From a virus, in IMG/VR virus record IMGVR_UViG_3300032668_000048, positions 1-43,663 of that record: a DNA stretch of 43,663 nucleotides, one strand, 5' to 3'. How positions within the stretch are numbered: the first letter of the stretch is position 1; the number at the start of each line of letters is the position of its first letter. Positions 1 through 43,663 of this stretch are shown piece by piece. The translations under genes and the position numbers were made by a program. The notes beneath the pieces were generated by a model. It saw only the letters and a list, made by a program, of their open reading frames with translations, had not been told where the DNA came from and did not search any database.

Positions 1-386
1 ATTAATCCTGCATAATCAGGTATCATATCAAGAGTAACTAAATCTTTAGGAACTACAAAATAAAAATAATTAGGTGTATAAAACCAAACATCTTGAACAC
101 CTTCTTTAAGATAGTTTTTAACACTTACTTTTTCATTAAATAATTTATGCTTAGGTTTTTTAAAATCTGCTAAAAAATCAGATTTGCTAATTTTAACTTC
201 ATATTCATAGATATAATCAGCTTTACTAATTGAGATAATATCCATTTCCTGCATTCCCATATGTGTAAAATGACTTGTAATTGGAGAATGTCCTTTTTCA
301 TAAAGATTCATCATTAAAGCCGCTTCTATATTTTTTGATTTGGAATTATCTCTTTTAATTTTATTAATACTACTTTTTCTACTCAA
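1..386 (-). CDS. PD-(D/E)XK nuclease-like protein (MmcB-like), truncated by window edge
   Basis: A continuous minus-strand frame runs from a TTG at 384-386 off the left end. It contains an Asp followed by E-Y-E-V-K-I-S (beta hairpin D...ExK), then 'DFLADFKKPKH' and later 'YFVVPKDLV' and 'IPDYAGLI'. This order matches the PD-(D/E)XK fold of MmcB or Holliday-resolvase-like proteins, which cut or repair DNA. The TTG start is chosen because the palindromic promoter 396-425 lies 10 nt upstream, mirroring the distance to the divergent GIY-YIG gene. An ATG at 312-314 is the alternative. The C-terminal part is outside the window. The family is likely, the exact activity is not known. Confidence 0.55.
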   Translation of the reverse strand, partial: MSRKSSINKIKRDNSKSKNIEAALMMNLYEKGHSPITSHFTHMGMQEMDIISISKADYIYEYEVKISKSDFLADFKKPKHKLFNEKVSVKNYLKEGVQDVWFYTPNYFYFVVPKDLVTLDMIPDYAGL

Positions 387-395
387 TTTGTAATT

Positions 396-425
396 GTTAT
401 TTTTTAATATATATTAAAAAATAAC
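396..425. promoter_or_regulatory. Perfect 30-bp palindrome, divergent TTTAATATATA promoter
   Basis: Two exactly complementary 15-nt arms centre on TTTAATATATA and place this motif on both strands. The plus start ATG 433 and minus start TTG 386 lie 7 and 9 nt away, so one element can serve both genes. It could also bind a dimeric regulator or be part of an RNA hairpin. Confidence 0.6.
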
Positions 426-432
426 AAATTGT

Positions 433-1206
433 ATGGTTAAAATATATACATTATCAAATCCATTAACTAATGAAATTAGATATATTGGTAAAACATCTCA
501 AAAATTAGAAAAAAGATTAGATAATCATTTATATAATAAATCTAAAACATATTGTAAATCATGGATTCAAAGTTTGATCAATAACAATTTAAAACCAAAA
601 ATAGAATTATTAGAAGAAGTTGAAGATTCTATGTGGGAAATATCAGAAATATATTGGATAGCTCAATTTAAACAATGGGGATTTAATTTAACAAATATAT
701 TAGAAGGTGGTAAAAATACCAAATATAAATATAATATAGATAAAATTTCAAAACAAAAAGAAAGAAAAAAACGTTCTATTGAATCTTATAAAAAATCAGC
801 AGAAACTAATCGAGGGAAAAAAAGAACTCAATTACAAATAGAAAGAATAAGACAAGGTAAAATAAAGTTCTATAAAGAACAGAAAGAAAATGGAATTTGT
901 TTATCAGAAAAACAATTAATTCATTTAAGAAAAATGATAGAAAATAATAAACATAGACCTTTAAATAATAAAGTAATTGAAAAATTACATGAAGGTAGAG
1001 ATTTATATTTTAAAAATAAAATAAAAACAATTAAAGAACCTAAAAGAAAAAAATGTGCTCTTATAGATGATAATGGTAATATTTTAGAAATTTTTAATAC
1101 CATTAGAGAAGCTGCCATTAAATTAGATCTTAATGAAACATCTATATCTAAAGTATGTAATGGACAAAGAAATCAAGTGTATAATAAAATATTTATACAT
1201 ATTTAA
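433..1206 (+). CDS. GIY-YIG homing endonuclease with C-terminal NUMOD1-like domain
   Basis: 257 aa. The N-terminus has 'IYTLSNP' and, after a short loop, 'IRYIGKT', the GIY-YIG nuclease pair with the following basic helix, then the conserved Glu region near residues 60-75. The middle (110-200) is very Lys-rich, as in T4 Seg proteins. The last 50 residues ('CALIDDNGNILEIFNTIREAA..') resemble a NUMOD1 DNA-binding module. It probably cuts a recognition site in related phages and spreads its own gene. It lies between unrelated genes behind a TTTAATATATA promoter, as do most homing genes here. Confidence 0.85.
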   Translation: MVKIYTLSNPLTNEIRYIGKTSQKLEKRLDNHLYNKSKTYCKSWIQSLINNNLKPKIELLEEVEDSMWEISEIYWIAQFKQWGFNLTNILEGGKNTKYKYNIDKISKQKERKKRSIESYKKSAETNRGKKRTQLQIERIRQGKIKFYKEQKENGICLSEKQLIHLRKMIENNKHRPLNNKVIEKLHEGRDLYFKNKIKTIKEPKRKKCALIDDNGNILEIFNTIREAAIKLDLNETSISKVCNGQRNQVYNKIFIHI

Positions 1207-1226
1207 AATAAAAAATAAAATAAAAA

Positions 1227-1895
1227 ATGAATCTAACTAAAGAAGAATTAAAAAAAATTTGTCCTAATTTAAAGGAGGACAAAGCAAGTATCATGACAGA
1301 TTTAATAAATAAAGTTTGTCCAAGATATAAAATAGACACCCCTAAGAGATTACAAGCATTTCTTGCACAAGTATTACATGAAAGTGGAGAATTTTCTATA
1401 AAATTAGAAAGTCTTTATTATACACACGCCCAAAGAATAGTTGATGTGTGGCCTTCAAGATTTAATCTAACTGGAAAAGACGGGAAATTAAATGCTAATG
1501 ATTATGTAAAAAATGAACAAAAATTAGCAAATACCGTTTATGCTAATAGAATGTCTAATGGAGATTTCACAAGTGGAGATGGTTATAGATATAGAGGTGG
1601 TGGATATTTACAATTAACAGGGAAAGAAAGTTATAGTGCCTATGCTAAATATTTAAATAAATCAATAGAAGAAACTGCCGATTTAGTTCATACCTCAGAT
1701 GAATATGCTTTAGATGCTGCTTGCTGGGAATATGCTATTAATAAAAAATTATTAGAATCATCAGATAATGGAGATTTTGTTAATATAACAAAAAAAATAA
1801 ATGGAGGTCTTATTGGACAAGATGATCGTGTTAAATATTATAATTTGTGTAAAAAATATTTAATTACAGATACTTCAAGTGATAATATTGCTTAA
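1227..1895 (+). CDS. GH19-family endolysin (chitinase-like lysozyme)
   Basis: 222 aa, the full length of a phage single-domain GH19 endolysin. 'FLAQVLHESGEF' carries the catalytic His51-Glu52 motif, and 'ANRMSNGD..DGYRYRGGGYLQLTG' is the characteristic GH19/COG3179 core. It should hydrolyse the peptidoglycan glycan strand at lysis. No signal peptide or membrane segment is visible, so export would need a holin. The next gene but one (2199-2348) is a one-TM protein and a possible holin, but that is only positional. An A-rich leader precedes the ATG. Confidence 0.85.
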   Translation: MNLTKEELKKICPNLKEDKASIMTDLINKVCPRYKIDTPKRLQAFLAQVLHESGEFSIKLESLYYTHAQRIVDVWPSRFNLTGKDGKLNANDYVKNEQKLANTVYANRMSNGDFTSGDGYRYRGGGYLQLTGKESYSAYAKYLNKSIEETADLVHTSDEYALDAACWEYAINKKLLESSDNGDFVNITKKINGGLIGQDDRVKYYNLCKKYLITDTSSDNIA

Positions 1896-1915
1896 TTAAA
1901 AATAATATATAGTGT

Positions 1916-2197
1916 ATGAAATATTTAAAATTATTTGATAATTATACAGAAGATAAAATCTTCTGTAAATATTGTGATGAAGTTCTTAAACCAGAAGATG
2001 AAAATAAAACTTGGAGAAAAATAGGAGATAATAAAGACAAACCTGTTTGTAAACAATGTATTGAAGATTACTACGAAAGAAGAGGAGAAATTCCCTTTTT
2101 AGAAAATAATCATTATAAATGTGAACTTTGTGATGAACTTATTACCGAAGGTAAATATTGCGAAGATTGTAAACAAATATATAATGACGAAGAATAG
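1916..2197 (+). CDS. Small double zinc-ribbon protein with capsid-targeting-like N-terminus
   Basis: 93 aa. Starts 'MKYLKLFDNYTE', like several other proteins in this window (see capsid-targeting finding). Two CxxC pairs (CKYC, CKQC) and a second set (CELC, CEDC) suggest two treble-clef or ribbon zinc sites. Function unknown. An AATATATAG motif lies 10-20 nt upstream. It ends in TAG, with an in-frame TAA about 11 codons on. Confidence 0.65.
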   Translation: MKYLKLFDNYTEDKIFCKYCDEVLKPEDENKTWRKIGDNKDKPVCKQCIEDYYERRGEIPFLENNHYKCELCDELITEGKYCEDCKQIYNDEE

Positions 2198-2198
2198 T

Positions 2199-2348
2199 AT
2201 GTGGAAATATTGGGCAAAAGCCATTGGGGATAAATCTGGAAAAGATAATAAAGAAGCAGACATGATAGCTATAATAAGAACAGGAATTATTTTAATATAT
2301 ATAATAACAAATATATTTATAGTCGCAGGAATTATTAGACATTGGTAA
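2199..2348 (+). CDS. One-TM small membrane protein
   Basis: 49 aa from ATG 2199, just after the TAG of the upstream gene. An earlier in-frame ATG (2184) would overlap that gene. A charged N-terminal half is followed by one hydrophobic segment of about 20 residues ending 'GIIRHW'. Size and position near the endolysin would suit a holin or a membrane-acting host-takeover peptide, but nothing specific supports either. Confidence 0.55.
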   Translation: MWKYWAKAIGDKSGKDNKEADMIAIIRTGIILIYIITNIFIVAGIIRHW

Positions 2349-2363
2349 AAATAAAAAAACTTT

Positions 2364-2387
2364 TTTGAAAAATTTTATATATATTTG
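2364..2387 (+). promoter_or_regulatory. TTG-N12-TATATTTG promoter
   Basis: TTG 2365-2367, 12 nt, then TATATTTG 2380-2387 followed by TATAAATAAA. It fixes the downstream start at ATG 2410, because an earlier in-frame ATG (2365) lies inside the promoter. Confidence 0.7.
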
Positions 2388-2409
2388 TATAAATAAAAAA
2401 ATAAAAAAC

Positions 2410-2613
2410 ATGAAATTAAAAGAAATAAAAGAAGCATTATGCTTCTTATCAGAAGAAGATATAAAAAGACACGGTGTTTGTAATTGTAATTTAATACATA
2501 TTAGAGAAGGTAATCATTTACCAGTTTTAAATATAGATTTTCTTGATGGACGTAAGTACTCAACAAGCAACGAAGATGAAATATTAGAAATAATAGCAAA
2601 TTTAAAAAATTAA
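2410..2613 (+). CDS. Small uncharacterised protein
   Basis: 67 aa (MKLKEIKEAL...). A short helix is followed by a Cys/His pair ('HGVCNCNLIHI') and a beta-rich part. The start was chosen downstream of the promoter. No family recognised. Transcribed from its own TATATTTG promoter, probably together with the short reading frame at 2626 and the tRNAs beyond. Confidence 0.6.
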   Translation: MKLKEIKEALCFLSEEDIKRHGVCNCNLIHIREGNHLPVLNIDFLDGRKYSTSNEDEILEIIANLKN

Positions 2614-2625
2614 AAAATAAAAAAC

Positions 2626-2682
2626 ATGACAACAATTAACCGCAGTAGTATTAGTAGTTTAAAACAACGAATAATTTCGTGA
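2626..2682 (+). CDS. 18-codon leader-type reading frame before tRNA array 1
   Basis: ATG...TGA encodes MTTINRSSISSLKQRIIS. It has an A-rich upstream region and is followed 22 nt later by a terminator-like hairpin, then tRNAs. The same layout (short frame, strong hairpin, tRNA array) recurs at 11833 and 33647, which supports it being real. It may be a leader peptide or part of a structured leader RNA. Confidence 0.4.
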   Translation: MTTINRSSISSLKQRIIS

Positions 2683-2704
2683 GCTAATATAGTCATGCAC
2701 CTAT

Positions 2705-2740
2705 AAAAACCTCGTGAGATTATTTCTTACGAGGTTTTTT
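2705..2740 (+). terminator. Rho-independent terminator or attenuator
   Basis: AAAAACCTCGT pairs with ACGAGGTTTTT across a 13-nt loop and ends in a T run. It lies between the short reading frame and tRNA-Arg, so the tRNAs need read-through or processing. Confidence 0.75.
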
Positions 2741-2749
2741 GTTATATAA

Positions 2750-2825
2750 GGTCTCATAGTTTAACTGGATAAAATACTTAGCTACGAACTAAGAGAAATG
2801 ATGGGTTCGAATCCCTCTGAGATCT
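2750..2825 (+). tRNA. tRNA-Arg(ACG)
   Basis: A 7-bp acceptor (GGTCTCA/TGAGATC), anticodon stem CTTAG/CTAAG with loop CTACGAA (anticodon ACG), and T-loop TTCGAAT. The outer T-stem pairs are weak. A34 would need deamination to inosine by host TadA. CCA is not encoded. Confidence 0.8.
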
Positions 2826-2836
2826 CAAATTATGGT

Positions 2837-2926
2837 AAAGAGGCAAATGTTGGTTTGTTGCGGCTTCCTGCTAAGAAGTTCCGTGTAAAAAGCGGCGAGG
2901 GTTCAATTCCTTTTTTTTCCTCTTTT
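2837..2926 (+). tRNA. tRNA-Ser(GCT), class II
   Basis: Acceptor AAAGAGG/CCTCTTT, anticodon stem GCTTC/GAAGT with loop CTGCTAA (anticodon GCT), and a long variable arm, as expected for Ser. The T-arm (TTCAATT loop) has a weak stem and a run of T after it. The gene looks somewhat degenerate. Confidence 0.6.
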
Positions 2927-2977
2927 AAATGTTCGATTCCTCCTTTATCTTTTTTCAAGAAGGAATCGAACATTTAA
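2925..2977 (+). repeat. 17-bp stem-loop between tRNA-Ser and HNH gene
   Basis: Arms 2925-2941 and 2961-2977 are exactly complementary, and the core includes GTTCGATTCC, which resembles a tRNA T-arm. The right arm runs into the TTTAATATATA promoter at 2973-2983. It may terminate the tRNA transcript or mask the HNH leader. Confidence 0.6.
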
Positions 2978-2983
2978 TATATA
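2973..2983 (+). promoter_or_regulatory. TTTAATATATA putative late promoter (HNH gene)
   Basis: The motif ends 10 nt before ATG 2994, the usual short distance for this class in the window. Confidence 0.5.
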
Positions 2984-2993
2984 AAAATAAAAA

Positions 2994-3707
2994 ATGAATA
3001 ACAAATTATATATTACAAAAATTTTAAGATATGCTAAAAAATTAAAAGCCATAAATTATTTAGGAGGAGAATGTTCAAAATGTCAAGAAAAAAATATATT
3101 TAAATTATGCTTTCATCATATAAACCCTGATAATAAAGAATTATATTTATTATCACAAAATATGGCTCATATTAAATGGGAAATTTTAAAAAAAGAATTA
3201 GATAAATGTATGGTTTTATGTCAAAATTGTCATAGAGAAGAGCATTATATTAATAATCATGGAGAAGATTTAAGAAGAATTAATAAAAAATTTTTTTTAG
3301 AATATAAAGGTATTTCTTGTGTAAAATGTGGTTATAATAAGTGTGAATCTTCTTTAACTTTTCATCATTTAAATCCTTCTATGAAAGATTTTAATATCAG
3401 TTCAATAAATAAGAGATTTGATTCTATTAAATCTATTAGTGAAAAAATAATAAACGAATTAGATAAATGTGAAGTTCAATGTTTTAATTGTCATATGTTA
3501 GAACATAGTGATATTGATTTTTTTGAAGAAAACAAAGAATTAATAATAAATAAGTCTTTAAATATTAAAGAAAAACAATCAAAAATTGATAGAAAATTAA
3601 TTTTTGATTTATATGATAATGGAATGATTATAACACATATTGCTAAAAAATTAAATGCTTCTAAAGGTACTATAAGCATGGCTATTAAAAATAGAGATCT
3701 ATATTAG
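2994..3707 (+). CDS. Tandem-HNH homing endonuclease with C-terminal helix-turn-helix
   Basis: 237 aa. Two similar HNH/zinc units: first CSKC...FHHINP...CQNCHREEH (about 27-85), second CVKC...FHHLNP...CFNCHMLEH (about 107-165). The last 40 residues ('LIFDLYDNGMIITHIAKKLNASKG..') form a resolvase-type HTH. It probably acts as a mobile homing nuclease. The duplicated catalytic unit is unusual but also appears at 30435. It ends in TAG, 20 nt before the next start. Confidence 0.8.
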   Translation: MNNKLYITKILRYAKKLKAINYLGGECSKCQEKNIFKLCFHHINPDNKELYLLSQNMAHIKWEILKKELDKCMVLCQNCHREEHYINNHGEDLRRINKKFFLEYKGISCVKCGYNKCESSLTFHHLNPSMKDFNISSINKRFDSIKSISEKIINELDKCEVQCFNCHMLEHSDIDFFEENKELIINKSLNIKEKQSKIDRKLIFDLYDNGMIITHIAKKLNASKGTISMAIKNRDLY

Positions 3708-3710
3708 AGA

Positions 3711-3721
3711 TTTAATATATA
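3711..3721 (+). promoter_or_regulatory. TTTAATATATA putative late promoter (ART-like gene)
   Basis: Ends 5 nt before ATG 3727, so the transcript would be nearly leaderless. Confidence 0.5.
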
Positions 3722-3726
3722 CGATT

Positions 3727-4332
3727 ATGAAATATATTAAATCTCTAAATAATTTTTTAAATGAAAGTGTGGAATTACCTCACTTTCCAAATTCTATAAC
3801 ACTATGGCATGGAGGTAATCTTGAAGATATAGATTATAATTTATCACACAAAACAGGTCGTTTTGAATATGGAGCTGGGTTATATCTGACAAGTGATTTA
3901 AACTTAGTATTAAATAAATATGCAAAAGGAAATAGAAAATTATATTTAGTAACAGTAGAAAAGGGAGTTGATGTAGATGATGCTTATATTGATTTTGAAA
4001 AAGTTAAAACATTTATAAATCATTATGTTAAAGTTTCTTTTAGAAAAGTATTTATTTCACAATTAGAGATTTTAGTAAAAGATGGTAAAGTACCAGCTTA
4101 TAGAATTAATAATATGATTATTAATAATAAAGCTATATCCGCATCAAAAACAAGTTTATTAAGAAAATTTTTAATTGATAATGGAGTTGATTATGAATAT
4201 ACTGATACTGCTTATATGGGTAAATTATTAGTTGTGTATAATATGAATAAAGTTAAAAATATAATAAGAATTAACCACAAAGATGTTCAAGCATGGAATA
4301 AGTTATTAGATGAGAAAAATTTTGAATTTTAA
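3727..4332 (+). CDS. Putative ADP-ribosyltransferase-fold protein with capsid-targeting-like N-terminus
   Basis: 201 aa. Residues 1-13 (MKYIKSLNNFLNE) look like a T4-type capsid-targeting peptide ending in an L-x-E cleavage motif. Then 'ITLWHGGNLED' (His28), 'GRFEYGAGLYLTSDLNLVLNKYA' and 'LYLVTVEKG' match the start of the H-Y-E ART fold (DUF3990-like): His for NAD binding, then the G-x-G-Y-L-T strand. The catalytic Glu is not clear. If packaged, it could be injected and modify host proteins, as T4 Alt does. Fold moderately supported, target unknown. Confidence 0.55.
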   Translation: MKYIKSLNNFLNESVELPHFPNSITLWHGGNLEDIDYNLSHKTGRFEYGAGLYLTSDLNLVLNKYAKGNRKLYLVTVEKGVDVDDAYIDFEKVKTFINHYVKVSFRKVFISQLEILVKDGKVPAYRINNMIINNKAISASKTSLLRKFLIDNGVDYEYTDTAYMGKLLVVYNMNKVKNIIRINHKDVQAWNKLLDEKNFEF

Positions 4333-4351
4333 AATTATTTTCGTATATTTG
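4329..4351 (+). promoter_or_regulatory. TTA-N12-TATATTTG promoter
   Basis: TATATTTG at 4344-4351 followed by TATAAATAAATAA. It overlaps the end of the preceding gene and drives 4369 onward. Confidence 0.65.
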
Positions 4352-4368
4352 TATAAATAAATAAAAAG

Positions 4369-4578
4369 ATGAAAAACAAAGATATTAATTGGGAAGAACA
4401 AAAAATTGAGGAAATAAAAAAGCGAAAGCGAAACCTCAAAAAAGTTATTGACCCATTCATAAAAAAACAGATTGTAAAAGACTTAAAACGTGAAAGACGT
4501 TCCGTAAAAAGGTCTGCCAAAAATTTCGCTAAACAAATTATTAAAGAAGAACTAGATAAATTTACAAACAATGACTAA
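4369..4578 (+). CDS. Small highly charged helical protein
   Basis: 69 aa with over 45 percent Lys/Arg/Glu/Asp ('KIEEIKKRKRNLKKVIDPF..'), predicted all-helical and possibly nucleic-acid binding. First gene of an operon with 4571 and the RNA ligase. Its last codons (..NND stop) overlap the next start by 8 nt (ATGACTAA). No family recognised. Confidence 0.65.
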   Translation: MKNKDINWEEQKIEEIKKRKRNLKKVIDPFIKKQIVKDLKRERRSVKRSAKNFAKQIIKEELDKFTNND

Positions 4579-4825
4579 AAAGTTTAAAGCATTAAAAGAT
4601 AACTTTATGCACCCCGTTACCCCCGTTAAAAAAGGTGATGTAATAGAAATCCGTGTTTATACAGCAAAAGGATTACCTGCGGGTGAAATAAAAATAGAAG
4701 ATGGACTTAATTTAAGTCAAAAAAACTTCTTCTTGAATGATAATTTCTATGAAAACTTTATTGAGTTTGATAAGTATAGAGAATTAGTAATTGATAAAAT
4801 ATTAGAAGATGAAAACATATCCTAA
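4571..4825 (+). CDS. Member of the 'REQ-INKIL' small-protein family
   Basis: 84 aa. An SH3-like beta-rich body ('PVKKGDVIEIRVYTAKG') ends in the shared tail 'KYRELVIDKILEDENIS', as in the array at 36637-40520. It overlaps the upstream gene by 8 nt and the RNA ligase by 17 nt, so it is probably translationally coupled. Function unknown. Confidence 0.65.
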   Translation: MTKKFKALKDNFMHPVTPVKKGDVIEIRVYTAKGLPAGEIKIEDGLNLSQKNFFLNDNFYENFIEFDKYRELVIDKILEDENIS

Positions 4826-5468
4826 AATGGATTATTGGAATAAAGGTAAATTTGGTGAATATTCTTATTCATTCATCAAGTATGATGGGAGTAATTTGCG
4901 TTTTTGTTGGAATAGAAAAAGAGGTTGGTATAAATTTGGTTCTCGTAATGTAATGATTGATGAAAATACTCCTATCTTAGGAGAAGGTGTAACTATATTC
5001 TTAAATACTTGGGCTGATGAATTAGAAAAAATATTTAAGAAAAAAGAATATAGAAATATAGATCAATTCATAGCATTTGGAGAATTTTATGGAGAAAACT
5101 CTTTTGCTGGACAACACGTAGAAACAGATGCAAAAAAAGTATCTATATTTGATATAGATCAATATAAAAAAGGATTTGTACCCCCAAGACAATTTATAGA
5201 AGATTTTGGACACTTAGATATACCTAAAGTAGTTTATCAAGGTGAATATACACAAGAAATGATTGATGATGTTAGAAATAATAAATTTGGTCTTAAAGAA
5301 GGTGTAGTTTCTAAAGGTGTATATAAATCAAAAGGAAAAGATGTAGTTTGGAGTTGTAAAATAAAGACAAACGAGTGGCTTCAAAAAGTTAAAATAAAAT
5401 TCGGAGAAAAATCTTTATTAGATGAAGTAAACGGAGATAGAGAATTATTTAACCTTATAAATAAATAA
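4809..5468 (+). CDS. RNA ligase (Rnl2/PF09414-like)
   Basis: 219 aa. Nucleotidyltransferase motif I is 'IKYDGSNLR' with adenylated Lys24, motif III 'FIAFGEFYGENSF', motif IV 'LKEGVVSKG', motif V 'SCKIKTNEWL'. It should use ATP to seal 5'-phosphate/3'-OH RNA ends, typically nicked tRNA anticodon loops. It is shorter than T4 Rnl2 and lacks an obvious C-terminal domain. KptA, P-loop kinases and interrupted tRNA-like genes lie in the same window, consistent with RNA repair or splicing. Confidence 0.8.
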   Translation: MKTYPKMDYWNKGKFGEYSYSFIKYDGSNLRFCWNRKRGWYKFGSRNVMIDENTPILGEGVTIFLNTWADELEKIFKKKEYRNIDQFIAFGEFYGENSFAGQHVETDAKKVSIFDIDQYKKGFVPPRQFIEDFGHLDIPKVVYQGEYTQEMIDDVRNNKFGLKEGVVSKGVYKSKGKDVVWSCKIKTNEWLQKVKIKFGEKSLLDEVNGDRELFNLINK

Positions 5469-5470
5469 TA

Positions 5471-6130
5471 ATGATTATAAAAGTTAATGATATAGAACTT
5501 ACTAATCAAGTTCTTATTGATGCTATGAAATGGAGTAATAATAGATCATCCATAGAAAAAGTATTAAGTGAATCCCCTAAATATACAATTCTTGATTGGA
5601 AAGATGTTGACCCTCTTAAAATAAAAGAGACACTACCTACTTTAGATGAAGATATATGTAGAGAGTATATACAAGATGTTAAACAAACTATAAATAATAC
5701 TGAAGTTTTATTTGAGTTTTATAAGCATTTAGAATATCCTGACCAAATTATGTTATGGGATGCCTTAGTGGATAATCGTATTATATCTCATGATTTTTAT
5801 ATGTCAAATACATACAAACAAAACTTTGATATTTTAATGAGGTTTACAAAGTTTTATTTACCTTTAGGTAAAATTAAACATACAAAAACAATCGTTAATT
5901 ATAATGGTAGTATGGAAGAATTAGTTGAGAATATAGGTGATTTATATTATGATTCATTATCTGAATTTTTACAATTATTAAGCCAAAAATTAGAAAAAGA
6001 TTCTATTAAAGATAGAGAAAGAAATAGAATAAAATTAGCCGATTATCTTAAATCTGCTAGTGAAAATATTAAAACCTCAGCATCAAATATAAATGATGCT
6101 TGGAAAATCTGTAAACCATTCATGAAATGA
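5471..6130 (+). CDS. Uncharacterised protein downstream of RNA ligase
   Basis: 219 aa, mostly helical and acidic, no motif recognised. It starts 2 nt after the ligase stop. Its TGA overlaps the ATG of the ligase remnant at 6127 (ATGA), so it sits between two ligase-related genes and may work with them. Confidence 0.65.
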   Translation: MIIKVNDIELTNQVLIDAMKWSNNRSSIEKVLSESPKYTILDWKDVDPLKIKETLPTLDEDICREYIQDVKQTINNTEVLFEFYKHLEYPDQIMLWDALVDNRIISHDFYMSNTYKQNFDILMRFTKFYLPLGKIKHTKTIVNYNGSMEELVENIGDLYYDSLSEFLQLLSQKLEKDSIKDRERNRIKLADYLKSASENIKTSASNINDAWKICKPFMK

Positions 6131-6273
6131 AAAATAAAACATTATCTCCTGAATACAGGAGAATACCACATTTTAACAAAGAGATTTCTCAAATGACCCA
6201 TGATGATATTCAATTGGAAACACCAATTGAATTTCCTTTTAGTGCCTACATATCTGAAAAAGTAGATGGATAA
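6127..6273 (+). pseudogene. 5' remnant of an RNA ligase, ending at the KxDG active-site motif
   Basis: 48 codons. The peptide '..EYRRIPHFNKEIS..' followed by '..FPFSAYISEKVDG' reads like the start of an Rnl2-type ligase up to motif I (K-x-D-G), then stops at TAA 6271. No continuation is found downstream, where a TTTAATATATA promoter and a homing gene follow. The homing gene probably inserted at the conserved motif and the rest of the ligase was lost. A functional 48-aa peptide is possible but less likely. Confidence 0.55.
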
Positions 6274-6280
6274 CACATAA

Positions 6281-6291
6281 TTTAATATATA
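6281..6291 (+). promoter_or_regulatory. TTTAATATATA putative late promoter (homing gene 6303)
   Basis: Located between the ligase remnant stop and ATG 6303, 11 nt before the start. Confidence 0.5.
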
Positions 6292-6302
6292 AAATAAAAA
6301 TT

Positions 6303-7364
6303 ATGGAATGTCCTTTTTGTAAAATAAACGCTATTAGTAATCATATTTACTTTTGTAAATTAAATACGGAAGAAAAGTCAAAAGATAAAATTAAATTTTT
6401 ATATCTTATACACAATAGACCTGATATATTTGAATATGAAAAAATATATAATTCTTATATAATTAATGAAATGTCATTACCTAAGATAAAAGAATTCTAT
6501 AATATAGATTTTAAGAGTATTCAATTTATGTTGAATTGGTATAATATACCAATCCGAAACCAAAAACAATCTTTTCAAATTTCTAATGATTCAAGACAAA
6601 ATACAAATATCAAAAAATACGGAGCAATAAACCCTTTATGTAAAGGAACAAAATCTTTTGATAAGAAAAATAATTCAGTTAAAGAAAAATATGGAGTAGA
6701 CAATGTTTTTCAAATAAAAGAAATAGTAGAAAGAATAAATAATGATGAATCCTGTTTAAAAAAACATGGTATGACTAGAAAAGAATTAATTAGAAATAAT
6801 TCTAAAAAGTTTTGGAACTCTTTAGATTTTAAAGAAAAAGAAGAATTAATAAAAACTATTAATTTAAAAAGAAATTCAACATTCAAAGAAAATTATGGTG
6901 GTCATCCAATGAAAAATATAATCTTTAAAAATAATTTTTATAAAAATATACAAAATAAGTATGGAGTTAATAACGTATTTCAATGTGATTTTGTTATTAA
7001 ACAAATAAAAGAAACAAAGATAGATAATAATCTAATTATTTCTGATGAATTTTTAGAACCTTTTTTTATCTATAAAAGGGATTGTATAAAATTAACAAAA
7101 AGAAATGTAAAAACATTATTAAAAAATTGGGATGGTTATGATTATTATGATGGTGAATATATTAAAGATAACTTTAATTTAAAATCTAATAATAGATTAT
7201 ATCCAACAATAGATCATAAAAAAAGTATATTTTACGGATTTATTAATAATATAAGCTCTGAAGAAATTTCTGACATAAATAATCTATGTTATACTAAAAA
7301 ATGTATAAATAGTAAAAAATGGTTAAAATGTGAAGAGGAGTTTAAAAAAACTAACTATAATTGA
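6303..7364 (+). CDS. Homing-endonuclease-like protein with 'KYG-x-x-N' repeats
   Basis: 353 aa. An N-terminal CPFC...HIYFC zinc finger, a helical HTH-like part, then several 'KYGVDNVFQ / NYGGHPM / KYGVNNVFQ' repeats typical of DUF7487-type phage nucleases. The C-terminus 'PTIDHKKSIFYGF..INNLCYTKKCINSKKW' looks like an HNH-type active site (Asp-His and a distal Asn). The last 10 nt overlap the convergent gene 7355-7867. Probably a mobile endonuclease. Confidence 0.65.
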   Translation: MECPFCKINAISNHIYFCKLNTEEKSKDKIKFLYLIHNRPDIFEYEKIYNSYIINEMSLPKIKEFYNIDFKSIQFMLNWYNIPIRNQKQSFQISNDSRQNTNIKKYGAINPLCKGTKSFDKKNNSVKEKYGVDNVFQIKEIVERINNDESCLKKHGMTRKELIRNNSKKFWNSLDFKEKEELIKTINLKRNSTFKENYGGHPMKNIIFKNNFYKNIQNKYGVNNVFQCDFVIKQIKETKIDNNLIISDEFLEPFFIYKRDCIKLTKRNVKTLLKNWDGYDYYDGEYIKDNFNLKSNNRLYPTIDHKKSIFYGFINNISSEEISDINNLCYTKKCINSKKWLKCEEEFKKTNYN

Positions 7365-7867
7365 TTAAATATCAAATTCCAGTTTTTATCAAAAACTAAC
7401 CAATTATTTTCAATTAAAGGTTTTAATTCATCCATATATTTATATGGGTCATTATTTATATGTATTCCTATAATATATTTTTTAATATCTATAATTTTAC
7501 CTTTTAGGATTTTATCTTCTGATTGAATCACCTCTAAATCATATGGAGGATTACTGCCAAGTTTTTTATATTCTTCAAAATCGTAAGGAACGATTTTATA
7601 TTTTGTTTTTATTAAATCTCTATCCAATATTAATTGGCAATCGGCTGTTCCTCTAATACTAAAATCTCTAAACCATCCATTATTATTATATAAATAATCT
7701 TTACTTCTGGAAGTAGATATGCCATAATCAACTTCACTTAAACCATATAAAACATTTTCTTTTAATATACTTATTAAATTTTCAAATGATGTGGCATGAT
7801 ATAAGATATTTTTATATCTTAATTCTTTTGGTAAAATTGCCTCATTTATACTTTTCAAATATTTCAT
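7355..7867 (-). CDS. Putative ART-fold protein with capsid-targeting-like N-terminus
   Basis: 170 aa. N-terminus 'MKYLKSINEAIL' ends with an I-x-E motif. Then 'NILYHATSFENLISILKENVL' (His24) and 'YGISTSRSKDY' (S-T-S-R), 'CQLILDRDLI', 'KIVPYD' and 'EVIQSEDKI' (possible catalytic Glu). This layout is seen in ADP-ribosyltransferase-fold phage toxins and Tpt1-like folds. It is the second such protein with this leader after 3727. Co-directional with 7870 and 8223, all reading from a divergent region near 8511-8569. Ends in TAG. Confidence 0.55.
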   Translation of the reverse strand: MKYLKSINEAILPKELRYKNILYHATSFENLISILKENVLYGLSEVDYGISTSRSKDYLYNNNGWFRDFSIRGTADCQLILDRDLIKTKYKIVPYDFEEYKKLGSNPPYDLEVIQSEDKILKGKIIDIKKYIIGIHINNDPYKYMDELKPLIENNWLVFDKNWNLIFNQL

Positions 7868-7869
7868 AA

Positions 7870-8223
7870 TTATCTATATATCCCACCCATATCAGTTGAT
7901 ATTTGGATTTTCAATCCAATATTATTACCATCAATATCCATATCTCTATACTTAACTTCATGATAATTAGGATTTGCTATTGTAGCTGACTTAAATCTAG
8001 CCATTCTAGCCATTTCTTCTTGACGCATTTTTTCCTCATGGTCACGAACCATTTGCTCAAATGACCTATTATCAACAGGTGGTTGCTCAGTTGTAGGCAT
8101 AGGAGCTGTATTAACACTAAATCCATATTTAGCCATTAACAATTCTGCTTCATATCCCACAACATCTCTAACCTCAGTTTTAATAACTTGGTCTTCAATA
8201 ACTCTTACATCAGGTCTTTGCAT
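7870..8223 (-). CDS. Uncharacterised protein, possible virion component
   Basis: 117 aa, compositionally richer (Met, Arg, Gln, Pro) than its neighbours, with a helical middle 'EQMVRDHEEKMRQEEMARM'. Its ATG overlaps the stop of 8223-8510 (TAATG), so the two are coupled. No family recognised. Its company suggests the late class. Confidence 0.6.
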   Translation of the reverse strand: MQRPDVRVIEDQVIKTEVRDVVGYEAELLMAKYGFSVNTAPMPTTEQPPVDNRSFEQMVRDHEEKMRQEEMARMARFKSATIANPNYHEVKYRDMDIDGNNIGLKIQISTDMGGIYR

Positions 8224-8510
8224 TATTTAAAGTTACATTTTTCAATACCACTTTTAACTCTTTTTACGAATTGTTCAATACTAGACTTATGTTTATCAGC
8301 AATACATTTTGCTAAAACTTTAATATCTTCTTGTAATTGTCCAAATTCGCTTCTTGTATCAGCATCTGATAATTTGTATTTTTTAGCATCTGCTAAAACT
8401 TTTTTTGCTTCTTCTAAAAATTTTTCATCTTTAGCATCTTTAGCATCTGCTATTGTTGTAGCATGTTTGCTCTCATTATACTTCTCGAAACTTGTTATAA
8501 TTTTATTCAT
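8223..8510 (-). CDS. Small Lys/Ala-rich helical protein with capsid-targeting-like N-terminus
   Basis: 95 aa. Starts 'MNKIITSFEKYNESKH', then Ala/Lys/Asp-rich helix ('IADAKDAKDEKFLEEAKKVLADAKK'). The composition is like internal head or core proteins of T4-like phages. First gene of a three-gene minus operon, preceded by AATAATATATAGATT. Confidence 0.55.
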   Translation of the reverse strand: MNKIITSFEKYNESKHATTIADAKDAKDEKFLEEAKKVLADAKKYKLSDADTRSEFGQLQEDIKVLAKCIADKHKSSIEQFVKRVKSGIEKCNFK

Positions 8511-8569
8511 AATCTATATATTATTTTTTAATATTAAAAAATTTTTGTATTTTTATGAAAATTATATAA

Positions 8570-9760
8570 ATGATACAAAACTTAGCAAATCAAGCAATTA
8601 AATATTTGAAAGAAAACTATCCCCTACCCAATAAAGGTATCTTAGCAGGTGGTAGTTTAGGTAATCTTATATGGGAATATAAGAGTAGTAATAAAGCAGT
8701 TATCAATGATATAGATGTATTTATCTTTGATAAGAGAATTGAAATAGAAGATACTTATCCCAAAAGAAATAGTAATGGGTTTTCTAAAAAACCTGGTTTA
8801 GTAATAGAAAATATCACCCACCCATACGAAGATATGGTAAAGAAAAATAAAGATAGTTTCTATCAAATCACAAGTACAGACCAAATTGGTTTTATTAATT
8901 ATATTAATTATGATTCAAATAAAGAAGGAATATCAAATATAATTAATGCTTTTGATTTTAATTGTACCCAAGTTGGTTATGATTTAGCCACAAATGAGTT
9001 TTTATGGACTAAAGAATTTGAAGAATTTATCAATACCGGCAAAATACTATGCACTAATTTACAATCACCTGTCCATTCTTTAGTTAGATTGCCTAAAAAA
9101 TGTGAAGATCTTAATGTAGAATTTCCTAAAAGTGAAATGCACTTAATTTCATATGCCATAAGTTGTAATTTATCTGATATAAATAAAAGATATATATCAG
9201 AAAAATATATGAATTATTTTACTAAATACCAAGATATTTTATCAGAATATGCTATTCCTTCAAGAGAACACTCTGTTGAACAATACTTTTTTAGTGTTAA
9301 AAAAATAGAGATGAAAATATATTCATTAACTCCTACAGAACCATTTAGAACTAGAAATGATAAAGATGAGGTTTTTCGTAGTTATTATGATTTGTTGTTT
9401 TATTGGAGATATATAAAAGACTATCCAAATAGAAAAGCAAATTGGAAGTTTCATGGTATTTCTGATTATAAACCAGAATACTTTAACGAACCTATAGATA
9501 CATTTGATGCTGAAATTCTTAAAGACTATTATCAATATGATAAAAATTATATATTAACAGGTAAAACAGTAAAGGAACAAGTAGATTTTCTTAAAAAGAT
9601 GGAACATAAATTAGGAAAAAGAAAAACTCAATTAATTTTACAAAGTGTAAAAGCAAAAGATTTTGATCCTGATGATGAAACTGATTTAATGATAATGGAA
9701 TTATGTATTAGAAAAGCATCTTATGTACAAGAAGTAAACAATAAAATGTATGATATATAA
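8570..9760 (+). CDS. Pol-beta-type nucleotidyltransferase-fold protein
   Basis: 396 aa. 'GILAGGSLGNLIWE' followed by 'INDIDVFIFD' gives the GG-S...DxD signature (Asp47, Asp49), and 'AFDFNCTQVGYD' supplies a likely third carboxylate (Asp129). The C-terminal 250 residues are helical with no recognised family. Such proteins transfer nucleotides to RNA or small molecules. The substrate is unknown. No clear TATATTTG promoter upstream. Confidence 0.65.
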   Translation: MIQNLANQAIKYLKENYPLPNKGILAGGSLGNLIWEYKSSNKAVINDIDVFIFDKRIEIEDTYPKRNSNGFSKKPGLVIENITHPYEDMVKKNKDSFYQITSTDQIGFINYINYDSNKEGISNIINAFDFNCTQVGYDLATNEFLWTKEFEEFINTGKILCTNLQSPVHSLVRLPKKCEDLNVEFPKSEMHLISYAISCNLSDINKRYISEKYMNYFTKYQDILSEYAIPSREHSVEQYFFSVKKIEMKIYSLTPTEPFRTRNDKDEVFRSYYDLLFYWRYIKDYPNRKANWKFHGISDYKPEYFNEPIDTFDAEILKDYYQYDKNYILTGKTVKEQVDFLKKMEHKLGKRKTQLILQSVKAKDFDPDDETDLMIMELCIRKASYVQEVNNKMYDI

Positions 9761-10079
9761 TAAATATATGTTAGAATTTATGTCATTTCTAACTAAAAAC
9801 TATCCAAATTTTCATGTAGTTGCATCAATAAAAACCATGAAAAATATAATGGAACAATTTGATACTATATTCAACGAAGAAAATAGATTAAGAGTTCTAA
9901 ATAAAAAACAATCTTTAATAGATAAAGGATATATAGAATTATACTCTACTTTTAAAGAAAATATAGATTTTGTGGATAAGTTTTACAATACTCCACATTA
10001 TGTTAAAACATTTTATTTAGATATACAAACAAATCACATAGATAAAAATTTTATTATTTACAAAGAAAATAAAAACTAA
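9750..10079 (+). CDS. Uncharacterised small protein
   Basis: 109 aa (103 if the ATG at 9768 is used, which avoids the 11-nt overlap with the upstream gene). Helical, Phe/Lys/Asn-rich, no motif recognised. Co-directional with the NTase-like gene. Confidence 0.55.
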   Translation: MIYNKYMLEFMSFLTKNYPNFHVVASIKTMKNIMEQFDTIFNEENRLRVLNKKQSLIDKGYIELYSTFKENIDFVDKFYNTPHYVKTFYLDIQTNHIDKNFIIYKENKN

Positions 10080-10081
10080 AT

Positions 10082-10420
10082 ATGGAACATTGGGAAATAG
10101 AAATGATTAAAGCTAAAAAAGCTCAGGAAATAAAACGAAAATATCCTGATGTTGGAAAAATTGTTAAGTTTAAGGGAGAATATGGTGTTGTGATATTTGA
10201 TCCTAATTTTAATTTTGAAGATGAATATCCTGAATATAAAACAGGTTCTTATTCTGATGCTTATGCTGTAAGATGGGACACTAAAAAAGAATTTGATTTA
10301 GAACAATACTTTTTTGATTATGAATATCTTGATTCTTATGATTTTAAGTATATTAATATGGATGGGTCTTTAAAAGATGAAATTAAAGAGGAGTTAAGTA
10401 AAAAGAAAAAGAAAAAATAA
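10082..10420 (+). CDS. Uncharacterised protein with possible SH3-like barrel
   Basis: 112 aa. 'VGKIVKFKGEYGVVIFDP' and '..AYAVRWDT' suggest a small beta barrel. The C-terminus is a Lys-rich tail (SKKKKKK). Starts 2 nt after the previous stop. Confidence 0.55.
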   Translation: MEHWEIEMIKAKKAQEIKRKYPDVGKIVKFKGEYGVVIFDPNFNFEDEYPEYKTGSYSDAYAVRWDTKKEFDLEQYFFDYEYLDSYDFKYINMDGSLKDEIKEELSKKKKKK

Positions 10421-10429
10421 TTTTTTTAC

Positions 10430-10452
10430 TTGAAAAAAATTATTTATATTTG
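10430..10452 (+). promoter_or_regulatory. TTG-N12-TATATTTG promoter
   Basis: TTG 10430-10432, TATATTTG 10445-10452, then TATAAATAAA. It fixes the start at ATG 10472, not the in-frame ATG 10430. Confidence 0.7.
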
Positions 10453-10471
10453 TATAAATAAAAAAATAATA

Positions 10472-10822
10472 ATGAAATTACTAATAATTGAACAAGAAGT
10501 ATTTGTTGACCCACATGGTTGTCCTGATGAAACTTCTGCTTGTAATAAATTTGTTTCAAAAAACAAAAACTTTTTGAAATTAAATGGCAAATACTCCCAA
10601 TCACAAATTAAAGATTCTGATTTTAAATATTGTATAAATAACAATATTAAAATTAATGATTACTTATCCGAAGATAACGGATTTTATGATGAAGAACATG
10701 AATTACAAGCATCAGAAGATGGATATAATAGTAATTATTGGTATTATACTGTAAGAAAAATTACAGATAAAGAATATACTTTATATAAAGATTTATTTGA
10801 TAAATACGATAAAATAAAATAA
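10472..10822 (+). CDS. Uncharacterised acidic protein
   Basis: 116 aa, alpha/beta, acidic, with three Cys (two early near 'HGCPDETSACNKF'). No family recognised. A single gene with its own promoter. Confidence 0.6.
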   Translation: MKLLIIEQEVFVDPHGCPDETSACNKFVSKNKNFLKLNGKYSQSQIKDSDFKYCINNNIKINDYLSEDNGFYDEEHELQASEDGYNSNYWYYTVRKITDKEYTLYKDLFDKYDKIK

Positions 10823-10833
10823 ATTTTTTTTAA

Positions 10834-10856
10834 TTAAAAACTTTTTCGTATATTTA
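10834..10856 (+). promoter_or_regulatory. TTA-N12-TATATTTA promoter
   Basis: TTA 10834-10836, 12 nt, TATATTTA 10849-10856, then ATAAATAAA before ATG 10871. Nearly identical to the one at 11240-11262. Confidence 0.6.
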
Positions 10857-10870
10857 CATAAATAAAAAAT

Positions 10871-11059
10871 ATGATTTACTTTACTATATACCTAATATTA
10901 GGAATTTTTACTTCATTTTATATGATTAATTTCTATAAAAATAAACTAAATGATCCAATATCTATTAAAGATCTAAAATTAGCAGTAGTTGGACCTTTTA
11001 TATGGCCATTACAAATAATTAAACATGTTCTTGATATTAAAAATCATTTTTTTAATTAA
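10871..11059 (+). CDS. Two-segment small membrane protein
   Basis: 62 aa. N-terminal TM (MIYFTIYLILGIFTSFYM), a polar loop with 'SIKDLK', then a second hydrophobic segment containing 'GPFIWPLQ'. Similar in size and layout to 17729-17917 ('APLSWISVLIE'), so probably a paralogue. Possible envelope-directed early protein. Confidence 0.6.
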   Translation: MIYFTIYLILGIFTSFYMINFYKNKLNDPISIKDLKLAVVGPFIWPLQIIKHVLDIKNHFFN

Positions 11060-11079
11060 AAAATTTACATCATAAAAAT

Positions 11080-11229
11080 ATGGAACAAGAAGAAAAGCAA
11101 GAAATAATAGATTATTGTAATCTTATTCTAAATGAAAAATGCCAACATGATTTTTATTATGATAATCCATCAGCGGCAATTAATGATTTAGAATATTTAT
11201 CTAAAATAATTTTAAAATTATTAAAATAA
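11080..11229 (+). CDS. Tiny acidic helical protein
   Basis: 49 aa (MEQEEKQEIIDYCN...). Starts 20 nt after the membrane protein with an A-rich leader and ends at TAA 11227. No family recognised. Confidence 0.5.
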   Translation: MEQEEKQEIIDYCNLILNEKCQHDFYYDNPSAAINDLEYLSKIILKLLK

Positions 11230-11239
11230 ATTTTTTTAA

Positions 11240-11262
11240 TTAAAAACTTTTTCGTATATTTA
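11240..11262 (+). promoter_or_regulatory. TTA-N12-TATATTTA promoter
   Basis: TTA 11240-11242, TATATTTA 11255-11262, then ATAAATAAA before ATG 11285. Confidence 0.6.
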
Positions 11263-11284
11263 CATAAATAAAAAAGAAATAAAA

Positions 11285-11686
11285 ATGATAGATTCAGAAA
11301 AAACAGCAGGTATAAAATTTTGGGAAGATTATTTAAATGACCCAAAAAATAAAGTAAATGGAGGTATTCTAATTGATGTAGACCAATTAGTCAAAGAAGG
11401 AAAAATTAGTGAAAATTTCTTTGATAATTTCGAAGAAAAATTAAAAGAGAAAGGGGTTGCTTTTAAAAAACAAAATAACTTTTCTTTTGAAAATTTAATT
11501 ACTCTTAAAAAAGAATTAGAAAAATTAGAAAAAGGCTCAGAAACTTTGATTTACTATATAAAGAAAATAATCAAAAAATCAACTGAAGCAGATTTTAATT
11601 ATCTTTTTGGAGATGGTAAATATAATGATGAGTTAGATTTCATAAAAAACGATAAAAGAAGTGTATTATACAAATTTGTAGATTAA
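11285..11686 (+). CDS. Paralogue of the 41623/42056 helical proteins
   Basis: 133 aa. The region 'LKKELEKLEKGSETLIYYIKKII' then 'LFGDGKYNDELDFI' matches the C-terminal region of the genes at 41623 and 42056 ('LESFERESTYLLDLLLEI', 'LFGDKKFNTEIRQI'). This is a helical hairpin family of unknown function, dispersed over 30 kb. Its own TATATTTA promoter implies early expression. Confidence 0.6.
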   Translation: MIDSEKTAGIKFWEDYLNDPKNKVNGGILIDVDQLVKEGKISENFFDNFEEKLKEKGVAFKKQNNFSFENLITLKKELEKLEKGSETLIYYIKKIIKKSTEADFNYLFGDGKYNDELDFIKNDKRSVLYKFVD

Positions 11687-11706
11687 TAAAAAATAAATTT
11701 TTTTAA

Positions 11707-11729
11707 TTGAAACTTTTTTCTTATATTTG
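11707..11729 (+). promoter_or_regulatory. TTG-N12-TATATTTG promoter of tRNA array 2
   Basis: TTG 11707-11709, TATATTTG 11722-11729, TATAAATAAATAA. About 60 nt further on lies a TTTAATATATA (11790-11800), so the array has both promoter classes in tandem. Confidence 0.7.
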
Positions 11730-11789
11730 TATAAATAAATAAGGAATTAATAAAAAATAAATAAAAAAGTCGAAAAGGAATATCGTATT

Positions 11790-11800
11790 TTTAATATATA
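11790..11800 (+). promoter_or_regulatory. TTTAATATATA putative late promoter of tRNA array 2
   Basis: Second promoter-like motif ahead of the short frame 11833 and the tRNAs. The same double layout occurs before tRNA array 3. Confidence 0.5.
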
Positions 11801-11832
11801 CAATTATAAAACAAATTAAAAAACAGAAAACA

Positions 11833-11943
11833 ATGAAAAACATTAACACAAATATAATTAATTATTCGCTCGTGATTACAAACACGATGTATAATTATGC
11901 GTGTGCTAATAACTCAGGGTTTTTTGATGATAATTTTGGATAA
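11833..11943 (+). CDS. 36-codon leader-type reading frame before tRNA array 2
   Basis: MKNINTNIINYSLV... to '..FFDDNFG', A-rich leader, TAA at 11941, then a terminator-like hairpin and tRNA-Leu. Poly-Asn/Ile composition. May be a leader peptide. The coding claim rests mainly on the repeated layout. Confidence 0.4.
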   Translation: MKNINTNIINYSLVITNTMYNYACANNSGFFDDNFG

Positions 11944-11970
11944 ATTATAAAATTGAAAAATATTAAAAAG

Positions 11971-12009
11971 AACCCTGAAAAACTTTAAAAGATTTTCAGG
12001 GTTTTTTAT
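11971..12009 (+). terminator. Terminator-like hairpin before tRNA array 2
   Basis: AACCCTGAAAA pairs with TTTTCAGGGTT and is followed by a T-rich run. Confidence 0.75.
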
Positions 12010-12018
12010 TTTATATAT

Positions 12019-12101
12019 GGCTGATTGGATAATACGAAATTTTGGTACAGTTATATTCCTTAGAAGAATTTCCCTTGCGAGTTCGAGTCTCGCATCAGCT
12101 A
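12019..12101 (+). tRNA. tRNA-Leu(TAG)
   Basis: Acceptor GGCTGAT/ATCAGCT, anticodon stem ATTC/GAAT with loop CTTAGAA (anticodon TAG), T-arm GCGAG/CTCGC with loop TTCGAGT. 83 nt, with an extended but short variable arm. Leu identity fits. Confidence 0.7.
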
Positions 12102-12114
12102 CAAAAAAATAGAT

Positions 12115-12187
12115 GGCATCTTATATCAACTGGTAGATAGTTTCTTTCATGCGGAAAAAGTTAAGAGTTCGAATCTCTTAGATGCTA
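12115..12187 (+). tRNA. tRNA-Met(CAT)
   Basis: Acceptor GGCATCT/AGATGCT, anticodon arm with loop TTCATGC (CAT), T-arm AAGAG/CTCTT. CAT could also be a lysidine-modified Ile tRNA. Met is the simplest call. Confidence 0.7.
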
Positions 12188-12197
12188 CATAAAAAAT

Positions 12198-12273
12198 AAT
12201 GCCTTAGCTCATCATTGGTTAGAGCAAGAATCTTATACATTCTAGGTGCGGAGATCGAGGCTCCGAGGCATTA
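12198..12273 (+). tRNA. tRNA-Ile(TAT)
   Basis: Acceptor AATGCCT/AGGCATT, D-stem GCTC/GAGC, anticodon stem AGAAT/ATTCT with loop CTTATAC (TAT), T-arm CGGAG/CTCCG. A clean 76-nt gene. Confidence 0.75.
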
Positions 12274-12280
12274 CAACATA

Positions 12281-12342
12281 TAAGATTAAATCTTACGAAG
12301 CATACAATTTTTAAGATTAAATCTTATGAAGCATACAATTTT
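12281..12342 (+). repeat. 31-bp tandem direct repeat (two copies)
   Basis: 12281-12311 and 12312-12342 are identical except for one C/T. Each contains the inverted repeat AAGATTAAATCTT. The second copy runs into the TTTAATATATA at 12341. Confidence 0.85.
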
Positions 12343-12351
12343 TAATATATA
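12341..12351 (+). promoter_or_regulatory. TTTAATATATA putative late promoter (HNH 12371)
   Basis: Lies 19 nt upstream of ATG 12371, immediately after the 31-bp repeats. Confidence 0.5.
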
Positions 12352-12370
12352 AAAGAAAATAAAAATTGAC

Positions 12371-13498
12371 ATGGAAGAAAAAGAAATAATTGAGATTATT
12401 AAAGAATCATATAGTATTAATAGTATATGTGAAAAAATTTATGGATATCGTAATAAAGGAACAGTAAACAAAATTAAAAAAATAATTGATAAGTATGAAA
12501 TAAATATAGAACATTTTTGTAAAGGTATAAATAATAGAAAATATGAAATAATTATAAAAAATTGTCCTGTTTGTAAAATTGACTTTAACACAAAAAAAGA
12601 TCATAAAGATGAAAAAACAACTTGTTCTTATTCATGTAGTAGCAAATATTTCCAACATGGTATAAATAATGATAATTTTGATAAAAATAATTATGAGTTA
12701 AAAAAAGAAAAAATCTCATGTTCATTAACATCTAAAAGTAATTTTAAAAATAAATTTTATTCATTTTCAGATGAAGAAATTGAAGAAATTATACAAAAAT
12801 ATAAAGAATTAAAAAATTTAAGAAAAGTTTCAAAACTATTAAATACTTCTATTGATTGTATAAAAAAGTTTATAAATTATGGTATTGAAAATTATAATGA
12901 AAAATTAAGTATTGAAGAAAGAAAAAAAATTGTTTATGATAAAAGAATAAAAATTAAAGAAATATTAGTTGAATATAAAGGGGGTAAATGCGTAAATTGT
13001 GGATATAATAAATGTATAAAAGCTTTAGAATTTCATCATTTAGACTCAAGTAAAAAAGATTTTACTATAAGTAGTTTTAGATATAAATCTTTAGAAGTAC
13101 AAAAAAGAGAAGTAGAGAAATGTATTTTAGTATGTTCAAATTGTCATAGAGAAATACATGATAAAATTTTTAAAGAAAATAGATTATTAAATAATAATAA
13201 ATCTCAAAAAAGAGAAGAAAAAATTATATTAAAAAAAGAAAAAATAAAAGTTAATTCATATTGTAATTGTGGAAAGTTAAAAAATAAAATTGCTGATAAA
13301 TGTTTAGAATGTTTTAGAAAAGAGCAATATGAGAAAAAACCAAAATTAGAAGTTTTATTAGAAGATATTAAACAACTTGGTTATCGTGGAACAGGACAAA
13401 AATATGGTGTAAGTGATAATTGTATCAGAAAATGGATTAAAAATATAATAAAATTTGAAGAAAAATATAAAAAATTGGCAAATACCTACCCTGCCTGA
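12371..13498 (+). CDS. HNH homing endonuclease inserted in tRNA array 2
   Basis: 375 aa. N-terminal HTH, a zinc finger (CPVC..CSYSC), a central HNH unit 'CVNCGYNKC..LEFHHLD..CSNCHREIH' (about 213-265), a CNCGK...CLEC ribbon, then a C-terminal HTH 'GYRGTGQKYGVSDNCIRKW' shared nearly word for word with 34034. The last codons and the TGA lie inside the next tRNA-like gene (13475-13552), with the TGA in its anticodon loop. It was probably acquired by homing next to a tRNA. Confidence 0.85.
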   Translation: MEEKEIIEIIKESYSINSICEKIYGYRNKGTVNKIKKIIDKYEINIEHFCKGINNRKYEIIIKNCPVCKIDFNTKKDHKDEKTTCSYSCSSKYFQHGINNDNFDKNNYELKKEKISCSLTSKSNFKNKFYSFSDEEIEEIIQKYKELKNLRKVSKLLNTSIDCIKKFINYGIENYNEKLSIEERKKIVYDKRIKIKEILVEYKGGKCVNCGYNKCIKALEFHHLDSSKKDFTISSFRYKSLEVQKREVEKCILVCSNCHREIHDKIFKENRLLNNNKSQKREEKIILKKEKIKVNSYCNCGKLKNKIADKCLECFRKEQYEKKPKLEVLLEDIKQLGYRGTGQKYGVSDNCIRKWIKNIIKFEEKYKKLANTYPA

Positions 13499-13553
13499 TC
13501 TGCAGGAGTAAAGTAATGGGTGTAAATGTGGGTTCGAGTCCCATTTTGCCAAC
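13475..13553 (+). tRNA. Aberrant tRNA-Ile(GAT)-like gene without a normal D-arm
   Basis: Acceptor TTGGCAA/TTGCCAA is perfect and the T-arm GTGGG/CCCAT with TTCGAGT is good. Anticodon stem CCTGC/GCAGG with loop CTGATCT (GAT) follows only 9 nt after the acceptor, so there is no room for a D-arm, and about 20 nt separate it from the T-arm. Its first 24 nt are also coding sequence of the upstream HNH gene. Confidence 0.45.
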
Positions 13554-13562
13554 AAAAAATAT

Positions 13563-13638
13563 ATGGGTATCGCTTAGTTGGTTTTAAAGCGTCACTCTTA
13601 CAAAGTGAAGATCGATGGTTCGACTCCATCTATCCATA
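13563..13638 (+). tRNA. tRNA-Val(TAC)
   Basis: Acceptor ATGGGTA/TATCCAT, D-stem GCTT/AAGC, anticodon stem TCACT/AGTGA with loop CTTACAA, T-arm GATGG/CCATC. Canonical 76 nt. Confidence 0.9.
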
Positions 13639-13650
13639 CATATTAAAATT

Positions 13651-13722
13651 GGGTCTATAGTTCAATGGTTAGAACAAAAAACTGTTAATTTTTAGATTCT
13701 GGTTCGAGTCCAGGTTGACCCG
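13651..13722 (+). tRNA. tRNA-Asn(GTT)
   Basis: Acceptor GGGTCTA/TTGACCC with one T-T mismatch, D-stem GTTC/GAAC, anticodon stem AAAAA/TTTTT with loop CTGTTAA, T-loop TTCGAGT, discriminator G as for Asn. Confidence 0.85.
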
Positions 13723-13732
13723 CAAAATATAT

Positions 13733-13822
13733 TACTGTGTTGCCATAGTCTGGTCGAATGGTTCACCCTGTTAAGGTGGCGAGTTTAACACTCCAACGTG
13801 GGTTCAAATCCTACCACAGTAG
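13733..13822 (+). tRNA. Class II tRNA with Asn anticodon (GTT)
   Basis: Acceptor TACTGTG/CACAGTA, anticodon stem CACC/GGTG with loop CTGTTAA (anticodon 13770-13772), then a long variable arm and T-arm GTGGG/CCTAC. The long variable arm and Ser/Leu-like D-arm do not fit a normal tRNA-Asn, and a canonical tRNA-Asn lies just upstream. Isotype uncertain. Confidence 0.6.
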
Positions 13823-13831
13823 CAAACATAA

Positions 13832-13922
13832 GGAAGGTTGGTAGAGTGCTTTATTACAGCTGTCTTGAAAACAGCCAATCATTTGAAAAAGTGGTTCGTG
13901 GGTTGAAATCCCACATCTTCCT
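13832..13922 (+). tRNA. tRNA-Ser(TGA)
   Basis: Acceptor GGAAGGT/ATCTTCC, anticodon stem GCTGT/ACAGC with loop CTTGAAA, long variable arm, T-arm GTGGG/CCCAC with an unusual TTGAAAT loop. Confidence 0.8.
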
Positions 13923-13927
13923 CAACA

Positions 13928-13995
13928 AATCAAAGAGAGGATGTATCTCTGGTCAGTCTGAAAAAGACAGGACTTATCTCTGGAACTCTTTGATT
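13928..13995 (+). ncRNA. Structured RNA element inside tRNA array
   Basis: AATCAAAGAG (13928-13937) and CTCTTTGATT (13986-13995) close a domain containing a GTCT/AGAC hairpin and two TATCTCTGG repeats. A T-rich run follows. Not a tRNA. It could be a stable phage RNA (compare T4 RNAs C and D) or an internal terminator. Confidence 0.45.
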
Positions 13996-14001
13996 ATTTT
14001 T

Positions 14002-14090
14002 GGGCGAGTGGTAGCTATTGGTAGGCTGCACCAGATTGTAAATCTGGATCTTGTAATGAGACGTTGGGGGTTCAATTCCCTCCTTGCTCA
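14002..14090 (+). tRNA. tRNA-Tyr(GTA), copy 1
   Basis: Acceptor GGGCGAG/CTTGCTC, anticodon stem CCAGA/TCTGG with loop TTGTAAA (anticodon 14038-14040), variable arm, T-loop TTCAATT, discriminator A, and CCA follows. A phage TyrRS is encoded at 21488. Confidence 0.85.
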
Positions 14091-14101
14091 CCAAAAAAAT
14101 T

Positions 14102-14190
14102 GGGTAAGTGGTAGCTACTGGTAGGCTGCGTTCGCCTGTAAAGCGAAATTTTGTAATGAAACGATGGGGGTTCGATTCCCTCCTTACCTA
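14102..14190 (+). tRNA. tRNA-Tyr(GTA), copy 2
   Basis: Same D- and T-arm sequence as copy 1, but acceptor GGGTAAG/CTTACCT and anticodon stem TTCGC/GCGAA differ with compensating changes. A recent duplicate under selection for structure. Confidence 0.85.
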
Positions 14191-14200
14191 CAAAAAATAA

Positions 14201-14281
14201 GGGCGAATGGCTGAGTGGTCGAAAGCCTATAGTTCTAAACTATAGAATACAACAACATAGGTTCAAATCCTATTTTGCCCT
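14201..14281 (+). tRNA. Predicted amber-suppressor tRNA (anticodon CTA), class II
   Basis: Acceptor GGGCGAA/TTTGCCC, D-stem GGC/GCC, a fully paired anticodon stem TATAG/CTATA with 7-nt loop TTCTAAA (anticodon CTA at 14235-14237), long variable arm, T-arm ATAGG/CCTAT with TTCAAAT. CTA pairs with UAG. It lies right after two tRNA-Tyr genes, and its loop differs from that of Tyr copy 1 only by G34 to C. The body also resembles Ser/Leu tRNAs, so the charged amino acid is not known. Confidence 0.75.
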
Positions 14282-14292
14282 CTAAAAAATAA

Positions 14293-14374
14293 GGTGGAGT
14301 ATCTAAGTCTGGTCGAAGGAGTATGGCAGCAAACCATATATAACACATCGTGGGTTCGAATCCTACCTCCACTT
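14293..14374 (+). tRNA. Class II tRNA, anticodon GCA (Cys-like), A33
   Basis: Acceptor GGTGGAG/CTCCACT, anticodon stem TATGG/CCATA with loop CAGCAAA (anticodon GCA), T-arm GTGGG/CCTAC. The universally conserved T33 is A, and the variable arm is longer than in tRNA-Cys. Isotype and function uncertain. Confidence 0.5.
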
Positions 14375-14386
14375 CGAAGATTCAAA

Positions 14387-14424
14387 GGCATAGGAAATTT
14401 TTAAAGATGATAGTTTCCTATGCC
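14387..14424 (+). ncRNA. 11-bp hairpin, type 1 of a pair
   Basis: GGCATAGGAAA pairs perfectly with TTTCCTATGCC around a 16-nt loop. A second hairpin of the same build lies at 14525-14557, on the other side of tRNA-Thr. Confidence 0.6.
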
Positions 14425-14444
14425 GATGATGAAGATTAAAAAAT

Positions 14445-14516
14445 GCACGTGTAGTTTAATTGATAAAATATCGGTTTTGTAACCCGAAGTCCTCAGTTTG
14501 ATCCTGAGTTTGTGCT
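14445..14516 (+). tRNA. tRNA-Thr(TGT)
   Basis: Anticodon arm TCGG/CCGA with loop TTTGTAA (TGT), T-arm CTCAG/CTGAG. The inner acceptor pairs are weak (GCACGTG against TTTGTGC). Probably functional but decayed. Confidence 0.6.
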
Positions 14517-14524
14517 CTATTGTT

Positions 14525-14557
14525 GCGGTGGGAAATAATTCGGAGGTTTCCCACCGC
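14525..14557 (+). ncRNA. 11-bp hairpin, type 2 of a pair
   Basis: GCGGTGGGAAA pairs perfectly with TTTCCCACCGC around an 11-nt loop. It shares the GGAAA/TTTCC end with 14387-14424, while the outer pairs differ in a compensated way. No T run, so not an obvious terminator. Confidence 0.6.
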
Positions 14558-14588
14558 TGGCGATAAGGAATTAAAAATAGATTAATTA

Positions 14589-15269
14589 ATGATTATTAAG
14601 TATAATAAATATAATTTTAAAAAGCTCTTTGAAAGTTTCACACAAGATGAGTTTAAAAAAATTCAGGATGAAGAAAAAACATATTTACAACAGAATAAAT
14701 TAAATTTTAGAAAATTTAATTATAATGAGTATGATATATTTCCTGTAATAAGAAATTATGATCTTATAAATAAGTTTAAATTAATACTTAATAAGTATGG
14801 TGGTATAGAAATAATACCTGATGAAGGGTTTAAAGAATTATTAAAAAAATTGCCTGATTATTTTAATTTTGATATAGATAATTTAAAATTTTATATAACA
14901 ATAACAAATTTAAAAAATTTATATTTAAATTCTATTGATATAGGGGATACAATACCAGAAAGATTACAAGAGTTTAGATTAGCTACTAAATTTTATCAAA
15001 TGATTATAGATAAAATTAAATTAGTTACTACAAACAAATTTGCTAATCCAATAATATATAATATTTGGATAAATTTAATACTTAATGAAAATTTATATGC
15101 CTTTACATCAACTTTTATGTCAGGGGTTATACATAAAAATGTGAACAATAATGAATTAAAAAATATATTAGATGATTTAAAATATTATTATGTTAAATAT
15201 AATTTAGTATTTGATAATGAATTATTAGAAAAAATAAAAGAAATATATGGAGATGTGGACTCTTATTAA
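14589..15269 (+). CDS. Uncharacterised protein with capsid-targeting-like N-terminus
   Basis: 226 aa. 'MIIKYNKYNFKKLFESFTQ' contains the L-F-E cleavage-like motif seen in other late proteins here. The rest is helical (Leu, Asn, Lys, Tyr-rich) without a recognised domain. It overlaps the next gene by about 20 nt. Confidence 0.6.
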   Translation: MIIKYNKYNFKKLFESFTQDEFKKIQDEEKTYLQQNKLNFRKFNYNEYDIFPVIRNYDLINKFKLILNKYGGIEIIPDEGFKELLKKLPDYFNFDIDNLKFYITITNLKNLYLNSIDIGDTIPERLQEFRLATKFYQMIIDKIKLVTTNKFANPIIYNIWINLILNENLYAFTSTFMSGVIHKNVNNNELKNILDDLKYYYVKYNLVFDNELLEKIKEIYGDVDSY

Positions 15270-15519
15270 TAAAAATACTAAACAATTAATTAGATGTGGT
15301 CATGCTGAAACAGGGGATGATCAGGGAGATAGATATTTTTTTAGTGAAGTAATTTATTATCCTTATTGGTTTGTAGAAAGTGAAGAATTGGCAAAAAAGT
15401 CATTAAATGATATAAATAGTTCTTGTTATGATGAGTTTTTTCAAAGTCCATCAACAAAATTAATAAATATAAATGATTGGGAAGTTATATCATTTATAAA
15501 AAATAAAAGCGGCGAGTAG
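15247..15519 (+). CDS. Uncharacterised small protein
   Basis: 90 aa (start 15247, or 15253 for 'MWTLINKNTK'). A short beta-rich protein with aromatic patch 'YYPYWFVESEE'. Ends in TAG, with an in-frame TAA 8 codons on. Its stop lies in the beginning of a structured RNA region. Confidence 0.5.
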   Translation: MEMWTLINKNTKQLIRCGHAETGDDQGDRYFFSEVIYYPYWFVESEELAKKSLNDINSSCYDEFFQSPSTKLININDWEVISFIKNKSGE

Positions 15520-15699
15520 ACCGAAAGTATTCCGAAAGGGTAATGATAAACACCTACCAAACTGATGTGAGGTCAGTAAATAACTTAAAGACCTATGTAA
15601 AAATAGGCAAGCTGGATTGGGTTGCTAGCATTTCCGTTCGAGTCGGACATAGTGGGCCGGCTAGGAGAAACGAAGACCTCTTTAAGTTATTTTTATTAT
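15520..15699 (+). ncRNA. Structured RNA region of unknown type before tRNA-Ala-like gene
   Basis: Contains several nested helices: AGGTC/GACCT, CCTA/TAGG, TCCG/CGGA around a tRNA-like TTCGAGT loop, and a long-range 14-bp pair made by AAATAACTTAAAGA and TCTTTAAGTTATTT. GC is higher than in neighbouring genes and no convincing long reading frame exists. It could be a decayed tRNA, a small intron or a new stable RNA. Confidence 0.4.
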
Positions 15700-15772
15700 G
15701 GGCCAGATGCCGAAGGCAGGCGGGGTGATTTGCAATCACTTTATTGGGTTCGATTCCCACTGCTGTCCACCA
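15700..15772 (+). tRNA. tRNA-Ala(TGC)-like, CCA encoded
   Basis: Anticodon stem GGTGA/TCACT with the typical Ala loop TTTGCAA, T-arm GGG/CCC with TTCGATT, and 3' GCTGTCC-A-CCA. The first pairs G1-C72, G2-C71, G3-T70 include the Ala identity wobble, but the inner acceptor pairs do not match. Its 3' part overlaps the end of the minus-strand HNH gene. Confidence 0.45.
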
Positions 15773-16598
15773 GATTATACTTTTCATTAAAGTATTTAAT
15801 CCTTTCTAAAAGTTCTTCATAAGTTATTGAAGAACTTTTATTTTTTGAAATGTTTTCATTATGTATCATAAGTTTGCAGTTAGCAGGATGTGATAATAAT
15901 TTAGGATCAATACCTAATTCAAATCCTTCTCTAACTGATAACATGTGATCTCTACTGACACCACTTAAATTATTATTTTTATTGGTAGGAGAATACCACC
16001 CATGTTTTTCAATTAAAGAAAAATCAAACTCAGATTCATAATCGGCTAAATTAAAATTAAAATTAGTTTGATTTTTATATGAGCTGTATATTAAATCATT
16101 ATTATTTTTTATATAATCTTTTTTAAAATTATTTTGACATTCTTTACAACAGAATTTTTTATTTTTAGTTAATTGTGTACAAAATAAACATTCTATTTTG
16201 TTGTTTTTCATTCTTAATGAGTTTGCTTTTTTAACATTTTCTAACCAACTACTATTAACATGAAGTAAAGCATTTGATTTTTTAATATTTTCTAAACCTT
16301 CTTTTGACATATTATGTTTAACACCTTTCCTTAATGGATTTGTTGAGGAAGCAGCACAAGAATGATTACAATAATTATTTCTCTTATTATCATAAGATAT
16401 AATTTCTTTACAATGCAAACATAATTTAGGATTTTTTAGGTATTCTGTTTCTTTAGATTGTTTATTTTTTTGATGAAACTCAGAAACTTTCTCATAATTT
16501 CTAATATATTTATTTACATAAATATTTCTACAAGTTAGAGAACAATATAAGTTTTTTCCTGTAGTTTCATTTTGACATTCAATATTTTTGCACTTCAT
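15741..16598 (-). CDS. HNH homing endonuclease with zinc fingers
   Basis: 285 aa. Several CxxC fingers (CKNIEC..C, CLHC..C, CLFC..C) and the phage HNH core 'GVSRDHMLSVREGFELG', 'LLSHPANCKLM', 'ENISKNKSSSITYEELLERI'. The last 10 residues are encoded by the complement of the tRNA-Ala-like gene. Preceded by a minus-strand TTTAATATATA (16612-16622). The third homing gene touching a tRNA. Confidence 0.85.
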   Translation of the reverse strand: MKCKNIECQNETTGKNLYCSLTCRNIYVNKYIRNYEKVSEFHQKNKQSKETEYLKNPKLCLHCKEIISYDNKRNNYCNHSCAASSTNPLRKGVKHNMSKEGLENIKKSNALLHVNSSWLENVKKANSLRMKNNKIECLFCTQLTKNKKFCCKECQNNFKKDYIKNNNDLIYSSYKNQTNFNFNLADYESEFDFSLIEKHGWYSPTNKNNNLSGVSRDHMLSVREGFELGIDPKLLSHPANCKLMIHNENISKNKSSSITYEELLERIKYFNEKYNLVDSSGNRTQ

Positions 16599-16611
16599 AA
16601 GTTTTTTATTT

Positions 16612-16622
16612 TATATATTAAA
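16612..16622 (-). promoter_or_regulatory. TTTAATATATA putative late promoter (minus strand)
   Basis: The motif ends 13 nt before the HNH start (16598). Confidence 0.5.
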
Positions 16623-16659
16623 GTGGAGGGTCTACGAAGCGAAAAAATTATTTTATTTT

Positions 16660-16682
16660 TTGGATTTTTTTATGTATATTTG
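16660..16682 (+). promoter_or_regulatory. TTG-N12-TATATTTG promoter
   Basis: TTG 16660-16662, TATATTTG 16675-16682. The chosen ATG 16686 follows within 3 nt, so the mRNA would be leaderless or nearly so. Confidence 0.65.
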
Positions 16683-16685
16683 TGT

Positions 16686-17360
16686 ATGAAAATAGATGAA
16701 TTAAAAGAGCCACCAATTGTTGGTAACTATTATTTAGTTCCGTGCAAAGTTGTTTACATGGAACAATCAACACCTAAAACATATTCAAAAAATATAGACA
16801 ATGCTTGGGAAGATTTTTCTTTTATAAAGCCTATTACTAAAAAAATAGCATTAATTACACCTGTAATTAATCGCCCACATAGTGATAAAGAAAATGGTCA
16901 AAATGATATTCATTATCATATTGATACAAGATTTATGAAAGAAGATATGGATTTTTATGAAGATAATGAAATAAGTTATTACAAAGGATATATTATTGAA
17001 TTAGATTATCAAATGAGGTTAGAAGATAATTTTGAATTAGAATATGTACCTCTTAAATGTATTAGTTCTAAATATAATGATATTACTGATATATCATATA
17101 TTTCAAAATCTAAGTTTAAGCATAAATGTATTCATAAAGGTAAATGTCCACATAGAGGAATGGACTTATCACAAGTTGTTCCTGTGAATGGAAAAATTAC
17201 TTGTCCTTTACATGGTTTAGAGTTTGATAAAGATAGTGGGTTATTATTAAGTAATATTGAGAATATCTTAAAGGAAAGGGTGGAGTTAAGAGAAGTGTTA
17301 AAAAAGCAAAAGGAAGAAAGAGATAAAAAAATCAAAATGGATTGGGAAGATTTTTATTAG
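16686..17360 (+). CDS. Rieske-type [2Fe-2S] domain protein
   Basis: 224 aa from ATG 16686. An upstream in-frame ATG lies before the promoter and is rejected. Near the C-terminus 'GKCPHRGMDLS' (Cys154, His156) and 'ITCPLHGLEFD' (Cys173, His176) form the C-x-H...C-x-x-H Rieske cluster-binding motif with normal spacing. The N-terminal 140 residues match nothing known. The C-terminal tail is a charged helix. Rieske proteins carry electrons in oxygenases or ferredoxins. No oxygenase partner is seen here. Confidence 0.75.
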   Translation: MKIDELKEPPIVGNYYLVPCKVVYMEQSTPKTYSKNIDNAWEDFSFIKPITKKIALITPVINRPHSDKENGQNDIHYHIDTRFMKEDMDFYEDNEISYYKGYIIELDYQMRLEDNFELEYVPLKCISSKYNDITDISYISKSKFKHKCIHKGKCPHRGMDLSQVVPVNGKITCPLHGLEFDKDSGLLLSNIENILKERVELREVLKKQKEERDKKIKMDWEDFY

Positions 17361-17380
17361 GAATTATTAAAAATTTTAAT

Positions 17381-17388
17381 TATATTTG
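17381..17388 (+). promoter_or_regulatory. TATATTTG promoter box
   Basis: TATATTTGTATAAATAAA upstream of ATG 17406. The upstream TTG element is not clear here. Confidence 0.55.
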
Positions 17389-17405
17389 TATAAATAAAAA
17401 AGAAA

Positions 17406-17732
17406 ATGGAAAATATTAAATTAGGAAAAATAGTAAGTATAGATCAGCATCCAAATTCTGATAAATTAAAAGTTTTACAATTATTAGTTGAGGATAGTAA
17501 TATTCAAGTAGTTACTAATTTTGGTGAAATTGAAGTTGGTGATGAAGTTGTAGTAGCTTTGATTGGTGCTGAATTAAAATCACCCGAAGGTGATTTTAAG
17601 ATTAAGAAATCAAAATTGCGTGGAGTAGAAAGTTTCGGTATGTTATGTGATGAAGAAGTTTTGGGTTTACCAAAAACTTTTGACAGAATTTTATTTAAAA
17701 AAGATGTTATTGATTTAAAACTTGATATATGA
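17406..17732 (+). CDS. tRNA-binding OB-fold protein (EMAP/Trbp111/PheT-N-like)
   Basis: 108 aa, a single domain. 'VSIDQHPNSDKLKVLQLLVED', 'VVTNFGEIEVGDEVVVAL' and 'GDFKIKKSKLRGVESFGMLC' then 'EEVLGLP' match the tRNA-bind family (YtpR, CsaA, Trbp111, N-terminus of PheT). It should bind tRNA by shape, often as a dimer. It fits the other tRNA-related genes. It overlaps the following membrane gene by ATGA. Confidence 0.85.
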   Translation: MENIKLGKIVSIDQHPNSDKLKVLQLLVEDSNIQVVTNFGEIEVGDEVVVALIGAELKSPEGDFKIKKSKLRGVESFGMLCDEEVLGLPKTFDRILFKKDVIDLKLDI

Positions 17733-17917
17733 TATATTTAGGAATATATTTATTAGGTGTAATAATTTCGATTGGATTGTATTTTGTATATTTACCTTTA
17801 TACAAAAAATATAATCCTTCTTCAAAAGAATCACCAATTGTGCTAATTATAGCAGCTCCTTTAAGTTGGATTAGTGTATTAATAGAAATTTTTTGTATAA
17901 TTAAATTGTTATTATAA
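17729..17917 (+). CDS. Two-TM small membrane protein
   Basis: 62 aa with two hydrophobic segments separated by 'YKKYNPSSKES'. Resembles 10871-11059. Coupled to the OB-fold gene by a 4-nt overlap. Confidence 0.6.
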   Translation: MIYLGIYLLGVIISIGLYFVYLPLYKKYNPSSKESPIVLIIAAPLSWISVLIEIFCIIKLLL

Positions 17918-17919
17918 AA

Positions 17920-18093
17920 ATGAATATATATTTTATATTATGTCTTTTATGGGGTTTATATGCTTCATATAAACAAAGAACTATCTATCAAAGACCTCTT
18001 AATTGTTGGAAAAATGTTATTATCACTGGATTAATTAATTTTTGGGTTTTTCCATATGCGCTATATATAGCAATAAAAAATAAAAAAATATGA
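17920..18093 (+). CDS. Small membrane protein
   Basis: 57 aa (MNIYFILCLLWGLYASY...). Two hydrophobic stretches with 'KQRTIYQRPLNCWK' between. It starts 2 nt after the preceding stop and overlaps the next start by ATGA. Confidence 0.55.
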   Translation: MNIYFILCLLWGLYASYKQRTIYQRPLNCWKNVIITGLINFWVFPYALYIAIKNKKI

Positions 18094-18506
18094 TTTACTA
18101 CATACTAAATGGTATATTTATCGGAATTGTGTCTATATTTGAATATAGGCGATACAAACTAATTAAGTCCTTAAAAAAGATTGATTTATCTGTTCGTGCT
18201 AGATATGAATGGACAGGTTGGTATAAAACTAGTGAACCTAATGATAAGTTTTCAGTCTTTTTAACCTTAAAAGAAGTATCTAAATCAAATGATGGTACTA
18301 AAACTCAGTTTGAAGTATTAGAAATAACATGTGAGAAAGTAAGTGAAACCACAGATTCAGATTTACAACACTATAGAAAAGAATTCTATAGTAGAACTGG
18401 TGGAGGTTGGTTAAGTGCTGATAATAAAAATTTGTTTTATTTTGGTGAAAGCAAATCAATTTGGGAAGAAAGAAATAGAAAACTTGAAGCATTGGGTATT
18501 AAATAA
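18090..18506 (+). CDS. TM-anchored protein, tandem paralogue 1
   Basis: 138 aa. An N-terminal TM ('MIYYILNGIFIGIVSIF'), then a soluble domain with 'WTGWYKTSEPNDKF', 'TGGGWLSADNKN' and the C-terminal 'SIWEERNRKLEALGIK'. The next gene has the same order of motifs. The tail recalls the WREQxINKIL tail of the small family. Function unknown, inner-membrane location likely. Confidence 0.65.
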   Translation: MIYYILNGIFIGIVSIFEYRRYKLIKSLKKIDLSVRARYEWTGWYKTSEPNDKFSVFLTLKEVSKSNDGTKTQFEVLEITCEKVSETTDSDLQHYRKEFYSRTGGGWLSADNKNLFYFGESKSIWEERNRKLEALGIK

Positions 18507-18512
18507 AGAATT

Positions 18513-18923
18513 ATGATATATTATATTATTAATAGTATTGGCGTTATTGGTTTATTATATCTTCAATATAAAAGATATAAATTAATAAAGGATATTAAAT
18601 ATACTGAAACTAAAAAAAGTTTTAGATATAAAACAAGGGGTTGGAGTAGAACTTCTAATCCAAAAGAAACTTGGGATACTTTCTTTATCTTAAAAGAGGA
18701 TATAAAATCTTCAAATAAGAAAATGACTAAGTTTGTTGTTGAACAGGTTATACCTGGAGGTGGAGATGATAATCAACAAGCTATAGATCATTATACACAA
18801 TGGTTTTATAAATCTAATGGAGGTGGTTGGTTAAAAACCAATGATGAGGATTTAATGGCGTATGAACCAACGTCAATTTGGGAAAAAAGAAATAAAAAAC
18901 TAGAAGAACTAGGAATAAAATAA
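18513..18923 (+). CDS. TM-anchored protein, tandem paralogue 2
   Basis: 136 aa. Same architecture as 18090: 'MIYYIINSIGVIGLLYL', 'TRGWSRTSNPKETWDTF', 'NGGGWLKTNDED', 'SIWEKRNKKLEELGIK'. Tandem duplication with strong divergence in the middle. Confidence 0.65.
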   Translation: MIYYIINSIGVIGLLYLQYKRYKLIKDIKYTETKKSFRYKTRGWSRTSNPKETWDTFFILKEDIKSSNKKMTKFVVEQVIPGGGDDNQQAIDHYTQWFYKSNGGGWLKTNDEDLMAYEPTSIWEKRNKKLEELGIK

Positions 18924-18931
18924 AAAAAATT

Positions 18932-19144
18932 ATGACAAAGAATGAAATAAAAAAGGATTTGTATAAACAAAATCCGACAGCAGTGTTTACACATATTCGT
19001 AAAAATGTAGCTTTTTACAAAACAAAATTAGAGAATGATGCAGAAGTATTATTTGAGATACCTGTGGTAGATATGGGGGATGCAGACTTTTTCCAAGAGA
19101 TGGAAGGAAAGTATTTAATTAGGTGGATAGCTAATAATGAATAA
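18932..19144 (+). CDS. Uncharacterised small protein
   Basis: 70 aa. '..PTAVFTHIRKNVAFYKTKL' and 'FEIPVVDMGDADFFQEM' suggest a small alpha/beta fold. No family recognised. Last gene of the 17406 operon before a TTTAATATATA-like site. Confidence 0.55.
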   Translation: MTKNEIKKDLYKQNPTAVFTHIRKNVAFYKTKLENDAEVLFEIPVVDMGDADFFQEMEGKYLIRWIANNE

Positions 19145-19162
19145 TTTTGAACTAAAATAAAA

Positions 19163-19173
19163 ATTAATATATA
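19163..19173 (+). promoter_or_regulatory. ATTAATATATA putative promoter
   Basis: Variant of TTTAATATATA followed by AAAATAAAAAG, 14 nt before ATG 19188. Confidence 0.4.
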
Positions 19174-19187
19174 AAAATAAAAAGAAT

Positions 19188-19376
19188 ATGATTTATTTTA
19201 GAAAAAATTTAGCCGAAAGAAACTATTTATTAGGTATGAAGAAACTTAGTAAAGATACAAGAAAAATTAATAAATTAAAGAAAGCTAAATTGTCAGAAGA
19301 TCAATTAAGAAATTTACTGGAAAGAAACATAATTTCTATGACAGAATACCTACTAATTATAGGTTCACAAAAATAA
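19188..19376 (+). CDS. Small basic helical protein
   Basis: 62 aa, Lys-rich N-terminal half, Leu-rich C-terminal half ending 'EYLLIIGSQK'. No family recognised. Confidence 0.5.
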   Translation: MIYFRKNLAERNYLLGMKKLSKDTRKINKLKKAKLSEDQLRNLLERNIISMTEYLLIIGSQK

Positions 19377-19384
19377 AATAAATA

Positions 19385-19537
19385 ATGATTGAATCTATAT
19401 TACATTTTTTAGGTTTATGTTCTGATGGGCATACACACTTTAAAATTAGTGATTTATTTTTCTCTATGAATGAAGTTAGAGATAAATTGAATTATGTAAA
19501 GTATTTTTTTATAGGCAAAAAAGAAAAAACAAAATAA
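19385..19537 (+). CDS. Tiny uncharacterised protein
   Basis: 50 aa (MIESILHFLGLCSDGHTHFK...). Hydrophobic N-terminus, basic C-terminus (GKKEKTK). Tight spacing on both sides (8 nt and 1 nt) supports it being translated. Confidence 0.45.
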   Translation: MIESILHFLGLCSDGHTHFKISDLFFSMNEVRDKLNYVKYFFIGKKEKTK

Positions 19538-19538
19538 T

Positions 19539-19772
19539 ATGAGTATTTACGCAACAAATTATACTGTTGATGAAACAACAGGCGAAGTAAGTTTAATTAA
19601 ACACCTAAATAAGGTAAGAGTGGATCGTGGTAGATCTTCATCTAAAGGATGGAATAAATCTGGAAAGAAAGCTAGACATAAAAAATTGTATGTTAGTGAT
19701 AGGTGGAATAAACTTAAACATAAAGAAAATCCTATAAGGAAATATTTAAATAAAACTAAATTAGAAGATTAA
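19539..19772 (+). CDS. Small very basic protein
   Basis: 77 aa. 'VDRGRSSSKGWNKSGKKARHKKLYVSD' is a basic, probably disordered nucleic-acid-binding stretch. Its TAA overlaps the next ATG by one base (TAATG). Confidence 0.55.
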   Translation: MSIYATNYTVDETTGEVSLIKHLNKVRVDRGRSSSKGWNKSGKKARHKKLYVSDRWNKLKHKENPIRKYLNKTKLED

Positions 19773-19999
19773 TGATATATTTGTGTATTAAAGACTTTGA
19801 TAAAGATAAAGTAAGTGTTAAAAAAGGTGAGCAAGTAGATTTGAAATTTGGTCATGATGATAGTGGAAAAATATATTGTTCTTATGTAAGACAAAATGAT
19901 CTTGATCATGTTTTATATGGTAATTATGATATATTAGATCATTTTGTTAATTTGGCTAAATGGCGAAATGAGCAAATTGAAAATATAATAAATGACTAA
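19772..19999 (+). CDS. 'REQ-INKIL' family protein
   Basis: 75 aa. 'IYLCIKDFDKDKVSVKKGEQVDLKF' and tail 'LAKWRNEQIENIIND' place it in the family that makes up the 36637-40520 array. It overlaps the next member by 8 nt (ATGACTAA). Confidence 0.65.
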   Translation: MIYLCIKDFDKDKVSVKKGEQVDLKFGHDDSGKIYCSYVRQNDLDHVLYGNYDILDHFVNLAKWRNEQIENIIND

Positions 20000-20249
20000 G
20001 GAATATTTTTTTATTAATGATTATAATCATTTTGACCGTATTACTGGCAAAACACATTATTTTAATTACGGAGATAGAGTTTTTTTAAGAGAAAGTGTTT
20101 TTTCAAATGGGGATAAATATTATTTTTTTGATTTTATATTAACTGGAATAGAATTGAGTGATAATTTTTTTAAATGTTCTATTACTATTGATGAGTTTAT
20201 TAAATTAAGAAATAAAAAAATTGAAAAAATAATTGAAGGGGAAGAATAA
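19992..20249 (+). CDS. 'REQ-INKIL' family protein, divergent
   Basis: 85 aa, beta-rich, tail 'FIKLRNKKIEKIIEGEE'. Coupled to the previous member by an 8-nt overlap. Followed by a TTTAATATATA and the interrupted tRNA-like gene. Confidence 0.6.
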   Translation: MTKEYFFINDYNHFDRITGKTHYFNYGDRVFLRESVFSNGDKYYFFDFILTGIELSDNFFKCSITIDEFIKLRNKKIEKIIEGEE

Positions 20250-20252
20250 CTT

Positions 20253-20263
20253 TTTAATATATA
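20253..20263 (+). promoter_or_regulatory. TTTAATATATA before interrupted tRNA gene
   Basis: Located 13 nt upstream of the tRNA-like 5' end. Confidence 0.45.
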
Positions 20264-20276
20264 TAATAATTAACAT

Positions 20277-20460
20277 TGGTTTGTGGTGAAATGATAGAAA
20301 TATCTTGGTAAACACACTCTCCAGTCCCGGGAGCGGGGATAACGAAATAAACTAAATATAGAGTCAGTATTTATAGAAATATAAATGCGACCAGGGTAGA
20401 CCACTAAAACTTTGTATTATAGCTAATTGCCCTTTGGAGGTTCGAATCCTCCTGAACCAG
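20277..20460 (+). tRNA. Interrupted tRNA-Gln-like gene (about 110-nt insertion)
   Basis: The ends form acceptor TGGTTTG/TGAACCA with discriminator G, and the T-arm GGAGG/CCTCC with TTCGAAT is perfect, both as in Bacteroidota tRNA-Gln. A possible anticodon arm with TTG in loop CTTTGTA lies near 20407-20425. Between them is about 110 nt too much, containing an ATTTATA-GAAA-TATAAAT tetraloop hairpin, a CTCC/GGAG hairpin and an expanded D-loop. It may be a tRNA with a small intron or a chimera. KptA follows directly. Confidence 0.5.
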
Positions 20461-20468
20461 CATCTTTT

Positions 20469-20501
20469 TACCTCCAAAATTATTTTTTTGGAGGTTTTTT
20501 T
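20469..20501 (+). terminator. Terminator after interrupted tRNA
   Basis: ACCTCCAAAA pairs with TTTTGGAGGT and is followed by a T run. Confidence 0.75.
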
Positions 20502-20518
20502 ATGTCAAAAATTTTTCT

Positions 20519-20526
20519 TATATTTA
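20519..20526 (+). promoter_or_regulatory. TATATTTA promoter box of kptA
   Basis: Sits 4 nt before ATG 20531, implying a leaderless or nearly leaderless transcript. Confidence 0.5.
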
Positions 20527-20530
20527 CATT

Positions 20531-21061
20531 ATGAAAAAAGAATTAGAAAAAAAGAGCAAATATTTAGCCAAATTATTAAGACATGAACCCGAAGATTTAG
20601 TATTAGATAAATCAGGTTGGGTAACAACAGACGCAGTATGTTCAAAATTAGATATATCAAAAGCAGACTTAGAATTAATCGTTTCTACTAACGATAAGAA
20701 ACGTTTTGAATTTGATACTACTAAAACCAAAATTAGAGCAAGTCAAGGACATTCCATTCAAACATTGGAAGTTTGGAAAGATTGGGAAACTTATATTCCA
20801 ATGGGTGATTTATTTCACGGAACAGCAGAAAAAAGTGTAAACTCCATTTTACGCACAGGACTTAAATCAATTAGTAGAACTCACGTTCACTTAACAGAAA
20901 ACGAAGATACTGCTGTAAAGGTTGGTGCTCGTCATGGTGATGTAGTTTTATTATTAATTGATGCAGTTCAAATGTATAATGATGGTATTAAATTCTATAA
21001 ATCTGCGAATGGGGTTATATTAGTAGATTATGTAGCACCTGAATATATTGGTATATGGTAG
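20531..21061 (+). CDS. kptA: RNA 2'-phosphotransferase (KptA/Tpt1)
   Basis: 176 aa, the normal length. 'SKYLAKLLRHEPE' (Arg17-His18), 'KTKIRASQGHSI' (Arg69), 'LFHGTAEKSVNSILRTGL', 'RTHVHLTENEDTA' and 'VGARHGDV' (Arg134) give the complete Arg-His-Arg-Arg catalytic set. It moves an internal 2'-phosphate from RNA to NAD+, the last step after sealing by 2'-phosphate-making RNA ligases. It lies directly downstream of an interrupted tRNA-like gene and in the same window as an RNA ligase, so a role in tRNA splicing or repair is plausible. Confidence 0.93.
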   Translation: MKKELEKKSKYLAKLLRHEPEDLVLDKSGWVTTDAVCSKLDISKADLELIVSTNDKKRFEFDTTKTKIRASQGHSIQTLEVWKDWETYIPMGDLFHGTAEKSVNSILRTGLKSISRTHVHLTENEDTAVKVGARHGDVVLLLIDAVQMYNDGIKFYKSANGVILVDYVAPEYIGIW

Positions 21062-21084
21062 AAATAAATTAAAATATTAAAGTC

Positions 21085-21483
21085 ATGTTAGGAACAATTT
21101 TATGGTATTTTGGTGGATTAATAGGAATGTCTATGATGTGTTGGAAAAATTATCTATATAATAGAAAATTTTATAAAAGATTATCAAAAATGGTATTTGT
21201 TGATTCCGATAAATGTATCAGTGGTTATTTAGATAAACAAGAATATGCTATTTTTTATTATTGGAAAGATTCCAAAGATTTTACATTAGATTCCAATATT
21301 GATGTTTTTTTACATAAAACAGGATTATGGATTATGCCATATAACTTATATTGGTATTATAAATATAAAAATTTTATATTAAAACAAAAAACATATACAA
21401 GTAGAGAATTCTACAATAATAAAGAGAAACTTTTTCTATCTATTAAAAGAGAAGAAAAATTAGATAAAATATTAAATAGTTAA
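21085..21483 (+). CDS. Membrane-anchored protein with family C-terminal tail
   Basis: 132 aa. N-terminal TM ('MLGTILWYFGGLIGMSMMCW'), an aromatic-rich middle and the tail 'KREEKLDKILNS', which matches the tail of the 'REQ-INKIL' family although the body is unrelated. It starts 23 nt after kptA and ends just before tyrS. Confidence 0.6.
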   Translation: MLGTILWYFGGLIGMSMMCWKNYLYNRKFYKRLSKMVFVDSDKCISGYLDKQEYAIFYYWKDSKDFTLDSNIDVFLHKTGLWIMPYNLYWYYKYKNFILKQKTYTSREFYNNKEKLFLSIKREEKLDKILNS

Positions 21484-21487
21484 AAAA

Positions 21488-22747
21488 ATGAACTTAATAC
21501 AAGAATTACAATGGAGAGGTATGATACAAGATATTATACCAGGAACAGAAGAACAATTAAATAAAGAAATAAATAAAGCATACATTGGATTTGATCCAAC
21601 AGGAGATTCATTACATATCGGTAGCTTAATACCAATTATCTTACTAAATCACCTACAAAAAGCAGGACATAATCCTATTGGGCTTATTGGGGGCGCAACT
21701 GGTTTAATTGGAGATCCTAGCGGTAAAAGTAGTGAAAGGAATATGTTAGATGAAGCAACACTTTTACATAATCAAAATTGTATTCAAAAACAATTAGAAA
21801 AGTTTTTATCCAATATACAAGTGGTAAATAATCACGATTGGTTTAAGGGAATTAGTTTCTTAAATTTTATTCGTGATATTGGTAAACTTATTACTGTTAA
21901 TTCTATGATGGCTAAAGATAGTGTAAAGCGTAGAATTGATGGAGAAACTGGTATCAGTTTCACTGAGTTTACATACCAATTAATACAAGGGTTTGATTTC
22001 CTTTGGTTATTTGAAAACATGGATTGTAAAATACAAATCGGTGGAAGTGACCAATGGGGAAATATAACTACTGGTGTAGAAATAATTCGTAAGAAATTAG
22101 GTAAGGAAGCATTTGCTTTTACTTGTCCATTAGTTAAGAAAGCAGATGGTGGTAAATTTGGTAAGACAGAGAGTGGGAATGTTTGGTTAGATCCTAACAA
22201 AACATCGGTATTTGAATTTTTCCAATTTTGGTTAAAGGCTTCAGATGAAGATGCGGAAAATTGGATTAAAATCTTTACATTTTTAGATAAAGAAACAATT
22301 GACAATCTTATTTCAGAACACAATACCAATAAAAATAAAAAAATTTTACAGAGGGTATTAGCTGAAGAAGTAACTAGATTTGTTCATGGACAAGAAGAAT
22401 TAGATTTGGCGATAAAAACAAGTCAAGTATTATTTTCTGATAACACGGAAGAAGTATTAAAAAGTTTATCAAATGATGAAATAGAGAAGGTTTTGGTGGG
22501 TGTTCCTACTACGGAAGTATCTGTTAATATTGATAACTTTAATGTATTTGAGTTATTGGTTAAGTGTAATATCTTTAATAGTAAAGGTGAAGCTAAGAGA
22601 ATGTTTGATAATGGTGGGATTTTCTTAAATAAGAAAAAGTTAAACAAATTAAATTTTGAAAAAAGTGATTTGTTAAATGATCGTTTTCTCTTAATACAGA
22701 GGGGGAAAAAGAATTATTTTTTAATAAAAAACAATTTTGAAATATAA
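21488..22747 (+). CDS. tyrS: Tyrosyl-tRNA synthetase
   Basis: 419 aa, full length. 'YIGFDPTGDSLHIGS' has the HIGH-type motif at 43-46, 'GGSDQWGNI' is the Tyr/ATP pocket, and 'KFGKT' (223-227) is the KMSKS equivalent. The C-terminal 70 residues ('VFELLVKCNIFNSKGEAKRM..') form an S4 RNA-binding domain. It should charge Tyr onto tRNA-Tyr. Two tRNA-Tyr(GTA) genes and an amber tRNA lie 7 kb away. All catalytic motifs are intact. Phage-encoded TyrRS is uncommon. Confidence 0.95.
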   Translation: MNLIQELQWRGMIQDIIPGTEEQLNKEINKAYIGFDPTGDSLHIGSLIPIILLNHLQKAGHNPIGLIGGATGLIGDPSGKSSERNMLDEATLLHNQNCIQKQLEKFLSNIQVVNNHDWFKGISFLNFIRDIGKLITVNSMMAKDSVKRRIDGETGISFTEFTYQLIQGFDFLWLFENMDCKIQIGGSDQWGNITTGVEIIRKKLGKEAFAFTCPLVKKADGGKFGKTESGNVWLDPNKTSVFEFFQFWLKASDEDAENWIKIFTFLDKETIDNLISEHNTNKNKKILQRVLAEEVTRFVHGQEELDLAIKTSQVLFSDNTEEVLKSLSNDEIEKVLVGVPTTEVSVNIDNFNVFELLVKCNIFNSKGEAKRMFDNGGIFLNKKKLNKLNFEKSDLLNDRFLLIQRGKKNYFLIKNNFEI

Positions 22748-22787
22748 TATATAATTGTAATAAAAATAACAAACAAATAAACATAAA

Positions 22788-22868
22788 ATGTCAACATTAA
22801 CTGTTCTATTTGTAGCATTATTACTTGCTACCATAGTTGTTCCCGCTTTCGGAAACGTAAAACATTAA
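22788..22868 (+). CDS. 26-codon hydrophobic peptide
   Basis: MSTLTVLFVALLLATIVVPA... is one TM segment or signal-like peptide, with an A-rich leader (ACATAAA) and a terminator directly after the TAA. Could be a small toxin-like or holin-like peptide, or a leader. Codon use is more balanced than in its neighbours. Confidence 0.45.
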   Translation: MSTLTVLFVALLLATIVVPAFGNVKH

Positions 22869-22897
22869 AAAAGAGGCTCTGTTGAGCCTCTTTTTTA
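22867..22897 (+). terminator. Strong terminator between convergent genes
   Basis: AAAAAAGAGGCTC and GAGCCTCTTTTTT pair around TGTT. Works in both directions for tyrS/short peptide and the minus-strand gene 22904. Confidence 0.85.
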
Positions 22898-22903
22898 ATT
22901 TAG

Positions 22904-23389
22904 TTATTTTTTAACATATTTATGATTTTCTTTATCATATATAATTCCTAACTTATCTAAATCCATTCCGAATTTTAACCCATAACTTTTTAAACAATCT
23001 TTAATATTATTAACGGTAACCATACCAAAAGACCTATACATTAATATAGTTTGTTCTGTTAATTGAGTTATATCTCCTAATTTTGTAAAATATGGTATTT
23101 TATCACTATTATCATCGGTTCTATCATATACCCATCTAGTAACGTAATGAATACAATTATAAGATCTTCTTGTTAAGTTAACAATTTTATCTTTATCTAT
23201 ATTCATAGTTTCAACTAATTTATCTATATCTTCGGTAGAAGAAAAAGTGTGATATTGTCTTTTTGCTATGTCTAATTGTTTTTGTAATTTATCTATTTTA
23301 TTTTGAGCAGCAATTGCAGCTCTACTTGCTAATTCTTTAGAAACTTCATTTATAGTTTCTATCTCTGAGTACTTTTTTAAATGTTTCAT
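22904..23389 (-). CDS. RNA polymerase alpha-CTD-like protein with capsid-targeting-like N-terminus
   Basis: 161 aa. Residues 1-15 (MKHLKKYSEIETINE) resemble a T4-type capsid-targeting peptide with an I-N-E cleavage motif. Residues 18-50 form a coiled coil. From 70, 'VNLTRRSYNCI', then (after about 20 inserted residues) 'KLGDITQLTEQTILMYRSFG' and 'VNNIKDCLKSYGLKFGMDL' follow the alpha C-terminal domain: LT-x-R-S-x-N-C, G-D, T-E-x-x-L, I-K-x-x-L, GL-x-x-GM. Arg75 and Asn78 match the DNA-contact residues R265 and N268 of E. coli alpha. It may bind UP elements or compete with host alpha. Target inferred, fold well supported. Confidence 0.7.
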   Translation of the reverse strand: MKHLKKYSEIETINEVSKELASRAAIAAQNKIDKLQKQLDIAKRQYHTFSSTEDIDKLVETMNIDKDKIVNLTRRSYNCIHYVTRWVYDRTDDNSDKIPYFTKLGDITQLTEQTILMYRSFGMVTVNNIKDCLKSYGLKFGMDLDKLGIIYDKENHKYVKK

Positions 23390-23403
23390 TTTTTCATTTT
23401 TTT

Positions 23404-25671
23404 TTATTCTGTTCCATAATCACTATCTGGAAAATCTTTACCTCCTGTTTTACGCGTGCCAATTCTAAGTGTACTTTGAAAATCATTCAAAGTATCTAAT
23501 GGTATATAATCTGTAATAATTCTTTCATTTGCATTATCTGCAAATATTAAATACTTCGTATCTTTTCCTATTATTTGTTGATTTAAAATCTTATCTTGTG
23601 ACTTTTGTGGTATTATATCCGTAAATAATCTTATATTTGTAATTTTCATATTACTTGCTAATATATTTGCTGCTACAGAATTATCTATTGTTATATCTTG
23701 TGGAACTAAAGAAAGTTGTTGTGAATAAACTAAATCTAATTTAGTTGAATTTAATTTACCTGCATCTGCTTCATCTTCAGCATCACGTTTAAATATTGAT
23801 AAAGATAATGCTTTACTTCTTTGGTCTATATTTAATACTAATCCATACCAAACAGAACTTAATAAATCAGTTGATAATGTAAAAGTATATGTAGTTGTAT
23901 TTAACTTAATTATAAAATTATTATTTAATTTATTAATTGTAAATCCTTGACTATTTATATCATCATAATAATTTATGAAGTTATAATATATACCAGGACT
24001 TAATACATTAATATTAAACCAAGAAGTATATGATATGTTATCACTTATAGCAAATACATTTTTAAAATTTCTATATATTAACGCAGTTGCTAAATATTTA
24101 ATGCTAGATAAATCATAATTAGTTTTACTAATTATATTAGAAGAATTTTCTATTAATTCTCTATCAATATCTGCAAATATTTCATATCTTAATAAGTCTC
24201 TTGATTGAGTTTTAAATTGTTCTATATTAGAAGATGCTTTTTTATCTAATTCATTTTCCAATCCAAATAAATCATTAATTGTAGAATTTTGAGTTAGTTT
24301 AGCAACTTTTTCAGTCATGCTCTCATTACCACCAATAATATTTGCTTTTTGAACATATTTTTTAAGAGCTATTTTATAGTATGTAGATGTGTTATTAAAA
24401 TATTTAAAAGCATAAGCATGTTCTACTTGGAACATTCTATTTAATTCACAAAACCATAAAAAGTCTTCTTTAGAAGGTCTTTTCTCTACACCAAATGCAT
24501 TCTTAAATGCATCTTTTGGTACATGTATTTCAAATGCTTCAAACAAACTTAAATCAAATTGATTCATAGTAATTTGATTATCAGGAAATTGATTATTATC
24601 TACACTAACTTTTAATTGTTCATCACATACATAATTAAGTAATTGATATTCATGGAAAGTATAATCAGTTCCATTTTTATCAGGGTCAGTTAAGAAATAA
24701 ACTACATCGTGTCCAACTATTTCGTTAACATCATTACTTAATTTAGTTAATAAATTAACTGCTTCTGGTATTTTATAAGGCTTAAATAAATTAGCTTTAT
24801 CTTGTGATGATAATTGATATAATTTTTGTGATTGATCACCATTTACAATAACATCTGTTCTTTGAGCAGTTTCGGGTGTATTAATTAATCCTAATATTAA
24901 ACAATTGCAATCTTCACGAGATCCATATACATTAGTTTTTTTAGAATCATTTGTTACATTTTGAAAATCTCCTATTAAATTTATATCATAAATTTTTACA
25001 TTATTAGTTGCTTCAATCAAATATTCTATTTGAAAAAATCTAATTGGTGTAATTCTTTCCGAAATAATATTTTCTTTTGTAAAATTTGTCCAATTTGTCA
25101 CCGTTCTACCATAATCTTGCGAATATCTATAACTAATAGTATAATTACTATTATTTGCTATAACTTCTATATCAGTTATCTTAAATACCTTATATACATA
25201 AGGTGGCTTATATATAATATTTTGTCCTGTTGTCAAAGTAGCAGTAGCTGTTTCTGTTTTAATTAAATTTCTTTGAGTATTTCCTAATAAAGTCCAATTT
25301 AATAAAGTTATTGAACCTGATGTAGTTGATCCTTCTCTAGTAAATTTTATTTCTATATAAAACTTATAATCACCACTCCATGCTGGAAAATTATCTATAC
25401 TTTTATTTAAGGGTAAATAAGTTGTCCATTTTACTCCATCTCTTGATATTCTATATGTCGTTGTTAAATAACGTGTAGATGTTTCACCAGTTGAATTATA
25501 ATTAAATGTTTTTAACTTTTCTACACCACTTACATTATTTATGTATATAGAATGGGAATTAATTATCCCATCAAAAAGTGGATATGAATCAGTTAATCCG
25601 CTTGCTGTGGCAGCATAAACATCTGAAATTTCTAAATATCCTGTTGTAAAATCTGTTATTATGTTTTGCAT
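23404..25671 (-). CDS. Large beta-rich probable virion protein with LamG/ConA-like C-terminal part
   Basis: 755 aa, Thr/Ser/Asn-rich, no enzyme motif. Residues 1-230 look like repeated beta sandwiches ('WTTYLPLNKSIDNFPAW', 'KFYIEIKFT'). A helical middle (270-520) contains 'FLWFCELNRMFQVEHAYAF'. Residues about 550-700 ('WFNINVLSPGIYYNF', 'WYGLVLNIDQRSKALSLSIF') resemble a LamG/concanavalin fold. Probably a tail, baseplate or fibre component. It has a minus-strand ATTAATATATA promoter. The N-terminus 'MQNIITDFTTGYLEISDVY' has no signal peptide. Confidence 0.55.
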   Translation of the reverse strand: MQNIITDFTTGYLEISDVYAATASGLTDSYPLFDGIINSHSIYINNVSGVEKLKTFNYNSTGETSTRYLTTTYRISRDGVKWTTYLPLNKSIDNFPAWSGDYKFYIEIKFTREGSTTSGSITLLNWTLLGNTQRNLIKTETATATLTTGQNIIYKPPYVYKVFKITDIEVIANNSNYTISYRYSQDYGRTVTNWTNFTKENIISERITPIRFFQIEYLIEATNNVKIYDINLIGDFQNVTNDSKKTNVYGSREDCNCLILGLINTPETAQRTDVIVNGDQSQKLYQLSSQDKANLFKPYKIPEAVNLLTKLSNDVNEIVGHDVVYFLTDPDKNGTDYTFHEYQLLNYVCDEQLKVSVDNNQFPDNQITMNQFDLSLFEAFEIHVPKDAFKNAFGVEKRPSKEDFLWFCELNRMFQVEHAYAFKYFNNTSTYYKIALKKYVQKANIIGGNESMTEKVAKLTQNSTINDLFGLENELDKKASSNIEQFKTQSRDLLRYEIFADIDRELIENSSNIISKTNYDLSSIKYLATALIYRNFKNVFAISDNISYTSWFNINVLSPGIYYNFINYYDDINSQGFTINKLNNNFIIKLNTTTYTFTLSTDLLSSVWYGLVLNIDQRSKALSLSIFKRDAEDEADAGKLNSTKLDLVYSQQLSLVPQDITIDNSVAANILASNMKITNIRLFTDIIPQKSQDKILNQQIIGKDTKYLIFADNANERIITDYIPLDTLNDFQSTLRIGTRKTGGKDFPDSDYGTE

Positions 25672-25677
25672 ATTAGT

Positions 25678-25688
25678 TATATATTAAT
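25678..25688 (-). promoter_or_regulatory. ATTAATATATA putative late promoter (virion gene)
   Basis: Ends 6 nt before the minus-strand start at 25671 and backs onto the divergent TATATTTG promoter at 25713. Confidence 0.5.
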
Positions 25689-25697
25689 TTTTTTTAT

Positions 25698-25720
25698 TTG
25701 AAAAATTTTTTGTATATTTG
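25698..25720 (+). promoter_or_regulatory. TTG-N12-TATATTTG promoter
   Basis: TTG 25698-25700, TATATTTG 25713-25720, then TGAATAAATAAA before ATG 25738. Confidence 0.7.
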
Positions 25721-25737
25721 TGAATAAATAAAAATAA

Positions 25738-26967
25738 ATGAAAATAAAAGAAACATTTTTAAGATTAACAAGCAGAACTTACCCACACGGAACTGAAGCA
25801 GAGATTTTCGGACTTTTACCTAAAAATCTAAAAACAGATTCGTTTGGAAATCGTTTCCTTAAAATAGGAAAAAATCCAACAACTCTGTTTGCTTCTCACT
25901 TAGACACCGCAACACAACAATTGACAAACGTTCATCATGTAATAAATAATGGCATCTGTACAACAGATGGTACATCTATTTTAGGTGCAGATGATAAAGC
26001 AGGAGTAACTATCATGTTAAATATGATTGAACACAACGTTCCTGGTATTTATTATTTCTTCTTAGGTGAAGAAGTAGGGTGTTTAGGTTCTAAAGATTTA
26101 GCAAAAAGAGTAAAAGAATCTAATTTAGAAAATATCAAACGTGTAATATCTTTTGATAGACGTGGTACTGATTCCATTATCACATTCCAAATGAGTAAAC
26201 GTTGCTGCTCTGACAAATTTGCTTTAGCATTAGCAAAAGAACTAAATGACAAAGGTGCAACAGATTACACCAATGACATAGTATTTAATTACAAAGATGA
26301 TAACACAGGTCTATATACTGACTCTGCTCAATTTATTGACTTATATCCCGAATGTACTAATATATCTGTTGGTTATAAAAACGAACATACTTGTAAAGAA
26401 ACTCAAGACTTAAACTTTCTAGAAAAATTAGCTAATGTATCTGTTTTAATAGATTGGGAAAATTTACCAACAGAAAGAGACCATACTAAAGTTGAATATA
26501 AATCATATAGTAGCTACTATGGTGGTGGTTATTATGGTGGTTGGGATGATGATTGGTCTGATTGGGGAGAAGATTATTATTCTTCAAGGTATAAAAATAC
26601 TTATGCCTATGCTAAACCTGTGGTTGTAGAAGAAAATGAAGAATTACATTTTATGGATACTGATTGGCATACAGTATCAAGTATCAAAATAAATAAAAAC
26701 TCCTCAGAGATTTTATCAGTTGATTTTGACCCAAAAAGAATAGAATATGAAGAAGATACTATCTACGATTTTCTATCTAAATTGGATATTGCATTTTTAC
26801 AAATGAAATGGAATGGTGTTAAGTTGATAGTAGATCATGAAGATCCTATTAATGAAGGAAACTTTTCACATAGTACAGAAGTGACAAGAAAAGAATTAAG
26901 TGAATTTGTTCCTGAATTAAACTTCTGGAAAGATGAACTTCAAGAAGACTACAACTTCTTATATTAA
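25738..26967 (+). CDS. M20/M28/M42-type metallopeptidase
   Basis: 409 aa. 'LFASHLDTA' (His54, Asp56), 'SILGADDKAGV', 'FLGEEVGCLGS' (Glu111, Glu112) and 'YKNEHTCKETQDL' (His217) are the two-zinc aminopeptidase ligands in order. After about 245 an unusual linker rich in Gly, Tyr, Trp and Asp ('YGGGYYGGWDDDWSDWGED') joins a C-terminal domain of about 110 residues with no known match. It may trim peptides or inactivate a host protein. Confidence 0.8.
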   Translation: MKIKETFLRLTSRTYPHGTEAEIFGLLPKNLKTDSFGNRFLKIGKNPTTLFASHLDTATQQLTNVHHVINNGICTTDGTSILGADDKAGVTIMLNMIEHNVPGIYYFFLGEEVGCLGSKDLAKRVKESNLENIKRVISFDRRGTDSIITFQMSKRCCSDKFALALAKELNDKGATDYTNDIVFNYKDDNTGLYTDSAQFIDLYPECTNISVGYKNEHTCKETQDLNFLEKLANVSVLIDWENLPTERDHTKVEYKSYSSYYGGGYYGGWDDDWSDWGEDYYSSRYKNTYAYAKPVVVEENEELHFMDTDWHTVSSIKINKNSSEILSVDFDPKRIEYEEDTIYDFLSKLDIAFLQMKWNGVKLIVDHEDPINEGNFSHSTEVTRKELSEFVPELNFWKDELQEDYNFLY

Positions 26968-26973
26968 TATATA
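26963..26973 (+). promoter_or_regulatory. ATTAATATATA putative late promoter (HNH 26978)
   Basis: Overlaps the end of the peptidase gene and ends 4 nt before ATG 26978. Confidence 0.45.
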
Positions 26974-26977
26974 AAGT

Positions 26978-27553
26978 ATGAAAAAATATTTAAATTGGTT
27001 TAATTCTAACATAGAGAATATTCTATATAGAATAGAAAAAGGACCTAAACTAAAATGTGATGCAATCACAGATACACATGTCATAGCAAATGGTAAGAAA
27101 ATACCATTGAATACAACATCTCTGTTTTACAGAGATGTTGTTATTTGCTATAAAACAAATCCTATTGAGAAAAATATAATTTATATCAAAAATAAAATTA
27201 TATACAATGGCTATCCTGAATGGGTCTTTGATAAAGGAAATAAAAAAGTTCTTAACGAATGGAGTTATGAAGATGGGGTTGAATTGGTTAAAAGAGGTGG
27301 AATAAGAAGTCAGCGTGTAAATGATCTAATTCAATTAGGAACTAAATGTGTTCGTTGTCCAAGAGAAGGAGTTAAGTTTTTAATGACTATTGATAAACCT
27401 GGTAGCTTACACTTTGATTTATATGATGAACATAATCATTTGATGAATATAGACCATATTCATCCAAAGTCAAAAGGTGGTAAAGATCATATTGATAACT
27501 ATCAATTAATGTGTGAGGAAGATAATTCAAAGAAGGGAGCCAGTTTATTATAA
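26978..27553 (+). CDS. HNH endonuclease, 3' end altered by an inserted TnpB-like element
   Basis: 191 aa. The C-terminal HNH core is 'CVRCPREG..' ... 'NIDHIHPKSKGGKDHIDNYQLMCEEDNSKKGA', a complete site. The original end is visible beyond the TnpB-like gene (28814-28896). The end used now, 'SLL stop', comes from the insertion junction. The N-terminal 100 residues are unrecognised. Its start has a late-type promoter. Confidence 0.8.
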   Translation: MKKYLNWFNSNIENILYRIEKGPKLKCDAITDTHVIANGKKIPLNTTSLFYRDVVICYKTNPIEKNIIYIKNKIIYNGYPEWVFDKGNKKVLNEWSYEDGVELVKRGGIRSQRVNDLIQLGTKCVRCPREGVKFLMTIDKPGSLHFDLYDEHNHLMNIDHIHPKSKGGKDHIDNYQLMCEEDNSKKGASLL

Positions 27554-27563
27554 TATATACTTT

Positions 27564-28811
27564 ATGATAACGATTAAAAAGAAACATAATATAAATGATA
27601 TATTTTTCATAGAATTATTAGAAAAATATAATAATGTTATTCGTTATTCATATAATCGTAGGATTAAAGATAAAATTACTAAACTAAGTGATTTAGAAAA
27701 AAATGTTAAACAATTTATGAATAATATAGATTGTTTAGACGCTTCACTAATTAAATGTGCTGTTAAAAAATCAACAGAACTCCAAATTGATAAAAAACTT
27801 TATTTTGGCGGAAAATCTAATTTTTTTAAAAGAAAGTTCAATAAAATAAATAATCTAAATAAATTAACACCTCTTGAAGTTAGAGGTTCTTCAAGTGACC
27901 CAAATGGTAATAGAAAAGCATGTTTAAATGGTAGTATATTTACTTTTAAACCGAATAGAAAAATTAAATATGATATTGAATTAAAATTATCTAAAAATGA
28001 ATCTAGATTATTATCAATAATTGAAGAAGAATCTAAACAAGGTTTAAATTATTTTAATTTTGAAATTAATGAAAAATATGTTTGGATTAGTTTTAATGAG
28101 CCTGTTTTAGAAAAACATGAATCTAAGAAAGATAGATATTTAGGAATTGATTTAAATCCTAATTGGTTAGCAATTTCTATACTAGATTCAGGCTCAAAAG
28201 AAATATTTAAAGAATTAATTGATTTGAGACTATTGAATAAATCTAAAAGAAATAAAAAATTATTTGAAATAATTCAAATAAACAAACATATAATTAATTT
28301 ATGTAAGCACTATCAAGTACAATATGTTTGTATTGAAGATTTAATAATTAATTCTAAAAATCATAAGTTAGGTAAGTATTTCAATAAATTAATTAATAAT
28401 GATTGGAATAGAAATTATTTAGTTAATAATTTAACCAAATGGTTAAATATAAGTTCAATAAAGTATAAAATGGTTAATCCTTTCTATACAAGTTTTATAG
28501 GACAGGTTAAAAATATAGATGATTATGATTCTATTGCTGCTTCAAAAGAAGTTGCTTATAGAGCATATTTAATGAGTAAAGGAATTAAAGTAAGTGATTA
28601 TGTTAATAACTTTTTAAGTGATTTAGTATCTACCCATTGGAAGGAAATGATACCAAATATTAACACTTATAAAGAAATGTATGATTATTTTAAATCCTCA
28701 AAGAAATCTAAAAATAAATATAGATTTCTCTTTAATGATGTTGAAAAATATCAAAAAAGTTATTTTAGATTAAATTCTTTTAAATCTCTAACAGATTTAA
28801 TAATGGTTTAA
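27564..28811 (+). CDS. TnpB/Cas12-like RuvC nuclease lacking the zinc finger
   Basis: 415 aa from ATG 27564. RuvC triad: 'YLGIDLNPNW' (Asp196), 'VCIEDLII' (Glu258), 'YDSIAASKEVAYRAY' (Asp322). The CxxC...CxxC ribbon normally found between the last two motifs is absent ('NPFYTSFIGQVKNIDDYD' takes its place). N-terminal Lys/Arg-rich region with 'KRKFNK' resembles the RNA-binding part of TnpB. No TnpA is nearby. It likely acts like a homing nuclease, perhaps guided by an RNA from its 3' end. Upstream TATAATATATA gives a late-type promoter. Confidence 0.7.
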   Translation: MITIKKKHNINDIFFIELLEKYNNVIRYSYNRRIKDKITKLSDLEKNVKQFMNNIDCLDASLIKCAVKKSTELQIDKKLYFGGKSNFFKRKFNKINNLNKLTPLEVRGSSSDPNGNRKACLNGSIFTFKPNRKIKYDIELKLSKNESRLLSIIEEESKQGLNYFNFEINEKYVWISFNEPVLEKHESKKDRYLGIDLNPNWLAISILDSGSKEIFKELIDLRLLNKSKRNKKLFEIIQINKHIINLCKHYQVQYVCIEDLIINSKNHKLGKYFNKLINNDWNRNYLVNNLTKWLNISSIKYKMVNPFYTSFIGQVKNIDDYDSIAASKEVAYRAYLMSKGIKVSDYVNNFLSDLVSTHWKEMIPNINTYKEMYDYFKSSKKSKNKYRFLFNDVEKYQKSYFRLNSFKSLTDLIMV

Positions 28812-28813
28812 TT

Positions 28814-28896
28814 ATTTGTGAGGAATGTAATTCAAAAAAGGAGCTACATTAGAAGAATGTATTATAATTAATTTTGAAGAGTTTAAAAATAAATAA
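28814..28896 (+). pseudogene. Displaced 3' end of the HNH gene 26978
   Basis: Encodes 'ICEECNSKK' and, in the next frame, 'GATLEECIIINFEEFKNK stop'. It matches the HNH end 'MCEEDNSKKGA'. One A is missing in the A run (6 instead of 7), so the fragment is already frameshifted and not translated as one piece. Confidence 0.7.
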
Positions 28897-28900
28897 ATAA

Positions 28901-29557
28901 ATGAACGAAATACCATACGCTGAGGAAACTTTAAGATTAAGTAAACTTGATGACCAAATCGATTCTTATTCTAATAAAGAAATAGACTATTATTTAGGAT
29001 TAACAAATGATGATTTATTAGAAATAAATGATAGATATATTCTTCATAAAATAAATAGATGTTACTTTCTTAAAGAAAGAAAATTGTGGGATCTAAGAGA
29101 TTTAGTAATGACCGCATGTTATGATTATATAGAAGAAGTTGAAGGAATTAATATAAAAACTATTGATTTTGTTGATTATTTAACTATTATAGCAACTAAG
29201 TATCCACAGACAGTAAAAGAAGAATATTTATATATTATACCACATATGATTTGGTTAAATATGATTGGTAAAAAAGAAGCGTGTGAAATTTATGCTCCTT
29301 TATTTTGTCAAAAAATAGATCCTTATACTGAGTTCTTAAAAAGAAAAGAAGAGAAAAAGAATAAGGTATATAATGAAGATTTTGATGAACTAGAATTAGT
29401 TATTAAATCAGTTATTGATAATAATTCAGATAAAGTTAAAGAGTTTAAGAAAGGTAAAAAAGGTTTAATAGGTTTCTTTATTAAAGAAGCTAAAAAAATA
29501 AATAATTCTTTTGACCCTAAACATTTACAAGATTTTTTCCTAGATAGATTAATATGA
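28901..29557 (+). CDS. Protein with C-terminal YqeY/GatB-like domain
   Basis: 218 aa. Residues about 160-218 ('LELVIKSVIDNNSDKVKEFKKGKKGLIGFF..EAKKI..FDPKHLQDFFLDRL') follow the GatB/YqeY tail: V-x-x-V-I...N-x-D-x-V-x-E-x-K-x-G-K...GF..., D-P-x-x-x-x-x-x-L. In GatB this domain touches tRNA. The N-terminal 150 residues are unknown. Start of an operon with 29554 and 29933 (overlaps of 4 and 8 nt). Confidence 0.6.
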   Translation: MNEIPYAEETLRLSKLDDQIDSYSNKEIDYYLGLTNDDLLEINDRYILHKINRCYFLKERKLWDLRDLVMTACYDYIEEVEGINIKTIDFVDYLTIIATKYPQTVKEEYLYIIPHMIWLNMIGKKEACEIYAPLFCQKIDPYTEFLKRKEEKKNKVYNEDFDELELVIKSVIDNNSDKVKEFKKGKKGLIGFFIKEAKKINNSFDPKHLQDFFLDRLI

Positions 29558-29940
29558 AAATTGAATATAATAAAAAATGGAAACCTTTTAGTGAGATAAA
29601 AGGTATTTCAGATGAAGATTTTGATAAAAGATTTGAAATAGATAGAGAATTTATATTTAATACTCTATTTCGTAAATATTGGGTTAGATTTGTTAAATAT
29701 CCAAATAAAGATAAAATTGTTTTTCATGGAGCATATACACCAAGAGTACCAAAATTTATGTCTATGTGGGTAGAAAAAATGATGTGGAAAGAACCATATA
29801 CTACTATTTGGAAAAAATTATGTGGTGAGTTTAGAGATGAAATAACAGAATTAGAAATGTATACCAAATACAAATATAATTATGTTAATCCTAAAATGGT
29901 AAAAAGAGAAGAGATTATTAATAAATTATTAAATGACTAA
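29554..29940 (+). CDS. Uncharacterised basic protein with family tail
   Basis: 128 aa, Trp/Lys-rich ('YWVRFVKYPNKDK', 'MWVEKMMWKEPYTT'), ending 'KREEIINKLLND', the tail of the 'REQ-INKIL' family. It overlaps the next gene by 8 nt (ATGACTAA), the same joint as in that array. Confidence 0.6.
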   Translation: MKIEYNKKWKPFSEIKGISDEDFDKRFEIDREFIFNTLFRKYWVRFVKYPNKDKIVFHGAYTPRVPKFMSMWVEKMMWKEPYTTIWKKLCGEFRDEITELEMYTKYKYNYVNPKMVKREEIINKLLND

Positions 29941-30238
29941 AGATATAGAATTTGTAAATTTTTTAGAAGATATAGATCATATAGATGATTTAAAATCAAT
30001 TGATATAGTATATGAATATTTAGATCCAATAATTGATTCTAAGGATTTTGATAGAGTTATGGATATATTAGAATTAATAAATCAAAAAACTTTTTCATTA
30101 CGTTTATTAATTGCGTTATTAACTATAACGCATCCACAAAGAACTAATATATACAATAGAAAAAAAATAATTTTTACAATTAAACAAAACAGTGATTTAA
30201 CTCACAATCAAATTGAGAGCCTATTAAAAGGTTTTTAA
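29933..30238 (+). CDS. Uncharacterised helical protein
   Basis: 101 aa, acidic N-terminal half, then helices ('LRLLIALLTITHPQR'). No family recognised. Last gene of the YqeY-like operon. Confidence 0.55.
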   Translation: MTKDIEFVNFLEDIDHIDDLKSIDIVYEYLDPIIDSKDFDRVMDILELINQKTFSLRLLIALLTITHPQRTNIYNRKKIIFTIKQNSDLTHNQIESLLKGF

Positions 30239-30259
30239 CAAATTAATAAAAATAAAACT

Positions 30260-30267
30260 TATATTTA
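30260..30267 (+). promoter_or_regulatory. TATATTTA promoter box
   Basis: Sits 4 nt before the short reading frame 30272, again a leaderless layout. Confidence 0.45.
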
Positions 30268-30271
30268 CAAT

Positions 30272-30364
30272 ATGAAAAATACACAAAACATAATAATCAA
30301 TAATATTAAAGAAATTGATTCTTTTATAAGAAGTAATTTCAGGATACAAATAAAAAGGAACTAA
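30272..30364 (+). CDS. 30-codon peptide ending inside a terminator
   Basis: MKNTQNIIINNIKEIDSFIR... ends ..KRN with its TAA in the loop of the hairpin 30352-30378. Same type as 2626, 11833 and 33647, but no tRNA array follows. Confidence 0.4.
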   Translation: MKNTQNIIINNIKEIDSFIRSNFRIQIKRN

Positions 30365-30378
30365 TTAGTTCCTTTTTT
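30352..30378 (+). terminator. Terminator overlapping short reading frame
   Basis: AAAAAGGAAC / GTTCCTTTTT with loop TAATTA and a T run. Confidence 0.8.
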
Positions 30379-30396
30379 ACATTTAGTTTAAACTTT

Positions 30397-30434
30397 AAAT
30401 CCTTTTTCTTCTATAAAATAAAAAAGGATTTTTT
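30397..30434 (+). terminator. Hairpin directly before the HNH start codon
   Basis: AAATCCTTTTT pairs with AAAAAGGATTT. The T run ends at ATG 30435. It may be a terminator or hide the start codon of the HNH gene. Confidence 0.55.
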
Positions 30435-31058
30435 ATGAAAAAAATTTGTACAAAATGTTTAAATGAAAAAGACTTAACTCTTTTTCATAATAAAAAAAGT
30501 GGTAAATTTGGTAAAAATCATACTTGTAAAGAGTGTAGAAAAGAAGAAAATAAAGAAAAAGTAAGTTATATCTATAACAAAAAAATAGAGTTAGGTTCAA
30601 AATGTTCATTATGTGAATTTGATAATTTACAATGCTTAGAATTTCATCATTTAGGTAATAAATTAGGATTAATAGACGAGTTTCATAAGAAAAAAGATAT
30701 AGATAATGAAATTAACAAGTGTGTTTTACTATGTTCCTTTTGCCATCATTTACAAGTTAATCATCCAAAAAATAGAATGACAAGAGTTAAAAGAAATTAT
30801 GATTTTGTAGACCAAGAAAAATTAATAATAGGTCATTGTCAAGAATGCGAAAGAAATGTTAACTTAGATAATTTATCTGCTTTTCATTTTGACCATCTAA
30901 GAGATAAGATACATAATATATCTTATATGTGTAGTAATAAATTTTCATTATGGAATATATGGCAAGAAATTAAAAAATGTCAATTACTTTGTGTTAATTG
31001 TCATAAAATTAAAACTAATAAGCAATTTAATCGGTTATCTTATTTGAAATTAAATTAA
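30435..31058 (+). CDS. Tandem-HNH homing endonuclease
   Basis: 207 aa. An N-terminal CTKC...CKEC ribbon, then two HNH-like units: 'CSLCEF..LEFHHLG..CSFCHHLQVNH' and 'CQECER..FHFDHLRD..CVNCHKIKTN'. Related in plan to 2994. No promoter motif of either class is seen, only the hairpin before the ATG. Confidence 0.75.
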   Translation: MKKICTKCLNEKDLTLFHNKKSGKFGKNHTCKECRKEENKEKVSYIYNKKIELGSKCSLCEFDNLQCLEFHHLGNKLGLIDEFHKKKDIDNEINKCVLLCSFCHHLQVNHPKNRMTRVKRNYDFVDQEKLIIGHCQECERNVNLDNLSAFHFDHLRDKIHNISYMCSNKFSLWNIWQEIKKCQLLCVNCHKIKTNKQFNRLSYLKLN

Positions 31059-31206
31059 AAAATTTTATTATTAACCTTACTACCAATCTAAAAAATTTTT
31101 AATACTAAGTTATTAAAAATTAAAATAATGTCTTTAATGAGTTACTAGTAATCAAATAAACATATTTTATGTGAAAAAATAACTTAAAAATATTTTATGG
31201 AAAAAT

Positions 31207-31217
31207 TTTAATATATA
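31207..31217 (+). promoter_or_regulatory. TTTAATATATA putative late promoter
   Basis: Precedes ATG 31242 by 24 nt. The 150 nt before it (31059-31206) hold no gene or clear structure. Confidence 0.5.
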
Positions 31218-31241
31218 ATTAAAAATAAGTGTATGTGGATT

Positions 31242-31430
31242 ATGAAAAACCTAAAAAAATTTAACGAGGAGATTAGTGTAAAGTTTGATGATGAAAAATT
31301 AAACTTTCTAAAGAAACTAATTGTGGAATTAATTGATGTTAAGGAAACAATTGAAAAAAGAAAATCTTATAGTGATAGAGATTTAAAATTAATAGACTCA
31401 CTAATGAAAATGAAAAAAAGCGAAGATTAA
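31242..31430 (+). CDS. Small coiled-coil protein with capsid-targeting-like N-terminus
   Basis: 62 aa from ATG 31242, chosen over ATG 31233 because it gives 'MKNLKKFNEEIS', like the other leaders. The rest is one charged helix ('FLKKLIVELIDVKETIEKRK'). The stop codon lies in the following terminator. Confidence 0.55.
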   Translation: MKNLKKFNEEISVKFDDEKLNFLKKLIVELIDVKETIEKRKSYSDRDLKLIDSLMKMKKSED

Positions 31431-31442
31431 TCTTCGCTTTTT
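31418..31442. terminator. Bidirectional terminator
   Basis: AAGCGAAGATT/AATCTTCGCTT with A and T runs on either side separates the convergent genes 31242 and 31442. Confidence 0.8.
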
Positions 31443-32560
31443 TATTTCTTAGATTTTTTCCATTTACCACCTTTACTCTTATAGCGACGAGCAGCAGCAC
31501 CGTTTGAATTTCCAGTTATCATTATCCTATTATTTTGTCTCATTACCCAAGTTCCATATTCAGTTTCAGGACACCACACATTTTGAATATCACTTTCATT
31601 ATAAACCATACCTAATAAAGAATAATTTCTTTTTTCAGTTATTGAAAAACTATATAGATTTTGCTTTTCAATATAATTTCTTTTTATATTCCTACCTGTT
31701 AAAAAGGCAGACAATTCAAAAATATCAGCATGTATTTTATCTTTTTGTTTAAATCCATACACGTTATTTTTTATTCTTTCATTTGAATCATTAAAACCTT
31801 TTCCAGTTGTTATATCTTTTACTTGATTACCATCATATATAATAGCAGAAAGAAAAAATACTTCCAATTGTTCTAATGACATATTAAGTATAGTTTCTAC
31901 CCAATTATTACCATATTTTGAAATAATTGGTAATTCACAAGATGGATAAGATTTATCTAATTTAGCATTACTTAAAATATAACCAGCTCTAGGTAAATCT
32001 TTTGTTTCAATAAATTTAACCCCTCCACTTATAAATTTAGATTTATTAAGAAATTCTAAATAATCTGAATTTTTATATCTTTGATAATATCTAGCAATTG
32101 TTTTACACTCTTTTTTAGATTCTTCGATAGATATTTCTTTATTTTTTATTTTTTGTATTAAATCAAAAATTTTTATTGATTCATCATTAATTTTTTGATC
32201 AATAGATTCTCTATAATATAACCATCTATGATTAGGAGTACAAGTTATTTCAAAATTAAGACCAGATTTAACCATTTTTATTGTTTTTTGATTTTCATAG
32301 AAATGAATATTTAATAAAGGTGTCCATTTAAGAGAATCTGAATTAGGATCATAAGCTAGAATTTCATCATTTAAAGTTAATTCATTATGTTTTTTCCAAC
32401 CTTTTTTTGTTAATGCCTCTGAATCTAATGGAACACAATAAGCACTTGGATAAACATCAAATGTTCTTTTAGCCCAAGCAATACAAGAAGCCCAAAGTTT
32501 TTTATTTGTAGGTGAATTTTTTTCTAAAATAAATTCGCTATACTCAAGGATAAATTCCAT
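31442..32560 (-). CDS. DUF5872-like virion-associated protein interrupted by an intein
   Basis: 372 aa. N-extein residues 1-41 start with the capsid-targeting-like 'MEFILEYSEFILE' and end 'RTFDVYPSAY'. The intein runs from Cys42 to Asn351 (DNA 31508-32437): block A 'CVPLDSEALTKKGWKKH', block B 'FEITCTPNHRW', a LAGLIDADG-like 'VFFLSAIIYDGN', blocks F/G 'GTWVMRQNNRIMITGN'. C-extein is 'SNGAAARRYKSKGGKW' plus a Lys tail. The joined host protein is only 62 aa and reads as DUF5872. The usual penultimate His is Gly350. Splicing would be needed for a normal product. Confidence 0.85.
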   Translation of the reverse strand: MEFILEYSEFILEKNSPTNKKLWASCIAWAKRTFDVYPSAYCVPLDSEALTKKGWKKHNELTLNDEILAYDPNSDSLKWTPLLNIHFYENQKTIKMVKSGLNFEITCTPNHRWLYYRESIDQKINDESIKIFDLIQKIKNKEISIEESKKECKTIARYYQRYKNSDYLEFLNKSKFISGGVKFIETKDLPRAGYILSNAKLDKSYPSCELPIISKYGNNWVETILNMSLEQLEVFFLSAIIYDGNQVKDITTGKGFNDSNERIKNNVYGFKQKDKIHADIFELSAFLTGRNIKRNYIEKQNLYSFSITEKRNYSLLGMVYNESDIQNVWCPETEYGTWVMRQNNRIMITGNSNGAAARRYKSKGGKWKKSKK

Positions 32561-32575
32561 AATATTTTTTATTTT

Positions 32576-32586
32576 TATATATTAAA
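32576..32586 (-). promoter_or_regulatory. TTTAATATATA putative late promoter (intein gene)
   Basis: Minus-strand motif 15 nt upstream of the start at 32560. Confidence 0.5.
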
Positions 32587-32620
32587 ATTTTTAAGTAAAT
32601 TTATGTAAATAAAATAATTT

Positions 32621-32917
32621 ATGAATATTACGAAAGAACAATACGAAGACGCATTAGATTTAATAAAAAAGTATGAAATCTACAATAGAACCTCTTTTTC
32701 TAAAACTTGTTGTGTGTGTAAAAGCGCCGTGGTAAAAACATTAGAACCTGCCCCAAGTATTAAAAGAGCAATGTGGGATTCTGGAATGGTGACTGAAATC
32801 CAAGCAGGTTTTGGTAGTTCATATGATATGGATACTTTTCTAATAGCAATTTGTGATGATTGTACAACAGATTTAATTAATTCAAATATAATTGAAAAAG
32901 TAAATGGTAGAAATTAA
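32621..32917 (+). CDS. Zinc-binding small phage protein
   Basis: 98 aa. 'KTCCVCKSAV' and 'AICDDCTTDLI' supply a four-Cys zinc site, with 'GFGSSYDMDTFLIAICDDC' typical of a conserved phage family of unknown role. It overlaps the next gene by 14 nt. Confidence 0.65.
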   Translation: MNITKEQYEDALDLIKKYEIYNRTSFSKTCCVCKSAVVKTLEPAPSIKRAMWDSGMVTEIQAGFGSSYDMDTFLIAICDDCTTDLINSNIIEKVNGRN

Positions 32918-33146
32918 AAAAATATATGTCTTTTTAGAAGATTTTTTTGATAAAAGTAAAGGAACATTACCAAATAATGTAAATAATCTTAGTCGTAAAG
33001 ACGAAATTATTAATTACTTATTATCTAATAAAGAAGATTATCTAATTATAGATGATGATAGTCAATTAAATAATTTACCTACTAATATAAAAGAAAAATT
33101 AATTTTAACAAGCCCTTTAATAGGTCTTACTAAATCTTTATTATGA
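32904..33146 (+). CDS. Uncharacterised acidic protein
   Basis: 80 aa, alternating Ile/Asp/Asn, no motif. Coupled both upstream (14-nt overlap) and downstream (ATGA). Confidence 0.55.
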   Translation: MVEIKKIYVFLEDFFDKSKGTLPNNVNNLSRKDEIINYLLSNKEDYLIIDDDSQLNNLPTNIKEKLILTSPLIGLTKSLL

Positions 33147-33385
33147 AAGAAGATGAATATGTATGTATTAGATACTATCACATAGATAATACTAGACAAT
33201 TTATGCCGAATATGATTTATATTTTTAAGGAAAAATTGGAATATAAAGGAACTGAATACGAATATAAGAATTTTTATAATTTCCAAATGAAGTATTCAAT
33301 AGGAGATATTTTATTTCAGCACTATTTTATGCTTAAAAAGAATTGGGATAGAGAACAAAAATTAAATTTTTTACTAAATAATTAA
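33143..33385 (+). CDS. 'REQ-INKIL' family protein
   Basis: 80 aa. 'DEYVCIRYYHIDNTRQFMPN' opens like the family (Y-x-C-I-x) and 'NWDREQKLNFLLNN' is its tail. It overlaps its neighbours by 4 and 1 nt. Confidence 0.6.
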   Translation: MKEDEYVCIRYYHIDNTRQFMPNMIYIFKEKLEYKGTEYEYKNFYNFQMKYSIGDILFQHYFMLKKNWDREQKLNFLLNN

Positions 33386-33483
33386 TGAAAGAATTTTTCC
33401 CAAATTGGGATGGTAAAAATCATGAATATGGGGATGTTAATTCTCTTATTATAAAGACAGGTAAGATTTTATCAAATAATTAA
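33385..33483 (+). CDS. Short protein, possible truncated family member
   Basis: 32 aa (MKEFFPNWDGKNHEYGD...KTGKILSNN). ATG overlaps the previous stop (TAATG). Its end recalls the family tail. May be a fragment. Confidence 0.4.
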   Translation: MKEFFPNWDGKNHEYGDVNSLIIKTGKILSNN

Positions 33484-33496
33484 AAAAGTTTTTTAA

Positions 33497-33519
33497 TTGA
33501 AACTTTTTTCTTATATTTG
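33497..33519 (+). promoter_or_regulatory. TTG-N12-TATATTTG promoter, first of two
   Basis: TTG 33497-33499, TATATTTG 33512-33519, TATAAATAAATAACAAA. An almost identical copy follows 81 bp downstream. Confidence 0.7.
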
Positions 33520-33577
33520 TATAAATAAATAACAAACAAACACAAATATTTAAAAAAATAAAAAATAATTTTTTTAT

Positions 33578-33600
33578 TTCAAACTTTTTTCTTATATTTG
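33578..33600 (+). promoter_or_regulatory. TTC-N12-TATATTTG promoter, second of two
   Basis: TTC 33578-33580, TATATTTG 33593-33600, again TATAAATAAATAACAAA. With the TTTAATATATA at 33631 there are three promoter motifs in 150 bp before tRNA array 3. Confidence 0.7.
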
Positions 33601-33630
33601 TATAAATAAATAACAAAGGAACAAACAAAT

Positions 33631-33641
33631 TTTAATATATA
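33631..33641 (+). promoter_or_regulatory. TTTAATATATA putative late promoter of tRNA array 3
   Basis: Ends 5 nt before the short reading frame 33647. Confidence 0.5.
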
Positions 33642-33646
33642 CTTTT

Positions 33647-33730
33647 ATGATAAACTTATTAAACATATCAATTATGCCGCAACAACAACCCGATCAGGAT
33701 CCTGATAAGGAATGGCTAACTCATGTTTAA
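33647..33730 (+). CDS. 27-codon leader-type reading frame before tRNA array 3
   Basis: MINLLNISIMPQQQPDQDP... to '..EWLTHV', rich in Gln/Pro/Asp. Followed by a terminator-like hairpin and tRNAs, as at 2626 and 11833. An internal ATG at 33674 is an alternative start. Confidence 0.4.
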   Translation: MINLLNISIMPQQQPDQDPDKEWLTHV

Positions 33731-33751
33731 TATTTTGTAGCAAAGATATTG

Positions 33752-33798
33752 AAAAATCCCCTGAGTTAGTTAAATAATTCAGGGGATTTTTCTTTTTT
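33752..33798 (+). terminator. Terminator-like hairpin before tRNA array 3
   Basis: AAAAATCCCCTGA pairs with TCAGGGGATTTTT, then a T run. Confidence 0.8.
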
Positions 33799-33804
33799 GA
33801 CATA

Positions 33805-33874
33805 TTGTCCTATGGTGAAGGGTTTATTATTCTGGGTGTTGGCCCCAGCGATCCGAGTTAGATTCTTGGACAAG
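33805..33874 (+). tRNA. tRNA-Gln(TTG)-like, compact
   Basis: Acceptor TTGTCC/GGACAA, anticodon stem CTGGG/CCCAG with loop TGTTGGC (anticodon TTG but G33), T-loop TTAGATT, discriminator G as for Gln. Only 70 nt, and the T-stem and acceptor compete for two bases. Probably decayed. Confidence 0.45.
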
Positions 33875-33886
33875 CATCAAAATATA

Positions 33887-33959
33887 TTTCTCATTGGTAT
33901 AAAGGTATTACGTGCGGATTTGGCCCGCAAAAACTCTGATCGTTCCGGAGATGAGAAAC
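33887..33959 (+). tRNA. tRNA with anticodon TTG (Gln)
   Basis: Acceptor TTTCTCA/TGAGAAA is perfect, anticodon stem TGCGG/CCGCA with loop ATTTGGC (TTG), T-arm CTCTG/CGGAG with an odd loop ATCGTTC. Confidence 0.6.
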
Positions 33960-34033
33960 AAAAATAATTAAAGTTCGGATTCAATTATTATACAAACGGA
34001 CATCATATATAATAATATATAAAAATAAAAATT

Positions 34034-35092
34034 ATGATTAATGATATTAAAAAAGAAGAGTTAGAAAAAGTAGTTATAGGTTCAATATCTTATGTTGAAG
34101 TTATAGATAAATTGGGATTAGATAAATCAAGTAGTTCTTTAAAAAAACATATTAGTAGATTAATAAAAAAGTTAAATATCAATATAGATCATTTTACCTT
34201 TTTAAGTAAATTAAAAAACTCTAAAGAAATTTATTTAGATAAAGAAAAATTAGAAAAATTAGTAAATAAAAATAACTCTTTTACTAATGTTTTAAATGAG
34301 ATGGGTTTATTAGCTGTTGGTACAAATTTTAAAACATTAAAAAAATATTTAAACCAACATAATATAGATTATTCTAGATTTAATAAAACATCTAATATAA
34401 AATATGATAAAGATAATCTATTAAAAATAGTTAAAGAATCATTTACTTATAAAGAATGTCTATTAAAATTAGACATAAGAGCAGCGGGTAATAATTCTAA
34501 AACATTAAAAAAGTATATTGAATTATACAATATAGATATTTCTCACTTTAATCCAAATTATTTTAATGCAGTAATGTATGGAAAAAGTAAAAAAATTGAT
34601 TTAGAAAAGATTTTAGTTGAAAATTCAAATTATTCAAGAAAAGATTTAAAAAAAAGATTATTTGAATTAAATATTTTAGAAAACAAATGTTGTTTATGTG
34701 GTCAAGATGAAAATTGGAATGGTATGAAAATATCTCTTATATTAGATCATATTAATGGTGTTTTTAATGATAATAGAATAGAAAATCTAAGAATAGTTTG
34801 TCCTAATTGTAATGCTGGATTAGAAACTCATTGTAGAGGTAGTAAAGGATTAATTAAAAATAAGATTAAAATTATAAATAATAACACAAATAGATATGAT
34901 AAATGTGAATGTAATAATATTAAATTAAAAGAATCAAAAAAATGTAAAAATTGTTCTTTTAAAACAAGAAGAAAAATAGAAAGACCAAATATTGAAATCT
35001 TATTAGAAGATGTAAAAGAATTAGGTTATCGTGGAACTGGTAAAAAATATGGTGTAAGTGATAATTGTATAAGAAAGTGGATTAAAAATTAA
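34034..35092 (+). CDS. HNH homing endonuclease with triplicated DNA-binding repeat
   Basis: 352 aa. Three N-terminal repeats of about 58 aa, each ending 'LKK-h-I-x-x-x-NI-D-x-S-x-F' (near 48, 117, 175), probably helix-turn-helix units. The HNH core is 'CCLCGQDENW..LILDHINGVFNDNRIENLRIVCPNC'. The C-terminal HTH 'GYRGTGKKYGVSDNCIRKW' is almost the same as in 12371. It ends 4 nt before tRNA-Asp. Probably moved into the tRNA array by homing. Confidence 0.85.
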   Translation: MINDIKKEELEKVVIGSISYVEVIDKLGLDKSSSSLKKHISRLIKKLNINIDHFTFLSKLKNSKEIYLDKEKLEKLVNKNNSFTNVLNEMGLLAVGTNFKTLKKYLNQHNIDYSRFNKTSNIKYDKDNLLKIVKESFTYKECLLKLDIRAAGNNSKTLKKYIELYNIDISHFNPNYFNAVMYGKSKKIDLEKILVENSNYSRKDLKKRLFELNILENKCCLCGQDENWNGMKISLILDHINGVFNDNRIENLRIVCPNCNAGLETHCRGSKGLIKNKIKIINNNTNRYDKCECNNIKLKESKKCKNCSFKTRRKIERPNIEILLEDVKELGYRGTGKKYGVSDNCIRKWIKN

Positions 35093-35096
35093 AAAT

Positions 35097-35169
35097 AACT
35101 ATGTGGTTGAATGGTTTACAATGCTTGGCTGTCTACCTTGCGGTTGGGGTTCGAATCCCCTCATAGTTG
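35097..35169 (+). tRNA. tRNA-Asp(GTC)
   Basis: Acceptor AACTATG/CATAGTT, loop CTGTCTA (GTC), discriminator G. The anticodon stem CTTGG/CCTTG has two T-T mismatches. Confidence 0.6.
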
Positions 35170-35178
35170 CTAATATAA

Positions 35179-35253
35179 CAGGAAATGAAGGCAATTGGAA
35201 GCCGACTCCGTTTGGATCGGAGAATTATGCGAGTTCGAGTCTCGTTTTCCTGA
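35179..35253 (+). tRNA. tRNA-Pro(TGG)
   Basis: Acceptor CAGGAAA/TTTCCTG, D-stem GGC/GCC, anticodon stem CTCCG/CGGAG with loop TTTGGAT, T-arm GCGAG/CTCGT. Discriminator A then CCA (35254-35256). Confidence 0.85.
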
Positions 35254-35265
35254 CCAGTATAAAAA

Positions 35266-35343
35266 GGGGGTAGGGTCTGCTTGGCGTGGACGTCTCTCGG
35301 TCACAGAGTTCAATCTAGGAGGGTTCGAATCCCTCTATCCCCG
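35266..35343 (+). tRNA. tRNA with anticodon GTC (Asp-like), G33
   Basis: Acceptor GGGGGTA/TATCCCC, D-stem GTC/GAC, anticodon arm CTCT/AGAG with loop CGGTCAC (GTC, but G at 33), T-arm GAGGG/CCCTC, discriminator G. Confidence 0.55.
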
Positions 35344-35349
35344 CTAAAT

Positions 35350-35422
35350 AGAAGTGTAGTTGAATTGGATACAATAGTGCCGGTGTTGGTAAAGGTTGGG
35401 GGTTCGAGTCCTCTCGTTTCTG
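35350..35422 (+). tRNA. tRNA-His(GTG)-like
   Basis: Acceptor AGAAGTG/CGTTTCT and T-arm GGGGG/CCTCT with TTCGAGT are sound. The anticodon arm TGCC/GGTA encloses only GGTGTT, with GTG as the likely anticodon. Isotype uncertain. Confidence 0.45.
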
Positions 35423-35424
35423 CA

Positions 35425-35456
35425 AAAAAGAATATCTTATAAGATATTCTTTTTTA
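35425..35456 (+). terminator. Terminator of tRNA array 3
   Basis: AAAAAAGAATATCTTA and TAAGATATTCTTTTTT form a perfect palindrome ending in T. Confidence 0.85.
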
Positions 35457-35505
35457 TTTACACTAACTTAATAAATAAATTATATATAAAAAGAAAAAAT
35501 AAATT

Positions 35506-36567
35506 ATGAAAAAATTTAAGTTAGTTTATTCTTCAAATAAAGAAGAATTTGAGAAAGAGGTAGAAAAATATCTCAACGAAGGTTATGAAATTAATGGGAA
35601 TGTATCAAAATCAGAAAATGGATATATTATCACATTGATAAAAAAAGAAAAAATAGAAATTCCTATCGAAGAATCTAAAATTTCTTCTAAAAAAGAAATT
35701 TTATTTAGCACTAAATTAGTAAATGAGAAACAGGTAGAAATACAAGAAGGAAAATTAGTATCATTTGATGAAAATCCTTTTTATAAAAATATAGTAGGAT
35801 TAAGAAAACCTTTTTTAAAATATGAATATTCAATAGATGAAACAAAGATAATTAATAATTACCGAAAAAATCCATTATTATTTTTTAATAGTTTATATAT
35901 AACAACTTATAATGATCTAACAAGGATTAAATTAAGAGATTACCAAGAAGAAATTCTTAAAAATTATTTTGATTATAAATATAATATAAATATGATGTCA
36001 AGACAATTAGGCTCTTCTCTAATTAATTCTTTAATATCTTTATATGAAGCTTGTATAAATGGTAAAAAAATAATTATACTATGTAATACAAAATCAGAAT
36101 GTTTTGAAATAATAGAAAAAATCGAAAATTTATACAAAAATTTACCATTTTATATAAAACCAGGTATTCTAAATATGAATAGAACACATATGATTTTTGA
36201 TAATGCTGGTGAAATAAACACATATGTATATGCCAAATATTTCAATATAGGTAAAAAGATAGACGTGTGTATTTTTTCTGATTTTGCTCATTCTCAATTT
36301 TCAGAAAATATATATACTAATTTATACCCTACATTATCTTCGGAAAATGGTAAAATTATAATAAACTCAAGTCCAAATGGAAATAATTTTTTCTACAAAT
36401 TATTCCAAAATGCTGAAAGATTAGAAAATGATCCTTTAAAAACCAATTTCAAAGCAAATAGGTATTATTGGTTTCAAGTTCCTAGAAGTAAAGAATGGAT
36501 GTATAATCTAATTGATATGATAGGCAAAGATAAATTTAATATGGAATATAACTTACAAATCATTTAA
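35506..36567 (+). CDS. Terminase-large-subunit-like ATPase with lost catalytic residues and DUF1737-like N-terminus
   Basis: 353 aa. Residues 1-48 ('FKLVYSSNKEEFEKEVEKYLNEGYEI') look like DUF1737. From 120 on it follows the T4 gp17 ATPase: 'RIKLRDYQEEILKNYF', 'MMSRQLGSSLINSL', 'NLPFYIKPGI', 'CIFSDFAHSQF', 'IIINSSPNGNNFFYKLF'. In Walker A the expected G-K-T is G169-S170-S171, and the Walker B D-E pair is S258-D259. The protein ends before any nuclease domain. So it can hardly hydrolyse ATP as a motor. It could regulate packaging, act as a decoy, or be a decaying copy. Reading frame fully open. Confidence 0.75.
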   Translation: MKKFKLVYSSNKEEFEKEVEKYLNEGYEINGNVSKSENGYIITLIKKEKIEIPIEESKISSKKEILFSTKLVNEKQVEIQEGKLVSFDENPFYKNIVGLRKPFLKYEYSIDETKIINNYRKNPLLFFNSLYITTYNDLTRIKLRDYQEEILKNYFDYKYNINMMSRQLGSSLINSLISLYEACINGKKIIILCNTKSECFEIIEKIENLYKNLPFYIKPGILNMNRTHMIFDNAGEINTYVYAKYFNIGKKIDVCIFSDFAHSQFSENIYTNLYPTLSSENGKIIINSSPNGNNFFYKLFQNAERLENDPLKTNFKANRYYWFQVPRSKEWMYNLIDMIGKDKFNMEYNLQII

Positions 36568-36597
36568 TCAAAATAAAAATAAAATAAATTTCATTTA

Positions 36598-36620
36598 TTC
36601 AAATATTTTTCTTATATTTG
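36598..36620 (+). promoter_or_regulatory. TTC-N12-TATATTTG promoter of the small-protein array
   Basis: TTC 36598-36600, TATATTTG 36613-36620. The only promoter motif seen before the 36637-40520 array, which would make the array one transcript. Confidence 0.65.
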
Positions 36621-36636
36621 TTTAAATGATTTTTTT

Positions 36637-36861
36637 ATGTCTATGAATAAGGAAAAATACATATGTATTAAAGATTATATCTATTATTTAGATGGATATT
36701 TAGGTATGAAAGTTGAATATAAACTTGGTGAAATATACGAGTTTGACCCAACAGGTATGATTGATTCTTGGTTATTAGAAAATTCATATAAAGATATATT
36801 TATACCATATAAAGTTTATTTAAGAGAACAAGCAATAAATAAAATATTAAATAATGAATGA
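36637..36861 (+). CDS. 'REQ-INKIL' array gene 1
   Basis: 74 aa (or start 36643). 'EKYICIKDYIYYLDGYLGMKVEYKLGEIYEFDPTG' shows the family plan: Y-x-C-I-K, variable part, G-x-I-Y-x-F. Tail 'VYLREQAINKILNNE'. Overlaps gene 2 by 8 nt (ATGAATGA). Function unknown, SH3-like fold guessed. Confidence 0.65.
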   Translation: MSMNKEKYICIKDYIYYLDGYLGMKVEYKLGEIYEFDPTGMIDSWLLENSYKDIFIPYKVYLREQAINKILNNE

Positions 36862-37045
36862 ATATATTTGTTTAGAAACTCATGATACAGAACAAGGATT
36901 TTGTTTTTATAAAGGTAGAATTTATAATCTTTATTATAACGATTATAGTAAAGATAGTATAGATAAAAAAATAAAAGATTGTCTTTTAATGCCTTATAAA
37001 GTGTATATGAGGGAGAAAAAGATAGATGAAATTTTAAATAGTTAA
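36854..37045 (+). CDS. 'REQ-INKIL' array gene 2
   Basis: 63 aa. 'NEYICLETHDTEQGFCFYKGRIYNLYY' and tail 'VYMREKKIDEILNS', the same last eight residues as gene 3. A 2-nt gap to gene 3. Confidence 0.65.
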   Translation: MNEYICLETHDTEQGFCFYKGRIYNLYYNDYSKDSIDKKIKDCLLMPYKVYMREKKIDEILNS

Positions 37046-37047
37046 TT

Positions 37048-37263
37048 ATGAATTTATATAAGGATGATACCCAATATATATGTCTAAAAAATTATGAAGT
37101 TTATAACTTTAAACTCAAAGAAAATTATGTATATAAGATGTGGCAACTAATGTTTAATGGAGAACTTGCTTTATCAATGAATTATTTATTAGATAATAGT
37201 TATTTAGTAAATTATAAAGCGTATATGCGTGAGAAAAAAATAGATGAAATTTTAAATAGTTAA
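37048..37263 (+). CDS. 'REQ-INKIL' array gene 3
   Basis: 71 aa. 'TQYICLKNYEVYNFKLKENYVYKMW' and tail 'AYMREKKIDEILNS', identical in its last eleven residues to gene 2, so a recent duplicate end. Confidence 0.65.
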   Translation: MNLYKDDTQYICLKNYEVYNFKLKENYVYKMWQLMFNGELALSMNYLLDNSYLVNYKAYMREKKIDEILNS

Positions 37264-37267
37264 TTAT

Positions 37268-38077
37268 ATGGATTTAATAATATGTATGGGATTACCTGGT
37301 AGTGGGAAAACTACTTTTGCTAAAAATCAAAACTATAATGCAGTTGATTTTGATTGTAAATATACTAGGGATGATTTTCCTAGAAATGTTGATTTGTATC
37401 TAAAAAACAATAAAGTTTTAGTTCTTGATGGTTTATTTTTATCATATAATGATATTTATAAATTATTAAGTATGTTTCATAATTTTTATGGTAAAATTGA
37501 TGTAGTATCTATTGAATACTTTATTCCTAATATAAAAAATTGTTTACATAACGATAGATATAGGAGAGATATATCATCTAATATTACTATAAAAAATGCT
37601 AAAATGGATGAAATAAATAATGAATTTATTTCCAATTTAGAAACTGATTTTCCTTTATTAAAAAATAAAATTATTTACAATCTACATGAAGTAGGTCGTA
37701 AATCTATGTATCAACTTTTTATTGATAAGTATAAATTACATCTTGATAAAGAGGAATATGTATTTGGAGAATCATGGTCATTAGGCGGGACATGGAGAAA
37801 TTGTTGGGATAGAGGTGGAGATATAGAGGAGGAAGATAAACCTAGCTTTAGTATATTTTGGGATTTATTAAATGATTGTCTTCCAGATGATTCTGTCTTA
37901 AAAGAAGAAGTTTATAATAAGTTTGTACAAGATGATACGTTCTTTGAACATGATTATTATGGGGGATGTGAAACTAGAGGTGTTGAGTATTTTAATGCAA
38001 AATATTTGTTTGATTACTTAATGAATAATACATATTTTAGAAGAAATGAATTACTTGAAGAATTATTAAATGATTAA
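37268..38077 (+). CDS. P-loop kinase carried within the array
   Basis: 269 aa. 'IICMGLPGSGKTTFAKN' is a Walker A motif, 'KVLVLDGLFL' a Walker B-like strand, and 'DRYRRDI' a possible lid, as in polynucleotide or small-molecule kinases. The C-terminal half ('SLGGTWRNCWDRGGDIEEED', 'YYGGCETRG') is unrecognised. The last residues 'FRRNELLEELLND' are the array tail, so the gene carries the same 3' end as its neighbours. Substrate unknown. Confidence 0.65.
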   Translation: MDLIICMGLPGSGKTTFAKNQNYNAVDFDCKYTRDDFPRNVDLYLKNNKVLVLDGLFLSYNDIYKLLSMFHNFYGKIDVVSIEYFIPNIKNCLHNDRYRRDISSNITIKNAKMDEINNEFISNLETDFPLLKNKIIYNLHEVGRKSMYQLFIDKYKLHLDKEEYVFGESWSLGGTWRNCWDRGGDIEEEDKPSFSIFWDLLNDCLPDDSVLKEEVYNKFVQDDTFFEHDYYGGCETRGVEYFNAKYLFDYLMNNTYFRRNELLEELLND

Positions 38078-38079
38078 AT

Positions 38080-38346
38080 ATGAATATTAAATATAAATGT
38101 GTATGTTCTTATAAAGGATTTGTTAGAGGTAATGACTATGAAGTTAATAAACATGATTTAATTAGTCCTTATGATAAAAGTTCAGCAGGTATTGTGTATC
38201 TTTTTAATGGGGATAATAATATATTATTGTTAAAAACAAAGGATGAAGGAAAAATGTTATTTATAGAAAATGATATTATTGTCTTAATAAGACAAGATAT
38301 TTGGAGAGAAAGACTTTTAACTAAATTATTAGAAAATGATATATAA
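38080..38346 (+). CDS. 'REQ-INKIL' array gene 4
   Basis: 88 aa. 'IKYKCVCSYKGFVRGNDYEV' and tail 'IWRERLLTKLLENDI'. It overlaps gene 5 by 11 nt. Confidence 0.6.
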   Translation: MNIKYKCVCSYKGFVRGNDYEVNKHDLISPYDKSSAGIVYLFNGDNNILLLKTKDEGKMLFIENDIIVLIRQDIWRERLLTKLLENDI

Positions 38347-38569
38347 ATGTGTTAAACCTTCTTTATTATTTAAAGAAGGTAAAAATTATGAGTTTTCATA
38401 CATATCACCTTATTATATGTTTGGAGATGAATATGGATTTAATGTTGGATTATCTTCATTTGATAATGGAAATACTTTATTTTTTCCATATGGTAATGGA
38501 TTTGAACCATGTTTTCAAAAATTAGAATTATGGAGAGAACAACAATTAGATAAAATATTAAATACTTAA
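38336..38569 (+). CDS. 'REQ-INKIL' array gene 5
   Basis: 77 aa. 'IYKCVKPSLLFKEGKNYEFSYI' and tail 'ELWREQQLDKILNT'. 2 nt before the M23 gene. Confidence 0.65.
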   Translation: MIYKCVKPSLLFKEGKNYEFSYISPYYMFGDEYGFNVGLSSFDNGNTLFFPYGNGFEPCFQKLELWREQQLDKILNT

Positions 38570-38571
38570 CT

Positions 38572-39052
38572 ATGTTTCCTTTATTTAATTATAAATATAA
38601 AATACCTCAAGAAAATGATCTTGGGGCTTTTGGTGTTAAAAGAAAGTATGATATTCATACAGGAGTAGATCTTTATTGTAATCATGGTGATGTAGTTCTT
38701 TCAATAGAAGAAGGTGAAGTATTAGCTATAAAACCATTTACTGGGGAAATCGCAGGATTTCCCTGGTGGAATGATACTTGGGGAATTGCTATAAAAGGTA
38801 AATCAGGTATAATTAATTATGGGGAAGTTAAAGTTTAAAAGAAGGTGATTTTGTAAAAGAGGGTGATATAATTGGTATAGTTATACCTGTCTTAAAAAAG
38901 ATAAAGGTAAAGTTCCTTCAACAAGTATGCTACATTTAGAATTATATAATAATTATAATGGTGAATGGGTTGAATGGGAATTAGGAAATGAAAAACCTGA
39001 TAATTTAGAAGATCCAACTAATTTATTAATTTCTTTATATAAGAATATATGA
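38572..39052 (+). pseudogene. M23/LytM-like peptidase with two -1 frameshifts
   Basis: Frame 1 encodes 'YDIHTGVDLYCNHGD' (HxxxD zinc site) to '..NYGEVKV' at TAA 38836. Frame 2 (from about 38835) 'LKEGDFVKEGDIIGIVIPVLKK', frame 3 (from about 38897) 'DKGKVPSTSMLHLELYNN' to TGA 39052. Joined, this is a complete M23 domain with the usual second His in 'LHLE'. Both breaks are one base short, next to runs of A. They may be true mutations, assembly errors in homopolymers, or programmed slips. The frame-3 stop overlaps array gene 6 by ATGA, so the gene was recently intact. Confidence 0.75.
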
Positions 39053-39297
39053 GTAAACAATATAAATATGTATGTATTAAAGAAGTTTTAATAGATGAGG
39101 GTGATGATATAGAAAAATATAAATTATATTTTCGTATAGGTAAAATATATGACTTTATTAAAGGTAGTCATCCTGGAGTTATTTATGATTATAAACACAA
39201 TAATGTATATTATTTAAGTCAAAAAGAAATGGAAGAGTTTTTCATGCCTTTAAATGAATGGAGAGAACAACAAATAAATAAAATATTAGATGATTAA
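39049..39297 (+). CDS. 'REQ-INKIL' array gene 6
   Basis: 82 aa. 'YKYVCIKEVLIDEGDD', 'FRIGKIYDF', 'EEFFMPLNEWREQQINKILDD', the clearest form of the family. 8-nt overlap with gene 7 (ATGATTAA). Confidence 0.7.
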   Translation: MSKQYKYVCIKEVLIDEGDDIEKYKLYFRIGKIYDFIKGSHPGVIYDYKHNNVYYLSQKEMEEFFMPLNEWREQQINKILDD

Positions 39298-39481
39298 GAA
39301 AAAATACTATTGTATAAAGACACATAATTGTTCTAAATGGAAAGTTGGAGAAATATATGAATTTGATAAATGGCAAGTTGTTAAAATGGATTGTGATTTA
39401 ATCAATTCTAGATTTAGTGATTGGTTTTTAAATGAACAACAATACAGAAATTATATAATAAATAAAGTATTACATGAATAA
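39290..39481 (+). CDS. 'REQ-INKIL' array gene 7
   Basis: 63 aa. 'KKYYCIKTHNCSKWKVGEIYEFDKW', tail 'QQYRNYIINKVLHE'. 8-nt overlap with gene 8 (ATGAATAA). Confidence 0.65.
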   Translation: MIKKKYYCIKTHNCSKWKVGEIYEFDKWQVVKMDCDLINSRFSDWFLNEQQYRNYIINKVLHE

Positions 39482-39767
39482 TATAACAAAAGGAGATTTA
39501 TTAAGGTTTGTAAAATCATATGAACCTTTTTATGAAGTAAAAGATACTAAATTTTTAAATTCCATATATCATATACAAGAGTCTTGTCATAGATATTTTT
39601 TACACTCTTATCCAAAGGATCATGTATTAAATGAATGGGAATATAATTCGGCATTATATAATGATAATTATTTATATGGATTAATGGATTTAAGACCTGT
39701 ATTTGAAAAGTTTCATAAGGTATATTTAAGAGAACAAATAATAAATAAAATATTAGATGAAAGTTAG
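39474..39767 (+). CDS. 'REQ-INKIL' array gene 8
   Basis: 97 aa. The N-terminal part differs from the family pattern, but the tail 'KVYLREQIINKILDES' is standard. 11-nt overlap with gene 9. Ends in TAG. Confidence 0.6.
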   Translation: MNNITKGDLLRFVKSYEPFYEVKDTKFLNSIYHIQESCHRYFLHSYPKDHVLNEWEYNSALYNDNYLYGLMDLRPVFEKFHKVYLREQIINKILDES

Positions 39768-40050
39768 TTTAATTTGCATTAAAAAAATTACAGAATTAGA
39801 AGATTGTAAAGATGATTTATTAAATAGATATATATTAAATAGATATATAAATTATTTTAAAATAGGGAGTATATATCAATTTGAAATTGATTTTGAAACT
39901 ATTAAAATTGAAATTGAAAATAAAGATTTTTTCTCTTATTATGATCATATAAATGATTTTGCTTTTCATAAAAGTGAGATAGATGAACATTTTATGACAT
40001 TAGATGAATGGAGAGAACAAAGAATTAATAAAATATTAGATAATGAGTAA
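39757..40050 (+). CDS. 'REQ-INKIL' array gene 9
   Basis: 97 aa. 'VSLICIKKITELEDCKDDLL', 'FKIGSIYQFEI', 'DEHFMTLDEWREQRINKILDNE'. 8-nt overlap with gene 10 (ATGAGTAA). Confidence 0.7.
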   Translation: MKVSLICIKKITELEDCKDDLLNRYILNRYINYFKIGSIYQFEIDFETIKIEIENKDFFSYYDHINDFAFHKSEIDEHFMTLDEWREQRINKILDNE

Positions 40051-40288
40051 AGTTGTTTGTATTAAAAAAGTTTTAATAGAAAAAATAAATGATAATAATA
40101 GTATTTATAATAAATTTATAATTGGAGAATTATATGAGTATAATTTTAAATTAGGAGAAGAATACCCATATAAAATTATTTTTTTAGGAGAAAAAACTTA
40201 TTTTAATAAACAAGAAATGGATGAATTTTTCATTCCATTAGATGAATGGAGAGAACAAAGAATTAATAAAATATTAGAAGATGATTGA
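40043..40288 (+). CDS. 'REQ-INKIL' array gene 10
   Basis: 81 aa. 'KVVCIKKVLIEKINDNN', 'FIIGELYEYNF', 'DEFFIPLDEWREQRINKILEDD'. Closest to genes 6 and 9. 8-nt overlap with gene 11 (ATGATTGA). Confidence 0.7.
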   Translation: MSKVVCIKKVLIEKINDNNSIYNKFIIGELYEYNFKLGEEYPYKIIFLGEKTYFNKQEMDEFFIPLDEWREQRINKILEDD

Positions 40289-40520
40289 GATTGAAAAATA
40301 TGTGTGTATAAGTAATGATATGTATAATTACCTAACCATAGGTAAAGTTTATAATATTAAAAAAATATCAATTAAAGATATTAAAACATATATCTTATAT
40401 CAAGACCATTTACTACCTATACAATTTACACATAATGTAGTAAAAAAATTATTTATCCCCTTATCAGAATGGAGAAATCAACAAATTGACAAAATTTTAA
40501 ATGATGAAAATCTAAATTAG
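40281..40520 (+). CDS. 'REQ-INKIL' array gene 11 (last)
   Basis: 79 aa. 'EKYVCISNDMYNYLTIGKVYNI', 'KKLFIPLSEWRNQQIDKILNDENLN'. The tail continues four residues past the usual end and stops at TAG, as no further gene overlaps. Confidence 0.65.
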   Translation: MIEIEKYVCISNDMYNYLTIGKVYNIKKISIKDIKTYILYQDHLLPIQFTHNVVKKLFIPLSEWRNQQIDKILNDENLN

Positions 40521-40586
40521 TGTGTAAAAAATTTCAATTCATGCAAGATCATGATATAATATATAATATATAATTTACATACTAAC

Positions 40587-40814
40587 TTAACTTTGTATAT
40601 TTTTTAAGAACTTATTAATAGTATTATTTCTATTCTTAATTTTTACATACTCATTTTCATCTATTATATCAGTTTCTGTTATTATTTTATGTTTTAACTT
40701 GTTATTACTATCGTAATACTCAACTAAAATTTTACCAGACTCTAATTTTTTGATAATTTTTGACATTTTAAATACATCTCTTATAAGAACTTTTTGCCCA
40801 ACAAATAAATACAT
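40587..40814 (-). CDS. Small beta-barrel-like protein
   Basis: 75 aa. 'LFVGQKVLIRDVFKMSKIIKKLESGKILVEYYD' suggests a small SH3/KOW-like fold. Divergent from 40846, with an AT-rich TATATAA region between. Confidence 0.5.
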   Translation of the reverse strand: MYLFVGQKVLIRDVFKMSKIIKKLESGKILVEYYDSNNKLKHKIITETDIIDENEYVKIKNRNNTINKFLKNIQS

Positions 40815-40845
40815 AATGATATATTTTTTATTTTATATATAATTT

Positions 40846-41298
40846 ATGAATAATAACATTTTTATGATCAAATTCAGTAAACCTAGCTCTGAGTTGACGA
40901 AAGAGTATAACGACATGAATGTAGAAGATAAAAAAAAATTATCTGATATAAATATCTCATCATTGATTGATATTGATGATGAAAATGGTTATGAGTGTTA
41001 TATTATATGTGAAGAGGTTGATATTGAAAAATATAAAAAAATTTTAAATTCGAATAAAATTTCGTATATTTGTAATAACATATCAAAAAAAGTAATCTCT
41101 GGCGAGATTAACCTAGAAAAATATATCAAAGAAAAATTAGATAGTATTAATAAACAATATTATAAAGAATTTATAAAATCAGTAAATACATTTATTACAG
41201 AAAATCTAAATTTAGACGATATACTAGATAAGATTAGTTATTCAGGACTTAAATCATTAACAAAACTAGAAAAAAAATACTTAAAAAATTATAAATAA
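40846..41298 (+). CDS. Protein with DUF6576-like C-terminus
   Basis: 150 aa. N-terminal alpha/beta part unrecognised. The end 'LDDILDKISYSGLKSLTKLEKKYL' follows the short DUF6576 motif (ILDKIS-x-x-G-x-x-SLT-x-x-E), common in Bacteroidota proteins. Stop overlaps the next ATG by one base. Confidence 0.6.
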   Translation: MNNNIFMIKFSKPSSELTKEYNDMNVEDKKKLSDINISSLIDIDDENGYECYIICEEVDIEKYKKILNSNKISYICNNISKKVISGEINLEKYIKEKLDSINKQYYKEFIKSVNTFITENLNLDDILDKISYSGLKSLTKLEKKYLKNYK

Positions 41299-41621
41299 TG
41301 GTAATAAATTTAAAAAATAAACCTCAAAGCATCTTAGAAGAACTCCCTAAATTAGATATTAGGAGTTTTCTAATAATTAAAATAAGAAAATTAGTTTTTA
41401 AATATAAAGACATATTAGATGTCAGAAAATTATATTTAGAAACCCCTGCATCAGGGGTTGTTTTTATTGATGTATTTCCACATTTCACAGATAAGAAATG
41501 GCTTAAATATGAAAGTTTTACTAATAAAGAACTAATGAATATTTATCGTGTTTTAGAAGCTGGAAATGTATATGGACTTATAGAAGATAAAATAAGAATC
41601 AAACCAAAAATATACAAATAA
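41298..41621 (+). CDS. Uncharacterised protein
   Basis: 107 aa, alpha/beta, 'TPASGVVFIDVFPHFTDKKW' is the most distinctive stretch. No family recognised. Confidence 0.55.
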   Translation: MVINLKNKPQSILEELPKLDIRSFLIIKIRKLVFKYKDILDVRKLYLETPASGVVFIDVFPHFTDKKWLKYESFTNKELMNIYRVLEAGNVYGLIEDKIRIKPKIYK

Positions 41622-41622
41622 A

Positions 41623-42053
41623 ATGAACGAAATAAAAATACCTTTCTTAGAAGAAGATAAGAAAATAGAAAGAACAAGAGACAAATTTTTACTTTTAACA
41701 CAATTAAAAGGAAATGTAGATATGGAACTTATGAAGTTAAAATTAAAAGAAATAACTGATAAGTATAATACTACACAAATAACAGACGAAGAAATTACTT
41801 TAATAAAAGATAAATTAAACTCCTTTGAAAGAGGTTCAAAAGAACTTTTAGACTTTATTGAAAAAATAATTGATTCATCTTAATAAAAGATAAATTAAAC
41901 TCCTTTGAAAGAGGTTCAAAAGAACTTTTAGACTTTATTGAAAAAATAATTGATTCATCGTATTCTACCGAAAGCCAAAACAAATTATTCGGTGATAAAA
42001 AATTTAATACAGAAATAAGACAAATAATAACTAATAATAACTCAAAAAATTAA
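41623..42053 (+). pseudogene. Helical family protein broken by an 80-bp tandem duplication
   Basis: The first part (41623-41883, 86 aa) ends prematurely '..IEKIIDSS stop'. The segment 41800-41879 is repeated exactly at 41880-41959, and 80 is not a multiple of 3. With one copy removed the frame continues 'DSSYSTESQNKLFGDKKFNTEIRQI' to TAA 42053, 2 nt before the next paralogue. So the full protein would be about 116 aa, like 11285 and 42056. Recombination could restore it. Confidence 0.8.
41800..41959 (+). repeat. Exact 80-bp tandem duplication
   Basis: Two adjacent identical 80-bp units inside 41623-42053. The lack of any difference points to a very recent event or an assembly artefact. Confidence 0.9.
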
Positions 42054-42055
42054 TA

Positions 42056-42433
42056 ATGGAAGTAATTATACCAAAATACTCTACAGAAGAAAAAGCAAAT
42101 AGAATAGTAGAAAATCTAAAGATTTATACTGAAGTAGCAAACAGATGTGATAAAGAAAATGAACTTAAAAAAGAAGATGTTAATTATATCTTTAAAAGAA
42201 TAGGAGAAATAAGATCAAAGTATGAAACTATAGAAATTTCAGATGAACAACTTTTCTTATTAAGAACTAAATTAGAATCTTTTGAAAGAGAATCAACTTA
42301 CTTATTAGATTTATTATTAGAGATACTTGATAGTAAATATAATAGTGAAAGTAAGAAAAAAATATTTGCAGGATATGCTAATGAATTAAAAATTTTAAAA
42401 ACATATAATTTAAATAATTTAAATAACGATTAA
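42056..42433 (+). CDS. Helical family protein, intact paralogue
   Basis: 125 aa. 'LFLLRTKLESFERESTYLLDLLLEILDSKYNSESKKKIFAGYANELKIL' matches 41623 and 11285. All-helical, function unknown. Starts 2 nt after the broken copy. Confidence 0.65.
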   Translation: MEVIIPKYSTEEKANRIVENLKIYTEVANRCDKENELKKEDVNYIFKRIGEIRSKYETIEISDEQLFLLRTKLESFERESTYLLDLLLEILDSKYNSESKKKIFAGYANELKILKTYNLNNLNND

Positions 42434-42444
42434 AATTAATTAAA

Positions 42445-43425
42445 ATGTTAAATGTAACTGACGAGTTACTTTCCTTTTTAAGGAAGTTAGAAGATAAAAA
42501 AGTAATGGATCTTTTTAACTCCTACGCTGAGTTTGATATGAACTATCTTGGACTTGAAGCCAATGGTCTAATATCATTTATACCAAGTTCAAAAATTGAT
42601 AAATTAAACAACGAATCACCTTATACCAAATATAGGTCATCAATAAAGTTTGGTAGATTGTTAGTATCATTATTTGATACTGCTAAAATAGAATACAAAC
42701 CTTCCGACATAGAAGTATTAGTTAATAAGTTTAAATCATGTTTAGACGAGTATAACAAGTTTGATCTATTTGATATAGTTAGTGGTGAAGATATACCTAA
42801 ATGGTATCATTACAAAACTAACCTAAATCATGGTAATCGCCCACTTGAAGGTAAAGGATCTTTAGGACACTCTTGCTCAGGTCATGCTATTAATTTAGAG
42901 TTATACAGAGATAATCCTGAAAGGATTAAATTAGTAATTCTATATAGTGATGATACTAAAACAAAAATTATAGGTCGTTGTATATTGTGGGTTATTGATG
43001 AGAAAACCCATCTAATGGATAGAGTTTATGTTGAGAATGAGAGTGATTATTTCTTATTTAAGAAGTATGCTGTTATTAAAAACTTTTGGAGAAGAAGTCA
43101 TAACAATAAATTTGAAGCAAACTTCATAGCTCCTGATGAAACTATTATTGATAAAGAAGTAAGAATACCTATCCATGAGATAGAGTATTTTGGTTATCCT
43201 TTCTTAGATACCATGAAGTTCTATAACACAAAAGAACATTATTTAACTAATAAACATCCTAAAGAAAATACTGAGGGTTGGTTATTATTGGCCCTATATG
43301 GAGGAAGAGGTGGCTACATAAACCTACATACCGGAAGAAACCATAATCCTCGTGTAGATCCTTATGGAAATCCACCAAGAGAAGAAGAAGAAGATGAAGA
43401 AGAATTTGAACTTGAAGATGAATAA
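42445..43425 (+). CDS. Conserved phage protein with acidic C-terminus
   Basis: 326 aa. 'GKGSLGHSCSGHAINLELYRDNPERIKLVILY', 'KIIGRCILWVID', 'LMDRVYVENESDYFLFKKYA' correspond to an uncharacterised phage family I recall with 'SCMR' and 'GRALLW' motifs. The C-terminal 20 residues are almost all Glu/Asp. No enzyme is known for it. Confidence 0.6.
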   Translation: MLNVTDELLSFLRKLEDKKVMDLFNSYAEFDMNYLGLEANGLISFIPSSKIDKLNNESPYTKYRSSIKFGRLLVSLFDTAKIEYKPSDIEVLVNKFKSCLDEYNKFDLFDIVSGEDIPKWYHYKTNLNHGNRPLEGKGSLGHSCSGHAINLELYRDNPERIKLVILYSDDTKTKIIGRCILWVIDEKTHLMDRVYVENESDYFLFKKYAVIKNFWRRSHNNKFEANFIAPDETIIDKEVRIPIHEIEYFGYPFLDTMKFYNTKEHYLTNKHPKENTEGWLLLALYGGRGGYINLHTGRNHNPRVDPYGNPPREEEEDEEEFELEDE

Positions 43426-43437
43426 ATAAATAAAAAT

Positions 43438-43663
43438 ATGAAAACTAGATTAATAGATGTAGTGAAAACTGCAAAAACACCTTTCGTAATAGTTCTAATT
43501 GGACCACCACTTAGCGGTAAGTCAACTCAATTAGAACTAGCAAAAAATGCTGGAATAGATTTTGACATAATAGGAGCAGATGCTATCCTTATGGATGAGT
43601 ATGCAAAAAACGGAGAAACTTATACAGAAGCGTATGCTAAGTCTAATTCAAAAGAAGTTAATC
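43438..43663 (+). CDS. P-loop kinase (polynucleotide-kinase-like), truncated by window edge
   Basis: Frame stays open to the end. 'FVIVLIGPPLSGKSTQLEL' is Walker A, followed by 'FDIIGADAILMDEY', as in PNK-type kinases. Starts 12 nt after the previous stop. If it is a 5' RNA kinase it would fit the ligase and KptA. Confidence 0.65.
   Translation, partial: MKTRLIDVVKTAKTPFVIVLIGPPLSGKSTQLELAKNAGIDFDIIGADAILMDEYAKNGETYTEAYAKSNSKEVN

What the first reader, a model, noticed from the sequence alone, without database searches (positions are those of the whole stretch)
22904..23389. Alpha-CTD mimic with a capsid-targeting-like leader
The C-terminal 90 residues follow the RNA polymerase alpha C-terminal domain, including equivalents of the DNA-contact residues R265 and N268 (Arg75, Asn78), while the N-terminus looks like a T4-type capsid-targeting peptide with an I-N-E cleavage motif. 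T4 packages Alt, which modifies host alpha. This phage may instead package and inject a free alpha-CTD that occupies promoters or activators. I know of no described phage protein of this build.
Basis: partly seen in the sequence, partly recalled or inferred. Interest (0 to 1): 0.88.

Follow-up and report, generated by a model that had tools for sequence, protein, structure and literature searches.

The report
Huge-phage cargo-tagged RNA-polymerase alpha domain
A fragment of a huge bacteriophage encodes a small protein that joins a DNA-binding domain copied from bacterial RNA polymerase to a head-packaging-type leader shared by about a hundred proteins in a related phage, so the phage probably carries the domain in its head and injects it to influence host gene expression.

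Summary
Window 22904-23389 (minus strand, 161 aa) carries a real RNA-polymerase alpha C-terminal domain (alphaCTD). NCBIfam rpoA matches at E 1.2e-8, a profile built without it scores 31.1 bits against 12.7 for the best of 5000 shuffles, and Foldseek's best 39 PDB matches are all RNAP alpha. Equivalents of R265, N268 and G296 are kept. K298, E302 and the sigma-contact residues are not, and 16 residues are inserted after helix 1.

The leader is also real. MK[YH][LI]K.[FY] starts 106 of 894 ORFs in the related megaphage LR745206 (0.9 expected) on about 95 unrelated bodies. The stricter T4 capsid-targeting core occurs 19 times there (0.7 expected). In T4 the same pattern finds only two ORFs, which carry the T4 internal-protein leader. 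All five large kin tested carry an S77 (gp21-type) protease match, below the Pfam cut-off. The gene follows a neck-protein gene by 14 nt and ends at a strong terminator, so it is probably late.

Best reading: a packaged and injected alphaCTD that binds promoter DNA or alphaCTD partners. Packaging is well supported by inference; the effect on transcription is untested. AlphaCTD-only phage proteins are already annotated, so the new part is the cargo form. No relative of this protein was found in 35 kin records.

The parts
22904..23389 (-). 161-aa ORF: leader + helical N-terminal half + alphaCTD
23345..23389 (-). capsid-targeting-like leader MKHLKKYSEIETINE (residues 1-15), putative cleavage after E15 (I-N-E)
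   Evidence: clade leader profile and T4 control; cleavage rule L/I-X-E from PMC9026906
22946..23188 (-). alphaCTD-like domain, residues 68-148; R75 = R265 (codon 23165-23167), N78 = N268 (codon 23156-23158), G122 = G296
23102..23149 (-). 16-residue insertion (81-96) between alphaCTD helices 1 and 2, low confidence in the model
   Evidence: alignment A4, pLDDT < 50 at 88-101
23404..25671 (-). 755-aa neck-type virion protein gene, 14 nt upstream on the same strand; conserved in huge-phage kin
   Evidence: 'neck protein' annotation in Tenacibaculum phage PTm1
22864..22899 (.). symmetrical intrinsic terminator (16-bp stem), end of the neck-alphaCTD transcript
   Evidence: -22.1 kcal/mol, z -8.45
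7355..7867 (-). another leader-bearing ORF (MKYLKSINEAIL), 170 aa
3727..4332 (+). another leader-bearing ORF (MKYIKSLNNFLNES), 201 aa
1916..2197 (+). another leader-bearing ORF (MKYLKLFDNYTED), 93 aa, zinc-ribbon-like

Best explanation
The protein is head cargo of a Mahaphage-type huge phage of Bacteroidetes. It is made late, from the neck-protein transcript. The leader targets it into the prohead core, and the S77-type prohead protease removes the leader after I-N-E (residue 15). The rest is ejected with the DNA. In the new host the alphaCTD fold binds A/T-rich promoter DNA, or the activators and sigma that alphaCTD normally touches, and biases host RNA polymerase before any phage protein is made. 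This is the step at which T4 injects Alt to modify R265 of host alpha. Shown here: the alphaCTD homology, the leader family, the gene position and terminator, and a host-RNAP-dependent gene set in kin. Inferred: packaging, cleavage, injection, DNA or partner binding, and the effect on transcription.
For: AlphaCTD homology and a model whose best 39 PDB matches are RNAP alpha. The leader is modular: 106 of 894 ORFs, 95 body clusters, 0.9 expected, with varied synonymous codons, so selection is on the peptide. The leader DNA pattern occurs 63-73 times in LR745206 and LR756502, 0 times in four Prevotella-type genomes (about 13.7 Mb), and its reversed control is 0 everywhere. The T4 core [YF]xxF[ILVMN]xE picks only two internal-protein-leader ORFs in T4, but 19 in LR745206 and 15 in 220 kb of LR756501 (0.73 and 0.24 expected). 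S77 protease match in 5 of 5 kin, below the curated cut-off. Leader-bearing genes with unrelated bodies occupy the same slot after the neck gene in several kin. Strong terminator right after the gene. Kin: no RNAP beta in 9 of 9 with 14 of 14 controls positive, sigma region 4 in 9 of 9. T4 Alt precedent: PMC2988021.
Against: No virion proteomics exists for this phage. K298, E302 and the 261-determinant residues are changed and 16 residues are inserted, so DNA or sigma contact may be weak or gone. No relative of this protein was found in kin, so conservation of the contact residues cannot be tested. The confident model used an alignment of true alphaCTDs, so its fold is partly imposed; the single-sequence model was poor (pLDDT 46). 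About 100 leader proteins per genome is many for head cargo.
Confidence: 0.42

Rival explanations
1. A transcription accessory that is not packaged: made in the infected cell, it helps the phage's sigma-like factor and host RNAP find phage promoters; the leader is a different sorting or assembly signal.
For: Other phage alphaCTDs sit in transcription-type proteins, including sigma-region-4 + alphaCTD fusions (L108, L109); kin carry sigma region 4 proteins.
Against: The gene is last in a neck-protein transcript (late) and carries the leader whose T4 version is a known head-targeting signal.
Confidence: 0.2
2. Packaged, but a DNA-organising protein inside the head: the helix-hairpin-helix binds the packaged genome rather than host promoters.
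For: AlphaCTD binds A/T-rich minor groove, and the phage DNA is A/T-rich; the leader points to the head.
Against: It is absent from all kin examined, whereas a genome-organising protein should be conserved.
Confidence: 0.12
3. A decoy that no longer binds DNA: it keeps the alphaCTD surface to titrate activators or sigma, or to absorb a host modification or attack aimed at alphaCTD.
For: K298V, S299T, E302N and the insertion with R265 and N268 kept.
Against: R265, N268 and G296, the residues most tied to DNA binding, are kept; the 261-determinant for sigma is also changed.
Confidence: 0.14
4. The leader is not a head-targeting signal but, for example, an address for another phage-made compartment; the alphaCTD acts there.
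For: The number of carriers (about 12% of ORFs) is larger than known head cargo sets, and the commonest leader form MK[YH]LK.[FY] differs from the T4 sequence.
Against: A graded series joins it to the exact T4 core in the same genome (MKLKKYKQFIKES, MRYLKPYKKFIEN); S77 protease present.
Confidence: 0.12

Closest known systems
RNA polymerase alpha subunit C-terminal domain (PF03118; rpoA)
   Same: Fold, helix order, R265, N268, C269 and G296 equivalents, GLxxGM tail; about 39% identity to E. coli alphaCTD when the insertion is cut out
   Different: No alpha N-terminal domain, so it cannot assemble into RNAP as alpha does; 16-residue insertion; K298, E302 and sigma-contact residues changed; foreign leader
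Phage-encoded alphaCTD proteins (Bacillus phage Goe8 c00050, Microbacterium phage Mazun gp26, Rhodococcus phage Finch, uncultured Caudovirales 'RNA polymerase, alpha subunit, C-terminal')
   Same: AlphaCTD without the rest of alpha, in a phage genome
   Different: Those whose sequence was read (Goe8, Mazun, Ruegeria V16) have no capsid-targeting-like leader; they come from unrelated phages
T4 Alt and internal proteins IPI-IPIII with capsid targeting sequence
   Same: Short N-terminal leader with K2, a hydrophobic residue 4, an aromatic residue 7 and an L/I-X-E cleavage motif (IP leader); Alt acts on alphaCTD R265 right after injection (PMC2988021, PMC9026906)
   Different: Alt is an enzyme that modifies host alpha; this protein is an alphaCTD itself; the commonest leader form differs in sequence from T4

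Membership tests
RNA_pol_A_CTD domain | Profile match over the curated cut-off | tested here: met
   25.9 bits with frame neighbours vs 23.8; 23.2, just under, in the plain scan; rpoA E 1.2e-8. Borderline for Pfam, clear for NCBIfam
RNA_pol_A_CTD domain | Fold: helix 1, short helices 2-3, helix-hairpin-helix to helix 4 | tested here: met
   partly circular because the alignment given to AlphaFold held alphaCTDs
RNA_pol_A_CTD domain | DNA-contact residues R265, N268, G296, K298, S299, E302 | tested here: inconclusive
   three identical, S299T conservative, K298V and E302N lost
RNA_pol_A_CTD domain | Binds UP-element DNA / RNAP partners | not testable with these tools
   needs biochemistry
RNAP alpha subunit (rpoA) | Alpha N-terminal dimerisation domain | tested here: not met
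   161 aa only; best rpoA score 34 bits vs equivalog cut-off 302
T4-type capsid-targeted internal protein | N-terminal CTS-like leader | tested here: met
   member of a leader family that grades into the exact T4 core; P0001 itself does not fit the strict T4 regex
T4-type capsid-targeted internal protein | [IL]-X-E cleavage motif near the leader end | tested here: met
   I13-N14-E15; [IL]xE within residues 6-22 in 45% of leader ORFs vs 23% of others
T4-type capsid-targeted internal protein | gp21-type (S77) prohead protease in the genome | tested here: inconclusive
   weak but consistent matches in 5 of 5 large kin, below the Pfam cut-off; the window itself is a fragment and was not shown to hold one
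T4-type capsid-targeted internal protein | Present and processed in the virion; injected | not testable with these tools
   needs virion mass spectrometry

The most novel reading that the evidence does not exclude
Huge phages package and inject a free RNA-polymerase alphaCTD that competes with or replaces the host domain at promoters at the moment of infection, as one of about a hundred leader-tagged cargo proteins per virion: a protein-delivery system far larger than that of T4.
Probability: 0.3. Interest if true: 0.85.

Novelty: new variant of a known kind. Interest (0 to 1): 0.62.

Why it matters
Takeover of host transcription by injected proteins is known mainly from enzymes (T4 Alt) and virion RNA polymerases. 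An injected copy of the host's own promoter-reading domain would be a different strategy, and would make it testable how alphaCTD occupancy sets promoter choice in Bacteroidetes. The leader itself may let anyone list the injected protein set of megaphages from sequence: about 100 mostly uncharacterised proteins in one genome.

Tried and rejected
Single-sequence AlphaFold (pLDDT 46) was uninformative. Scans for relatives of the whole protein or its domain in viral contigs and genome contigs found none. PF03118 matches in kin were rejected as alphaCTDs: most cover only profile positions 28-59 inside 612-641-aa ORFs (presumably the helix-hairpin-helix of a large enzyme, not identified), and most of the rest lie in stop-filled frames. 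The idea that the alphaCTD was taken from a Bacteroidetes rpoA was dropped: identity to E. coli (39%) is as high as to Prevotella (35%). Matches to designed toroid repeat proteins dTor are repeat-sum artefacts. The idea of an mRNA-level start signal instead of a peptide was rejected on synonymous codon variation. A PF03431 search was a wrong family and says nothing; the PF00940 search had no positive control. Annotated-phage hits named rpoA in Salmonella and Acinetobacter records are host DNA, not phage genes.

Full report
What is there. Window 22904-23389 is one ORF on the minus strand, 161 aa. The window is a 43.7-kb IMG/VR virus record. It is related to the megaphages LR745206 and LR756502: the neighbouring 755-aa neck-type protein is 46-47% identical to theirs, and a dozen or so other window ORFs have matches in LR745206. 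The five genomes over 634 kb in the huge-phage survey were placed in the Mahaphage clade with predicted Bacteroidetes hosts (PMC7162821); PMC9723777 groups LR745206 and LR756502 as close kin.

The domain. Residues 68-148 are an RNA-polymerase alphaCTD: PF03118 E 5.5e-5 and 25.9 bits in frame, NCBIfam rpoA E 1.2e-8, PDB alphaCTD chains from E 4.5e-4. An HMM from 32 Bacteroidetes and phage domains plus three others, without this protein, scores it at 31.1 bits; the best of 5000 shuffles reaches 12.7 and the best other phage ORF 10.7. With those relatives as alignment, AlphaFold gives helices 74-89, 104-107, 112-117 and 123-135, mostly at pLDDT about 70-85, and Foldseek's first 39 PDB matches are RNAP alpha (E 0.016 at best, probability up to 1.00). 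That fold is partly imposed by the alignment; the single-sequence run failed. R265, N268, C269 and G296 are kept; S299 is Thr; N294, K298 and E302 are changed; D259 and E261 (sigma contact) are changed; 16 residues are inserted after helix 1. The roles of these E. coli residues other than R265 are from my own knowledge; R265 is in PMC2988021.

The leader. In LR745206 an ungapped profile of MK[YH][LI]K.[FY] selects 106 of 894 ORFs where 0.9 are expected, on 95 unrelated body clusters (88 singletons), with varied synonymous codons. Of the window's ORFs, this protein scores best and three others also belong. As DNA the pattern occurs 73 times in LR756502, 63 in LR745206, 26 in LR756504 and 8-37 in other large kin. 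It occurs 0 times in LR756501, T4, PTm1, PAU, Lak-A1 and four Prevotella-type genomes, and the reversed control is 0 throughout. The T4 capsid-targeting core [YF]xxF[ILVMN]xE finds exactly two ORFs in T4, both starting MKTYQEFIAEA (the IP leader), 19 in LR745206 (0.73 expected) and 15 in 220 kb of LR756501 (0.24 expected). The T4 rules (residues 4 and 7 target, cleavage after L/I-X-E) are from PMC9026906. An S77 prohead protease match is present in all five kin tested, below the curated cut-off.

Position. The gene follows the neck-protein gene by 14 nt on the same strand and is closed by a 16-bp symmetrical terminator. Read as a late transcript, this is when heads are built. In kin the same slot often holds a leader-bearing gene with an unrelated body: a 339-aa ORF in LR745206, a 568-aa ORF in L067, a lytic-transglycosylase-like ORF (by eye) in LR756504, a 213-aa ORF in L076. 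In other kin the slot holds genes without the leader. So the alphaCTD looks like one insert in a cargo slot. No alphaCTD was found in 31 IMG/VR kin (many are fragments) or four megaphages.

Mechanism. Kin have no RNAP beta subunit (14 of 14 controls positive) but all nine have sigma region 4 proteins, so they probably steer host RNAP. T4 injects Alt, which ADP-ribosylates R265 of alphaCTD on entry (PMC2988021). An injected alphaCTD would act on the same node by presence instead of by modification. This last step is inference.

Novelty. Phage alphaCTD proteins are annotated already, and two viral contigs fuse sigma region 4 to alphaCTD. Full-text searches found no paper on capsid targeting in huge phages and no description of a phage alphaCTD mimic, within the open-licence library only. 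New here are the alphaCTD with a head-targeting-type leader and the size of the leader family.

Noticed in passing
LR745206 (L025-L056), LR756502, LR756504, IMG/VR kin: About 12% of ORFs in LR745206 share the N-terminal leader MK[YH][LI]K.[FY] on unrelated bodies, clustered in the genome (35 adjacent pairs vs 12 expected); likely a very large packaged-protein set.
   Followed up: partly
L108:3368-4366, L109:3266-4177, L024: Viral contigs encode HTH + sigma-70 region-4-like + alphaCTD fusion proteins, a possible one-protein promoter-recognition module.
   Followed up: no
window 3727-4332 and 7355-7867: Two other leader-bearing ORFs look by eye like ADP-ribosyltransferase folds (LWHGG...GAGLYLT; LYHATS...), recalling T4 Alt; no Pfam support for either, and no PDB sequence match for the first (the second was not searched).
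   Followed up: partly
window 14201-14282: ARAGORN calls a tRNA with CTA anticodon (named tRNA-Pyl), possibly an amber suppressor, in a tRNA cluster; the window also encodes tyrosyl-tRNA synthetase (21488-22747) and two tRNA-Tyr genes.
   Followed up: no
window 20531-21061 and 4809-5468: RNA 2'-phosphotransferase (Tpt1/KptA, Pfam E 8.9e-43) and an RNA-ligase-like ORF (by eye): a possible tRNA repair pair.
   Followed up: no
L002:9737-10465 (MT835483): A Bacteroides-type mobile element protein with a membrane/coiled-coil N-terminus and an alphaCTD-like C-terminal domain, next to conjugation genes.
   Followed up: no
window 35506-36567: Terminase large subunit match ends after 353 aa (about half length); the gene may be split by an intron, an intein or a frameshift.
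   Followed up: no
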